Source: Sinohyriopsis cumingii (lineage: Eukaryota; Mollusca; Bivalvia; Unionida; Unionidae). From it: a stretch of DNA of 64,000 nt. Within the stretch, counting starts at the first letter, position 1; each line of letters opens with the position of its first letter. The notes beneath the pieces were generated by a model. That model saw only the letters and a list, made by a program, of their open reading frames with translations. It had not been told where the DNA came from and ran no database searches. This document shows, piece after piece, positions 1 to 64,000 of this stretch. Position numbers and translations under genes: made by a program. The stretch covers positions 130,643,428 to 130,707,427 of the forward strand of contig CM068838.1 in the NCBI GenBank assembly GCA_028554795.2, given 5' to 3'.

Positions 1-136
1 AAAGTGCTATCTCAACAATATATAATCACGTCTTGTGTTAATGTTCCTTACGAACTTAAAATATTAAAATAATCTGGAATTAAATTATATATTATATACA
101 TTATTACCGAATAGTCGCTGTCATTAAGGCTTTACA

Positions 137-215
137 TATATGTATGTATGCATGTATGTATGTATGTATGTATGTATGTATGTATGTATGTATGTATGTA
201 TGTATGTATGTATGT
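137..215. repeat. (TATG)n microsatellite
   Basis: An almost pure tetranucleotide run, interrupted once by CATG near the left end. The His/Thr/Tyr-rich reading frame it produces on the minus strand is an artefact of the repeat. Confidence 0.95.
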
Positions 216-565
216 GCTATGACTTAATATGATAAAATATAAATATATACATAAACATGCTTCAAGAATACTAAATATGTTGACGGGTTTAGCAGCTTGG
301 CTTTTATATTGACACCTACCATGCATAATATCCGCCACTGAATGAATTTTATTAAGAAATAAAGAACAAAAACAAATTGACGTACTCACATACAAATTAT
401 TCCATCACAATATCTATTCTGCCCAATAGATGCATACTCCAATAAACTTATAATAGTGTTATATTTAAGAAATAAGTGTACACCGTATAAACCGTTAGGT
501 AGGAAATCAATATCATCCCAGCATGTTAACAGATCACACTATTAATCATAATATCTCAACAATGC

Positions 566-605
566 AATAATAATAATAATAATAGTTATTATTATTATTA
601 TTATT
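566..605. repeat. Perfect (AAT)n/(ATT)n hairpin
   Basis: Nineteen bases of (AAT)n are followed by a GT spacer and a perfect 19-base complementary (ATT)n arm. This gives a cruciform-capable palindrome rather than a plain trinucleotide repeat. Confidence 0.9.
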
Positions 606-1964
606 CCAGAGTCACGTAATAAGCGCCAATGACAATCATGGAAAGATTGCGTTTAAATTTGTTTTCTCTATGTTGAAAAGTCAGATCAATTACATGCTAA
701 CACTGCATATCTTCACCACACATCACAGATGCACTCGTAGCTGAAATTGATTCAGAATTTTTCAATGGAACCAACATACCATGGCCAAGCAAATACATGT
801 ATCGAAATTCTCTAGTCAATGGTCATGTTCTTTAATATTTGTCACTGGGGTATTGGCTTAAGGACTAAGTGCATTGTCATGAAAAATATTCCAACTGTGC
901 AGCAGGTCAATTACTCATGGTGCGCGGTATTAACTGTATACCGGTTTACCGTGGATTTGTCTTGTGGTAGGTGTTAGGGTACTTACAGGTGCGTTAGTAG
1001 GTTCTGTCAGTAAGGACTCTAAGGAAATTCCCTTTAAATTTTATTACGAATTTAATTATGTTAACAGCATATTTTCATACGTATTTAGAAAATAATTCAA
1101 AACGATATAATATTTCCTTTTCTACACAACAGTTGCATTTGTCACTAATTAATTTTGGAAATTACAAATATATTTGTATTTATTTTCATTTAATCACATG
1201 TTCGACAAGTATTATGTATGCCAACGAGAAGGCTAAATGGAATGTTTGTGAACGATATTCGGGCTAAATCCAACGTTGGGAAAATTTCGGATTTAGCACA
1301 TAAAACTGTCATTTTGTTTTAATTATTTAATAGTGCATGTCGAAGTGTCATCATCTATGTGTGTTCCTTTTCAAAGATTGCAAATCATCTGAAGATTTTC
1401 AAAGGCCAGATTTGTCTGTTTGAATTTTACGCAGTTACTCGATTCCACTAAATATTTTTTTCGCTTGTTAAGTAAGTTTGTTTTATTTTTCTAGCCCTCT
1501 CTGATAAATAACTTCCCAAGTGTTAGCATCCCACTCAATGTTTCCCTGTCTATTATTTCAATAGTACAACTAGTAAATTGTAGGCTTCAGTATCAACACC
1601 CTTTTATTACCAGCAAGCCCTGTAATGTCAGTACACTTTTACAGGGTGTCGGCTATAGTGTAAGCTTAATAGTGTAAGCTATAGTTACAGTTTTTAGATT
1701 ACAACTTATACAACAATTAACATCTCCATATCACATTATTGGATTATATGGTACTGACAATATAACTTTCGGGGTGTGTGGTGGTGGGTGCTATTTCTAT
1801 TTGAGCCGAGATATCTTATTTCTCATATCTCAAGATAATTATAATTTTTCAGATAATATTATTGCTATAATATGGTATTATTTTGCTATAAATCAGAGCA
1901 CGATAGTTTTGCGGCTATTCACAGACCAGAACATTCAATTGTTGGTCCTTAATATAAATGCGGT

Positions 1965-2008
1965 ATACCGTGGTATGTACCACGGTATGTTCAGAAATAC
2001 CGTGGTAC
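1965..2008. repeat. ATACCGTGGTA inverted repeat with an extra direct copy
   Basis: ATACCGTGGTA (1965-1975) is followed, after TG, by its exact reverse complement (1978-1988). A third copy in direct orientation lies at 1997-2007. Related CGGTAT/TACCGTGG text is visible near 925-955. It may be the end of a small DNA transposon, but no partner terminus or target-site duplication was found. Confidence 0.5.
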
Positions 2009-2530
2009 AAAATGTTTTGTGGTACCCAACTGTATCCATTATCGCACTTGATTTGTTTATTGCGCTTTATTTTATTTTGTTTCTGTTTCCCACTCGCACT
2101 ATAAACAGGGACAAATGGAATTTTAGGTATTTACGTTGATTTGGACCAGTATGCTTCAACACCATCATTATTGGCAGGCAATGCAATTGAATATCTAATA
2201 GAGACTCATTTCAGTCTGAATTGAAAACATGTAGCCAACAGCTGTAGCATTTTCGTTGCAAGCTTAAATTAGTAAATTCGTCAAATATGAATAGAAAACA
2301 TTCGCTGTTATATAACCAGCTTCAGCCATTCATTCTGAATATGAGTTACTGGTCTTATCAAGCACAGTTTCTGGAACTCTCCTTTTTATTAGTGCTACCA
2401 TTTGTGGCTTCTGCAAATAGCAACCATGTATATGTACACTATCGAAAAAGAATCGAAGATAGCTATAACAGTTCACGAACCAACATTATAAGCTGAGATT
2501 GAAATATATTCACCCGATTATGTTGTAGAT

Positions 2531-2740
2531 ATGTATCAATCACTGATTAGAACCGTATTAGGATGGCCTGAAATTCCACCTGAATATCGAGACCCGCCAG
2601 AACCATCCGTAGAGGAATTCCTTACACGGAGAGTAAAATACATAACAACTCCAAAATCTTATGATGAATATCCATGGCTCTGGCGTGGGAGTGATGAGAT
2701 TGAAATTGGTGGTAAGAAATATCGTGTATTTCCGTTTTGA
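2531..2740 (+). pseudogene. Short conserved-looking ORF of Polinton A, function unknown
   Basis: A 69-codon frame begins with ATG and contains a Pro/Glu-rich stretch (GWPEIPPEYRDPPEPSVEEF) and aromatic motifs such as YPWLWRG. Its codon use is protein-like, unlike the surrounding AT text. The function is not recognised. It lies directly upstream of virion-like fragments and is assumed to belong to the same element. It ends at a TGA, after which frame-shifted text continues, so the original protein was probably longer. Confidence 0.4.
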
Positions 2741-3537
2741 TTATTTGATGTTGATAGAAAAACTTCCGATAATATTGTTTATGAAAAAAAATTCAGATCA
2801 CTGGCCGATAAAATTAAAACTGAACACAGAACTATGTTCACAACGTTAGAGCAGTTATTTCATAATTTGTCCTGGAGTATCCAAATAATGATTTAAAAAA
2901 TAAAATCATTGCAACTATACATTTAAATAATATTTTATCAGACCTTCAGTTTGATAGCCGAATTATTGTTACGATAAAAAATAATAGTACTTATTATACA
3001 GGAGATAAAAAATAGAAAGTATTAGGCAACTATGTATAAATCATTATAAAATAACCGAAGAACAATTACCAAATATAACACTAGCAGTATTTGAAACTGA
3101 CGAACTAAAAAATTCACTTAACGATCTTATTAATAAAAACTTTCCCAAAATACTCTAGTCATGGAGAAAAATAGCCCCATCAGCATCTCTCCTCAGATAT
3201 AACAATGATCCGTATGGTGGCGGCAGACATATTTCGCCGGGAATTGTAAATATAACATCAACGATTGCAGTCAATCTTGTATGAAAGGCAATTGATGGCA
3301 ACTATCAAATAGATCTTGAAAAATCCAATCAGGCGCAGCAAGAATATATTTTATATACATTTACTCCTCAAGTGCCTCCTGAATATTTAACTGTACAAGA
3401 ACAGATCAATCCGGTTTATCTACGGTGTCATAATAATTTATTGTCAAGAATATATTTCAAACTTGCTGACCAGAGCGGACACTTAATTGATCTAAGATAT
3501 GAAAATTTGAATATAAATCTCTACGCAAAATCTTAAC
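2741..3537 (+). pseudogene. Virion-like protein fragments (possibly minor capsid/penton type)
   Basis: The plus strand holds protein-like segments broken by stops and frameshifts. The last 60 codons or so are the clearest. They include a segment reading PPEYLTVQEQINPVYLRC and end with a stretch reading LADQSGHLIDLRYENLNINL before the stop at about 3535. That ending resembles the C-terminal beta-strand pattern of Polinton structural proteins that I associate with the minor capsid (penton) gene. This is an impression from family style, not a match to a defined motif. The position just before the packaging ATPase fits a structural role. Confidence 0.35.
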
Positions 3538-3596
3538 GATTTTTAATCATGGAGAGTGTTTTACAATTAATTATTTAATAAAGAGGTATTATATAA

Positions 3597-3742
3597 TGTA
3601 CCAGCATGTGAGAGTTTGTATAAATGACAAAGACGTGCTTGATAACGCCATCAGAACAATAATAACACCTCCTCAAGTCGGAGCCGAACAATTTAGTGTC
3701 TATATAATTATTGATGAATACAGCAATGAAATTTTTTATTGA
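3597..3742 (+). pseudogene. Short remnant ORF between the virion-like gene and the ATPase
   Basis: A 48-codon frame starts at ATG 3597 with protein-like composition, including an IRTIITPPQVGAEQF segment. No family was recognised. It could be a separate small Polinton gene or the tail of a broken one. Confidence 0.3.
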
Positions 3743-4242
<500 letters not shown>

Positions 4243-4251
4243 TTGTATAAC

Positions 4252-4940
4252 ATGGATGTCATTTCTTTCTCAGCGATACGAAAACAAGAGCTAGTAAAAC
4301 ATATTTCAGCATTACCGAATTCCATCACAATGATAATAATAGGTCCGTCCGGATCGGGTAAGACACAATTGTTACTCAACCTAATAATGAGATGGCCCAA
4401 GTGGGATAAGTTGTATTTGGTATCACCATCCGTTGATGATCAGTGGTGTTATAATATACTTAAGGATTTTAATGAAAACTCAAACCTGTTAAATGAAAAC
4501 GGTGATGACGTTATTAATTTTATGACTGATATTGATGAAGCACCATCCGTAGACGACGTTGATGGATTTAGTAATAATTTAGTAGTATATGACGACGTAA
4601 TGCTGGACAAACAATCGAATCCAGCAAGAATATTTTTCGAGGCAGACATAAAAATACTGATGTGATTTATGTTACTCAACGATATATACAAATACCTAAA
4701 GTGATCAGAGATAACTGCAATATTTTAGTTGTGTTTAACGGAGTTGATACACATATACTAAGAAATAGTCATCAGACTTGGTCTAGTGGTGATATGGATA
4801 TCACTAAATTTAAAAACTCCTTTGGACAAGTTCAGTCTGTTTCGCACGGATCTATAACAATATACTTTAACGACCCTAGATCACGATATTGTACGGGACT
4901 TGATAAAATCTTCGGATATAGCAGCAGAAGAGGTGAATGA
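4252..4940 (+). pseudogene. Polinton A packaging ATPase (FtsK/HerA type), frameshifted
   Basis: In Polintons and related viruses this ATPase pumps genomic DNA into the capsid. The start at 4252 (MDVISF) gives Walker A GPSGSGKT at residues 31-38 and a Walker B-like VVYDD at about 111-115, preceded by hydrophobic residues. A frameshift near 4640-4665 separates this part from the C-terminal part, which carries VIYVTQRY, a sensor-like strand ending in T-Q, and stops at 4938. The combined length of about 230 codons is typical of the family. The copy at 61.2-61.9 kb has the same N-terminal pattern (FS..K.E.VKH) and the same C-terminal DPRSxYxTGLDKI pattern. Confidence 0.85.
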
Positions 4941-5974
4941 CCTCAATGAAACGTCCCGCGATAAACAAAACGCGCATACGTTTAAAAAAACACGAACGAC
5001 AGCGATAAAGTAACAAAAAGAACTATCCAAATTAGAGAAACTCTCGGTAAGTTAGAGGCTTCGGTTTGACGTTATTGACCTAATTTTTTCATTTTCGTAG
5101 GAAGCTTTATTTTTTCAAAAATGACTTTCTAGCAAAATTCTGTTCACCTCATCTACTGCTAAAGGAAAGAAATGAAATAACTACATTTATCCAAAAAGTT
5201 CGTATAGAGAGATCACGAAATTCCTTACAATATACCCCACTGGAAAAACGAAAGAATTGAATCAGGATCTATCAACAATAAAATAAAACCATAAAAGAGA
5301 TGAATCAGGATTAAGGCGGCTGAAATGATTGGTGAGGTACTTCCGCAGTTAAAGTCGCCGCCGCAACAGATGACATTGCCTCAGACTGTGCTACAAAAAA
5401 CAACCGTACTTGAAAAACTATATAAGTGGAGTCGTTTAAGAGCATCACCACCTGTCGCACTTGAATGGACATCGACGTCTCCAGCAGAAAAAGAAAGAAA
5501 ATGGAACAGCAGAAAGAGCACAGTCAAAGCGGAATAGCATGCAAATGTGTAAAATACTACGAAAATTCATCTGTGCTTGTCACGCGACTGATGTTACAAA
5601 AATCATGTACGTAAGCTTGGAACGTCGGCATATAATTTGACATCGAGATCATTGAAATGCTAGATACCTTGCTTAAGCAAAGCCTACTCAGCAATACCAA
5701 ATACTAAGTTTTATTTCATGATGTCATATAGCCGTGCCGCAAACTCTTCTCTTTGACCGCAAGCTTGTCCAAAGAAGCAGCAGTAAGTTTTATTTGAGAA
5801 CACGCACATATAATACCCCTGGAGACACGCTACGAGATCGCGTTAATTTCTGCTGAGATCTGGGATTACTTTCATGACTCTCATAAGAAATAACCCCTGG
5901 CGTCCAAAAGCCTGTCAGTTGGTGATGACATAATGCGTCCGTTATCTGGAGCACAGAGAAAGTCAATGCTGGAA
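4941..5974 (+). other. Degenerate Polinton A sequence, genes not resolved
   Basis: Just after the ATPase a short Lys/Arg-rich frame (MKRPAINKTRIRLKKHERQR, from about 4948) could be a basic core-type protein. A 70-codon frame at 5325-5537 is Ser/Lys-rich. Neither can be assigned. The stretch should contain the N-terminal and exonuclease parts of the polymerase if the order matches other Polintons, but I could not read them. They are either deleted or too decayed. Confidence 0.4.
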
Positions 5975-6740
5975 ACTAGGTGATCCACTACGAACAATGT
6001 ATGACTTGGGACTGCGGATAATCAAACATTATCGAATAGTAAAATTCAGGCAAAGAGCATGACAGAAGTCGTACATTGATTAATATACGTAAAAGACAGC
6101 TGCAGCCACAAACAATTCTGAGTTAGATTTCTTCAATCTCATTAACAAATTTGTATTTGACAAGACAATAGAGAACACAAGGAAACGAATAAACATAGAC
6201 AATGTAAACAATGTGGTGCAACTTGACAAACTAGCAACAGATCAATGCTTGTATCCTTGATGATATATGGTGCTAACCTAGTCGCCATCCATTGCAGAAA
6301 TGCAAACATGAAACGTAACAATCAGATCTCGTTGGGTTCGCCGTGCTTGAGTTTCTGACGTATGTATTTAACTAAAATACTATCAAAGAAAAACATGTCG
6401 ACCAAGTCAAGTTGCTGCTTACTGGCATGGATTCGCTTTGGTTTGAAATTAGGACAGAAAATGTTTATTACGAGATGCCCGCGATGAAAGATAAATTTTA
6501 ATTCTCCGGCGAAACAATTGTAGGCAAGTTCAAAGAGGGACATATAGCAGGCATGCAATAAATAACCGCGTTAAGGTCAACAATGTATATCCTGAAGCTT
6601 CAGAACGAATCAGATAACAGTGCCAAGGTTATCAAGAGAAAAGTTGTCAAAAATGCTATCGCGCATAATTACTATTTGGCTGCACTATATTGCGAAAAAG
6701 GTATACTTGCAAATGAATACGTTTAGAGCATAAAATTGAA
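5975..6740 (+). pseudogene. Family B DNA polymerase C-terminal remnant (Polinton A)
   Basis: The protein-primed PolB replicates the element. Pieces of the palm and thumb can be read in several plus-strand frames. A segment MYDLGLRIIKHYRIVKFRQ (from 5999) matches the stretch before motif B. A motif-B-like segment reading LINKFVFDKTIENTRKR lies near 6140-6190. The region round motif C reads KLLLTGMDSLWFEI near 6400-6445, where the canonical D-T-D-S has become G-M-D-S. A basic C-terminal segment runs to about 6740. Stops, frameshifts and the loss of the first motif C aspartate make it non-functional. The 78-codon minus-strand frame over 6322-6558 is a shadow. Confidence 0.75.
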
Positions 6741-7689
6741 TCATCATACATGATGATGTCAGCGCGTTAGTCCAAAGTCATTTTAGAAACAAAATTCGAT
6801 GACATTGCGCCAAATATTTTTGTAGATCTTATAATATTTTAATGATGACTGAGTAGGATGTTTCAGTAGTTGCTCCGTTGCAACATTAATATATAAGACA
6901 CCTCTTTGTGCCTAGAGATTCCTGCTTTATTCATATATGAAAAAATGTCTTGCACCTGTGTTTCTAGGCTAGTCGACTCAACTAACTCAAGTCGTCGTTT
7001 AAAAGGTGCTATTCTGCTATTTTTCTGAGACATAACCATTTCAATATTTTCTTGACGATTGTCCGACCTGTCCATATTGAGATGGTCCAAAACAAGATTA
7101 TGTGGTATGAGGCCGCGATGACACAGTTACATGAACCTGTGTGCTATCGTGATCCTAAACCCGAAGCCTACACCTGAGATCATAAAATGATCATAACCAC
7201 TCTTGTCTAGCACTTTGGAAGCAACTAGTCATATTCTTGTATGTCTTGTATTACCTAGCTTGCTGATCGTGTAATTATCAAATATCAAATCCAGAATATC
7301 ATCATAATATAATATTGTTTCTAATTAGACGTTCAAACTCAGAATAGAAAGAAAAAATGACAAATACACAATACAAAGGAACAACAAAATATTATGCTGT
7401 TTGTACAAAAGGAAGATAAAAACAGCATCCGCAAATTGGCGATTATGACCTATTTCGGATCCCATTCCAACAGAACAAGATGGATCTTCGGATAATATCT
7501 AATGAATTATCTGAAGTTAAATGTTTATGATTGTCTTATTTATATCTATATTGTGTTAAATTTGTATAATAATAAATTATACGGGTCATTTTTGTAAACT
7601 ACTTATTTTTAATAGGTAATTGTGTCCATGACTGTGGGTTTTGTGCTTTAAGATCTTATCATTTTGTTTGTAAATATATTTATTGGAGA
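6741..7689. other. AT-rich DNA without a recognised gene
   Basis: A 75-codon minus-strand frame (6863-7090) has balanced composition but no recognisable motif and no flanking signals that decide for an exon. The remainder is AT-rich and non-coding as far as I can see. Confidence 0.5.
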
Positions 7690-9700
7690 GTTTATGGTCT
7701 ACATGGTTTCTGGTTGGGTTGGCTGCTAAAACTTCAGTATAGGAACAGACCTTGTTTACAACATAGAATGTTTTGGAAATTAACTTATGACCCTTACCTG
7801 GGTTCCATTAATGTATATTAGAGTTTTTACCTTAGAAATACTTATTCGTATCTTAAAAATCTGGGATGAAATCAGCTCTCAGTTGTGTTCAGTTACTATT
7901 TGAGAGGATTAATTTATTTCCACTTTTCGTTGGAATTACAAAGTGCTCATTGACTGTAGGATAACCTGGGTGGTTTCCCCTCCACTTTCCTGTGAGTAAA
8001 GTTTCAGTTTTTCTGTGGCTAATCTGTGAGCCAGACGCGTATTCTTTCATCAGTTGCTGGTATGTATTTTGGTCTTTATTCAAACTGATGCAATCGTTGC
8101 GTGCAGCATTTTATATTCATTCTGTATATTTGCCAGTTTTATTCCTTTTATTTGATTGTTGTTCTGTATGCTAATGCTGAGGTCTTCTATACCCATTAAC
8201 TACCTTTTTCTCACTGATCACTGTATAGGGAATTGTTTGGTCTTTGCTCCATTCGTCTGCACTGCAGATGATATATTAGTGTACAGTAACCCATTTCCTA
8301 AAGCTTTTTTGAAAACCAAATTTCTTTAATATTTCTGTTATGTAGTTTTGTTCAATCCGCTCAAAAGCCTTTACTTGGTCTATGAAGATCGTTGCCACCC
8401 CGACTCCTCATTTTGGGCTTTAATACTGGATAATTGATTGTACATATAATTATTTTGATTTTTTTTCTCCCCTCAACTTTGCTTAGTATTCATGATTTGT
8501 TCTGATGCTATTATATTTATATTTGCCAAACGTTTACTTAGTATTTTATATTCTATGTTCAGCAAAGTTATGGGTCTCCAAGTTTTAAGTTCAGTGATTT
8601 CTCATTTGTTTTCCCATATAAGTGTAATGATTCCTTCCTTCATTGTTTTAGTCATTTCTTTATTATAGAAAATAGAATTACATAGTGTTAGTAGTATTGG
8701 TATGGCCTCTATTTTGAATTGCTTGTGAAATCCAGCAGTTGTTCCATCTGTGAAAGAGGATTTGTCTTTTTTTTTTTTAGCTGATCTAGGACTTTTTCTA
8801 TTTCTTTCCTTTGTATTGGTGTGTCAGATAGTTGTATGTTTCTTCATTAATTTGTAAAAATGCTATCTTGTCTGTGTAGTTTTAAATTAAGTGTCGTGGT
8901 ATGTTTTGTGTTTTAGGTTTGTGTAATAGTTTTTGATGATATTTTGGATTTTCTCTTTTCCTTTTTTATTAGGTTTCTTTCTTTTGGTTTCATTATACTT
9001 CTTTATGTGCCTTTCCTAATCTCGTCTCTCATGTATATGCTTTCCCTATAGTGTATATAGCGTTTTTTTTTCTGCTCTAATTTGAGTCCCTTTAATTGTT
9101 TTTTTCAGATATCATTAAATATTTTATTTGCTTGATTCTTTTGATCCTCTGCTGATCTTCCTGTGTTCTTTTTATTATCTGGATACACTGTTGATCTTAA
9201 TTTGTTCTCTGTTGTTCTAATGTTTGAATAGGTTTGTAAAACTTTTTAATATTATTTTTTAGATTACCCCACTTTTCCATGACGTTATTTTTGTATCATG
9301 AAAATCTGTTAATATGGATTTAATTTCTTCTTGGTAACTACCAATCTCGGATGTTGTTGTTCAGTTTGCAAAGTCTCATTCCAATTTATGAGGAAGAGTT
9401 TTTATTGAGTGATAGGTCTATTACTTAATGGTCTGTGAGGCTGTTCTGTCATATGTTGTTTCAATTATGATGGTTGTGTAATTTTTGTACATGTAGAATG
9501 TATCCAGACTGGATGCACATGTTTGGTTGTGATAATATGTATAGCATTCTTTGTTTGTGTCCTTGTCTGTAAGTGTCAATGAGATTTTTTTTATGTGACG
9601 CAACGTTTGAGATGTTGCTGGATATCTCTGTCCCATTCACACAATCCTCCATTCTTATCTATATCTACTCCTAGTTTATTAAAGTCCTCTTTAATAGGGT
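7690..9700 (-). mobile_element. Decayed LINE of the L1/Tx1-like group
   Basis: Read on the minus strand, endonuclease C-terminal text lies at about 9650-9250, followed by reverse transcriptase text. RT segments include DGTTAGFHKQF near 8750, TWRPITLLNIEYKILS near 8590, and FIDQVKAFERI with a following FGF near 8390-8310. That order (template-gripping segment, WRPI/LLN, AFD-like motif A) is the RT core of L1-type LINEs. The copy has many stops and shifts. The end near 7700 is uncertain, as no poly(A) or microsatellite tail is evident. The family placement is by motif style only. Confidence 0.7.
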
Positions 9701-11200
9701 TTCCGTGCATTATTATTTTACATCTTCGATAAAGTTTTTAAGAAAGGGCCTTTGCTTGGTAGTATTTGCTGGTACGTATAAGAAAGTCTTCCTGAATATC
9801 TCTCAGCCCGAATGTGAAGACAGAGATGGCTGTTTCATTAGAGAGACGTCAACTTCTACATAAATAAGTACTATACTACGTTGCCAACAATATAATGCTG
9901 GCAGAGGAGGAAATATTCTTTGGCTAGATTTGAGGAAATCGAGACAACTCTTGTTCCCTTAAATGCTACACAACTTAGGGAGCTATTTATTGCTACTTTA
10001 AAATAAAAAGCAGACAAGGGACATAACTCGTGTGCGCCTGTCATCAGTTGGTGTAAAATCATTATATAAGCTATCATTTGTCATCATTGGTATCTAAAAT
10101 CGTTGTATATCAATTATCAGTTACCATCACTGGCTATCTCTTTTGTCTAAACAAGGATATTAGAGACTCCAAATTGTAATAAAGGAAAAGAGAGATACTG
10201 AGCCTCACAAGTGTCTTTTTCTATGGACTTCTCTGATTTATTATGATAGCATGATCATGCAGACCACATTCGTTTCCCCAGCTCAACTCTTAGGACGAAA
10301 CGATCATGTTTGATTATCTCTTGAATAGCGAAGTGAGTCCATGGGGAAAAAACATACTTATTTCTAGAAGTACTGCCGAAGTTATTTCACGACATGACCG
10401 AAATGGCCACTTCGTCAGTTTATGAATATGATTTTGTCTCCTTCAACCGCCATATTGTTCCAAAGTGAAACAAAGTAGTTCAGAATATACTTCTCTATGG
10501 AGAGGAATTACATCAGAGGCTTCTTTTTCGACTTAACGACAAAGCCAAGGATGTACCGGTTGTCATTTTGGAAAAATCTGTTCTTCGCACATTTAGACAG
10601 ATGCTTGTCTGGCCCGGAAACTTACCAGTTCTGGAAATATCAATACGATTACCTATAAGTCTCTTTCCGAGAGTGGAACTAATTTGACTATCATCGTTAA
10701 GAGACAAGCATATTCCAAATGTGTTGGTGGATGCCAAGGCTCGACGAGAAATTGCGAAGCATCAAACTGTTGTTTCATTATCTACATTTCGGTCAGTCCA
10801 ATCTTATAAATATTTTAGATAATGTTGCAAGAAAAACAAACTACTCGGAATTAAAGCCAAGTCAGTTCGATTGCGTCAAAACTGATTAACAGAAAATTTG
10901 CACAGTGGTTTGGCTACTGGCTGTGGAAAATTGATTTAAGATTCTTAGCATAACTTATCGATTCGTGATCTTGATTAGTTTGGTACTACATCATAATGTC
11001 ATATTTTGCAACACGCATCGTTGACCTTAACAAGAGCTTCTTTTAGAAAACATATATCACTAATAGATTCGAAAAGTTTTAGATCTGGGTTTTTAATGGG
11101 ATATTATTTGTGGTAACAAATTCAAGTCTTTGCTTGTTTGGGGGGAGCTGAATTTGTAACTATCAGAGCGTGCGTATTGTGGAGTATAAATATATTCTGG
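9701..11200. other. Non-coding or unrecognised DNA
   Basis: Parts of 9780-10900 are less AT-biased than the flanks and hold plus-strand text with some protein-like composition, for example 10480-10870. I could not match it to any family. It may be a very old element. Confidence 0.4.
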
Positions 11201-12150
11201 TTGATTTCTGCTAGAATAATATGATTAGGGCGGTTGTGCCCTTATTAGTTTTATATACGTCACTGCACCTATCCCCCATGACTTTTGTCCATTTTAGCAA
11301 GCAAACCACATACTATGTGCAACCTGTGGACTATCAGCATTAAATATTTCATTAAAGTGAAGTGCCACAATATATCTTAATCTACTAAAGTGAAGAGTAG
11401 GAAGGTTTGAATTTCTTAGCAAAGAATCATGAGTTAGTAACGTGACCGATTGTAGTGCCCTCTACATTATTTTTTCAATGTGTCTGAGTTATGTTTGCTA
11501 CAGAAATTCCAAACATGGTGGCAGTAGTTGAAATTTGATCTAATAAAGCGTTTTTAGATGACTAGCTTAGTATTAGGGGACAGCTAGTGGTAAAGACGTT
11601 GCAAGATATTTAAATGTCTTGCTACATTTTGACAGATCTTTGATATGTGGTTGCTAGAATTTAGTTGAGAATCAATATCTACTTGGAGAAGTTTCCTCAC
11701 GTGGTATTTCATGGTTTTCTGTAGTGATTTTGGTTACTTTTTACCGGTGTTTACCAAGAATAATAATTTGGAATTTCTGAAGATTTACTTGCATACCATT
11801 TGCTACGAACCAGACAGTCAGTACCTTACTCTCATTTTGTTGAACATATATTTGGATCTTAATGGATGTAGGATATGATAGTGTAAACAGCATAATTATA
11901 CAGTGTTGTTTGTGTTGTGAAATAGAATATGTCAATTATAAAGATATAAACTATCAGAGGCCCTAGTATTGAGCTTTGCGGTGCGATGTAATACGTCGTG
12001 ACGAGAAACGACCATTTTTTAATGAGCTGCCTGAGGAAACTGATACGGAAAAGATGGCAGGACAGTGTTCCGGACACTGAGTTTCTCACACAAGCAGGTG
12101 TTGATAATTTAGAACTTACATCATTATTTGCATTCAACCAATCAAATACC
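11200..12150 (-). mobile_element. Decayed LINE reverse transcriptase fragment (Jockey/CR1-like)
   Basis: Minus-strand text includes SSILGPLIVYIFIIDIFYF (about 11985-11930), a clear match to the RT motif that normally reads QGSxLGPLLFxxFINDI. Further on come WFVANGMQVN near 11810 (the W-x-x-x-N-x-M-x-x-N segment after the catalytic aspartates) and a C-terminal LTHDSLLRNSNLPTL segment near 11425-11380. These occur in the expected order and spacing. The FADD box itself is not preserved. Stops occur throughout. Confidence 0.7.
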
Positions 12151-12251
12151 GCTATCTGACTTGTGCGAGTAGGTGATTGATTATTTTTATCCTTTTAGAT
12201 GTTTTGTCTTTGATAATGCAAAAAGTCCTTCTAGCCTGCTATTTTTTTAAA

Positions 12252-12331
<80 letters not shown>
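12252..12331. repeat. (TA)n microsatellite
   Basis: An uninterrupted TA dinucleotide tract of roughly 75-80 bp. Confidence 0.95.
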
Positions 12332-12419
12332 CCAATAACATGTTTAAATGTTTTCCGAAAGTATTTCCAGATTCATTTTGTGAAATTATTTGATGACGAA
12401 ATTAGACTCTTGTAAGGCA

Positions 12420-12660
12420 AGATGAAGACCCCAGTAAACCAAATGTTTTCACCTACCAGATACTGTCGTCAAGCCTGCTGTAGCCTGTCTGTACAAATTA
12501 CCAATTCCATGCATCCACGCTCTGCTAATGAAACCTCGGTTGAAATGGGCAGGCCACGTCACCAGGATGTCATAAGAATGACTACCAAAGTAAATCTTCT
12601 ATGGTGAAATGAATGAGGGAAATCTATCACAGGTTAGTCAGAACAAAAGCTTCAAAAATT
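12420..12660 (+). mobile_element. 3' fragment of a LINE ORF2 (plus strand)
   Basis: Plus-strand text reads LKWAGHVTRMS, two broken codons, then IFYGEMNEG (about 12541-12625). This is the characteristic segment after the RT domain in RTE/CR1-like LINEs (L-R/K-W-x-G-H-V-x-R-M ... L/I-x-Y-G-E-L). The equivalent segment is present in the LINE at 34.8 kb, where it reads LRWLGHVKRMD. Only this end survives. Confidence 0.6.
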
Positions 12661-12671
12661 CGCTCGTTCGC

Positions 12672-12767
12672 TCCTTCTTCTTCTTCTTCTTCTTCTTCTT
12701 CTTTTTCTTCTTCTTCTTCTTCTTCTTCTTCTCCTCCTACTCCTCCATCTTCTTCTTTTCTTTTTCG

Positions 12768-12798
<31 letters not shown>

Positions 12799-12818
12799 TT
12801 AATAATAATAATAATAAT
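12672..12818. repeat. (TTC)n and (ATA)n compound microsatellite
   Basis: A polypyrimidine (TTC)n/(CTC) tract (about 12672-12765) is followed by (ATA)n (about 12770-12818). The poly-Phe, poly-Ser and poly-Glu frames over it are artefacts. Confidence 0.95.
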
Positions 12819-12849
12819 CTGCTTGCTTCCTTTGGACGATATTAGCACA

Positions 12850-13765
12850 TGACGTGAACTATGTACAAGTGATGAGAGGTCCAAGTGCAGCTTAAATCAG
12901 GTCAAAACCATTCGGGCTTGGAGCTAAACAGCCCCGCACCAACTCCTGCTCTAAAAGCATCGATGCATTTGGCGTTGACTAGGTTGGGTGGTACGGAGTT
13001 TCACAAGCGGATTACTGATGAAAAGAGTCCTTTTATATGTTGACTCTAGTGAAAGAGACGAGAAATCTATATGAATGTCCTCAAATTTAAACTCTTCTCT
13101 GGTGGAGGTATGGTACTGCTGGGATGTCAACTAGCTGGTGTACAATCCCATACTTCATAACAGCTTTTGCTTGTTGTTGATGGCCCTGAAACTCTTCCCA
13201 TCCCATCTGCTGGAGCATGCCGATAATCACCAAGAGTAAACAGTAACAGAGTCAATATGCCTGTTCCATCACTGTGCTCTCGATGGTGACTCCAAATACT
13301 TGTCATTATATGTTATCGCCAGTTCTTGACCATGATGGGACGATCCGTCTTTTATTTATAATCCAGATGACCTCACACTTGTCAGGATTAAACTCCATTA
13401 GCCCATAATTTTCCAATAATCGATAAGCGGGCTAGGTCTGCTTGTAATAAGTATGCGTCCTGGTCTGTGTCTGTTACTCTATACGGCAAGGTGTCGTTGG
13501 CATAAAAGCTAACAAGGGAAGTCGTTGATGAAGATCAAGAACAGCAGGGAATCCATGACCGTTTCTGAAGTGACTGGGCTGATGAAGATGACTTGCCTTC
13601 AAGCACAACCTGTTGGTTTCTTCAAGTCTTGGAGTCTTGCTTCGGATACCATAGCAATGAAGTTTAGCTACATGACGCTTATAATGGACTTTATCGAAGG
13701 CTTTGCTGAAGTCGAGCAAATTCGCATCGATCTGTCATCAAATTAATATCAAAATTGATAACATA
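12850..13765 (-). mobile_element. Decayed LINE reverse transcriptase fragment (CR1/L2-like)
   Basis: Minus-strand text begins with LDFSKAFDKVHYKRHVAKL (13717-13660), which is RT motif A with the catalytic aspartate. It continues with a YGIRSKT segment and, after frameshifts, AxDT-like text near 13500. Segments typical of the thumb and C-terminal part follow down to about 12900. The GHQQQAKAVMKYGIVHQLV region near 13180 matches the position of the conserved L-x-x-R-R ... Y-K-I segment. Many stops are present. Confidence 0.7.
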
Positions 13766-13961
13766 ATATAAAACATCTTCTCTTGTTATTCCACTTTTCT
13801 TTTTGAATGGAAAATTATCATCAAGTCTATGTTGATTGTTGGTGGTCGCAATTGTTTTTCTCTCCCCAACGCTGTGAATTACAAAGGTTTTACAATGCTT
13901 GGAAAATAACAGGTCTAACCTTTGGCACCAATGCTACAATACATTTTGTAAGATAAACACA

Positions 13962-14081
13962 GATATGCCTGGTGCTAAGGTCAGGGAAGTAGATATGCCT
14001 GGTGATATGGTGTGTGAAGTAAATATGTCTATGGCTAAGGTCATTGAGGTGGATATGTCCGATGACAAGGTCAGGAAAATG
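13962..14081. repeat. Four imperfect 30-bp tandem repeats
   Basis: Four successive 30-bp units begin at 13962, each starting GATATG or AATATG. In the plus frame each encodes a 10-residue pattern of the type D-M-P-G-x-K-V-x-E-V. The frame is open from 13899 to 14249, but nothing else supports a gene. Confidence 0.7.
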
Positions 14082-14249
14082 ATATGGCTGTCGATGACCA
14101 GTGGATCGCGGTCTAGAAGGGATGATACAGCATCAAAGTCGTGTTTCAAATTTGGAATTTTATTTATTTTCTTTTCATGGGATGTACAAAGGCTTTATGC
14201 GACGCTACTCCAGTTTGTTTTTGCCAGCCATCAAATAGGAAACGCTTGA

Positions 14250-17200
14250 AGACAAAGAATCTTTATTGAAAATAATTAATTTTAATTAATTTAATCGATA
14301 GATTGTAATATATAGTTAGTGTGTTACTTGTTTGCTTTTCATCATGCTTATATCTTATGCATAGCTTCATTTTGTAATTGACATTTGTCCAATATCGATT
14401 TAAGGGTCTACATCACTAGTGACATTTGTTTTGTAAACAACATAATACATAGCTAATATTTCTCTATGATTATAGATTAAATGTTTAGATTATTATTAAT
14501 GGAGGTAAACATGTTTACTTACATCCAAGTTTAGGACATTGTTTTTCAATTTCCTGATCTAGTTCACAACTTAGAATGTTTTAGATAGAAAACTGGCCTT
14601 CATCCTGGCCCTGTTATTTCGTCTTAACTTTTTATACAAATGTTGCTTGCTTCAAAATTACTCATTCCTTTTGTAACATCTGAAGCGGATACATTCTCTT
14701 TGTTGTTTGTGGTTTTTAATTTGAGTGGATTGATTTTTTCAATTATTCACTCGAATTACAATTCTCAATAATAGTTTCATACTTAATCATTATTTTGGAA
14801 CTATGTTGATTTCGTTCTAATGCAACAGAGACCTATGTTTGAAATGAATGTGACAATTTGCTCACTGCATACTGCAAACACTTGCGCTTGACAGATTATA
14901 TGCCCGCCTTGTTTATAATAATCCTCAATGTATGCACTATGTAGTATGCATGATTGACTCTTGAGATTATTGACCAATGGATCCAAGTCATTTGGACCTT
15001 TCATCAAATTATTAGTTTTTAACTAAATTTACAGTGCAGAAGCCATTGTTTTCCTATTAGACTTTAATTGATATAACCTCTGCCCTAATAAACCCAAGTC
15101 TATCAGTTTTTATATTACGATAAGTGCAAGCCACCTGCAAAATTGGTCAGGAAACATAAACCAGTTCTCTTCTATCAGTCAGTGACCTTTGCCTCTCCTT
15201 TTCACTCCAAAATCTACAGGCTTTATTTTCCAAAAGCAAGCTAACCACAGCTTTTGGGTCAATGAATGTGATGTAAAAATAATTGATAACTGAAAATGGA
15301 GAAGTTGAGTTCCAGTTGGAAAATAAAAGGATAACAGATGGGAAAAGGTAAATCATACCATATATTTCCCACCATTTGGAAGTGTATAAAAACCAAAACT
15401 ATGTTCTTTTCTTATTGCATCCGTTTCTATCATGTTATGTTTTATTTGGAGACATTAAAAAAGAGCAGTTCAAAACATCTATGTTGTGGTAATTTGTGTC
15501 AATATTGTTTTTAATTGCATGCCTTTGCCAAAAAGACACATAGGACCATAATACACTTACGTGTCCTAGGTTTCAGTTCTGTTGCACTGTGATATAGTTA
15601 TAGACAACATGCACAACCATAGACTCAAAAGCTTTGTATAATGCATATTTAAGGGAAAATACAATGGTTTAGATATGAATGGAAATATTGAGTTAAATCT
15701 TCATATAACAGTTGTCATAATGTATGTTCAGCCCAAGAATATGTCTGACTTTGCATGTCTCTCGATACGATCCATTGCATGGACAGGAAAAATGTACTAA
15801 TGATGTGTCAGTTTCATTGTAAAGAAAAAGAATTGCTTTGATATAATATATATATATATATTTGCTATAATAATTGGGTCAACGTTAAATAATTATAATT
15901 ACTGAATAATCTTTATTTGGCAATAGCTGCAATCATAGGATTAAAATAGTTTTGTGTACAGTCCAGCATCTAAAAAATGTTGATTAGCCTATGACCGGAA
16001 CTTCACAGTGAGTTCATCTTGAAGATAGTTTAGATCAACATATGCTTTGTTAGTATTTGAACACATTGAAAATTTATGTACCGACAAACAAATGTATGGA
16101 CTATATTGGAAAAATACTGGCACCTCATTCTGGCCTGACCAGAATTATCAGGACAGTAAAACCCAGTCGGATATCTTAATATAATTAATTGGTATGTAAC
16201 AGGTCAGGCTATTATACAATATATCTATGTTATAATGGGTCTTGTTAACCAAAACAGAAATGAGCTATTTATTGAGAGGTACTAAACGACATTGGAATAT
16301 AACCTTTGAGTGCCCTTGCAGAGGAGGAACATCACAACCATGAAGATTACAATTGCTATGGATCTCTCTCATATTCCCAATAAAACACGGGGCTACAGAA
16401 CAATACCATTGTAAATAACCGTCTTACTAACTAGCACAGTGTTATTGTTTCATCTATCTTTCTCAAATATACGATAAGGCACATTCACTTATATCTATAT
16501 AAAACTATGTCTATGTAAACTGTATCAATGTATCAGGACTGGAGTCTGAAAACTGCATTGCTTGATTGTATTGGTAATTCAGTGATTAAAGGGACTATTA
16601 GTCAATATGATTTCCTTTAATTGTAATATAACATGCGATGACTAAGACAAGTCATGCTTGGATTATTGTTTTTGCACAACAAATTAAAAGTTCAAGAAAA
16701 CAGGTAACAGCAAGCTTTCTATATCCAATTCTAATCACCTACACCATATCCATTATCGAGTTTTTTCTTTTCATTTTCTTTATTTAGAGGTCGAGTGTTC
16801 TCTTAAAATGATTTACATTTTATTTGTTACCCTTTTCCAAATGCAAGAAGTTCTGACAAACATTTTGACATACGCAAAAAGTGGCCAGATTCTTTTGTTC
16901 GTTGTAAAATCTACTTAAAACTTTATTTTTTTAATCAAACTCTTCAAAATTTATACTCAAAATCAAACCTGTTACGAGCGCCTGTAAAAAATACAGGGTA
17001 CGGGCAATGACTTTAAAGCAGAACTAATTTGCCATAACTGAGAAGCTGAATGTTAGTGGGAGTGTAACTTGCTGATATTAGAATTGCTTGATACCTTACA
17101 CTTGTGAAAGTTATTTGATATCCAATAGCATCCTGAGACTCAAAACTACAATATGTGACATTAATAATCGACATTCAGATTTGGATAATTCGGTTGATCT

Positions 17201-17320
17201 CCAAGTGTAAAAGGATCTCTACCATTCGGAAACATCCAAGGGTATAATATCTGTCTGAAACCTTTATAGGAAAGAAAGTATAGTTTCATTCATAAGGTAG
17301 TGTATACTGAAAATAAATTA

Positions 17321-17351
<31 letters not shown>

Positions 17352-18022
17352 ATAACTGGAAATTGTTTACACAAGTCCAATAGAGTGACAAGAATATAGT
17401 GTTACCTTGGAAAAGTAAATAATCTTATTATGATTTCAAGTCTTCAAATTGTGTTATTTGCCAGTATCTTTCCCTCTAAGCCAGTCAAAATATAATCAAG
17501 TGATTGAAGGATAAGGGAACACTTGCTATAAATTTGGGTGACCTAAACACTTTAAAGGTCTTGATAGTCACCTATTCAATAACTTGTTTTTCCATTTTGG
17601 TAGAGCATTCCTTAGCTGTCATTCCAACTTGATTTTTTCCATCAGGTTAAAAGATTGGTTTCTCGATAATGTTTATGTACTATTGAAAATTATTGCTAAT
17701 TTGTTGTGAAGAAAAGGATTCAGATATTTAGACTCATGATGGTAATTAGCATAGAAATAGAGAGACAACATTGAAATATTAACGTATCCTAACTATTAAT
17801 TATATGTAAATGGGCATTTGAAAATTGTATTTTGTTCTTGTTTCGGCAATCAATGGTGATCCTTTTGTTTGATTTCAGATGTGTCCTAAAAGAACATAGA
17901 CTTTGAAGATGGTGACATAACGTGTATCCAAGACATTAGTGCTTTAAAGGGTCAGGCAAAACTCTGACTTATGTGATGAAAGAGGTGAAGATTCAATGCA
18001 GTGTCTTTTTCCCAGCTTGGCC

Positions 18023-18072
<50 letters not shown>

Positions 18073-20400
18073 AATGATGACAATATCAATACATTTGCAG
18101 CGTGGAACAAAGAAGGTGATGCCTGGTGACCAGAAGGTGACAAACTATCAGTAAATTAGATAATCATAGTGGCATCGGCGAAAGTTTTGGATGAAATGCA
18201 AGAGAAATAGTTGTCATGTACATTTAAACACAACGTAGAATGCACAATAAAATCTGTAAGAGTGTGCTTCTAATTTGCATTATGGAAAAAAGGAACAGAA
18301 CAGATTGGGACATATAAAAAAAATTATGAACAAAACAGTGTTTGCTTGTATCTTGGCTTATTTTTTAACTTGCCTAACCATTAGACCATGTGAACTAAGG
18401 GCATGACATTGCATCTGTCATACATTGTGTGTCTGTCAGCAACTGCTATTTGACACATTTAACATCTACTAGACCAATACTGAACTAAAGCTTTCGCAGA
18501 GAAATAGCAGAATGAAAGGTTTTCGAATTTGTTCAAATAATGCTATTCCATCATCGAATATGTTTAGTAAAACAAAATGCAACAAACAAAAGCGCTTCTA
18601 AATGCTGTAGTGGTCAACTTGTCCAGTGCTGTTCCCATTCAAGCAATATGTAAGTGAATTGCACATTAACAGGCTTTGGCACGTGTAAGACATCAGCTTG
18701 ATATGACATATAGAAATTTAAGTCTGGTGCGTTCACTAAATTAAGTCTAAGAAATTATTTGTTGTTGGGTCTTAATATTACCTAATTTCATCCAATTGTT
18801 CAAACTTAACAATGAAAACTTGATCAAACATGGTTGTCATATGTAATATTTATGATATGCATAAATGGTAACTCTGCTATAGTTGGGGATTGGGCAGCCA
18901 TTCATGGTTTTGAGGGTGCAATATGACTCCAAGACTGCTTTCAAAGGGCATGTTGCTGCATTTTTCTGTTCCAAAATATGCGGCTATGAGATCCAAGACA
19001 GTGCTAACACAAGTTCAAGCACCCCACCCCCGTCAAGTCATATCATTCCTCGAGAACATACAAAGAGTAGTAGCATCCTGAGGGGTAAGCCATTCCCTAT
19101 GTCATTTAAGAGTTTTGTCCATTATCTGTATGGCCATGTAGATAAATGAATTGAAATGCTTTGAAGCACAGTTACTTGTGTTCGACTTAACTCTTGGGAG
19201 CACTGGTAAGTGTGGAAAATGCCGCATCCTTAATAACTGCAAAGCTGACATTTAAAAGCATTTGAAGAGTGGGGGATATAACCTCTGTAAGTAGTGTGTA
19301 ATATGTCTAACAAGATTTGTGCTATATAAATGATATGGTTTTGACTCTTTTCAACCTCAACCCCCTCACCAATTTTAAAAATGAAGAGACTAAGTAAAGC
19401 AGAATATACACAAAACATAGTCATTTCAGTAATTAATTTATTATTTCTAACCTGATTGCAACAAGGGTCCTTAAATCAATCATGTTGCTTGTATTTCAAG
19501 AATAGTTGGGTTTTTTACTAATATGGATGACATTTGCGTGGGTGAATCCATTATTTGCAGACAACAGGAGCTATGTAGTTCACTATCTTCGATAAGCTCT
19601 GAAGATAGGTAACTTTGAGTTGCATTGTTTTGAATCCATGTGTGTAAGAGTTTTGTGTACACTTGTTTGAGAAATACAAAAAAATAGATATTGCAGATAT
19701 TGAGTTGATAACTCGTGCTATTACCTTACACATATGTGTTAACAAAGAAGCGTCACCACTACTCTCAGAAATGAACATTTCCAGGAATCAGATAAGGACG
19801 GTGAACAAGCTCATTCGTTGCAATGAAAATAAAATGTTTAAATTTATGCTTTTGAAAATCTTAAAATACAAAATGAGAGCAAACTGCAATGTCTGTTCAG
19901 TACATGAGAGAGTTCATTACTAACAAATATAAAATGGACTATTAACAGTAATCTATACGTGCTTTACTCTGGAGTTAATGGTATAGTTGTTAACTCTGGT
20001 ACACGACGTTCAGGGTTGATTTGCAGCCACATAATATGGATTCATATTTGTGTTCCTATCAATTTTGTATTTACATTATAGCTGGTACTTAAATTTTGTG
20101 GTACAAAGCATCCTATCATTTTCATAGAAGAATCGTTATATGTGTGTGCTTAAATTTGTGGTTAAAGGAATGAAAGAAATCCACAAAATTAGTACACATG
20201 GATTTTCCTAGCTTTTTACATATGTTCCTGAGCACACGGAATTGGAAATAATTGCACATAATGCAGCTTAAATTAGCCATTTTTAAGGTCACAGTACTTC
20301 ACTAGCAATTTCATTTCTCTATTTGTCACTGTCTAAACTGGACATTATAAAATTGCGAAAATACACAATCGACAACCGGAATAGATTGTGAATTTGGCCC
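14250..20400. other. AT-rich DNA, no gene recognised
   Basis: Open frames are short and unsupported. Microsatellites occur at about 17320-17348, (CT)n, and 18024-18070, (GAT)n; the latter creates poly-Asp and poly-Ser frames. A short TA run lies at 15847-15860. The 88-codon plus frame at 18883-19149 has mixed, protein-like composition and could be an exon or the end of a repeat, but no motif or convincing splice site fixes it. Another plus frame at 19663-19923 is similar. Confidence 0.55.
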
Positions 20401-20429
20401 ATACAAAAGGCTACCAAATTAGTGAAGTG

Positions 20430-20562
20430 GGGCGATTTGGCGACAATGGGAATTAGCATTAAAAAACACCCTGTGCCTGTTTAGCGACAAGGGAAATTTA
20501 ACATTAACCACCCTGGGCCTGTTTAGCGACAAGGGAAATTAACATGGGAAATTTAAACAGGG
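20430..20562. repeat. Three imperfect direct repeats of about 44 bp
   Basis: The phrase GCGACAAGGGAAATT (first copy GGCGACAATGGGAATTA) recurs three times, near 20437, 20484 and 20526. It is followed twice by a CACCCTG(T/G)GCCTGTTTA linker. The repeats lie just outside the first recognisable gene of element B and are followed by a (CA)n tract. They may be part of the element's terminal region, but a matching right end is missing. Confidence 0.6.
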
Positions 20563-20573
20563 GAGAGGGATTG

Positions 20574-20604
<31 letters not shown>
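20574..20604. repeat. (CA)n microsatellite
   Basis: About 15 CA units between the 44-bp repeats and the first gene of element B. Confidence 0.95.
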
Positions 20605-20609
<5 letters not shown>

Positions 20610-20649
20610 AATAGACATTGGTTTTAAAAAGGTAGGCATGAAAGTCAAT

Positions 20650-20686
20650 CTCTTTTCGAGATCTATGAGTGGCCCTGAAAAGGGCC
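20650..20686 (-). terminator. Histone-type 3' end (stem-loop plus HDE), minus strand
   Basis: Read on minus, 20686-20671 is GGCCCTTTTCAGGGCC, an ideal histone mRNA stem-loop: a six-bp stem with a TTTC loop. It is preceded by AAA and followed by ACTCA. About 9 bases on comes a purine-rich CTCGAAAAGAG box (to about 20650), matching the histone downstream element bound by U7 snRNA. It lies about 30 nt beyond the stop of the minus-strand ORF at 20716-20946, the geometry found in replication-dependent histone genes. A near copy in opposite orientation lies at 21761-21799. Confidence 0.8.
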
Positions 20687-20694
20687 TTTGGTTT

Positions 20695-20723
20695 TATGTT
20701 AATATACCCTTAATATTAACATA
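20695..20723. repeat. Perfect 11-bp inverted repeat next to the stem-loop
   Basis: TATGTTAATAT (20695-20705) and its exact reverse complement ATATTAACATA (20713-20723) are separated by seven bases. They lie between the stop of the minus-strand ORF and the histone-type stem-loop. Confidence 0.75.
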
Positions 20724-20946
20724 GAGGGCATCTGTGAGATCTTCTTCTTCTCAAGCTGAGCCTGACTGCAGGGCCATATACTAACACCCTCTTTAGGCAT
20801 CCTTGCCTCTCCACATATATCCTTCGCATCCACAGGCTGGTGTCTGTTATATGGACAATAGTCCAGTTGGATCGGACATACATCGGTATGTCCGTGCGGA
20901 ACATCATTGATGAGATTAAAGTCGACAATTCAACTGTGGTCCACAT
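20716..20946 (-). CDS. Short ORF with histone-gene-like flanks, product unknown
   Basis: The 76-codon minus-strand frame starts at ATG 20946. Upstream, on the same strand, are a TATAAATA box (20998-20991), a GCATTCC cap-site-like box (about 20976) and an inverted CCAAT box (21035-21040). Downstream, about 30 nt past the stop, is a perfect histone stem-loop with downstream element. The predicted product has a basic C-terminus (RLSLRRRRSHRC) but shows no histone fold sequence, and no family was recognised. The ORF may be a decayed gene whose flanks are better preserved than its coding region. It forms a divergent pair with the gene at 21208. Confidence 0.45.
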   Translation of the reverse strand: MWTTVELSTLISSMMFRTDIPMYVRSNWTIVHITDTSLWMRRIYVERQGCLKRVLVYGPAVRLSLRRRRSHRCPLC

Positions 20947-20989
20947 GTTGGGGTGCCGAGAACAGGTGAAGGAATGCAGTGAACTGCGC

Positions 20990-21145
20990 TTATTTATAGG
21001 TAGAGGAAGGATTGAAACTGATTGAATTAGTTCACCAATCCAAACACGCGTTACAAAATTCAGTCAGCCCACGTCCTATCCGAAGAGAGTAGTCCGTGTC
21101 GTCATGTGGCCTATACAGATTCGCTAGCGCCTGTGCGCAGTCAAT
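20990..21145. promoter_or_regulatory. Divergent promoter region between the two histone-ended genes
   Basis: For the minus gene, TATAAATA reads from 20998 to 20991, with CCAAT at 21035-21040. For the plus gene, a weaker TATACAGA lies at 21112-21119 with CAGTCA (21138-21143) about 26 bp downstream as a possible initiator. The layout, two genes back to back with a shared region of about 200 bp, is the one used by animal histone gene pairs. Strength and start sites are inferred. Confidence 0.5.
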
Positions 21146-21207
21146 CCATGCGGCAGTTTTTCAACACGACGGAAACTCAGAAAACGATAAATTAGTGTGC
21201 ACCAGCC

Positions 21208-21741
21208 ATGGAGACTACCCAAGGGAACCCGGACTTACTTTCAGAAGAGGTGAACTGGGAATTTGTCGATTTTCTTACCTCGCAAGAATTTCTTCCGGAA
21301 CCTTCGTCATCTTCTCCTTCATTATCGCACGTGGAAAATTTTAGACAGAGACAGAAAGAAGAATTGGAGAAATTTATACAACAGCAAAAGGAAGCGGAAC
21401 AAGCTTTTCTCCTACAGCAACAGCAGCAGCAAACAGAAGAGGTAAGAAAGAAACAACAACAACAAGAAGCAGCAGCAAAGAAACAAGGGTGTGAAAGTCA
21501 AACGGTCACGGTACTGTTAGACATTTTAGCAGAGTTAAGAAGTCTGAAACAAATGTATCAGACTTCTTTATTACGACCGAAGAGAATACAACCTTCCCGA
21601 GCTAAACACTCCAACCCTGTAACTAAGCCTACCGTACCACCCTTAGTGATTTTAACCACATCATCATCATCAACATTACATAGTCCAGAAGTAGGCCTTG
21701 GCCATGGCAAAGGCTTAAGACAGTTAAAGTTGATTGCTTAA
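21208..21741 (+). CDS. Gln-rich coiled-coil protein with a histone-type mRNA 3' end
   Basis: The intact 177-codon ORF has a strong start context (GCCATGG). Residues 1-45 are acidic (EEVNWEFVDFL). Residues 46-95 form a Gln/Glu/Lys-rich coiled coil, then comes a short heptad-like LLDILAELRSL, then a basic, Ser/Thr/Pro-rich tail. No enzyme or DNA-binding motif was recognised, and it is not a histone. It lies at the left of element B, upstream of and pointing towards the other genes. Its stop is followed 20 bp later by a histone-type stem-loop instead of a poly(A) signal. The function is unknown; a small regulatory or scaffold protein of the element is possible. Confidence 0.65.
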   Translation: METTQGNPDLLSEEVNWEFVDFLTSQEFLPEPSSSSPSLSHVENFRQRQKEELEKFIQQQKEAEQAFLLQQQQQQTEEVRKKQQQQEAAAKKQGCESQTVTVLLDILAELRSLKQMYQTSLLRPKRIQPSRAKHSNPVTKPTVPPLVILTTSSSSTLHSPEVGLGHGKGLRQLKLIA

Positions 21742-21760
21742 ACTCACCCCTACCCCCAAA

Positions 21761-21799
21761 GACCCTTTTCAGGGCCACCCATGTCTCTCGAAAAGAGAT
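21761..21799 (+). terminator. Histone-type 3' end (stem-loop plus HDE), plus strand
   Basis: GACCCTTTTCAGGGCC (21761-21776) is preceded by CCAAA and followed by ACCCA. It is the canonical histone stem-loop with one weakened pair (A opposite C at the second position). The CTCGAAAAGAGAT box at 21787-21799 is a good histone downstream element. About 50 bp around it is a close inverted copy of 20646-20692. The next gene on this strand starts 780 bp later, so the signal ends the 177-codon gene only. Confidence 0.8.
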
Positions 21800-21930
21800 A
21801 GACTTTCAATTGCCAATAACTCAAAAAAAAACATTTTACCCCTATAGTACGTGTGAATGATGGAGTGTGTGTGTAAGTATAGCTTCTTATTTTAAAATCA
21901 AAACCCAAAGACACTTACCTTTATATCTAA

Positions 21931-21936
21931 TTTATT
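21931..21936 (-). terminator. AATAAA poly(A) signal for the CCHC gene
   Basis: On the minus strand AATAAA reads from 21936 to 21931, about 57 bp past the end of the zinc-knuckle gene. It contrasts with the histone-type ends of the neighbouring pair. Confidence 0.5.
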
Positions 21937-21992
21937 CTTTTATAAATATTTACAATCCAATTCACAATTCACAACATAACACTTTAAAAAGT

Positions 21993-22543
21993 TCATAGAC
22001 TTCTTCTGTCTCCTTGTTTACTCTCTCTGTTTTTCAATTTCTTCACAGTTACAGTCCTTTCCTCCTCTTCCTCCTCACTTTCTTCCCTTCTTCTTTTCTT
22101 CTCCTGTTTCTTTTTCTTCGCCTGTCTGCTTTCTTCCTCTTCTTCCTCTCTATCACTCCTATTCTTCTTCCAGCTCCTCTTGTTTCTTAGGGCAATCTGG
22201 AGACCAGTGTCCTTTTTCTTGACAATGATAACAGGTATCTTGACTTTTGTCTCTTTTAACCCATGTTTTGCTTTTTTGACGGCCTGGACACTCTGAAGAC
22301 CAATGCCCTTTCTTCTGACATATATAGCAAGTATCTTGACTTTTATCTCAATAGGAGGGTGAGTAGTCCCTCTGCTGGTCTGAAGAAAATTTTCAGATGA
22401 CCCCTCGCAAAGCTCTGATGAAAAGTTCGATTTGTGTAGTCTCGTCCATCGTTGTGCTCTGTTTGAGAGCGAAATGAATAGTGGAAGGACAAGACACACA
22501 CCCTTTCTATACGCTGGTCTGTCATGATTATAAAGTAACCCAT
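21993..22543 (-). pseudogene. CCHC double zinc-knuckle protein gene, frame-broken
   Basis: Two zinc knuckles can be read on minus: CYICQKKGHWSSEC (22329-22288) and CYHCQEKGHWSPDC (22233-22192). Both fit C-x2-C-x4-H-x4-C exactly. They are embedded in a duplicated 96-bp unit, each copy introduced by DKSQDTC. Such knuckles bind single-stranded nucleic acid. The knuckle frame has stops upstream, while a longer frame at 21993-22499 covers the acidic, Glu- and Lys-rich C-terminal tail. One or more frameshifts therefore separate the parts. A plausible N-terminus (MTDQRIERVCVLSF) starts around 22525. The gene is convergent with the 177-codon gene and divergent from PolB. Confidence 0.65.
22529..22535 (+). 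promoter_or_regulatory. TATA box before the DNA polymerase gene
   Basis: TATAAAG lies 51 bp before the ATG at 22580. The spacing matches the TATA boxes before the ATPase (54), the basic protein gene at 30293 (45) and the gene at 31308 (49). Confidence 0.55.
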
Positions 22544-22579
22544 GGTGTTTAAATTTTAGTCATCTGACGTTCTGCTATC

Positions 22580-25500
22580 ATGATGAAACGATCCAATTCA
22601 TTCAAGAAGAAAGAAGAAGAAGAAAGTAAGAGGCAGAAACGTGATCTATCGCCTCGTACCAGGGCTGAAGTCTTGGCACAAATTCATTCCAGTGATTTTG
22701 AAGAGGACATGAGTGAACCAGAATCCAAACCCAGAGAGTTTTCCTCTAAACAAAGTTCACCACCCTTAGACAACCCTGAAAAATACTATTTCATTCGAGA
22801 GACGGAAAAGCGTCCCTCTAGAAAATTTAGAAACACGGCTTACAAATACACGGTGAAGTTTAAAGATTGCAAGTCCAAAGTACACTTAGAGAAAGCAGAA
22901 GGGTTCATCACCGAGATGTGGGATTCTTTGCTCACCACACTCAAGCGACAATGTCAACCCAAAGAAGACGATCGCTTGAGACTTTCCATACAACACGACG
23001 GCTTGAAATCCCCTGTTTGGATCGAGTTTAGCAGCCCTGCAGAATTGACCGCTTCCCAAATCATGGACAAGATTCAACACGTACAACAATCCAATGACCA
23101 GTTTGACATCCCTGATGGAAAAGCCACACTGGACATGACCCACGTTTCTCCTCCTCAAGGGACCGGACAGCGCAAAAAGGTCTTATTGGTGAACGGTCTT
23201 CGTAACACCAAAAAGAGTCTCGTCCAAATTCATAACCCTCAAGACCAGATGTGCTTAGCCCTAGCAATCGTCGTGGGATGAACCTATACCAATAAGAACG
23301 ACACGGCAGAATGGAAAAGAGCCTGGAAAACTATTCAAAAATCGGACCGAGCCAAACAACAAAACGAAGCAGAACTCCAGTTGCAACAAACTGGTCTCTC
23401 CAAAAACACAACCTGTGGCATTTCTGAGCTGCAAAAATTGCAAGATATCCTAGCTCCACTCTAACCTTGAAAGTGCACACTCAAGAAGTGCGCGGGCCTC
23501 TATTGTTTCGAGGGAAAGGTTTTAAGGATGGAAAATACATTCACCTATATCATCACGATGAACATTTCGACACCATTACCAGTATCACCGGATTCCTGGG
23601 ATACAGTTATTGCTGTGAGAAATGTGACTATGGCTATAACAATCGAGAGCAACACAAGCATTGCGAATCGAAATGCTCAGGATGTTTGGCCTCTCAACCC
23701 TGTCTGAACGAAGGGCAAGAACGAGTGCATTGTCCTGCTTGTCTGCGCACGTTTGTCAGCCCCGCCTGTTACCAACAACATTTGAAGACGCAAAGTTCAC
23801 AGCAGAAATGTGCTTGTCACCTCCTGAGATTGTGCCCTACCTGTGGACACGATCTATGTACCAATAATGTCAAGGCAGACGTATGTCGAGGAAAGAAAAA
23901 ATGTCACATTTGTCACCACATCGTGGACTTGGAACATCAATGCTACGTGCAAAAATACCATCCCCAACAAGAGAAAGAGGATGGTCACAAGAAGAAAAAA
24001 GACAATTTCATCTTTTTCGATTTTGAATGCATGCAAGAGACCGGCATTCACATTCCTAATTTCTGCGTGGCTGATCGAGCGTGTGAGAAGTGCATTCTAG
24101 AACATATCTTCAGTCATTGCCCTCACTGCAGTAAGATTCCTGGAGGACTTGAAAAAATCGTTCGAGGACCGAACACGCTAGCCGATTTCGCCCGATGGGT
24201 CTTAGACCCCATCGACAAGACATGGAGCCAAGAGGACATCGAATGTTACGGAGATTGTCATCGTCATGCCACAGTCATGGCCCACAATTTCTCGGGATAC
24301 GATGGACAGTTTCTTCTCAGATATTATACGGAACAAGGCACCAAGCGTCCTAAAGTCACTTTGAACGGAGCCAAAATCATTTTCATGCAAGTGGGACAAG
24401 TACAGTTTAAAGATTCAATGAGTTACTTGGCCATGCCTTTGAGTCGAATGCCTAAAACGTTTGGAATGACAGAAATGGCTAAAGGGTACTTTACAAATTT
24501 TTTCAATACGGAAGCCAATCAACATGCCGTTCTATCCCATTTGCCTCAGGCTCACTATTACGACCCCGACAAAATGCGTACCGAACAACCAGAAGCTTTC
24601 TACGCTTGGTACCTGGCTCACGCCTCGGACCCTTTCGACTTTCAGGCAGAAATGTTAAAGTATTGTCGTTCCGACGTGGACATTTTACGGTGATGCTGTG
24701 GAAAATTTCGAGAACTGTTCATGGAACAGGGAGGGGTGGATCCTTTGAAAGAAGCTTGCACCATTGCCAAAGCATGTTCCTTTGTCTACCGACAACGATT
24801 CATGCCTGAAAACACCTTGGCTGTCATCAGTCCTCAATCGACCAACTATGTCAAACGTCAATACTCGGTCAAAGCCCTATGCTGGTTACATTACTTGTGC
24901 GACAAGGAAAACAAATGGATTCAGCATGCCCGCAACGGAGGGGGCGAAAGGACAATCGGAACGCATTCGGTCGATGGCTGAAACTTAGAAAACCCCAAGA
25001 TCGTGTACGAGTTTAACGGTTGCTTATTTCACGAATGCCCCGTCTGTTATCCTGATCGTGGCACTAAAAATCAGTTTTTACAACGAACCATGGAAGACTT
25101 GTACCAGGTCACTTGTCAGCGACTCCTAAAGTTAGAACAGGAAGGATACCAAATGGTGGAAATGTGGGAACACGAGTACGATCACCGTTTGAAAACCGAT
25201 CCCGAGTTTAAATGCCTCGTGGAAAGTTACCAGTTCATGAACCCCCTGAATCCGAGGGATAGTTTGTACGGAGGAAGGACCAATGCCACCTGTTTGCTGT
25301 ACCAAGCCGACGAAGCGAAAGGAGAAGAAATTAAATACTTGGCCGTGTGTTCTCTGTATCCCTACGTGTGCAAATATTGTCGCTTTCCTTCAGGACACCC
25401 ACAATTGTTAACGGAACACATCGACCTGAAAAACATTCGACAATACAAAGGCCTGATCAAGTGCAAAGTTTTGCCTCCCACCGACTTGTACCATCCCGTG

Positions 25501-26668
25501 TTACCTCACCATTGTCAAGACAAACTGATGTTTCCTTTCTGCCTTACTTGTGCCGAAACGTGCAACCAAGACCAGCCTTGTCAGCACACCCAGGAAGAAC
25601 GTGCCTCGACGGGGACGTGGGTCAGCATAGAATTGTTCAAAGCTCTGGACATGGGATACCAACTGTTAGAAGTGTACGAAATTTGTCACTTTCCCAAGAC
25701 ACAACAATACCACAAGGATGACACCACGCAGAAAGGCATTTTCGCAGACTACGTGGATGCCTTTTTGAAACTGAAGCAAGAAGCCAGTGGCTATCCTTCA
25801 TGGTGTCACACTCCCGAAGACCGAAAGACATTCAAAGAGAAATACTGGACACAAGAAGGCATTACTTTAGATCACGTCGAGAAAAACGAAGGCAGGCGAT
25901 CGTTTGCCAAAGTGATGTTAAATTGCTTGTGGGGAAAAATGACACAACGACCTTGTTTACCCAAGACGGAATATTTGACAGAACCTTCCCGCTACTTTCA
26001 GATGATTCACGACAAAACCAAATTTATGAAACACGTGGACGTCGTTCGCGAGGATTTGATCTTAGTCAATTACGAAGAAGATCTGGACTTTGTAGAAGCC
26101 GACCCCTTTGGAAATGTCATCATTGCGGCTTAAGTGACACTCATGCTCGCTTAAAATTGTACGAAGCTTTAGAACCTTTAGGGGAACGTGTCCTGTACTT
26201 TGACATGGACAGTTGCATTTACATCGATCACCCAACTCAACAGCACCCTGACATCGAAGGAGACTGTTTAGGAGCCTGGACAGACGAGCACCCCGACGTC
26301 AAGATTCTAAGTTTCGCAAGTGGCGGACCTAAAAATACGGCTATCAATACCGGGACAAACAAGGAGAAGTGCACACGAAGTGTAAAGTGAAAGGATTCAC
26401 TCTGAAGTATCGTACCAGTCGAATGGTGAACTTTGGCGTATTGAAAGAAGCCTTGCAGTCTGGAAAAGATGAACACTTTGAAGTGACCACCTATCAATCC
26501 AACCAGATTGTACGTTTACCCACTCACCACATCGTCCATCGACCCTTGGAAAAAGTTTATCAAATCGTGTACCAGAAGCGAGTGCGACTTCCCAGTCATT
26601 TCACGTTACCTTATGGACACGTCGGTATTGGTCTGTATATTAAAAGGAACTCTAGGCAAGATCGATAG
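22580..26668 (+). pseudogene. Protein-primed family B DNA polymerase (Polinton/adintovirus PolB)
   Basis: PolB replicates the element's linear DNA by protein priming. A charged N-terminus is followed by a Cys/His-rich zinc-binding region (about 23600-23950). Exonuclease motifs follow: Exo I FFDFECMQ (about 24010), Exo II HNFSGYDGQF (about 24282) and Exo III YCRSDVDIL (about 24661). Polymerase motif A reads AVCSLYP (25342-25362), where the metal-binding aspartate expected at the first position is alanine (GCC). Motif B is KVMLNCLWGK (about 25910) and motif C is FDMDSC (about 26200). In-frame stops occur at 23279, 24691 and 24979. Frameshifts lie near 23465, 26110-26133 and 26340-26370. The total of about 1,360 codons is within the usual range for Polinton PolB. 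The gene is not functional as it stands. Confidence 0.93.
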
Positions 26669-26697
26669 TTCATTGTGACTACCAAGACCAAGCGAAG

Positions 26698-27340
26698 ATG
26701 AATACTTTCAGAGAAACACAAAACAAGTTCAGACAGGCACAATTCAAGTTTGGGGCCTCTGAAGTAGAAAGCGATTGTGAGCCTTGCGATGGGAGCGATG
26801 CTGTACGCTGTGACCTTAGCGATGCCGTAAAGCATCATGGGAACTTTATTCTCACTACTACTACTACTACTACTACTACTACCCCTATCATGGAAAGTGA
26901 TGCTGTGCGTGTCAAACCTGAGGGATGCAAAATCGATGTCCCTGGTCATCGTGGACACTTTATTGGGTTTCATGGTCAATGTGGATGTCAACCTTCACGT
27001 TTACCCACCTACGGATGTCATCCAGCCCTGAGCAAACTCCTGTCCATGTCACCCTTCCCTCATCGAAACGAACCTGTGAAAGACGAATATTCGTTCCCTG
27101 TGCGTTTGTCTAAATATTGCGACTTTGAAAATCGTCTTCAATCGTTCAAAGGAAAATGGCCTAATTATCTGGGAGGACCAACCCCCCGAAGAATTAGCCA
27201 GAGCCGGATTTTTCTACTTGGGCGAAGGGGATAAAGTCAAGTGCTTCAGTTGCGGTGTGTCACTTCACCACTGAGAACCGCAAGATTCGGCCTACCTAGA
27301 ACATGATCGATGGTCACCGAATTGTCATTATTTACCCTTA
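26698..27340 (+). pseudogene. BIR-domain (IAP-like) gene, frameshifted
   Basis: BIR domains bind caspases or other apoptosis and immune-signalling proteins and mark the IAP family. The N-terminal 140 codons are unassigned and contain a Thr run from a (CTA)n tract at about 26857-26882. The domain starts with an R-x-x-S-F-x-x-W-P pattern (27128-27155). A frameshift near 27185-27195 follows. The zinc site C-x2-C-x16-H-x6-C then fits exactly: TGC 27242 and 27251, CAT 27302, TGT 27323. The tryptophan codon expected between the cysteines and the histidine has become TGA (27272). No RING finger was seen after it. The gene lies between PolB and the tandem accessory genes, so it travels with the element and is not a flanking host gene. 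Confidence 0.8.
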
Positions 27341-27445
27341 GTGGGACCGAGACATTGAAGGAACTTACCATGTCGTTGAAGAAGAAACCAGATTGGCTTG
27401 GAGTCAAATGTTGGACATCACCGAGACCAGTATTTAAACTCCATT

Positions 27446-27759
27446 TCAAAAACGATATTGAATCATTACCTAAAGAACTGCAAGAGAAGATTTACAAGGA
27501 AGTTTGGCAGGGACTTGCCAGAGTGAAATCTCAATGGGTAACTGTAGAACTTTTGTGCCGAGAAATTCACAAAAGGAAAGTGAAAAAAGTCAACCAGTGT
27601 GTTAGATTTCTCTGGTTCAAGGGTGCATTCATCCTATTATACCGCTTTAGACCGTTTACATCAAAAGAGTTCAGTGAGATTCTTGGACGTTACCCTGAGT
27701 GGCAGTGGTCAGAAATTACTCACTATATGGATTACTTTTGGTCTAGGAGAAGATTGTGA
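27446..27759 (+). CDS. Accessory family member 1 (F-box-like N-terminus)
   Basis: The open frame runs from at least 27310 to the stop at 27757. Similarity to the next two genes begins around 27446, with the segment reading DIESLPKELQEKIYKEV. LP-x-EL-x-x-x-I is the opening pattern of an F-box, but the match is too short to be sure. Basic and aromatic residues follow (KRKVKKVNQ, FRPFTSKEF). The start codon is uncertain because the BIR gene is shifted into this frame region. A role in ubiquitin-ligase recruitment would be a guess. Confidence 0.5.
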
Positions 27760-27780
27760 ATTGTACGGACTGACCTATTC

Positions 27781-28245
27781 ATGGATACTTTACAAGAGAA
27801 CATTCGTGCTTTGCCTTTTGAGTTGAGAGAACGCATTTACCGAGAACTGGTCAAAATACAAGTGAAACGTAAAGAACAATTGCATCCGTTACGTCAAGGG
27901 TGGTTGAACCACTGGTACCTGAATGCTATAAAAGGACTGATTCGTCTGAAAATGTTTCATTGGGCAGACCTTTATCAACTATCCCGTCGTTCAAAGAAAC
28001 GTTTTGTTACTGATGATTCTATTTGCTACCAGGTAGACCTACTGCAACAAATTTCAGAGGAAGACGAGTTAAAGGAATACCAACATCTTTTACAGAATGT
28101 CACCTTAGTGGAAGAGGAAACTTCTAAACGAACTGTAAAGTGCAAGTTAGTGACTAAACCATTTAGATTTGCTACTGGAATAAAACCATCTCTGACCAGA
28201 CAGTACACTTATTGTCTACGACAACAAAAACGTTTTATAGTATGA
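27781..28245 (+). CDS. Accessory family member 2 (F-box-like N-terminus)
   Basis: An intact 154-codon ORF begins MDTLQENIRALPFELRERIY, with LPFELRERIY as the F-box-like opening. It is followed by a conserved block KRKEQLHPLR, a HWYLNAI block, an acidic EEDELKEYQ segment and a basic C-terminus. The gene at 28253 repeats the same blocks in the same order. The seven bases between stop and next start sit inside a repeated sequence (TGACCTATTCATGGATACTT precedes both). Soluble, with no signal peptide or membrane segment. Function unknown. Confidence 0.65.
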   Translation: MDTLQENIRALPFELRERIYRELVKIQVKRKEQLHPLRQGWLNHWYLNAIKGLIRLKMFHWADLYQLSRRSKKRFVTDDSICYQVDLLQQISEEDELKEYQHLLQNVTLVEEETSKRTVKCKLVTKPFRFATGIKPSLTRQYTYCLRQQKRFIV

Positions 28246-28252
28246 CCTATTC

Positions 28253-28708
28253 ATGGATACTTTACAAGAGAACATTTTGGGTTTGCTTGAGGAATTGAGA
28301 GAACGGATTTGCCGCGAACTGGTCCAAATACAAGTCAAACGTAAAGAACAGTTGCATCCATTACGTCACCGGTGTTTGAACCACTGGTACCTGAATGCTA
28401 TAAGAGAACTGATTCGTCAGAAATTGTTTCAGTGGTCAGACATTGTTCAACATTTCGAGGTCGCCAATGATCGACATGTTCATAATTTTGGTTACTTCGA
28501 GATTCACCTAGAGCAACGCATTGAGGAAGACGAGTTAAAGGATTACAAAGGTCTATTACGTGGAATCTGCTTAGCGGAAGAGGAAACTTCTAAACGAAGT
28601 TTCAACTGTAGGTTACAGTTTGGAGCATTTAAATTTCCAAATGGAGAACGAAGATCTCTGACCAGAAAGTACGTGTATTGCATCCAACAAAAAAAAAAGA
28701 GAATATAA
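28253..28708 (+). CDS. Accessory family member 3, tandem duplicate of member 2
   Basis: An intact 151-codon ORF shares with its neighbour the start MDTLQENI, the blocks IQVKRKEQLHPLR and LNHWYLNAI, the acidic EEDELKDY segment, the EEETSKR block, and a C-terminus of the form SLTRxYxYC. The clean frame and strong similarity suggest a duplication of about 470 bp that stayed under selection for some time after it happened. The middle part (FEVANDRHVHNF) is the most divergent. Function unknown, as for member 2. Confidence 0.65.
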   Translation: MDTLQENILGLLEELRERICRELVQIQVKRKEQLHPLRHRCLNHWYLNAIRELIRQKLFQWSDIVQHFEVANDRHVHNFGYFEIHLEQRIEEDELKDYKGLLRGICLAEEETSKRSFNCRLQFGAFKFPNGERRSLTRKYVYCIQQKKKRI

Positions 28709-28720
28709 AGACAGGCTGTC

Positions 28721-28945
28721 ATGCCAAGGTTTTTATCACATGTGATTGAACAGATTCCGTGGAAGGAACTCAATGACCATATTCAAACCGTGTATCATTA
28801 CCATCAATTATTACAAGAGCTGTATCCAATCAATTTGGGTCGACAAGTGGTGTGTGTCTTAGTGACTTGTTTTCTGGGATTTCGTTTACCAGCCGATTCC
28901 TTGTGGTCTCTTTACGAACAGTACTTACCACCCAAATGGCCTTAA
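28721..28945 (+). CDS. Short ORF, function unknown
   Basis: A 74-codon intact frame starts MPRFLSHVIEQIPWKEL and has a hydrophobic LGRQVVCVLVTCFLGF segment that could be a membrane segment or a buried helix. Its stop overlaps the start of the next ORF (ATG 28936). The position in the accessory run suggests a small element-encoded protein. No family was recognised. Confidence 0.45.
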   Translation: MPRFLSHVIEQIPWKELNDHIQTVYHYHQLLQELYPINLGRQVVCVLVTCFLGFRLPADSLWSLYEQYLPPKWP

Positions 28946-29445
28946 ATGGTCACGAAAGACTCCTTTTGCTCAAAGCCTTGCGTTTTCATCTGGATACTTC
29001 TCGACCTCTACGGGAGAAAAAGATTCGTCAACTTTTAGCTATCGAAGACGTGTATGACGATGTGTGTGTAGCTTGTGACTTACACCCCCACTGGACAGAT
29101 GTACGTACCTGGAAAAAAGGGGGATTTGAGGTTTGGACACAAGAAGTGGCCCAGTATGCACGAGAGTTGTTCAAGGAAAAAAGTCACTTTTCAACCTGTG
29201 TTAGTGACAGTACCAGAAGAAGAACCCGTCACCCAGGACAGGACAGGACTGTCGTGGACATGCCTGAAAGACCCTTTCGGGAGGACACTGGTCAGAACAT
29301 TACCCAAAACATGTTGTACAGACACTTGTTTCTATTCCACGTTGATGATTTCCATATGCCTTTTATCGTCGTACTTAAGACTTTGGCTTTTATGTATTTT
29401 TGTCTTTTGTATTCATGCTTAAAATATCCAGTAAACGTGTCCTGA
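28936..29445 (+). CDS. ORF of unknown function, probably frameshifted near its end
   Basis: The frame from ATG 28936 overlaps the previous stop by ten bases. The first 85 codons are protein-like (HERLLLLKALRFHL, REKKIRQLL, acidic EDVYDD). Around 29180, at an A-rich run, the neighbouring plus frame becomes the more protein-like one (KVTFQPVLVTVPEEEP), so a one-base shift is likely. The last codons of the long frame are hydrophobic and probably meaningless. Function unknown. Confidence 0.4.
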   Translation: MALNGHERLLLLKALRFHLDTSRPLREKKIRQLLAIEDVYDDVCVACDLHPHWTDVRTWKKGGFEVWTQEVAQYARELFKEKSHFSTCVSDSTRRRTRHPGQDRTVVDMPERPFREDTGQNITQNMLYRHLFLFHVDDFHMPFIVVLKTLAFMYFCLLYSCLKYPVNVS

Positions 29446-29452
29446 AAAAAAG

Positions 29453-29460
29453 TATAAAAA
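29453..29460 (+). promoter_or_regulatory. TATA box before the packaging ATPase
   Basis: TATAAAAACTC starts 54 bp before the ATG at 29507. The same core followed by C(C)TC recurs before the gene at 30293, pointing to a shared late-promoter type. Confidence 0.65.
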
Positions 29461-29506
29461 CTCTTGTCTTGTCTGTTTTCGTGTCACAAGTGACATTCCT
29501 AACACT

Positions 29507-30231
29507 ATGGATACCTCTGTTGTCTCTGATCCCTCTTCCTCTGCTGTCAAAGTCATCGACGAACACTTAGATCGTGCCAGTTGGGAAGCTCTGTATCTTC
29601 GCCATCCCTTTAACATGCTCATTGCTGGACCTAGCCGTTCAGGCAAAACCAAATTTGTCAAACGTTTGATCGAACATAAACATCATTTGATCGATCGACC
29701 ACCTCAGCGCATCGTGTGGTGTTACAAAGAGTGGCAATCCGCATACAGCCTCTTGCGAGAAATTCAAGGCGATTATATCGTGTTTGTGGAAGGCATTCCT
29801 AAAGAAGACGATGGCATCGTCTCTGACTCCTGTCAAACCCATTTGGTCATTTTCGACGAAATGTTAGGAGAAGACGAAGACGAAATTAAACTTTGGTTCA
29901 CGCGCAAAGGGCATCACCGTAATGCCAGTGTCGTTTACATCACCCAAAATTTGTTTCAACAAAGTAAAGCCCATCGCACCATCAGTCTCAATGCGCATTA
30001 TGTGGTCTTGCTTAAAAGCCCTCGAGATAAATCGCAAGTGCAAGTCTTAGCTAAACAGTTAGGAACGCCTTGGCTGAGGCGTACGACGATGCCACTCAAA
30101 CTCCACACGCTTATTTACTCGTCTATTTGAAACCTACGACTCCCGATGATTTGCAATTTCGTACCCAATTGTTTCACCACTGGTGTCAAGACGGAGGGCC
30201 TGTCCTGTACACGTCTCCGTCTTCGACTTAA
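29507..30231 (+). pseudogene. DNA packaging ATPase (FtsK/HerA type), one frameshift
   Basis: This ATPase drives genome packaging in Polintons and adenovirus-like viruses. It has Walker A GPSRSGKT at residues 41-48, Walker B LVIFDE at 113-118, and a sensor strand YITQN at 144-148, in the usual order and spacing. The frame runs open to 30130, but from about 30070 the neighbouring frame carries the proper C-terminus, ending at TAA 30229. One small indel therefore separates the last 50 codons. About 240 codons is normal for the family. The motor residues are intact. It differs strongly from the ATPases at 4.2 and 61.7 kb, which makes B a separate lineage. Confidence 0.9.
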
Positions 30232-30247
30232 TCCCTACAAAAAAATC

Positions 30248-30256
30248 TATAAAAAC
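30248..30256 (+). promoter_or_regulatory. TATA box before the basic protein gene
   Basis: TATAAAAACCTC lies 45 bp before the ATG at 30293 and just after the stop of the ATPase gene. It closely matches the box at 29453. Confidence 0.65.
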
Positions 30257-30292
30257 CTCAGACACTTTTCAATTGTCTCACACAGTTTGAAC

Positions 30293-31262
30293 ATGACGTC
30301 TCTTCAGTCGCATCTTCCCGTCAAATTGATTCTGCCTTGTATGGTATCAGTCGAGAAAAAAATCGACAAATACGGGCTCGTGTCTTAGAAGCTAGTCTCA
30401 AAGAAGTCTTACGATGGTTCAGGGTGACAGCACGTCAATTACTGCGAGGGATCATTCAGATTCCTCATCAAACCAAACGCTTTTTTGCTCGAAACAAAGT
30501 CGCTTTCACCCAACTGGCCGATCCCCACATCGACACTCAAACCAAAAAACAAATCATTTTGAAACCTTGAGGGAGCGGTACTCTAGGACGTGTCATCATT
30601 CGCTCTCTCTTAAGATGGGATCCTAATTCTCCCAAAGTTCTCCCCAAGAAAAAAGAAGCCAAACGAAGCTCCAAGAAGAAGAAAAAGAGCCACGGTTGCA
30701 AGACCAGGACCCCAAGGAGACCCGTGTCTCCAAGAACTTCTCCAGTGACGGGACCCTCCTCTTACCGATCACCACCCCGGAAAAAGAAAAGCCCCCAGAA
30801 AAAGAAACAGAGAAAAAGTCCCCAGAAAAAGACAAGCCCACAGAAACCTAGTCGCAAGAGAGGCACTTCGGCCAGGACGCAACCTTACACTCGCAAACCA
30901 CGAACTGCAACGGCGGTGACCGCGTCTCCGGTAGCCTCAGGTTCATCCACTTCTCCGTTGATGACACTAAGAACTGAGAAGTACTTGGCGACGTTGATCA
31001 CACCAAGAACTTCTCCGTTGATGACCCCAAGAATTTCCCCAGTGGCAGGGCCCTCCAATTTAGCGGCAGTGGCCGTTGCTCACAAAGTACCTTCTCCTAA
31101 AATCAAAGTCCAAGAGAGATCGGGCATGTTATAGAGTTTACTGGATTTGTTCAACCAAGAACTGGCTCGATTTAGTCCGTTGCGTACCCCTGCACGACGT
31201 GTCATGCCTGTTCTCAAGTTGATATGCCGTAAAGACAATCAGTGGCGACGCGTTCCAGTATA
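30293..31262 (+). pseudogene. Basic virion/core-type protein (pX-like N-terminus, Lys/Ser/Pro-rich tail)
   Basis: Reading from 30293, a frameshift at an A-run near 30356 joins to a frame that stays open except for TGA 30568 and TAG 31132, and ends at TAA 31260. The first 100 codons have the pattern seen in the gene at 31601: a short helix, a basic LxRGxIxxPxxxK block, LADxxIDxxTKK, and a Gly/Leu-rich end (GSGTLG). I associate this pattern with the small pX-like proteins of adintoviruses. The following 180 codons are Lys/Ser/Pro repeats (KKKSPQKKK, SPRTSPV), fitting DNA condensation like adenovirus core proteins. The pX-like and tail parts share one frame and may be one protein. Confidence 0.6.
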
Positions 31263-31268
31263 AAAAAG
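31259..31268 (+). promoter_or_regulatory. TATA box before the small basic gene
   Basis: TATAAAAAAG overlaps the stop of the preceding gene and lies 49 bp before the ATG at 31308. Confidence 0.6.
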
Positions 31269-31307
31269 GCCTGCGACCAAGTAGGGGTATCAGTGAATTT
31301 CAAAAAG

Positions 31308-31562
31308 ATGTCACCTCCAAGAAGTGCACACCGTCACTATCGTCAAAAAAGAAAGAGACAAAGGCAGACTCGTCATCCGACAAAGCGCTTAGCCAAGCAT
31401 CGACGTTACCCTAAGAAAAGATACAGTCGTTCCAAGAAAAAGAGGCGTCAACAAAGGGGAGGATTCCTTGGCGATTTTGGAAAAAAAATTGTCACCTTTA
31501 TAACAAAGCGATATTCCCCCAAAAAAAAGATAAAATGGCGTGTGTTAAGTCATCGACGTTAG
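31308..31562 (+). CDS. Small, very basic core-type protein
   Basis: An intact 84-codon ORF starts MSPPRSAHR. About half the residues in the first 55 are Arg, Lys or His. A QQRGGFLGDFGKKI segment follows and then a basic tail. The RGGFL motif after a basic domain also occurs as RGGIL in the next gene, so the two are probably related virion or core proteins. The start is chosen at 31308 because the TATA box lies 49 bp upstream and the same AAGATGTCACC context opens the next gene. DNA binding inside the particle is inferred. Confidence 0.65.
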   Translation: MSPPRSAHRHYRQKRKRQRQTRHPTKRLAKHRRYPKKRYSRSKKKRRQQRGGFLGDFGKKIVTFITKRYSPKKKIKWRVLSHRR

Positions 31563-31600
31563 TGTATGTTTGGTGAATGTCCCGGAACCCACAAGCAAAG

Positions 31601-31999
31601 ATGTCACCCTCCAGAAAACATTCCTCTTCTAAACCCCAAGGAAAGAAAAGGAAAGGACTGCCTCCTCGTTTAGTCAAACATCGGGACATGTTATCTATAA
31701 TGTCCAAAGCTTCTCCACCCCTTCGAAAAAAACTCATTCAAGCGACCTCCAATGAGGTCAACGATACCGTGTGCGAATGTTGTTTGAACGTGTTGAAAGG
31801 CACGATCCCTTTGTCCAAACACCAGAAACAATGCTTAGGCAAACATCGTCACGTTCTTCGCCAAATGGTTCAAAAGAAAATCCCCATTTGTCAAAAAAAG
31901 ATGTTGGTCCAACGTGGAGGAATTTTACCCCTCTTGTTAGGCCCATTGCTGAAAGGTGTCTTGGGAACCGTTTTGGTAGGACTGGTGGGAGCAAGATAA
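31601..31999 (+). CDS. pX-like basic protein with hydrophobic C-terminus
   Basis: An intact 132-codon ORF starts MSPSRKHSSS. A basic leader is followed by a helical region, a VLKGTIPLSKHQKQCL segment, a second basic stretch, RGGIL, and a hydrophobic Leu/Gly-rich C-terminus. I recognise this architecture as the pX-like minor virion protein common in adintoviruses and Polintons. The exact role is unknown; adenovirus pX/mu is DNA-associated. It is one of the few genes of element B without a break. A TATA-like GATAAAAT lies about 70 bp upstream. Confidence 0.65.
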   Translation: MSPSRKHSSSKPQGKKRKGLPPRLVKHRDMLSIMSKASPPLRKKLIQATSNEVNDTVCECCLNVLKGTIPLSKHQKQCLGKHRHVLRQMVQKKIPICQKKMLVQRGGILPLLLGPLLKGVLGTVLVGLVGAR

Positions 32000-32047
32000 A
32001 AAGGCCCTCTGGATTCCCAAGATCTCAGAATCGGCCCCTGACATCCC

Positions 32048-32572
32048 ATGGAAGGACGAAAACTAGCTTTAGTGCCTTACAAACGATGGATGGAATACCA
32101 TCGTTGGCAAGAACAACGCACCCCGCATTTACCTCCCAATCCCAATTTGAGCGAGATGTCCCAGTTACAACACGAATTGCAGTCCTTGATGGATCGCCAA
32201 GATTTGTCTGAAACAGAAAAATCGCAAACGTACGGTCAACTCTTGTAACGACTGCAACTCTTTCACCAGAAAGCTTTAGACGAAACATCTCTTCCCACTC
32301 TGAAAGATTGTAAGACCTTGATGAAAAGTCCATCCCCCACACCATCACCACCACCACCACTACTACCATCCCCAGGGGTCACCAGAGATGCTACCCCACG
32401 AAGACCTGAGGAAGAAGAGATACGAGAAGTGTTTCAAACACCGTCAGCAGCTCCTATGTCTAGTAAGATTGCAGCCTCCTTGTTGATCCCGTCCCCCACA
32501 CCCCAACGAGAAGAAATGAAAGCTTGGGTTAAAAAGATGATGTCCACTCCTCCTTCGACAGAAGCGAAATAG
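32048..32572 (+). pseudogene. Conserved small gene before the integrase, one internal stop
   Basis: The frame starts MEGRKLALVPYKRWMEY and has a coiled-coil-like LQHELQSLM...LSETEKSQTYGQLL segment. TAA at 32246 interrupts it and it then continues in frame to 32570. The second half is Pro/Ser/Thr-rich (SPSPTPSPPPPLLP) with a final helix. The pattern 'LVP at the start plus a coiled coil ending in Y-x-Q-L-L' is one I associate with a small Polinton protein of unknown function. Pro-rich text in another frame continues to about 32727, so the C-terminus may also be shifted. Confidence 0.5.
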
Positions 32573-32755
32573 AAAGAAGGAAACCAGAAGTGAAAAAAGA
32601 AAAGAATACCAAAGCCATTCCATTGCCACCTCCACCACGACCTTCGACTTCTACTCCCGTAGCCCATCTGACACGTAAATCCGTTTCCAAACCACCCTTT
32701 CGTCCCACTCAAAGTAGGATCCTCTAAGAGTGGGTGCCTTATTAAGAAAGAAAAA

Positions 32756-33545
32756 ATGGAGAAGGTGTTAGCCAGCATTTACTACGATCCCTCCCATCCT
32801 GCAGGTTACGCAGGTGTTCAAAAATTGTATCGTACTGCCAAAACGCGACTGAAAAGTCTCCATTTACCTCAAGTGCAACGATGGTTACGAGAACAAGCTA
32901 CTTACACTTTACACAAACCCATTCGACGCAAGTTTTCCAGAAGTCGCACCCGAGTGGAAGGCATCGATCATCAATGGCAAGCCGATTTAGCCGATGTCTC
33001 TCATTTGGCCAGCTACAATCGCGGCTACAAATATTTGTTTTGTGTCATCGACGTCTTTTCCAAATTTGCCTGGGTTGTGCCCTTGACTTCCAAATCGAGC
33101 AGTGAGTTAGTGCGAGCCCTGCAACGAGTGTTGAAACAAAGCGGTCGTCATCCTCTTCGATGGCAAACGGACAAAGGCACCTAATTTCTGAACCAAGCTT
33201 TCCAAAAAGAATTAAAGAAACGTGACATTCATTTTTTTACCACCGAGAATCCTGAAACCAAAGCCAGAATCGTGGAACGTTTTCAACGCACTTTGAAAGA
33301 ACGCATGTGGAAATATTTTACGCATCACCACACTCTGAAGTACATCGACATCTTACCGCACCTGGTGCAAGCGTACAACCAATCTTATCATCGAAGCATC
33401 GGACGTGCCCCGTAAGAAGTGACTCCCGACAACGAAGTGCTGGTGTTAGAGCGCCTGTTTGGTACGTCCCCGACGAGAGCTGTCCCCAAGAAAAGTGGAG
33501 TGTTGGTCGTAGGAGATTGGGTGCGCAATGGCAAAACCAAACGCT
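32756..33545 (+). pseudogene. Retroviral-type integrase (DD35E), stops and truncated C-terminus
   Basis: The integrase inserts the element into the host genome. The N-terminal part reads YYDPSHPAGYAG, then WLREQATYTLHKP. The catalytic triad is D77 (in WQADLAD), D139 (in WQTDKGT) and E174 (in RIVERFQ). The D139 to E174 distance gives DD35E. TAA replaces the codon after KGT (33182), where an acidic residue is usual, and another TAA follows RAP (33413). The SH3-like C-terminal segment begins (VGDWVRNGKTKR) but breaks into LINE sequence at about 33545, so the C-terminal domain and the right end of element B are missing. Confidence 0.92.
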
Positions 33546-34470
33546 CATACGCTTTACTGATGACTGTGCCCTCACTTCGCACAAGACAAGTGACCTGCAG
33601 ACAATGCTCAACAAGTTTTCCGATACTTCCATGCTACTCGGCTTCACTATTAGCCATGGCAAGACTGAAGTTCTTTTCCAACCAGTCCCAAACACATGTG
33701 CGCCATACCAGTCATCTCTATTGGCGCCACTCAACTGATCATTTTGGACAGCTTCAAATGCCTAGATATCTGCAAGACCTGGACTGTATGCAGCATACAC
33801 ATCGAGAAGCTGCAGAAATTCCGTATGCGGGCTCTCCACACTATTCTTGGGTTCCAATAGCAAGATAGGTTACCAACATCACAATCATGGATAAAGTAAA
33901 GACAACAACTACCTAAGCAATGTTGTTCAAGGCCCAACTTCGCTGGTCATGCCATGTCATCGGAATGGATGGCTATCTCTAGTCAAAACAGATCTTCTTT
34001 GGGGAACTGGCACGTGGCTGAGGAAACCAAGGTAACCACGATACTCTAAAGTGGTGTGGCTTCAAACCAGCAAAGCTAGAAAGAACAGCACATGACTGAA
34101 GCTGCTGGCATGTCCTCACTCTCAAAGTGTCAAATGGCCTTGAGAATGAACACCAGTTTCAGATGGATGCAGTTCAGGCGAGTTGCCACACGCCAGCATC
34201 CCTATAATTACAAAGGAACATCAAATGTTCCATCTGTCATTGACTATGCAAGTCAAAAATAGGACTGCAGGGTCATCTTCGTGCCCACAGATGATTGAAC
34301 AGAACTCGTTTTCTTCGGTCTCGAAGGTCTACCAATAATGTACAATGATTGCATGGAGAAGTGTGCTTATAGATTCTTTAGATTTTTCTATAAAAGCCAC
34401 TTTTGTTTTCATACATATGTGCAATAAATCATTGTACATGCATGAGAAACCATGATTGACAATCAGTTAA
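33546..34470 (+). mobile_element. 5'-truncated LINE fragment (RT C-terminal part and 3' UTR)
   Basis: The fragment begins inside the RT catalytic box: RFTDDCALTSHK at about 33547 is the F-x-DD motif C. It continues with LGFTISHGKTEVL (33635-33675). The terminal segment KLQKFRMRALHTILGF is near 33810-33855. Stops and shifts are present. Non-coding 3' sequence runs to about 34470, where an oppositely oriented LINE ends. Truncation at the 5' side is typical of target-primed reverse transcription, and the junction falls exactly in the integrase coding sequence. Confidence 0.8.
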
Positions 34471-34502
34471 AGTGACCTCCTTGCTCCTTGGCATCCGTCC
34501 GT

Positions 34503-36550
34503 CTACGGGAGACGATGTCGTAGCTCCAAAGTAAACTTTTGCTTATCCTTCGTTTTAGCTCTCTTTTCAGCTTGTTTTATTCTTCTCTCTTCCTCTGCGT
34601 TTTGAACTCCCTGCCTGACAGCTAGACGCCAGCTGGAACGGTTGTTTGCACAGCTCTCCCAGTCGTTGACATTGATGTTTGCCATCTTCATATCCTTCCT
34701 GCAAACATCTTTGTAGCGCAGATGTGGTCGTTCAGTTGGTCGTGCACCTTCTGCTAACTCCCCATATAACAGGTCCTTGGGAATGCGAACTGGGTCCATT
34801 CTCTTGACATGGCCAAGCCAGCGAAGGCGCCTCTCGCTGAGTATGGAGAACATGCTGTTCATGTTGGCGAGTTCTAGAACCTCTGTGTTGGGTACTTTGT
34901 CCTGCCACTGGATGTGCAGAATGCGCCGCAGACATCTCAGGTGGAAGCTGTTGAGTTTCCTCTCGTGTCTTGCATAGGTGGTCCATGTTTCGCTGCTGTA
35001 GAGAAGTGAGCTGAGCACGCGGGCTTGGTAGACACGCAGTTTGGTCTTCTCTGTGAGGTTGGGGTTGTTCCAGACCCTCTGTTTAAGTCTGGCCATCACT
35101 GCTGCTGCCTTGGCAATCCTGCCGCTCACCTCAGAATCAATGGAGAGTGAGTTGGAGATGTTAGACCCGAGGTGTGTGAAGTTCTCTTCAACTTCCAAAT
35201 TGTACCCATCGATGGAGACAGAGGGAGGGGAGTCTGTGTCCTGTGCCATGACATTCGTTTTCTTCAAATTGATGGTCAGTCCAAATTCCTTACATGCATG
35301 GGAGAGGCGGCATACCAGCTGCTGAAGTCCATCTTCCGTGTGTGATGTCAAGGCTGCATCGTCGGCAAAGATCAATTCACGAATGAGTACCTCTGTGACT
35401 TTAGTCTTAGCACGGAGACGGGCGATGTTGAACAGCTTGCCGTCAGCCCTGGTATGGATGTACACTCCCTCGCTGCAGTCCTTGAATGCGTACTGGAGAA
35501 GCATGGAGAAGAAGATGGCAAAGAGCGTCGGCGCAAGGACACAGCCTTGTTTGACTCCGCTGATGACTGGGAATGCTTCAGATGTTGCGCCATTGAAGCA
35601 CACTGTGCTGTGCATGTTCTCGTGGAACGACATAATGACAGCAAGCAGACGTGGGGGGGGGGTGGCAGCCGATCTTCTGCAGGAGTCTGAAGAGTCCACT
35701 CCGACTAACCATGCCAAACTCCTTCGTCAGGTCTATGAAAGCAATGTAGAGGGGCATCTGCTGCTTGCGACACTTATGCTGCAGCTGACGTAGTGAGAAG
35801 ATCATGTCTACAGTTGACCTGCCGGCTCGAAATCCACACTGGGACTCTGGGTAAACGCGGGAAGCTAGGATCTTTCCGACGACGCTGAGGAGGGAGAGGC
35901 CCCGACAGTTGTTGCAGTCGCTACGGTCTCCTTTGTTTTTGTACAAAGTGACGATGTTGGCATCACGCATGTCCTGTGGGATGTATCCCTGTTCCCAGCA
36001 AAGGCAGAGGAGTGTGTGTAGTGTGTAGGGGCTGGAGTAGTGTTGGTTTTCCGCTCTTGAGGACTTCAGGCGGAATGCCGTCGCTTCCAGGAGCCTTCCC
36101 ACAGGCAAGGCAATCGATGGCTTTTCCGAGCTCTTCCAGGGTGGGTTGTGTGTCTAGCTCCTCCATGACAGGCAGGTCTGGAATGGCGTCCAGGGCAGTT
36201 CCAGTGACATTGTTTTGGGTTGCATATAGCTCGAGACAGTGCTCAACCCATCGCTGCAGTTGTTTCCCCTGGTCTGTGATGACTTCGCCCGTCTTAGACT
36301 TGAAGGGGGCGGTCTTGTAGCTGGGGGGGTCTGTCGCCTTTATGATACCCTCATACATTCCTCTTCTATCCCCAGTGTCAGCAGCTGTCTGTATACTGTT
36401 GCAAAGGTTCAGCCAGTAGGTGTTTGCACAGCGGCGGGCGGTCTTCTGGGCGTTATTCCTTGCAATCCTGAGGGCTTGTAGTGTTCTGGGGCTAGGTGCA
36501 GCCTTGTGTGCCAGGAGGGCGTTCGTCTTTGCCTCAGGCACGGGCTCCAT
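34503..36550 (-). pseudogene. LINE reverse transcriptase
   Basis: Three overlapping frames cover the RT. The segment CGKAPGSDGIPPEVLK is near 36090. Next come RGLSLLSVVGKILASRVYP and FIDLTKEFGM (motif A, with FDxV degraded). The 404-codon frame (35717-34503) carries SGVKQGCVLAPTLF (residues 53-66) and the catalytic FADD (residues 117-120). The C-terminal part has LRWLGHVKRMD and a Lys/Arg/Glu-rich tail. At least two frameshifts separate the pieces. Confidence 0.88.
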
Positions 36551-36622
36551 CTCCTCCCAGTTTGCCTCATACCAGTCGACATTCTTTCGTTCCCTCTTCC
36601 CGTAAGCTGTGATGGCTGAATT

Positions 36623-37550
36623 TTACACAGAGTCACGGATATGGGACCACTTGGAGTCAATGGTGTCATCAGGTGTCACTTTGGTGAGGGCTTTCTTCAG
36701 TTTGCTGGTGAACTGCTGTGTTTTCTCTGGGTTGCTTGCACAGCAGGTGTTGATGCGTGGGTGACCCTTCTTCTTGGCGTGGTGCAGCTTCTTGGGTAAT
36801 ATTCGCACCTTGCTGGCCACGAGGAAATGGTCCGTGTCACAATCGGCACTGTGGTAGCTGCGGGTAAGGAGGACACTGGCCAGTTCTGCACGCCTGGTGA
36901 TGACGAGGTCTAGCTGGTGCCAGTGGCGTGAACGTGGGTGTCTCCACGACACCTGGTGGATCTCCTTGCATTTGGAAAAAGTGTTAATCACACATAGGCT
37001 GTGGGAGCAGCACATCTCCAGCAGTCGCTGACCATTCTCGTTGATCTTGCCCCTTCCGTAAAAGCCGAGACAGGTGGACCAGACCTCATGGTCTGCTCCC
37101 ACTCTAGCATTGAAGTATCCTAGTAAGTAAAGGCTTTCATTGTTGGGGATACTGGATATTGCTTGATCCAGAGCCTCATAAAACTTGTCTTTCTCCTCGT
37201 AGGTGGAGCAGAGGGTTGGGGCGTACACGCTGAAGATGTTGACCGGGCCTAACGATGTTGACAGCCGGAGGGCAAGGATTCTCTCAGTACCTGATGATGG
37301 AGGTTCAATGAAGGCGATTAGCGTGTGTGTTCTTGACGGCAAAGCCTACACCATGCTGCCTAGGTTCATCCAAGGGCTTCCCCTGCCAAAAGAATGTGTA
37401 ATTGGCTTCCCTGATCGTGCCGCTGTCAGCCAGTCGGGTCTCCTGGAGGCAGGCAATGTCGATGTTCAGTCGAGAGAGTTCTCTGTCAATGACGGCAATC
37501 TTCCGTGCATCGTCGATCTGCTGTAGGTCAGCGGTCAATCCAGGACACAT
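36623..37550 (-). pseudogene. LINE endonuclease domain (APE type)
   Basis: The endonuclease nicks target DNA to prime reverse transcription. Two overlapping frames (37550-37305 and 37342-36623) show a frameshift. Motifs include NIDIACLQETR (catalytic Glu), SVYAPT, LLGYFNARVG (usually GDFN, so the aspartate is Tyr here) and a C-terminal DCDTDHFLV (the catalytic S/T-D-H). The altered GDFN makes this copy probably inactive. Confidence 0.85.
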
Positions 37551-39977
37551 GGTCCTGATGTTCCAGGTTGCAAAACGAAGAGTTGGAGTCTTCTTATTTC
37601 TTCTTTTAGTCGTTCCTGGTGCAGAGTTTTGTGGCCCACTTGTCGAGATGGTTCTCTAAGCTCCACGCACCCAGTGAAGCAGGCAGGCCATGGCGGGCAG
37701 CACCTTACTGACTGGGGGCTGCCCAGCTTGAGGCGGGCGGTAGCTGTCCAGTGAGACCTGGTGATCTCTCCCATCGTCAGAAGTAACCCCTGGCGCCAAG
37801 CTCTATGCCAATCGAGCTTTGACTTAGAATCGGTAAACTGCTACTTCTCGTGTTGTGCCGACGCCGTACGACAGCGCCGGAGTGTCCTCTCCAGTGGAGC
37901 TATGAAGCCTGGGCAGGGTGGTATGGAGAATCAGTTGTTGCCCATGCAGCAGATCCCCCCTCTCCACGCAGCTGGTGTGCCCAAGGGAACGACGAATGCC
38001 GATACAGCTTGGCACCCGTCGCAGGAGTTGCCGAAATGACGTTGAAGTCAATGTCATACCGCCTTAGGGACTCCATCTCCGGATTTTCTGTTGGGGTTTA
38101 CTCCTTTAGCCTTTCCCATGAGTGGGTATAGCCACAAGGCAGCAGAGGTTTGGAATCGGAGTTTTCTTTCTCCTAGATGAGCTACCATCCAAGGTTTACG
38201 AGTCCCATCTATCCGAAGCAACTGGTTTTAAGGCGCCAGTGGGCCGCCTTCACCCCTTCTCCTGTTAGTAGAAAACGTGGTCTGCCGGGCTTCGAATCTA
38301 AGCCACTCGTGAAGGCCAGGAGCTGGATTTTAGTTGACAGGCAGTAAGAGACGCAAGCCGTATGGGGTATTTTGGAGGATTGGGGCGCTTGTCTCCCACT
38401 CCCACCCTGGGCAATGTCAACCTTAGACCATAAAGTGACCAATATGCCATCATACAACACTATTATAACACTACTATGTTATACATGATTATTTATTATG
38501 ATAATGATATGCATTAGCTCTCACAAGGAAAAGGTTTTAGTTAGGACCATATCATTGACTATGCCTAAACTACACAAATGTATGTACTGCTACTGAATAT
38601 GATTATTGATCTCTACTGTACAGTTTTAAAATTTGCCCTTGCAGAGAATAATTTTTGTTGCTGTTTGAAAGAAAATTTTTTATCACAGATGATATTTTGA
38701 CAATTTATGGATATATCTAATCATGTCATTATTTTACCAACTCAGTGGAACATTTGCAACATTACAAAAAAAGATTAAATCACTGTTTTGATTAAATGCA
38801 TTTTATAGTTTATCAAAGAGGCAAAAAAAGATATTATATGACTTTTGAACTGCATATCCAATTCAGGAAACTCTTTCAGAATAAATCTCAAAATGCCGCT
38901 GACATTGAATATATATAATGAAATAAATGATACTGATTATAACAACAAATGACTATGATAGCATTAGTGAAGATCACTAAGGGAAAATCAATTAACTGGT
39001 AGATAAATATTATGTCAGTATAATATATAAAAACACTAATGGCAAAATAATGAATATATCTGTAATGATAAGATATATGATAGAAGATCCCAGTAAATGG
39101 TGCCATTTCCGTAAAGCTTTATTTCGATCTCGAGATACAAAACTCAAGGAGTCAATACTCAAGGATGGCACACTAACCATAGATTTTTTTCTTCCAGTAA
39201 ACACAATGAAATTCTTGGATGGCAGTAAACAATGAATGGTGAGTTTCGAGTTGGTTTGATGCACTATTACAAAGGTAAAAGTGCAATGATTTCACCAAAT
39301 ACCGGCTTAAATAAAACATTATTTCCACAGGAAGATCATTTAGACACCCAAACTTCAGAGGTGACAGTATGGTGAATTATGTTTCTGTGGAGACACTGAA
39401 TTATCATCATTACCATTTATGGACAGGCATCATTTGTGATTAATGAATGAAATATTATCAACTATAATACAATAAAGACCAATATGATAGATCACCAGTA
39501 TAGGATATTCACATAAATTGACAAGAAGTCCTATTAAAAAATATAATTCTTATCTATTAAAAGTTCAGTGGCACTAGGATGTAATAAATGTAAAGTTGTA
39601 TGCATGGAAAATATGACCTTTGTTGGAGAACTTGTCATTATGAATACTGTTTGTCACATCTGATGTTACATGTTAGTTTAAGTACTTGACCATGTGTTAA
39701 ACGCAGCATCAGAGTCGAATCATGTATCAGCTTTGCTGACCATGTGGAACTGTTCACAAGTATTGGTGTGCACATCCTCAAAGTTTAACTAACGCAACAA
39801 ATATAGAACTTATTGTAGTAGAATTACCTGACGATGTTAACATCGTTGAAGAAGCATCTAACAATGTCAACAATGTTGATGAAATAATACGTTTGGATTG
39901 CAATTTCTAATCCTGGTAGAGTAAACAATTTACTATGTAATTTTGAACTAAATAAACATTTTTTTCCATATACAGTA

Positions 39978-40256
39978 TACAGAAGGATGCTGATCATGGT
40001 TCAACTAAAACAAATCGTGATACAGCATGGAATACAAATATCAAGCCATATGAAAAAGCACAGTATACTTGGCGTATCAGAATTCCAAAATGTACCGCAT
40101 CTACCTGTTTGACAATTTCCAACAAATCAACCAAAGCCACCTGCAAATTCAACTGTATGACAACTGAGACAATTGCTCATGAGTGTGATATACAAATACC
40201 AAGAGCATGTTCTAGTGGCATCAGTCATGAATGTAAAAATGTGATGACAGATTTTT
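39978..40256 (+). CDS. Possible host exon, Cys-rich
   Basis: A good acceptor (TTTTTTTCCATATACAG) ends at 39977. The open frame after it has seven cysteines among about 93 codons (KCTASTCLTIS, CKFNCMT, HECDIQI, PRACSSGISHEC) and stops at TGA 40254. A donor-like CAGGTAGTC lies further on, near 40289. An upstream open stretch (about 39784-39909, ending LDCNF) may belong to the same gene. No family was recognised. Confidence 0.35.
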
Positions 40257-40358
40257 GAATGGGATATTTTATCCATGTTACATCCAGGTAGTCATAATAT
40301 AGGTTAATCACATACTTGGGTGAACTGAGTTTTGATGTTATAGAATTTTCCTTGCAGG

Positions 40359-40712
40359 TTACTAAGGTCACACTCAAACTTTTAACCCAGGTTTCGCTAA
40401 TATTAATGTGTTCACTTGGGATTAAGTCTTTTATCTAATTGCACCATCCCCACATGTTCAAAGCAAGTGAACACAAATTGGTCTGTTAATGCTGATAGAT
40501 ATGATTGTTTCAGAGTTGCTATCTCATTATGCATGGATAAAAAGTCTTGTTTGGTTGTTGACAACAGCATACACCATGGTAAAAAATATTCTTGCAGACA
40601 TTGCATGCATTTAGCACCCAACAACTGCTTGAAGTCCATGACTTTTATTACTGTGGAATCAGCCAAAAGCCACAATGTGCGATTATGCCAGAAATTGGTA
40701 AAAACATTTTAA
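40359..40712 (+). CDS. Possible terminal exon, Cys/His-rich
   Basis: An acceptor TTTTCCTTGCAG ends at 40358. The frame from about 40416 to the stop at 40710 has eight cysteines and several histidines (CTIPTCSKQ, DYxCFR-type text, HHGKKYSCRHCMHL), and could form disulfides or bind metal. Spacing and composition resemble the exon-like frame before it, but the phase between them was not resolved. It may be a decayed gene. The minus-strand frames here are shadows. Confidence 0.35.
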
Positions 40713-41990
40713 ACTTTACAATGGTGTGATGAAAATTGAAAATACCCTATATTATCTGATATGTGGACTTCAAATGCCTTAATATTACTACGAATGTCCA
40801 TGACCAAATAACGACAACAAACAAAACTCAAGCTGTTGAAAAAGTCCCATGTTTTTTTAATGCTGTTGCCAGATAATTTTAAAGTTACTTTCATCCTTTT
40901 GACAAAGTAACTTTGTCCAATTTTGAACAATTGTGTAACTTTATTTCTTCAAAATTTTAAATGCCTCACTGCCTGAAGCTTTCACATAGTCTCTTGCTTT
41001 AATAGCATCGAATATTTCTGGAGTAATCCAACCTGCTTGATGATAATGCTTTATTAAATGTATTTTTAATGGTGTATGTTCATTGACTACATTAAAAACT
41101 AGTCTTACCATCCACCTATGAATTAATCTGCATCTTCAAATATTGGCATTGTGTCCCATATAATATTTTCTTAATCCATCAGAAAGTTTTGTTCTTGTTA
41201 ACCTTTTTAAATCACCTATACACATTTTATGAGTGTCACTTGAGGGTATAATGCAAGTCGTGTGTTAAACAGGGTCAAAACTTTATGAGACATAAGGGGA
41301 AATTAACAATTGGATGCCATTTTTTGTAAAACTAAAGTATTGGTTTTGAATCTGAAAACAATGTCATAAATATTTGTTTTGTTTCCAATCTTAAATAGGT
41401 CATAATTGTGCTATCGAATTGTTAGGTAACTGTTTCATTCATGACTTCTGATGCAAACTTACAAATTGCCATCTTCACTAGTAAAAGCAGATTGACTAAC
41501 CAACTTTTTTTACCGCAAAGGTCAATAGATTTGTGACAATTGGAAAACTGTCTTTTTACAAATTGTGGTCTACATTCTGTTAGGATACACTGGATTTCTT
41601 TTTACCACCAAGGTCAATATACTTGCAATGTTGGATTTTTTTAAAAATCTAGGCACAGTGTTTGGCAAAATGTAACATGCTGAAGTAAAATCATTCCCAT
41701 TGATGAAAATCATCCAATTCATTCCAATGTTTGTGTGAGAGAGAGAGAGACAGATTTGAAAAATCAAAACCATTTTTTCAAAATCATTTATTTAATAATC
41801 CCCACTCACAAACATGAAGAGGATGGATTAAGGCTTTTTCCTTCCTTTTCATACAGAAAAACCAAATATTAAACACGACCATATGTACAAGATGGACAAT
41901 TAGTAAAGTAAGACTAGATTTCCTACCATTCTGTGAAGTATCATTTTGTCATTGGTGCTAAAGAAAATATATAACATTAATGTTCACAGA

Positions 41991-42580
41991 ACCACGTATT
42001 TTATCATTGTTTCTAAACATGGGAATAAGATAAGATAAGAATTCTTTATTTTAGACTACATACATGTAGTCCATACATCTAAATTAAAGTATAGATATAA
42101 AGTAAAAACATTGTAAACATAAAAGAAAATATACATCATATGTACAAATATACAGATACATCTACACAATTAACTGTGCCATGCATTGTTAAGAATGAAA
42201 TTAAGTGGCAAAATTAAAGAGTAATTTATTCTATCTACTAATAATATGAGAATTTAAATGAATGTCACAGTTCCAAAGAGATTTAAATTTACAGTTCTTA
42301 CTACTAGTCTTGTTATCATTGAGAATACATATTGTCTTATTACTTCATCAAAACTGAGTATATTATAATTTACAAACATGTTAGAGGCACTGTTCAATCT
42401 AGGAAAACCTAATAGAAAATGAAGACTATTATTATAACCAATAACTAGTTTTCTTTTCATACATTCACTAAAGTTTGTCCACAGAGGAGCACAATACATG
42501 GTGCAGCAATAAGATTTGAATAATCTAATTTTGATATTCAATGAACAATTCTTAAATTTACGTAGAAGCATGTTTGTTCA
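41991..42580 (-). mobile_element. 3' end of a decayed LINE with GATAAG tail
   Basis: The minus-strand frame 42571-42254 reads LLRKFKNCSLNIKIRLFKSYC, then YNNSLHFLLGFPRLNSAS. That is the C-terminal extension after the RT domain in one group of Jockey/CR1-like LINEs. Beyond the stop comes non-coding DNA and a (GATAA)n-like tail (TCTTATCTTATC on minus, about 42035-42023), typical of a LINE 3' end. Confidence 0.65.
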
Positions 42581-44031
42581 AGTACATCAGAGATGGTAAT
42601 GTCTCATCATATCTTCATTATCTGACCGACTGGATTTCAAAATATCACCCAAATACATTTAACATAGATAGGTACTTTCTTTTATGAGAAGTCCTGGAGA
42701 CAAGGGTTTCACATCAGCCAAAATGTTCAATGTTATTTGATAATATTTTTGTAAAGTTACAAAAATCATATCTGATTTATTATCATTAATTTCTAGCATT
42801 ATTCAAGGGGAAGACCTTAATATATTTCATTATGCATGCTTATATATTACCACTTTCTAGTATTACAAAAAATGAATGCCCAGTCCAGTCATACTCGGAA
42901 ATTTTTCCCTGCATTTTAGTACTTTATTTATCCACTAAAAAAACTTTTTATGAATTTCGCACAGTTCTACATATAACTTGTGTTGTTTCAAATGTGCATT
43001 TCTCCATTTATAAGATAGTCTTTTCAAGTTTCAGTTAAAGGTTTTGTTCTAAAGACTTTGATTAAAACTCCTGCAAATAGTAATGTTACTAAAGGGATAT
43101 ACAGCTGAGCAATGCATGTTAAATCAATATGATTACAGTAGAATGAATAAGTCGGAAATGATTCATGTATACACGTAGACCCTTTAACAATATGAAACAT
43201 TTACCACAAAATTAAACAATACAGAATATTGCTTAATATGATTTGTACAGTATGTTCCTACTGTAGCCAAAGTTAGAGCATTCTTATTTTTCAGCAAGAG
43301 GAAAGATTACACCCCTGTTTTGCATGGTTCGTTCTCTTGATGTGTACAATCAGCAGAAGCTTCAGAGACTCCTTCACAATAAGAAATTTATTTTAGCTGA
43401 GTTTCATTGTCAAAGAAAAGAAATATGATGGAATAGGCTGAAGTCTCAAATACCAATAATATTCACCAACCATTTTTTTCCTAAAAGAAGGGCATTTCCA
43501 TTCTCCAGATTTGTATACATAACACTGGCCTACAGCCGAAATGCGTCCGAAATGAATGTAGTCAAACTTTACTAATTCTGGGTCACTGAGAATGAAAATG
43601 ATGCTTAAAATTGTTGATTGGCCCTAGTTTCAAAGATATGATAATGGGTCAATATATACAACCCTTGACTTGAGAATGGCGGAGGGTAAGTGAGTTATAA
43701 AGGGAAAGGATCTCAGTTTAAGCCAGAAATGACTAAAATACATCTTTGACTGGATCTATGAATAAATCTAGCACTGGGTTTGGACAGTACATGCTTTTTA
43801 GGCAAAACAGTGAATGATGCAATCTGATGCTGGTATTGCATCATGCATGATATGAATTGCATCATGTTATTCCTAAAAGTCATGGATGATGCAATCATAA
43901 CTAAGCTTACAGCACTCTGCTGAACAAATTGCCCTATATCAGCTCTAGAAATCATCCAGTGTCATGATCTCTTATTTGCAGTGTTTGAATTTGGAGGGGG
44001 ACTCATTTCTGTTTAGCCAAAGTGACCAGAG
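42581..44031. other. AT-rich DNA, no gene recognised
   Basis: Short unsupported frames only. A GCATGATG/GATGCAAT-rich patch lies at 43800-43900 with imperfect direct and inverted copies of TGATGCAATC. Confidence 0.5.
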
Positions 44032-45662
44032 ATGCCTCGTACTTGTCTGAACAATGTAAATAACTTCTGTTATGTTCGTTGTGAAGAGACTTTTGCATCA
44101 CAAAAGCGCAGTATAACTAATATGGTTAAGAAAGCCTACCACCTTTATTTTGGCTGCAAAATTGGAGATCAGAACAAAAGGTGGATCCCACACATATGCT
44201 GCAACACTTGTGCAACAACTTTTCACCAGTGGTTGAATAGGAAAAGGAAATCTATGCCTTATGCTGTGCCAATGATTTGGAGAGAGCCAAAAGACCATAT
44301 CAGCAATTGTTACTTCTGCATGGTGCCTCCAGTTGGGAAAGGCGTGTCAAAGAAGAAAAAATGTACTGTGCATTATCCAAACATTTCATCAGCTATATGG
44401 CCAGTACCCCACAAAGAAGGACTGCCAGTTCCTGATGCACCAGAATCATTCTCACTTGAGTCAGATGAGGAACAGGAATATGATGAAACTTCTAATAATG
44501 AACCATCAATGTCACATGACCTATATTATCAGCATCCTCCTCCTCTGAACCACACCTCATAACACAAGATGAACTGAATGACCATGTCAGAGATTTGGAA
44601 CTATACAAGAGTAAGGCAGAGCTGTTGGATTACAGCAGTGGAATCTCCTGACATGTGATGTTAGGGTTTCCTGTTCCATGACCGTCAAAAAGATCTTGTC
44701 CCATTCTTCTTCATGGAAGGTGATCTTGTAGCCAACAACAATACTGATGGTGTGATGGCAGCCCTCAACATTCTTCATGATCCAGATGAGTGGAGACTGT
44801 TCATTGATTCGTTGAAGATGAGTCTTAAATCTGTTTTGCTGTATAATGGCAATGTTTTGCCATCAATTCTAGTTAGTCATGCAGTCCATATGAAGGAAAC
44901 CTATGAAAACATGAAACAACTTTTGAGGTGCATAAACTATAACCACCATCAGTGGCAGCTTTGTAGCAATTTGAAGGTTCTTGCTCTCTTGCTTGGTCTG
45001 CAGTCTGGATACACACAGTACTGCTGTTTTCTCAGTGAACGGGATAGTCATGTGAGAGATTTCCACTACATCAAGAGACATTGGCCATTCCGACAGTCAT
45101 TGGAGTCTGGGAGGAAAAGTGTTTAGTATCCACCACTTGTTGAATCGAAGAAGATTTTGTTACCACCCTTACACATCAAGTTTGGGTCTGATGAAGAACT
45201 TTATCAAGGTCATAGACAAAACATAAGCAGCTTTCAAGTACCTCCATGGAAAATTTCCAAGATTAAGTGAAGCCAAGAAAAAAGGAAAGTGTCTTTGTTG
45301 GTCCTCAGACTTATGAACTTCTTCAAGATGATGCATTTGACTGTGCACTGCATGGCAAGAAAAAGACAGCATGGAAAGCCTTCCAGTTAGTGACAACAAA
45401 TTTTCTTGGAAACAACAAGGCAGACAACTACAGGGAGTTGGTGGAAAACCTCAAGACATACAAAAGCCTTGGTTGCAACATGTGACTAAAGATAAAATTT
45501 TTGCACATTGAGTGATTTCACATGGACATTGCAACAATCGAGAAACACTATCAGGGCAAATGGAGCCCATCAATGCTTGCAGACTATTGCTGGACAGTGA
45601 GAAGACATGCTCCATTTAATGAATACAAGAGAGCCAGGAAGTACCAAGTAGACACTGAATAA
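44032..45662 (+). pseudogene. Decayed transposase-like gene of an unassigned invertebrate family
   Basis: The first frame (44032-44562) starts MPRTCLNNVNNFCYVRCEETF, with cysteine pairs (CYVRC, CCNTC, CYFC) suggesting zinc binding. After stops and frameshifts, protein-like text resumes (DPDEWRLFIDSLKMSLK, HMKETYENMKQLLRC, SGYTQYCCFLSERDSHVRDFHYIKR), then KADNYRELVENLKTYKSL and finally HYQGKWSPSMLADYCW to the stop at 45660. I recall a large set of unannotated invertebrate proteins with this opening and layout. They behave like mobile-element genes, but I cannot name the superfamily. A segment before 45520 seems deleted. Confidence 0.55.
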
Positions 45663-47967
45663 GGACTGAACTATGTATTTATATATACATAATAGTTTTT
45701 TGCCTTTTGTTTCATAATAAATTGTATTTATATAACTATTTTGCTCTTTTTAAGTGCTACATAAACAAGACAGGTGAAATATTATCATGTAAAGCAACCA
45801 TAAACACATAAAAAGACCTAGGTTTACAATTTATGATTAAAACTCCACTATCTACACAAAATATATATATGTAAAATCTAAAAACTTAAATATCTTGGAA
45901 ACAGTCGCCAGTCAGTTGTTTTAATTGTCATATTTGAATTCAGCACATCAAATCCATAATAAATAACACATTTTATCTCTGAAACAGACAAGTTTTAAAA
46001 AATTGTAGAGCAGGTAATTCAAAGCTGAACAAATGGTATCTTAAAATATAGTACCCATACAGCATTATGTACATACTGTATTGGTTGTGTTGTAAACACA
46101 AGTCTGGATTTGGCAAGTTTGATTTGCAATCATGGCATGTGACTGACTGTAGTTTGCAATAAAGATGTGGTTTTCATTGGTATCATAAGGTACAAATTAT
46201 AAGTCATGGCAAAAGAATGTCATGCAGAAATAGGGAGTACTTGAGTTAAAAGCATGAAGGTCATTTTAGTCAATACAAACAAATATGAGTTCCTTATGAA
46301 ACATTTGATATGATTTAATGCACATACAGTATTTCTTTCCTTGTTCTGTCTGAACAACTACATACAATTCCAGCCAGTAATATTTCTACAGATGTGTTTA
46401 AAGTTTGAAGTATCTGTGCTTCTGAATTATTTAAACCTGCATTGGCATAAAGCGATTCTGATAACTCAGCTTGTTTTTATCATTTTTATTTTCAAACAAG
46501 AATGCAAGGATATCCAAAATGTATATAAATGTAGGTATAAAATATGACGATATCCAAAATATATAACATGACTAAACAATAAAATCTGAAATTAAGTTAT
46601 GGCTAAACAATAAAATATCCAGACATCATTACACTTAATAAATGCAAATATATTAAGGCCTCAAGATAGCAAATCCAAGACGGTGGCCTATATAGGAAAA
46701 ATCAAATTCCCATAATGCACTGCAACTCAACAGATAGTAAAGGAAGTCAAGTTTTTGGGGTGTCATTCGTAAATGCATGAAAGAATAATATGACGGATTC
46801 CATGCATTCTTGTAGAACTTACGTAACATTAATGATAAGATCTGAACATATATGAAATGTATAAGGTCTCTATTTCTGTGCTGGTTGATTAGGATGTAAG
46901 TTTTATAATTACATATCCAGAGAGAGTGAGAGTGCAACTTTTATCATGACAGATCCATAGAGAGAGAGAGAGAGAGCATGAGCTGGATGAACCCAGGTAA
47001 ACAAAACTGACATGCTAACCAACTAATGCAGTATGAGAAACAGAGACAGAGGGGAAGAGAGGCCTTTATGGTTTAATATTTAAATTATCTATTTTAGGTC
47101 AGTTTATAAAAAAAACAAGACAACAATAATAAAAAGAAAAACAAAAGAAAGCATCAAATAGAATACAGAATTTAAAATATGGCCCTCACCTCTCATTAAG
47201 CTATTACAACTTTGTATGATTAGTATCATAGAGCATCGTAAAACTTCTCATGGCCAAGTGGTATACATGCGTGATGTTCACATAGAACCGATTGCAGCTG
47301 GAAGATTACTGTTCATCTATCTACACATTATATATATATGTAGTTCTTTAAACTTCATTAATTGTATAAACATTATTCAAATGAACTTAATTCTTCTATG
47401 TACAAAAGAAAAAAATGTTGATATTGATTTATACTTAACATGAATATTGCATAAAACTGTAAACTGATTACAGCAGACCTTGAGTTATCAGACTTTACTA
47501 TGGAAATACTATGTAAACAAAATGGACATGGATTCTGTAAGTATTTTCACACTGAAAATTGTATGAAAATGATATAATATTAACTGCTCAAATTAATAAT
47601 GCTTTGATGGAAATCAAAGATTGACAAGAAATAGTTGCATTCAAGTTGAAGCCAATATTACTGCATTTTACAAGAATATGGATGAAATTGCATGCATGAC
47701 AAGAGTTTCACAAACTCATATTTGGAAGCTTTAGGAAGAGGTTGCATTGATAATATATCACAACAGATAGCTGAATGGTAGGATTGCTGCCAGTAATATG
47801 GCATCAAGTTTATGAATAAATGAATCATGTCTTCTGTATTTTGTATCTTATGATTAAAAGTATAACACATCTTGATATATCTGGCTTTTGTTGACAGATT
47901 TCTATCTATGACATTATTTATATCAATGTATAAATAGCATGACACAGCTAGCCAGCTCCAAGACAGT
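45663..47967. other. AT-rich DNA with a SINE-like piece, no gene recognised
   Basis: Contains a (GA)n run at about 46959-46976 and a tRNA-derived SINE-like head at 46965-47035, listed separately. The 94- and 95-codon minus frames (46653-46937, 47658-47945) are unsupported. Confidence 0.5.
46965..47035 (-). mobile_element. tRNA-derived SINE head (partial)
   Basis: On minus, TTAGTTGGTTAGCATG resembles a pol III A box and, about 30 bases on, GGGTTCATCC resembles a B box. The spacing is tRNA-like. No tRNA cloverleaf was completed and the body was not delimited. Confidence 0.4.
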
Positions 47968-49224
47968 TCAGCTATTCATAATGTCAGTCAATGTAGTCCT
48001 ACAATTCTCAACATTTGGGAAATCAATCAAGCATTTACAAAAAAATGGTCTCTCTGTTAGAATATCCAACAGGTCTTCACACCAAAAGTCACCTTCTTTA
48101 AGCACAAAGCTTTTGATTTTCCTGAGGGTAACATTTTTTTTGAATTTGAATTTGTCAAATATTTTTTTTGCCACAAGATTGTTGTTTTGTTTCTGATACA
48201 TAGTTTGGTAAATATAATCAGAAAAAACGAGACTGTCATTTTCATGTGTTGTTTGCTTCATCACCTCTTTCATATTCTGAAACAAATGCTGGTCATGTGT
48301 GACATATATCAGATGATAAATTGGTATATTTCGATGATCACAAATTTTAAATGTCAGTATGTGAGCCATCTGAGACCTCTGAGTTATCTGGTCTTTGTAA
48401 ATCTGCAAACACTTGTCTACATCACCATCCTGTAATTCGTGAGGCAGTTCATCATTGTTGAATCCATACAGACCCATTACTGCTTTTTTGCACTTTTTTG
48501 TGTTTCTAAAGCGGTTTACAGACCCACTCATAAACGTTATTAAAACTTCTTTGCGATCTCCAAAAAATGTTTCTATATGAGACATTGGTATATTGATTCC
48601 AAAGGGATCAACAAATGTGAATAGGTATCTGTTACCTAGAATGTTTGGTGACTGAATACATGAAAAGTCTGCAAATACAACATTCACACAAAATGGCAAC
48701 TTTTGATCAAAAAATGCTATTTTTATGATTCCATCATAATTATATGTTAATGTATAACTTATGCCATACAAATTTAAGACCCAGATGATGTTGTCAACTA
48801 ATGAGTCGTAACATGGCAAATTATTTTCTGAAAAAATTAAAATTATGTCTTTCTCCTGCATGAGAAGAACAGTCTCATTCCTGACCTTCATATAGCGATA
48901 TTTACATTTTATATGCTCTATATTTTGATTATTAACATCATATTTATATATCAGATTATTTTTTTCAATAAAAAAGTCCAATACAACTCGTAAGGTGATC
49001 AGTGGTGATCCATATTCTTCAAGTGATACTGGCCATCTGTTGCTATATTTGCCGCTACCAGCAAAGGCATCAAATATAATTGTTTGAGGCCTCTCCTGGC
49101 TGTTTTCCTCATGTCTGTGTGACTGCGTTCTATCTATAAATTCTTCCAGCTGTTTCTTATACATCGACCTCTTCGCTCTGCCATGAGGTGAATCAGCCAT
49201 GAAGAATTCTTTTTTTCTAGGCAT
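47968..49224 (-). CDS. TcmP-like protein (three-Cys-motif partner family), intact ORF
   Basis: The single uninterrupted frame of 418 codons starts with MPRKKEFFMADSPHGRAKRS. Motifs are FDAFAGSGKY (51-60), resembling the SAM-binding motif I of class I methyltransferases, YGSPLI (71-76), FTFVDPFGI (202-210) and EVLITFMSGSVNRF (226-239). This set is the one I know from bacterial TcmP proteins, which sit beside radical-SAM-like three-Cys-motif proteins and whose reaction is not established. The C-terminal half (240-418) has basic, helix-like segments. The start is supported by a stop eight codons upstream, and TTTTCAG just before the ATG could also be a splice acceptor. It lies in AT-rich host-like DNA with no Polinton genes next to it. 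An intact long ORF here suggests selection or recent arrival. Confidence 0.65.
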   Translation of the reverse strand: MPRKKEFFMADSPHGRAKRSMYKKQLEEFIDRTQSHRHEENSQERPQTIIFDAFAGSGKYSNRWPVSLEEYGSPLITLRVVLDFFIEKNNLIYKYDVNNQNIEHIKCKYRYMKVRNETVLLMQEKDIILIFSENNLPCYDSLVDNIIWVLNLYGISYTLTYNYDGIIKIAFFDQKLPFCVNVVFADFSCIQSPNILGNRYLFTFVDPFGINIPMSHIETFFGDRKEVLITFMSGSVNRFRNTKKCKKAVMGLYGFNNDELPHELQDGDVDKCLQIYKDQITQRSQMAHILTFKICDHRNIPIYHLIYVTHDQHLFQNMKEVMKQTTHENDSLVFSDYIYQTMYQKQNNNLVAKKIFDKFKFKKNVTLRKIKSFVLKEGDFWCEDLLDILTERPFFCKCLIDFPNVENCRTTLTDIMNS

Positions 49225-52200
49225 TGCTGAAAACTGTGATCCTAATTATAATAGCCTTTTGTATACTACTGCATTCACATTTCAAGATAGTACTGAGTAC
49301 CTAATAAAGGTACTACATATTGTAGATTTACACTATATTGATGTCATTGCTAAATGTAGACATGAACATGTAGAGATAAAGCAACCTTTAGTTAGCTTTT
49401 CAGTTATGGGCAACACATTCCTGATATAACCTTAACATAAAATTGAATGTGTGTCTAAGGAACAAGAGTCCTTGAGGGTACTGATGATGTGCTGTTGAGA
49501 AAGAACTTCTAGGAATCCAATGATGAGCCTGTTTCTTCCATCATTTTATCCTTTATAACTGTTGAGCATTGAAACCATGTTGCTGCTATTCCTGAAAAAC
49601 TGCAACATACCAAATTTGTTTTCTTATATGTTTGTGTTAACATATAGACAAAATACTTTAGTAGAGTACAACATTGGTTGTCATGGCCTTTGACCTTTAA
49701 CCCGATATCATGAATAGAATATTATTGAACTTCTTTTAGACAATGTCTACATGTACCCAAATGCTAAGCTTTTTTAAATCTATAATTAATGTTGGGGAGA
49801 AGAAAAAATGAAGTGATTGATAAGGCATCACTCATGTTCTTCTTCAGACATATATACAAACTAGTATTGATAAAAATCTATTTAAAACTGCTTCAATAAA
49901 CCAAGTGTCAAGACCTTAAATTGATGACAGATTTACTAAAGTGCTCATTGACATTTGGACTATTACTTTGGGTTTTTGTGAACTCATTCAAAGACGTTCT
50001 GGATTGTATCATATCAGGACATTCAATGCTATTGGAATATATTTGGAACATTCTATATTTTTGGACATTCAGGTTTATTTTATTTGGAATTTAATTCACA
50101 ATACTGTACGTATCTCATGAACATTTTGTATTATAAGGAAATAAACTGCTTATTGATTTTACTTAAATTTTTAATTTCAATTTCCTTCTGTTACATATTT
50201 TTAAGACATTGATTCATAACATCATAATAGCAGAACCTCACACCAAGACTTTATATGCTATTTATTCAGTTGGAAATTAAATACAGGATATCAAAATAAA
50301 AGAAAATATTTTGTTGTTAACTATAGTGCACAGATTGAAGCTTATGGAATTGATATCAGCAAAGAAATAAATCCATTTACCAGGAAATGGGGGCATTTTA
50401 AAATATTTAGTACTCTATTGTTTTTTCACCCCACCAACAGACTGGTTCTCTTGCTGTAAATAATTAATAATCTCATACTTACATTGGGTTTTGTTTTCAG
50501 ATTATTATAGTCCTTGTCAATGGAGAAGATGTCATATAATGCAGCACATCAAGTCTTCAGTTCAGTATGCCCATGAAATATGCCAGTTCAACAAAACTAT
50601 GTCTATTAGTCAAGTCTGGGAAACCTAAAACAAACAAAAGTCAATAATTACAGTGGGGGAAGTGGGAGCACTTAATTGATCTATTTTGTTTAGTTGATTC
50701 AATAACATGATTTTTATTTCTTTATTTTGTTCTCTTTCTTGCTAAAATCCATTACACAGAGTTTTTTGTATGATTATCCAATTTAATCATTCCAAACTGT
50801 ACTTGGCATTAAAGAAGTTTAAAAATATATTTCTGAGAACAAAAAATTTTGATAGCAAATCAAATATGTTAGTGGAATGATATGTACTTGAGTCGATAAC
50901 AAGACTATTGATCCTGTTCTCTCATGCTTTATGTTACCTCAAAAATATCTGACTGATTTTATAACAGGAACTTATTAGCTAACAAATTTTCAATGTGTTG
51001 CTACCACATTCCTAAATATATATTTTGTCCAAAACAATCCACTCTGTAGCACTGTATTTTTTTAAATAGGTATGACACAACGATCTTTGTCTTGTAAGTT
51101 TAAGATTCAAACTTTCATGAACATGTAGGACAAAATAGTTTTAGTTGGCTATATACAAAATATAGTACAGACTTGTCTTAAATATGTCCCTTCAATATAT
51201 TACAATAATATGTAGAACACAGATGTCAAAGTCACTGGGTTATATGTGTTGAACAAAGCGGCCTTAACAGTATGTCTTTTTAATTATTTAATACTTATGA
51301 TACTGAGGTCTAAATCTCATATATATTTATTTTATTTTTGTATTATGTAGGGCAGAGTTTCCAGGGTCTGGTATGTCTCTTTAATATCTGTAAAAATATG
51401 CTGTCTTGGTCTGACATGTGCATTGTTCATACTTTATTAATATTTAGGGCACATCTGCTGTAGCCTTATATGTTTCTGAACTATGTTGAAATAGTACTTA
51501 TATAAGTAATCTTACTTTGATACATCAATTGATTTGATGTAAGTAATACTTATGGTACAATGATACTAATATAGTATATATCTTGATCATATTGAAACAA
51601 TGTGCAGGTCAAAGAGGACTTAATATAGTCATCTCTAAATGAAATGGATTAAATAAGTAGGACATGGTGGCCAGAGTACAGTATGTACCATGGTTACATT
51701 AAAAAAATATGTAGGACACAGAGGTCTTAGCCAGGTATGATTGGAAAATTAAATGATACTTTACTTACCAAGTTAAAGTGTATGATATTTTTCATTGAAC
51801 CTATAGTACCCTTAGGGATCACACATATGTGACTGGTCAGTGACTGGTCAGTCTTTGCAGAGGTCACATAATACAAGATGAGAGACAGGTACATGGTGGT
51901 GGGAGAGTGTGATTGCTAAAGCACTACAGGTTCAAAGATATTATCATCAAATTTCAGCTTTGTACTTTTCTTTTACTTTTCCAACTTCATTGAACCTTTC
52001 ATGCCCTAAAGGACCCCACAAAATGTAGAGTGTATCCTGTCACAGAAGCATAGTAGGGTAAATAGGCAAATCATTGCACTTAAATCATGGGAATTTTTAT
52101 GCAAATTCAACTGAACATGGTATATGCATGTAATGAATTTACTAGCAATGGATTGGATCTGATTCAAACAGTTTTTCACTGAATGTCACGTCAGATGTGT

Positions 52201-52860
52201 TAGGTTTCTGATATTCCAACTGTTTATAATTTTGTAGTCACTGCTAAAATAGCACTCAAATTAATTTTATCTCATTTATTAGAAATGCACAACAAATATA
52301 TTCTGATGATATTGCAACTACTAAAATCTCTTTATGATTCCCAAATGGACAGATATGCACTTTTTGTTCTAATCAGCTGTTATGTTACTGTATAATACTG
52401 TATTATAATTTCTGTTCATTGGTAATTGGGTCTGCAGAATTAAATAAATTAAATAACATATCTTACCTATAGTGGAAGTAATCAACAATCTTATGTTAAG
52501 ATATAGTAAAGATTGTTTATTATGGTCATGAAGCAACACTTTGTCAGAAAGTTTCAGTTAATTTCCCTTGGTCTAATTCTGAACTATTATGTATTCTAAA
52601 GGTATTGTGATAACTTCAAATTCTTACAACATTTAATATAATGTTTGCTTTGAGTGGTCTGCCTGAGAAAATTAGCTAAATTTTACTATTTTTATTACTT
52701 GACATGCTGAAGCCAGATAAATAATGACAATCATTTCAATAAAAGGCATAACAACAAAAGTGCCAGATAAAAAAAACTGTACAATCACACCTGATTCATT
52801 GCTGGTTCAATGCAATTAAAGCATGAAACAAAATTGCTTGTTTTTACGATTTTGTTTAAA
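49225..52860. other. AT-rich non-coding DNA
   Basis: No gene-like frame was found on either strand over 3.6 kb. A TGACTGGTCAG duplication lies at about 51830-51853. Nothing else stands out. Confidence 0.6.
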
Positions 52861-52864
52861 CAAT

Positions 52865-54860
52865 TTATAAATATCATTCATTGTTTATGTTTGAGGTAAA
52901 GAACATGAATGAGAAAGTCTTTGCATGGTGATCAGGATGGCTTCGGTTTTATCATGATTCATCTGCAAATTGTTACATGTCATACACAACTTTAAATCAG
53001 AAATACTTGTCTCTACTCCTTGGATGGTAGCCTCAACTTCAGCTGGGTAGCTAGATTGGTACATGTGAGTGTCACTAACGTACAACTGGTGTGACACCAG
53101 ATATTGATTTATGACTCTGATAGCAACTTAGCATATATAAATGAAGAGACCAGAGCTTTGTGGAACACCAAAACAGACCAACTGGGCTGGAATATTTTCC
53201 AATTACAGACACAATTTGTGTCCTGTTGACTAAATAGGACTTGAACCCATGGTAAGGATGTATTATGAATCCCAAATAAATGCTGGAGACAGTGAAGTAA
53301 TCTATCATGGTCTATTGTTTCAAATTCTGCAGAGAAGTCAAGGAGGGTGAAAACTGTAATCTTTCCACAATTCAAAGCAGAGATCAAGAAAGTCATTAAC
53401 TATATTCAGAAGGACAGTTTCAGTGCGAGGGCAATATGAAGACAGTACATTGCTAAAAAGCAATTTTTCCTAACATTTTTTTTAGTGTATTAGAGGTTAG
53501 AAACAGATTGATAGTTCTTTAAAGCATTCAGATTAAGTGTAAGTTTCTTCAACAAAGTCTTAACAATGGCAGTTTGAAAAATGATGGGAATTCCGCAGAT
53601 GAGAGAGATTTGTCAAAAACATCAGTTAGTGAAGGCCATATTGAATCTAAGCACTCATGTAGCAATGATATCAGAATCAGATCGAGTTCACATGACTTTG
53701 AGGCGCTCTTAAACACAACTGAATGTACCAATTCCATAGAGATGGGTTCAAATGCTGTTAAAGGTTGTCATGCATATTCTGTATCACAACTGTATGGTGA
53801 CAATGAGTCAGTTGAGATTGTGTTATTAAGCTTAACTCTAATGGATTGAACTTTGTCACAGGAAAAATTTTCAAATAGGTCCAGAAGGTTGACTGGAGAG
53901 AGGTTCATTGTTAGTTGTTCATAATCTGGAAAAGCTGTTTGCAGTTGTAACTTTCAGTGATCTTAGGACTGTAGTAGTTTGATTTTGCTACATGAACTAT
54001 TTCTGTAACATTATTCTTAGCAGCTTCATAGATCTGCTTATGAATAGTGATGTAACAGCCAAATCCTCTCAGCTTTACATCGTTCTTTTTTAGCACTGTG
54101 AAGGTGGTCCTTAACTCTACTATACCATGTAGAACACATGAATTGATATTCTGCACTTAGTTGCTGGATCACTTTTGTCAAGCAGTAAATACAAGCAATT
54201 GTCCAGTTGTACTGCTGTAGGAGGTAACACAGTTGTTAGGTTTGCTTCTTTGTCTTGCATTCACTGGATTCTATTTGTCATATGGAGGTTCTCTTAGTAG
54301 CAAACAGAAATGGAGGGTTAGGGGCCAATACGGTGAGATAGCGTATGATGCAGAGGTGATCTGATGCAAGTTTTTGGGATGCCAATGAAGACTGTAGAAT
54401 ATTATCACCAAGTCTATGATGAAAAATCCAGCCTAAAATGTGACTATGTTTTGGGTGGGTTGGCTAACTGACTGTTTGAGGTTGAAAATGTGAATAGAAT
54501 CTAGAATTTTTATGTGTACAGATTTCCAGGAAAGTCAAAATGAAAGTTTAAGTCTCCAAGAATAATCAGGTTACCACCTATTGAATTTATGAAACTGCTC
54601 CAAAAAGAGAGATTGAGTTTGCTGGGGTATTTTAACTAGGAGGAGGGTGATAGAGATGGAAAAATGGACTGACCTTTGTTCCCTTGTGAGTGAGATTTGG
54701 ACCCATTCAAACAATATGTGTTCAAAATGAAAAGTTTAGTGTAATTAAGACGGTAAATTATGTTCTTTGCTATGACAGCAATTCCACCTCCATGCAGGTG
54801 GTGTGAGAATGACTTGATGGAGTAACCGGAGGGTGTTATGTCCATCCACACACCCTGGTT
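52865..54860 (-). mobile_element. Decayed LINE (CR1/L2-like), endonuclease and RT pieces
   Basis: From high to low coordinates, endonuclease text with HHLHGGGIAVIAKN lies near 54805-54765. Linker text follows (SCVLHGIVELRTTF and a KLFQIMNN end, 54156-53911). RT motif A appears as TLLDFSAEFETIDHDRLL (about 53343-53290), then LFGIHNTSLPWV. The motif C region reads QLYVSDTHMYQSS (about 53085-53047; normally YADDT), followed by CNNLQMNHDKTEAILI. The order and the family-specific words fit CR1/L2 elements. Frameshifts and stops occur throughout. Confidence 0.78.
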
Positions 54861-55129
54861 TGAAAAACAGTCATTGTGGATTTGATATTTAAACTTTTGA
54901 TCAGTCTTCTAGCTAACATTTAGGGCAATCCAAATCCATCATGCAAAAAACATTTTTCTTCTTTCAGCTCCAGAGACAATCATCTTTCACCTATTGAACC
55001 CAAAATTAAAAGGCTTGTTACTTACCCCAATTACAAACTATCCATAGAGTTTGGGCCAGGTCTGTGAATTGACTGGTTTGGTAGTTTAAAACATAACAAG
55101 ACAAGTTGGCATCAAGGCAAATTCGAATA

Positions 55130-55258
55130 AAGAACCATGACCAATGATACAACATGGCACTGTGGTAGTCATTTCCCAGGTTCATCCAAATGCTAGGATT
55201 TGAACTCACACCCTTTTGGATGTAAATACTGTATACCAACCAATAAGTCATGTGGCTC
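55130..55258 (-). mobile_element. tRNA-derived SINE-like fragment
   Basis: On minus, a TGACTTATTGGTTGGTAT A-box-like segment is followed after about 30 bases by GAGTTCAAATCCTAGC, a good B box (GTTCAAATCC). The start GGAGCCACATGACTTATTGG is tRNA-like. It is probably a SINE because it continues into unrelated sequence instead of closing the acceptor stem. Confidence 0.5.
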
Positions 55259-57600
55259 CTAGATGTGTCATTTAGAGTTAATGTTTACTGAGTAGAAGTC
55301 AGTTTGTTTGCTTCTTTTATCCACAGTGAATCTGACCTTCAACCTGAAGTTATTGTCAAATAAATAAAATAGAAAACATTGAATGGACTGACGTCAAAAC
55401 AGGATATGCTTTGTCTTAAAGCTGGCATTTGACATCAACAGATGATGACTAATAATACAGACGCTATACTAAATATCCTTCATGTGTTAGGTGTAAAGTA
55501 TACAGATTCAATTTCTCAAGGTTGAAAGTGCTTGTTTGCCACATCTATAATGGATATTTAAGTCAGCAGATAGCATTAGTAATAATCAGAATGACCTCAC
55601 ATGTACATATTGGGCACTTGTTTATGGACTGTCAATTGACTTCACTTCACCTTAGATTCAAACTCTAAAGAGACCCTGAGGGGACTACAGTGTGAATTTT
55701 AACATAAACAATCAAGAAAGATTGATGTGTTGAAAAATGACAGCAGACAGCTCACTGACTTTGACTGTTATTGGATGGAAGCATTTGATTAGAGGTATTT
55801 TGTATAAACCTGAGCAAGACTAATTTTATAAAAGCAATTTCTGAACCAGAATTTTATAAAATATCCCAGATCTAATTCCAAGAAAATTAAATGGTCAGAC
55901 CACTATATGAAATGAACAAAACAAAAACATATTTAAAAAATACAAATTATAAAACTGAAATAAACTAAATAAGACATAATTAGAAATCATGGCATTGAGT
56001 CAATCATAAAAAATTGGTGCGATAAAATAGATACATTGCTTTGATATATTTTGTTACAGGTAAAATGTCAGAATGGTTTATTTAGGTGACTGATTCATTA
56101 TGTCCAGTGGTGTAGCAACAGACCAAACAACTCCCACACCTGTGTATGAGTCGGGTGGAGCCCAAACTTCCCATCAAACAATTACCTTTTTATTGGCAGG
56201 GGACCCTGAATTAACTTTGGCAGTGGTGGAAAGGCTGAATTTATTGCTAAATCTTTGAGTGTGTCTTACAATTCATAGATCAAACTGCAAAAACCTGAAT
56301 ATAATGAGGTTATTACGTCCAAATAACAATATTTATTGAAGCTCTTTCATTCAAGATAACTTTTCATTCACTTTAGTTGTGTACAATGGCCCCTTTTCGA
56401 GTGCAAAATATCCCATGGCAGTGAAAATTCCCAGCCAATGTCTGCAATCCTAGCAGGAATTAAAACAGTTTTCCCAAACTATGCTGATCTATCAATCATC
56501 TCGAGGATTTTCATAATACAGTGGTCCCCATCTTATATGGATTCCCCTTCTGCACGGGGAAAGTGGCCTTATAAGATGGGTGGCCTTTCCAGACGGGGAC
56601 TAAATTTTTTGTGAGAAGTATACATAATTACATAGTAAGAAAGCTACATACTTCAAAGCATTTAATATCTTCATTTAATATCTTTGTTTAAAAGTAACAA
56701 AAATTATTAAAAGGTTCTTCTTGTTATAATAAACTTATTTCAACTGAATATACATTAATAGTTCTTTTTCTCGGCATAAGTGTGATATGCGAGCGGGTAT
56801 TGTTGTCATGCACATTGCAAAACCATTCAAAACAGTCATTTAAATCTTGGTACATACATAATTCCCTTTCCATTTGCTCCATTTTCCGACTGCTGCTGAA
56901 TAACCTCCTTATCGGTTATGATGTTGTTTATTCAAGCCTTTTCAATATAAAATTGTTTTATTTAAGTCTTTTCTACATAAAATTGTTTGACAAGTCCCCC
57001 TCCCCACCTCACTCGATGTCAATGGAGTAGAATAACTTACTTTCTTCTAAAACAATATGTCTCCTTTTATGTGATGACATGTTAATGTTTGGTAATGATT
57101 TATTTGGATGTTGCTAACTGCATGCAATTTAATAATGTAGACAAAACATTTGTCGAGTGGACGAAATGCCTTCTTTGTAAAGGAAGTGATAAATGTGCTG
57201 TCACATGATTTTTCAGTCTTTGTCTGGTACCCTGATATGTTCAAGGTTAATTTCTGTGTGTGTGTGTGTGTTAATGTACAAAATTTATTTTTAGCCTATG
57301 CTGACCCTGTTGTGATCTTGACAGTTGCATCTGGGTTTAATCATCAATGAGAAGAACTTGACAGTTGTGCGAATCCCAAAACTCTATCATAACATTGTTG
57401 AGCCCATTTCCTGTAAACATCGGCAATGATATAATATTAATCTTAGTGTTACATGTACTTTAGTCAAAACTTCCTTCAGTATCGGAAACTTGACACTGGG
57501 AGACATGTATTGACGACAGAGATAATTTGATTACTTACCTTACGTCACGATATGAATTAATTATTGGTTCTGGACACATTTGAAAGTAAAAGTGGCTGTT
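55259..57600. other. AT-rich non-coding DNA
   Basis: Nothing coding was recognised. It contains a possible transposon terminus at 56517-56597 and a short (GT)n at 57257-57271. Confidence 0.55.
56517..56597. mobile_element. Possible pogo/Tigger-type transposon terminus
   Basis: TACAGTGGTCCCCATCTTATATGG begins a segment whose phrases recur in inverted order (CCTTATAAGATGGG, then CGGGGAC). A TA-CAGTxG start is usual for pogo/Tigger ends, but the second end was not found. Confidence 0.3.
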
Positions 57601-57609
57601 TTCATTCCA

Positions 57610-59575
57610 ATTGATCCTGGTTCAAAACCGGTTCAAACCAGTATAATCCAAGTAGATTTTATGGTTTAAGGCCACTTTGGACTGGTTGTGACCAGTTTAA
57701 ACCAGTTCCATCCAGATCAAACTGGTTCCATCTGGTTCATATCAGTTCATTCCAGTTTATCCTGGTTCAAAACAGTTCAAACCGGTTTAATCCAATGAGA
57801 TTTCATGGTTTAAGGCCACTTCGGATTGGTTTTGATCAGTTTGAACTGGTTTAAACCAGTTCCACCTGGATCAAACCAGTTCCATCTGGTTCAAACCAGT
57901 TCATTCCAGTTTATCCTGGTTCAAAACTGGTTTAATCCAAGTAGATTTCATGGTTTAAGGCCACTTTGGACTGGTTTCAACCAGTTTGAACTGGCTTAAA
58001 TGGGTTCCATCTGGTTCAAACCAGTTCAATCTGGTTCAAACCAGTTCATTCCAGTTTATCCTGGTTCAAAACCGATTCAAACCAGTATAATCCAAGTAGA
58101 TTTTATGGTTTAAGGCCACTTTAGACTGGTTTTGACCAGTTTAAACTGGATCCATCTGGATCAAACTGGTTCTATCTCGTTCAATCCAGTTCATTCCATG
58201 TAGTTCATTCCATGTAGATTTGATGGTTTAAAGCCACTTTGTCTGGTTGTGTCAGGTTTTAACCGGTTTAAACCGGCTGCATCCGATTAAATCTGTTCCA
58301 TCTGGTTCAAACAAGTTCATTCCAGTTTATCCCGGTTCAAACCAGTATAATCCAAGTAGATGTTATGGTTTAAGGTGGTTCCATCAGATCAAACCAGTTC
58401 CATCTGGTTCAAACCAGTTCATTCCAGTTTATCCTGGTTCAAAACTGATTCAAACCAGTATAATCCAAGTAGATTTGATGGTTTAAGGCCACTTTGGACT
58501 GGTTTTGACCAGTTTAAACTAGATCCATCCAGATCAAACCAGTTCCATCTGGTTCAATCCAGTTCATTCCAGTTTATCCTGGTTCAAAACTGGTTCAGAC
58601 CAGTTTAATCCATGTAGATTTCATGGTTTAAGGCCACTTTGTCTGGTTTTTGACAGGTTTAAAACAGTTTAAACCAGCTGCATCCGATCAAACTGGTTCC
58701 ATCTGGATCAAACCAGTTCATTCCAGTTTATTCTGTTCAAACCAGTATAATCCAAGCAGATGTTATGGTTTAAGGCCAATTTGGACTAGTTTTGACCAGT
58801 TGAAACTGGTTTAAACTGGTTCCATTGGATCAAACCAGTTCCATCTGGTTCAAACCAGTTCATTCCAGTTTATCCTGGTTCAAAACCAATTCAAACCAGT
58901 ATAATCCAAGTAGATGTTATGGTTTAAGGCCACTTTGGCTGGTTTTGACTGGTTTAAACCAGATCCATCCAGAATAAACCAGTTCCATCTGGTTCAATCC
59001 AGTTCATTCTAGTTATCCTGGTTCAAAACTGGTTCAAACCAGCTTAATCCATGTAGATTTCATGGTTTAAGGCCACTTTGTCTGGTTTTGACAGGTTTTA
59101 ACTGGTTTAAACCAGTTGTGTCCAATCAAACCAGTTCCAACTGGTTCAAACCAGTTCATTCCAGTTTATCCTGGTTCAAAACTGGTTCAAACTGGTTTAA
59201 TCCAAGTAGATTTCATGGTTTAAAGCCACTTTGGACTGGTTTTGACCAGTTTAAACTGGTGCCATCTGGTTCAAACCAGTTCCATCTGGTTCAAACCAGT
59301 TCATTCCAGTTTATACTGGTTCAAAACTGGTTCAAACCAGTATAATCCAAGTAGATGTTATGGTTTAAGGCTACTTTGGACTAGTTTTGACCAGTTTAAA
59401 CCACTTTAAGCTGGTTCCATCAGATCAAACCAGTTCCATCTGGTTCAAACCAGTTCATTCCAGTTATCCTGTTTCAAATGAGCTTAATCCAAGTAGATTT
59501 CATGGTTTAAGGCCACTTTGGACTGGTTTTGACTGGTTTCAACCGGTTACATCTGGTTCAAACCAGTTCCATATG
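57610..59575. repeat. Tandem satellite, unit about 144 bp, 14 or more units
   Basis: The landmark ATGGTTTAAGGCCACTT starts near 57661, 57805, 57950, 58105, 58223, 58365, 58478, 58623, 58765, 58919, 59062, 59215, 59360 and 59502. The steps are 113-155 bp, mostly 142-145. Within a unit, 20-24-bp sub-repeats based on CTGGTTCAAACCAGTTC occur, many of them near-palindromes (ACTGGTTTAAACCAGT). Length differences between units are whole sub-repeats gained or lost. Gly/Ser/Phe/Pro-type open frames across it are repeat artefacts. Confidence 0.93.
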
Positions 59576-61239
59576 CTGGCCACTGGTCGCAATAGAGGGG
59601 TGGCCGTTCTTGAGGGGTACTCTTGAATACAAACTTGATGGTGCCAAGGAATTCTTGCTGTAAGAAGCTGGTTGCTGCTGGTCAGGGGCACCGTTCATTG
59701 GGGGACTACTGTAATTGTGTATACAATATTTACATTAATTTCATAGAGCAAAAGAAAGTAAATAGTGGCTAGACATGTTATATACACATTAATAATACTA
59801 CATGTGGACCATAAATAACAGGATAGCTTGTATTATACAAGCTAGTGATTTGGATTTTTAAATTAGCTTTAACAGTTTTTCAGTCATATTGCTACAATGT
59901 CTGCAGTGTGGCAGTTTATGGTGATGTCTAGCACTGGGGCATCATGCCACAGACATGAGGCATGATGTCCCACCCAGTCACATTATCCTGACACCAGGCC
60001 GACCAGTCCTAAAACTAACCTCTTAATGCTGAGTGCCTAGTGAGGCAGCTGTAAAATAGTACAATTTTTGTAAGTCTTTGGTAAAAAGTAAATAGGGCAG
60101 AATGAGATATTCTAAAAAGATCTAATAAGTCTGAAAGGAAGATACCATGATAACTTATTATATTTGGACTGCATTTCAGAAAAGAATATATTATTTGGAC
60201 CACATTTCAGACAAGAATATAAAGCAGAAAGTGATAAGACTATATAATTACAACAATGTTGAAGTGTGGGCAAGTAATTATAATAAAGAAGTAATTTTGG
60301 ATAAGTTTTCTCCAAAACTCCTTGGGGGAGATGACCACTGCGGGAGATGGGCTTCAGTTCATCTCCCCACCCAGGGGGTGGTTCCAGACAGAGCATGAGC
60401 CAAAATGTTCCAAGCCCTACAGGTTCTTTGGAGGAAAAAAGAAAGAAAAAGGGGTATCTTCCCTTAAAAAAATCTACTAAATACTAACTTCACTATAAAA
60501 ACAAGGGAAACTCACAAAGAAATAATGTTTCCTTTAACAAACACTTTTAGGTACAGAAAGTCATACAGATGGGGACAGAGGACTTACATGCTAGAGGATG
60601 TATTGAGCACAGATACCACAGGGCTATGTTGCATGGTGCTACACGAAGTGGATAAGCCATGGAAGAGCTTGAGAAAACTCAAGTGTGTAGTACATGGGTA
60701 CTCAAACAAACAGACAAGGGGGAGACAAATACATTACAAACTAAACAGAATGGTTTCCCTAAAAAGTAAAGAAACACAAGCACAAACACACAGAAAAAAA
60801 ATTAGAAACTGGTTTCTAGCATTATATTTTATTTTTAACTTTTTGTTTTGATTTTGGCCTTTTGTTTCAGACTAGTGTGTAATATTTTCTTCCTTGACAG
60901 TCTAATTATAGAGAAATCTTACATTAAAAAGGGACAAACAAAAAACAAAATTTGGATAAAAAGAACCAAATACTACCATTGTCCTTTAAATGAATACAAT
61001 CAAAACTAAGATAAGTATAACATAACCCAGAATGACAGCCAAGCAGTGTGTGTGTGTGTGTGCACGTATGAACAGACGACTCTTTAGAGCAGTCCATTTT
61101 TGAAAAAAAACCTTCCTATGAAAACGAAAACACAAGCGTCAATAACATTAAACTGAGGCTTCTAACTGGGTTGCACTAAACCAAGGCCTCTACATGGTTA
61201 ATTTTTCTCTTGACACTTGTGTGTCAAATTTATTTACCG
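59576..61239. other. AT-rich DNA, no gene recognised
   Basis: A 108-codon plus frame (60525-60851) is basic and polar but lacks any motif. A (TG)n run lies at about 61049-61062. Nothing else is supported. Confidence 0.5.
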
Positions 61240-61876
61240 ACCCCAGGACATTCACTGTTGGTCGTCAACAACAAAATTTTATCGAGACCTGTGTGATATT
61301 GCGACCGAGGATCTTGTAAATTTATCGTGATAAATCCATCAGGAATCGCTTGTGCTTTTGAGAAGTTTTTAAACTTAATCATATCCATGTCCCTTGAACA
61401 CAAAGTTTGGTGGATGTTTCTAGTGTGTGAGCATCAACACCGTTAAAGACAACCAGAGGATTGCAGTTATCTCTGATCACTTTAGGTATTTGCACATATC
61501 GTTGAGTAACATATTACATAATATCTGTGTTTTGTGTCTGCCTCACGAAAATATCTGAGCTGGGTTTTATTGTTTGTCTAGCATCAAATCATCATATACT
61601 AAGAGATGGTTGATACCCCCATGGAGATCATCTACCAATGGTACATCATTGATGTCAGTGATAAAATCAATAATATCATTGCTGTCATTGTTTATCTACA
61701 GATGGTGCTATTCAATACAACTTATCCCACTTGAGCTATCTCATTATCAGGTTAGGCAACAATTGCATCTTACCAGACCCAGATGGACCTATGATAACTG
61801 CTCTGATAGAATTTGGTAGCGCTGGATGATGTTTGACTGGCTCTTGTTTTTGTGACACTGAGAAATCGATTACATT
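61240..61876 (-). pseudogene. Polinton C packaging ATPase, mutated Walker A
   Basis: It starts at 61876 (MNVIDFS). Walker A reads GPSGSGKM, where the usual final Thr is Met. After this, stops and frameshifts break the gene. The C-terminal words DMDMIKFKNF and DPRSQYHTGLDKI appear near 61400-61290, in the same order as in remnant A. The adjacent minus-strand region shows no clean Walker B. Confidence 0.8.
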
Positions 61877-61959
61877 CATGTTGAAGAAATATAATAAATA
61901 TCTGGATTTATATTGATTGATGCAGGGCACCCACCCCCACCAGTGGATTAAAAACAATA

Positions 61960-62417
61960 ACGAGGAGGAATAAAAAGCGTGTACTTACAGGCAAGTGTGT
62001 GAAAAGTGGTACAAAAATTATTTTGTTTATCTCTCATACAACAGGCAGAGATATCACTGCTTCACTAAGAAAATTACCAGGGGCTCCATGGGCTAAGTAT
62101 CCTGCTGAGAAGCATCTTCCTGGAATATAATTACTGTGGTCCTGGAACCCGACTTGATATCTGACTTGGCAAGGAAAATCAATCAAGACCTGGAGAGTAT
62201 CCAATATGTGCGACTGATCAAGCATGCCACATTCATGATGTCGCACATAAAAATCCAGATCTACAACGACGACATATTGCAGATGTGAAGTTGATTCACA
62301 CCCTAAGTCTGTAAAAAATAAATCTCTCAGAGAATCGTTTGCTAATTTTTTTTATAAGATCTGTGATGAAAGGTAAAGTAGTGCTAGGGGCTGGTAATTA
62401 ATCATAGATAACTATTA
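61960..62417 (-). pseudogene. Unresolved Polinton C coding text
   Basis: A minus frame (62246-62034) contains HILDTLQVLIDFPCQV and GRCFSAGYLAHG, preceded by VVVVDLDF in the same frame. The composition is protein-like and the position is upstream of the ATPase, where a structural or protease gene is expected, but no family can be named. Confidence 0.35.
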
Positions 62418-63290
62418 TATGGAGCAAATTTATTATAGCCCAAAAGGATATTGGAGGGGTAGAGCAACGATTAGTAAACTTGCTGATGTGGCAGGTGTCA
62501 CACATTCTGTTGCTGAAGATTGGTTAGTGTGACAGGCAATATATATATGGCAAATTTATCTACTACCACTTAAAAAATTCAGTACACACATTTTGATGTT
62601 GGCACTCCCAATGGGGTTCATCAGGCAGATATTTTGTTTTTACCACATGATACTATTAAAACTGGTAGACGTTAATTGCGCACATACAAATACGCGTTAA
62701 CTGTCATTGACGTTGCAAGTAGATATAAAGAAGCAGAACCACTATGCACAAAGACAGCAATTGAAGTTGCATCTGTGTTTGAACGAATCTATCGACAAGG
62801 TCCTTTGTGATGGCCACAGTTGCTACAGGTTGATCATGGCAAAGAATTTCTTGGTGCAGTAACATCACTGATGCAACTAGATAATGTCAAATTCAGATCA
62901 GGGCACATTGCAATTCATTGCGATCAGGCAATCACTGAGTGATTTAATCAAACACTTGCTGAGCGATTGTTTGGATATCAATATACACAGGAAATATCCC
63001 TGAACAAAGTTCAGGTGGACAAGGGATCTTGTAAATGGGTTGCAAGACTACCAAGTGTGATAGCTGCATTAAATAATGAAATTACTCGTGGAATTTCAAT
63101 GAAACCCATCAATACAATCTTGAAGAAACACATACCATTTACCACTTGTGAGTGGCAGCCACATGACTCTTTCTCAAAACAACCAGTACTAGGTAATATG
63201 ACTGTCAGATATTTATATGAGCTGGGGAGCTTGAGGGAGGAGGTAAAAAAAAAGAGTGACTCACCCAGTCTAGAGTGTAACCACACATAA
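62418..63290 (+). pseudogene. Polinton C integrase (retroviral type), several stops
   Basis: N-terminal text reads YYSPKGYWRGRATISKLA. The core follows with DVGTPNGVHQADILFLPHD, then ALTVIDVASRYKEAEPL (first aspartate region, about 62697) and LQVDHGKEFLGAV (second aspartate, about 62826). The glutamate region near 62925-62960 reads AITE followed by TGA, where an Arg codon (CGA) is expected. Further stops are near 62528, 62672 and 62807. The C-terminal part is open from 62967 to 63290. This integrase differs from the one at 32.8 kb in all three motif contexts, supporting two lineages. Confidence 0.85.
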
Positions 63291-64000
63291 AATTTCCAGT
63301 GTGGTAAGATCCACAGGTAGACCTGCAATCTACAAATTAGATTCAATTCTCCTCAACATGGATTTGTACATGAACAATCACAAGTAATTCCTGAAGATAC
63401 ACAATTACCACCATCTTCACTCTTGTAAAAGCTCACTTCTGTGAAGGATGATTTGCCAGCAGGACACCAGCTCCAGGGCACTAGCATCCCAATGTCGATT
63501 ACACTCAAGACAGGTCAGCATCACATTTTTGCACGTGTGGCCGAGACTACTATTAAATCTATTCAGGGTAAATTGTCATGGGTCGTTAGGAGAATACTGT
63601 CACAACATTACTGTGTTACAGCAAGCACAGTGATTATTTTGTCATTGTTTCAGTGTCATGATAAACTTAACATCAAGATCGAAATCGCGTTTCATGTCAA
63701 GATTTTGAAATAATTCAATTGCGTGTGTTGTATTACCAGAATTACTGCCAGGTCAGTTGAGATAAACATTTTTATATATGGCCACAGGATCATATACAAA
63801 TAGTACTGGTGATGGTTGTGACATTTGACTAGTTCAGCAGATTTTTTCTCTTTTTAACCCTTTACCTCACAGAGCATAGTTACAAAGTGCAGCGTGCTAT
63901 AAATAGAATACCTGTTACCTATTCGACTCCATACACATAGGCCTGCCTGTTAACTGTTAAGTAATGTAGTGTATGTTCTGTTTAACAGCAATTTTAACCA
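63291..64000. other. Right flank of Polinton C, unresolved
   Basis: A 90-codon plus frame (63441-63713) begins MKDDLPAGHQLQGTSIPMS and could be a further element gene, but nothing was recognised. From about 63720 the sequence is AT-rich and non-coding. The right terminal repeat, if present, should be sought here or just beyond the window. Confidence 0.4.

Follow-up and report, generated by a model that had tools for sequence, protein, structure and literature searches.

Histone-type stem-loops and HDE-like boxes at the 3' ends of the left-end genes of a Polinton/adintovirus-like element in Sinohyriopsis cumingii

The element and its left-end genes

The window, that is, the whole stretch of 64,000 nucleotides of Sinohyriopsis cumingii DNA that was analysed, holds at 20.4-33.5 kb a decayed Polinton/adintovirus-like element with a DNA polymerase B (PolB) in pieces, an A32-type ATPase and an rve integrase. 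At its left, two genes diverge from a common promoter region, gene 1 on the minus strand and gene 2 on the plus strand. The features are as follows, with the basis of each in brackets.

20421..20551, left-end region common to other copies (blastn matches in sampled loci)
20464 and 20506, two 35-nt direct repeats in the left-end region (repeat search)
20639-20691 and 21756-21808, arms of a 53-nt inverted repeat, which are the two 3' ends (89% complementary)
20650..20660, minus strand, HDE-like box of gene 1, CTCGAAAAGAG (sequence; likeness to the host histone HDE CTAGAAAAGA)
20671..20686, minus strand, histone-type stem-loop of gene 1, GGCCCTTTTCAGGGCC, 6 bp with the loop UUUC (RF00032)
20719..20946, minus strand, gene 1, a 76-aa ORF starting MWTTVEL, to 20716 in the full ORF (ORF, codon-position pattern)
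20947..21165, short promoter region common to both divergent genes (TATA boxes)
20991..20998, minus strand, TATA box of gene 1, TATAAATA (sequence)
21208..21741, plus strand, gene 2, a 177-aa ORF (homologues, alignment; no Pfam match)
21761..21776, plus strand, histone-type stem-loop of gene 2, GACCCTTTTCAGGGCC, second pair broken (RF00032)
21787..21797, plus strand, HDE-like box of gene 2, CTCGAAAAGAG (sequence)
22580..26133, plus strand, PolB region in pieces (22580-23281, 23467-24693 and 25003-26133)
29507..30130, plus strand, A32/FtsK-type packaging ATPase (PF04665, 25.8 bits against a cut-off of 22.8)
32756..33184, plus strand, integrase (rve), broken (PF00665, 39.7 bits)

The viral type B DNA polymerase, the packaging ATPase and the rve integrase by which a Polinton or adintovirus is recognized all occur in the element. 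PF03175 (DNA_pol_B_2) scored 36.1 and 76.2 bits on the PolB pieces at 23467-24693 and 25003-26133, and the piece at 22580-23281, for which the Pfam search gave no PolB match, is counted as PolB by position only. The best homologue of the third piece, 25003-26133, is P0001 (87%), and comparison of a PolB piece with the adintovirus of the Pimephales minnow (P0113) gave 37% identity. Further right, the integrase is cut off by sequence that reads by eye as LINE-like. The element's right end is cut off, and apart from the pair of 3' ends no inverted repeat of at least 30 nt was found in 18-40 kb. The ORFs at 31242-31562 and 31577-31999 gave no Pfam match.

Other reading frames were also observed. 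Adjoining the stem-loop genes, a minus-strand gene at 21996-22500 has two repeats that by eye resemble CCHC zinc knuckles; it carries an ordinary AATAAA at 21936(-), and its knuckle peptide was matched in 29 of 75 loci. Inside the element, a frameshifted plus-strand stretch at 26698-27310 is by eye BIR-like (inhibitor-of-apoptosis type), the ORF at 26698-27234 having no Pfam match, and a tandem duplicated gene pair at 27771-28705 (+), of 154 and 151 aa, shows 87% and 74% identity in two blocks and no confident Pfam match. Elsewhere in the window, a second A32-like ATPase ORF at 4243-4665 (+; PF04665, 23.2 bits against a cut-off of 22.8) is perhaps a remnant of another Polinton-like element. 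An intact 418-aa ORF at 47971-49224 (-) matches the three-Cys-motif partner protein TcmP (TIGR04474, 75.5 bits, cut-off 53), a bacterial family model, and sits inside an animal chromosome.

Histone-type 3' ends in the window

The stem-loop of gene 1 starts 29 nt past the stop codon and scores 39.8 bits with RF00032, over the gathering score of 34, in a match spanning 20646-20691 (E 3.3e-8 when all of Rfam was run on the window); its fold is -11.4 kcal/mol, with z -2.6. That of gene 2 starts 19 nt past the stop and reaches 27.6 bits, short of the gathering score (E 2.8e-4 when 15.5 kb were searched, 0.0011 for the window), and its fold of -4.3 kcal/mol (z -0.5) was equalled by 61 of 200 shuffles. 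No third RF00032 match in the window reached E 10. Searching the window for a stem-loop followed by AC and a purine box gave 2 matches, compared with a mean of 0.04 and a maximum of 1 in 100 first-order Markov resamples. The original prediction, which had called for a covariance search with RF00032, described two divergent ORFs with histone-type stem-loops shortly after their stops, one pair being weakened in the plus copy, and an HDE-like box behind each; the layout was confirmed in all these respects, with boxes at 20660-20650(-) and 21787-21797(+) and the second pair of the plus copy broken.

As a control, near-identical hairpins in two unannotated IMG/VR contigs (L066 and L068), taken for terminator-like, score 24.9 bits with RF00032. 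Because these come so near, the 27.6-bit stem-loop of gene 2 would be weak alone; it is carried by the neighbouring stem-loop, the HDE and the homologues.

At both 3' ends a further hairpin, whose loop is GAAAA, is predicted around the HDE box, at 20645-20663 (-) and 21782-21801 (+), and in gene A (described below) and some gene 2 copies the box in this hairpin reads CTAGAAAAGAAA. If formed, the hairpin might hinder U7.

Ordinary polyadenylation signals are distant. No AATAAA or ATTAAA occurs on the plus strand past gene 2 in 21.7-24.0 kb, and the nearest AATAAA past gene 1 on its own strand is at 19442, a variant hexamer, CATAAA, being found at 20698(-), ahead of the gene 1 stem-loop. Among the 75 loci described below, AATAAA lies between -60 and +200 of 24 of 110 exact stem-loops, which is probably chance in AT-rich DNA.

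Copies across the host genome

The host genome searched comprises 2.9 Gb. RF00032 gave 589,472 candidates in it, of which 75 were scored, all of them over the cut-off, so that this sample is biased to high scores. When the 75 places were fetched, 51 proved to carry gene 2, one gene 1 only, and 23 the genes A, B or C of a second subfamily, with no histone match beside any of them. The exact 18-mer GGCCCTTTTCAGGGCCAC occurs 18,491 times in the genome (9,108 forward, 9,383 reverse), against 0 and 0 for a reversed-pattern control and a chance expectation, by arithmetic, of about 0.1. Among the 100 18-mer places listed, 24 form 12 minus-then-plus pairs spaced 1,058-1,101 bp apart. Every 7th of these 100 was taken as a systematic sample of 15; one (L094) was already in the set, and the other 14, all within the first 10 Mb of one contig, were fetched. 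Each of them resembles an element copy: gene 2 is present in 11 and gene B in two, and the remaining one (L157) has only a short match to gene C and 346 nt of DNA likeness to an element copy. An HDE-like box was present in all 14, and histone similarity in none. Most likely, these places represent the left-end module of a Polinton/adintovirus-like family that spread to thousands of places in the host. In 23/23 copies whose stretch extends that far, the gene pair is followed by the first ORF of the PolB region (22580-23281).

In each divergent copy one stem-loop is the search match and the other is unselected, and conservation was assessed on the unselected ones. The gene 1 stem-loop is perfect in 22 of 23 unselected copies, with a pairwise difference of 0.0054; the corresponding values are 0.16 for the coding sequence and the stop spacer, 0.21 for the sequence downstream and 0.064 for the promoter region, and among 569 other 16-nt windows 1 has so low a value. 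The constraint on this stem-loop is clear. The HDE of gene 1 differs by 0.032 over the 11 nt at 20649-20659, compared with 0.159 in the adjoining spacer. The promoter region (20950-21160) differs by 0.064 among 23 copies and 0.090 among 29, and CTATAAATAA stands at the gene 1 TATA box in 49 of 52 aligned copies. Gene 1 itself, with neither a Pfam nor a histone match, shows 64-87% identity across sampled copies, and its pairwise differences at codon positions 1, 2 and 3 are 0.137, 0.071 and 0.315 (52 copies). Another frame of gene 1 was favoured by a codon-usage score, and the 76 residues have no homologue; the copies showed the ATG frame to be the coding one.

Gene 2 gave a different picture. 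Of its unselected stem-loops, 17 of 29 contain the perfect 16-mer, and the difference of 0.127 compares with 0.105 in the coding sequence, 346 of 656 windows being as low; without L082, L096 and L136, the rows that have no aligned gene 2 3' end, the values are 17 of 26, 0.047 against 0.058, and 296 of 656. Hence neither the 29 unselected copies nor the 26 aligned ones display conservation of this stem above background. The HDE of gene 2 differs by 0.020 over the 11 nt at 21788-21798 (26 copies) and the stop spacer by 0.022, both low. The codon-position differences are flat (0.074/0.075/0.090), so that most differences among the host copies look like decay after insertion. Conservation of gene 2 rests on 19 homologues among public proteins, at 60-83% identity. 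In the window the start found in relatives is lost and one in-frame stop lies upstream of the present ATG, and for these reasons this copy of gene 2 is a fossil. The predicted structure of its product is one long helix (residues 39-121) with a basic tail (AlphaFold2 mean pLDDT 69.4, pTM 0.28).

A second subfamily and covariation of the stem

In the second subfamily (23 loci) the genes stand in tandem, A and then either B (12 loci) or C (11 loci), gene A being matched in 20 of the 23. None of the three has a Pfam match above the curated cut-off. Their differences at codon positions 1/2/3 are 0.229/0.198/0.311 for A, 0.236/0.176/0.429 for B and 0.088/0.094/0.152 for C; genes 1, A, B and C thus show the codon-position patterns of coding genes. 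The stem-loop of B and C is of the GGCCC type. That of A, located in 19 of the 23 loci, is mostly AGCCCTTTTCAGGGCT, in which the first pair is changed on both sides; six pairs are kept in 16 of the 19, and 14 of these 16 read exactly so. The scan did not find a second stem-loop in four of the 23 loci, two of which also have no gene A. One locus of this subfamily (L129) shows a third stem-loop with an HDE, GGCCCTTTTCAGGGCT, at its positions 59-74.

For covariation, unselected element stem-loops, the gene 2 copy of the window and five host histone stem-loops were aligned, identical rows being merged into 35 distinct 23-nt rows; L082, L096, L136 and L109, the last with a one-base gap in its stem, were left out. 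The first stem pair is GC in 21 rows and AU in 9. Ten cells are changed on both sides, a number reached by 0 of 500 shuffles, and two pairs show two-sided change, which 26 of 500 shuffles reached. The two-sided change is mostly one inherited change and hence counts as few independent events. The stem is kept by compensatory change, as is expected of a member of RF00032.

Host histone genes and two alternative readings

An obvious question is whether the two 3' ends belong to a captured or invaded host histone gene pair whose coding parts have decayed, since two real histone-type signals lie divergently about 1.06 kb apart, as in an H2A/H2B pair. Located through H4 (114 matches, a few of them partial or broken), the host histone genes form a separate tandem repeat of about 8.3 kb, mostly in arrays on small contigs. 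One such repeat was read (L145). It contains H4, H2B, H2A, H1 and H3, whose stem-loops score 35.0-39.4 bits. Its HDEs, CTAGAAAAGA in H4, H2B, H1 and H3 and CCCGAAAAGG in H2A, are close to the element HDEs CTCGAAAAGA and CTAGAAAAGA. Against a decayed pair, this repeat has other flanks and other stem-loop variants, and the exact 18-mer GGCCCTTTTCAGGGCCAC is found in none of its five genes. Generic histones gave no tblastn match in 20.6-21.8 kb, and histone similarity is equally lacking in the 75 copies and the 14 sampled ones. Genes 1, A, B and C show coding constraint and match no histone, every copy long enough to show it has the first ORF of the PolB region after the gene pair, and the genes of the second subfamily are tandem rather than divergent. 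The claim that neither ORF encodes a histone was therefore borne out by both the tblastn and the Pfam searches, and the degraded pair, offered originally as the alternative, is refuted as a description of the present content and is hardly credible as an explanation. The element may still have acquired its 3' ends from a histone gene in the distant past.

A second alternative holds that the hairpins are DNA or general RNA elements, serving as an origin, in packaging or as a bidirectional terminator, and that their likeness to histone signals is convergence. Compensatory change would likewise keep a DNA cruciform, two IMG/VR contig hairpins reach 24.9 bits as described above, and the HDE box is able to fold into a hairpin of its own. 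The signal, however, stands behind a gene and in that gene's orientation, in its A-rich and ACC-type flanks, its spacing and its HDE it matches the five histone genes read in the host, and scanning IMG/VR for the fuller signal AAGGYYCTTTTMAGRRCCAC gave 0 matches. Convergence is thus considered improbable.

Relatives beyond this genome

Among the 19 homologues of gene 2, one, P0129, is without its stop, and its frame runs on into the 3' signal; the other 18 show no read-through. When the tail of P0129, PNIQWPISGPPTSLEKRYYVNCQ, was aligned with the translation of the 3' UTR behind gene 2 in the window, PYPQRPFSGPPMSLEKR*TFNCQ, the score was 73, a value that none of 500 shuffled tails reached (maximum 56); the part SLEKR agrees with the gene 2 HDE box. 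Between the tail and the window's 3' UTR, differences are required at 11 or more of 69 nt, and the codons of P0129 would allow an intact stem without proving one. Because it shows 62% identity to the nearest of 89 host copies, in an alignment that continues through the tail into the 3' UTR of that copy, P0129 is a distinct lineage, probably from another host, with the signal at the same place. When compared with the same 89 of the thousands of host copies, 18 of the 19 homologues have nearest-copy identities of 62-75%. The exception is P0121, at 99%; being so nearly identical to a copy in the host genome, it probably derives from the present species or a sibling of it and does not count as independent evidence. 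Taken with the 75 RF00032 places and the 14 sampled ones, P0129 bears out the expectation that related elements carry the stem-loop at these genes.

Scans of IMG/VR with PolB and gene 2 confirmed no relative, and neither did a gene 2 search of GTDB genome contigs. Stem-loop patterns in IMG/VR matched hairpins in 65 and 3 stretches of unannotated contigs, taken as terminator-like, and also matched, by chance, a single contig whose ORFs are phage-like. We know of no described Polinton or adintovirus with histone 3' ends. Among the matches listed by a search covering part of the literature, none deals with histone stem-loops in Polintons or adintoviruses, and the available text of PMC11071296 contains no occurrence of 'stem-loop'.

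A model for expression of the left-end genes

According to the available part of PMC5011920, non-polyadenylated mRNA of S phase is typically marked by the histone stem-loop and the HDE. From the position and structure of the signals, their presence in element copies, the conservation at gene 1, the two-sided pair change and the likeness of the HDEs, we infer that the left-end genes quite probably use the histone 3'-end pathway of the host, in which SLBP/U7 processing without poly(A) and S-phase timing would be expected. Each gene ends about 15-40 nt past the stop in a metazoan histone-type stem-loop and a purine HDE like that of the host histones. In the proposed model, the genes would be transcribed from compact TATA promoters. 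Host SLBP would bind the stem-loop and U7 snRNP would pair with the HDE, the pre-mRNA would be cut a few nt past the stem, and the mRNA would be exported without poly(A). SLBP and the processing machinery have their peak activity in S phase, so that expression of the left-end genes would coincide with the availability of the host's replication enzymes to a DNA element. The TATA boxes, the short stop-to-stem spacing and the lack of AATAAA past gene 2 up to 24 kb make up what reads, by sequence, as a histone-gene layout. On the host side, the Rfam U7 model gave no match anywhere, controls included, and a U7-like pattern gave 22 matches compared with 16 for its control, none being convincing among the 15 of 22 inspected.

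The signal may also work for another end, namely SLBP-dependent expression without poly(A) in the histone-rich cells of the germline or the early embryo, rather than for S-phase coupling as such. Activity in germ cells is needed for an element to reach thousands of places, and germline-specific control of histone mRNA is the subject of a preprint, 'SLBP-independent control of maternal histone mRNA' (PMC12803260), as far as its available part goes. This reading is rather unlikely.

Comparison with known systems and significance

In replication-dependent histone 3' ends, as in the element, a 6-bp stem with a 4-nt loop and an AC flank lies shortly past the stop and is followed about 11 nt on by a purine HDE, a layout also seen in the five host histone genes of the repeat read. 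Unlike replication-dependent histone mRNAs, the genes concerned are non-histone and reside in a mobile virus-like element, and one element lineage has an A-U first pair. With Polintons/Mavericks and adintoviruses the element shares PolB (DNA_pol_B_2), the A32-type ATPase and the rve integrase, and differs from the members known to us in the histone-type 3' ends of its genes. Viral histone-like proteins, such as 'Histoid' in adomaviruses, represent another case of animal DNA viruses touching histone biology; as described in the available part of PMC11071296, 'Histoid' is a protein homologue, whereas the present element shares the mRNA 3'-end signal only.

It is about an even chance that a lineage of animal Polinton/adintovirus-like viruses has brought its whole left-end module, while exchanging unrelated genes within it, onto the replication-dependent histone mRNA pathway of the host. 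The exact element signals (18,491) far outnumber the host histone genes (114 H4 matches, some partial). At least 18,491 exact signals face about 110 histone repeat units; if this reading is true, the RNAs of the element could be expressed in step with S phase and, provided they are expressed, could compete with histone mRNA for SLBP and U7. To our knowledge, nearly every animal mRNA that carries the histone stem-loop is regarded as a histone mRNA. The finding warns that an RF00032 match in an animal genome need not mark a histone gene. Its occurrence on several non-histone genes makes the stem-loop a ready test of whether stem-loop and HDE suffice for S-phase expression, and suggests a route by which DNA parasites may follow host replication.
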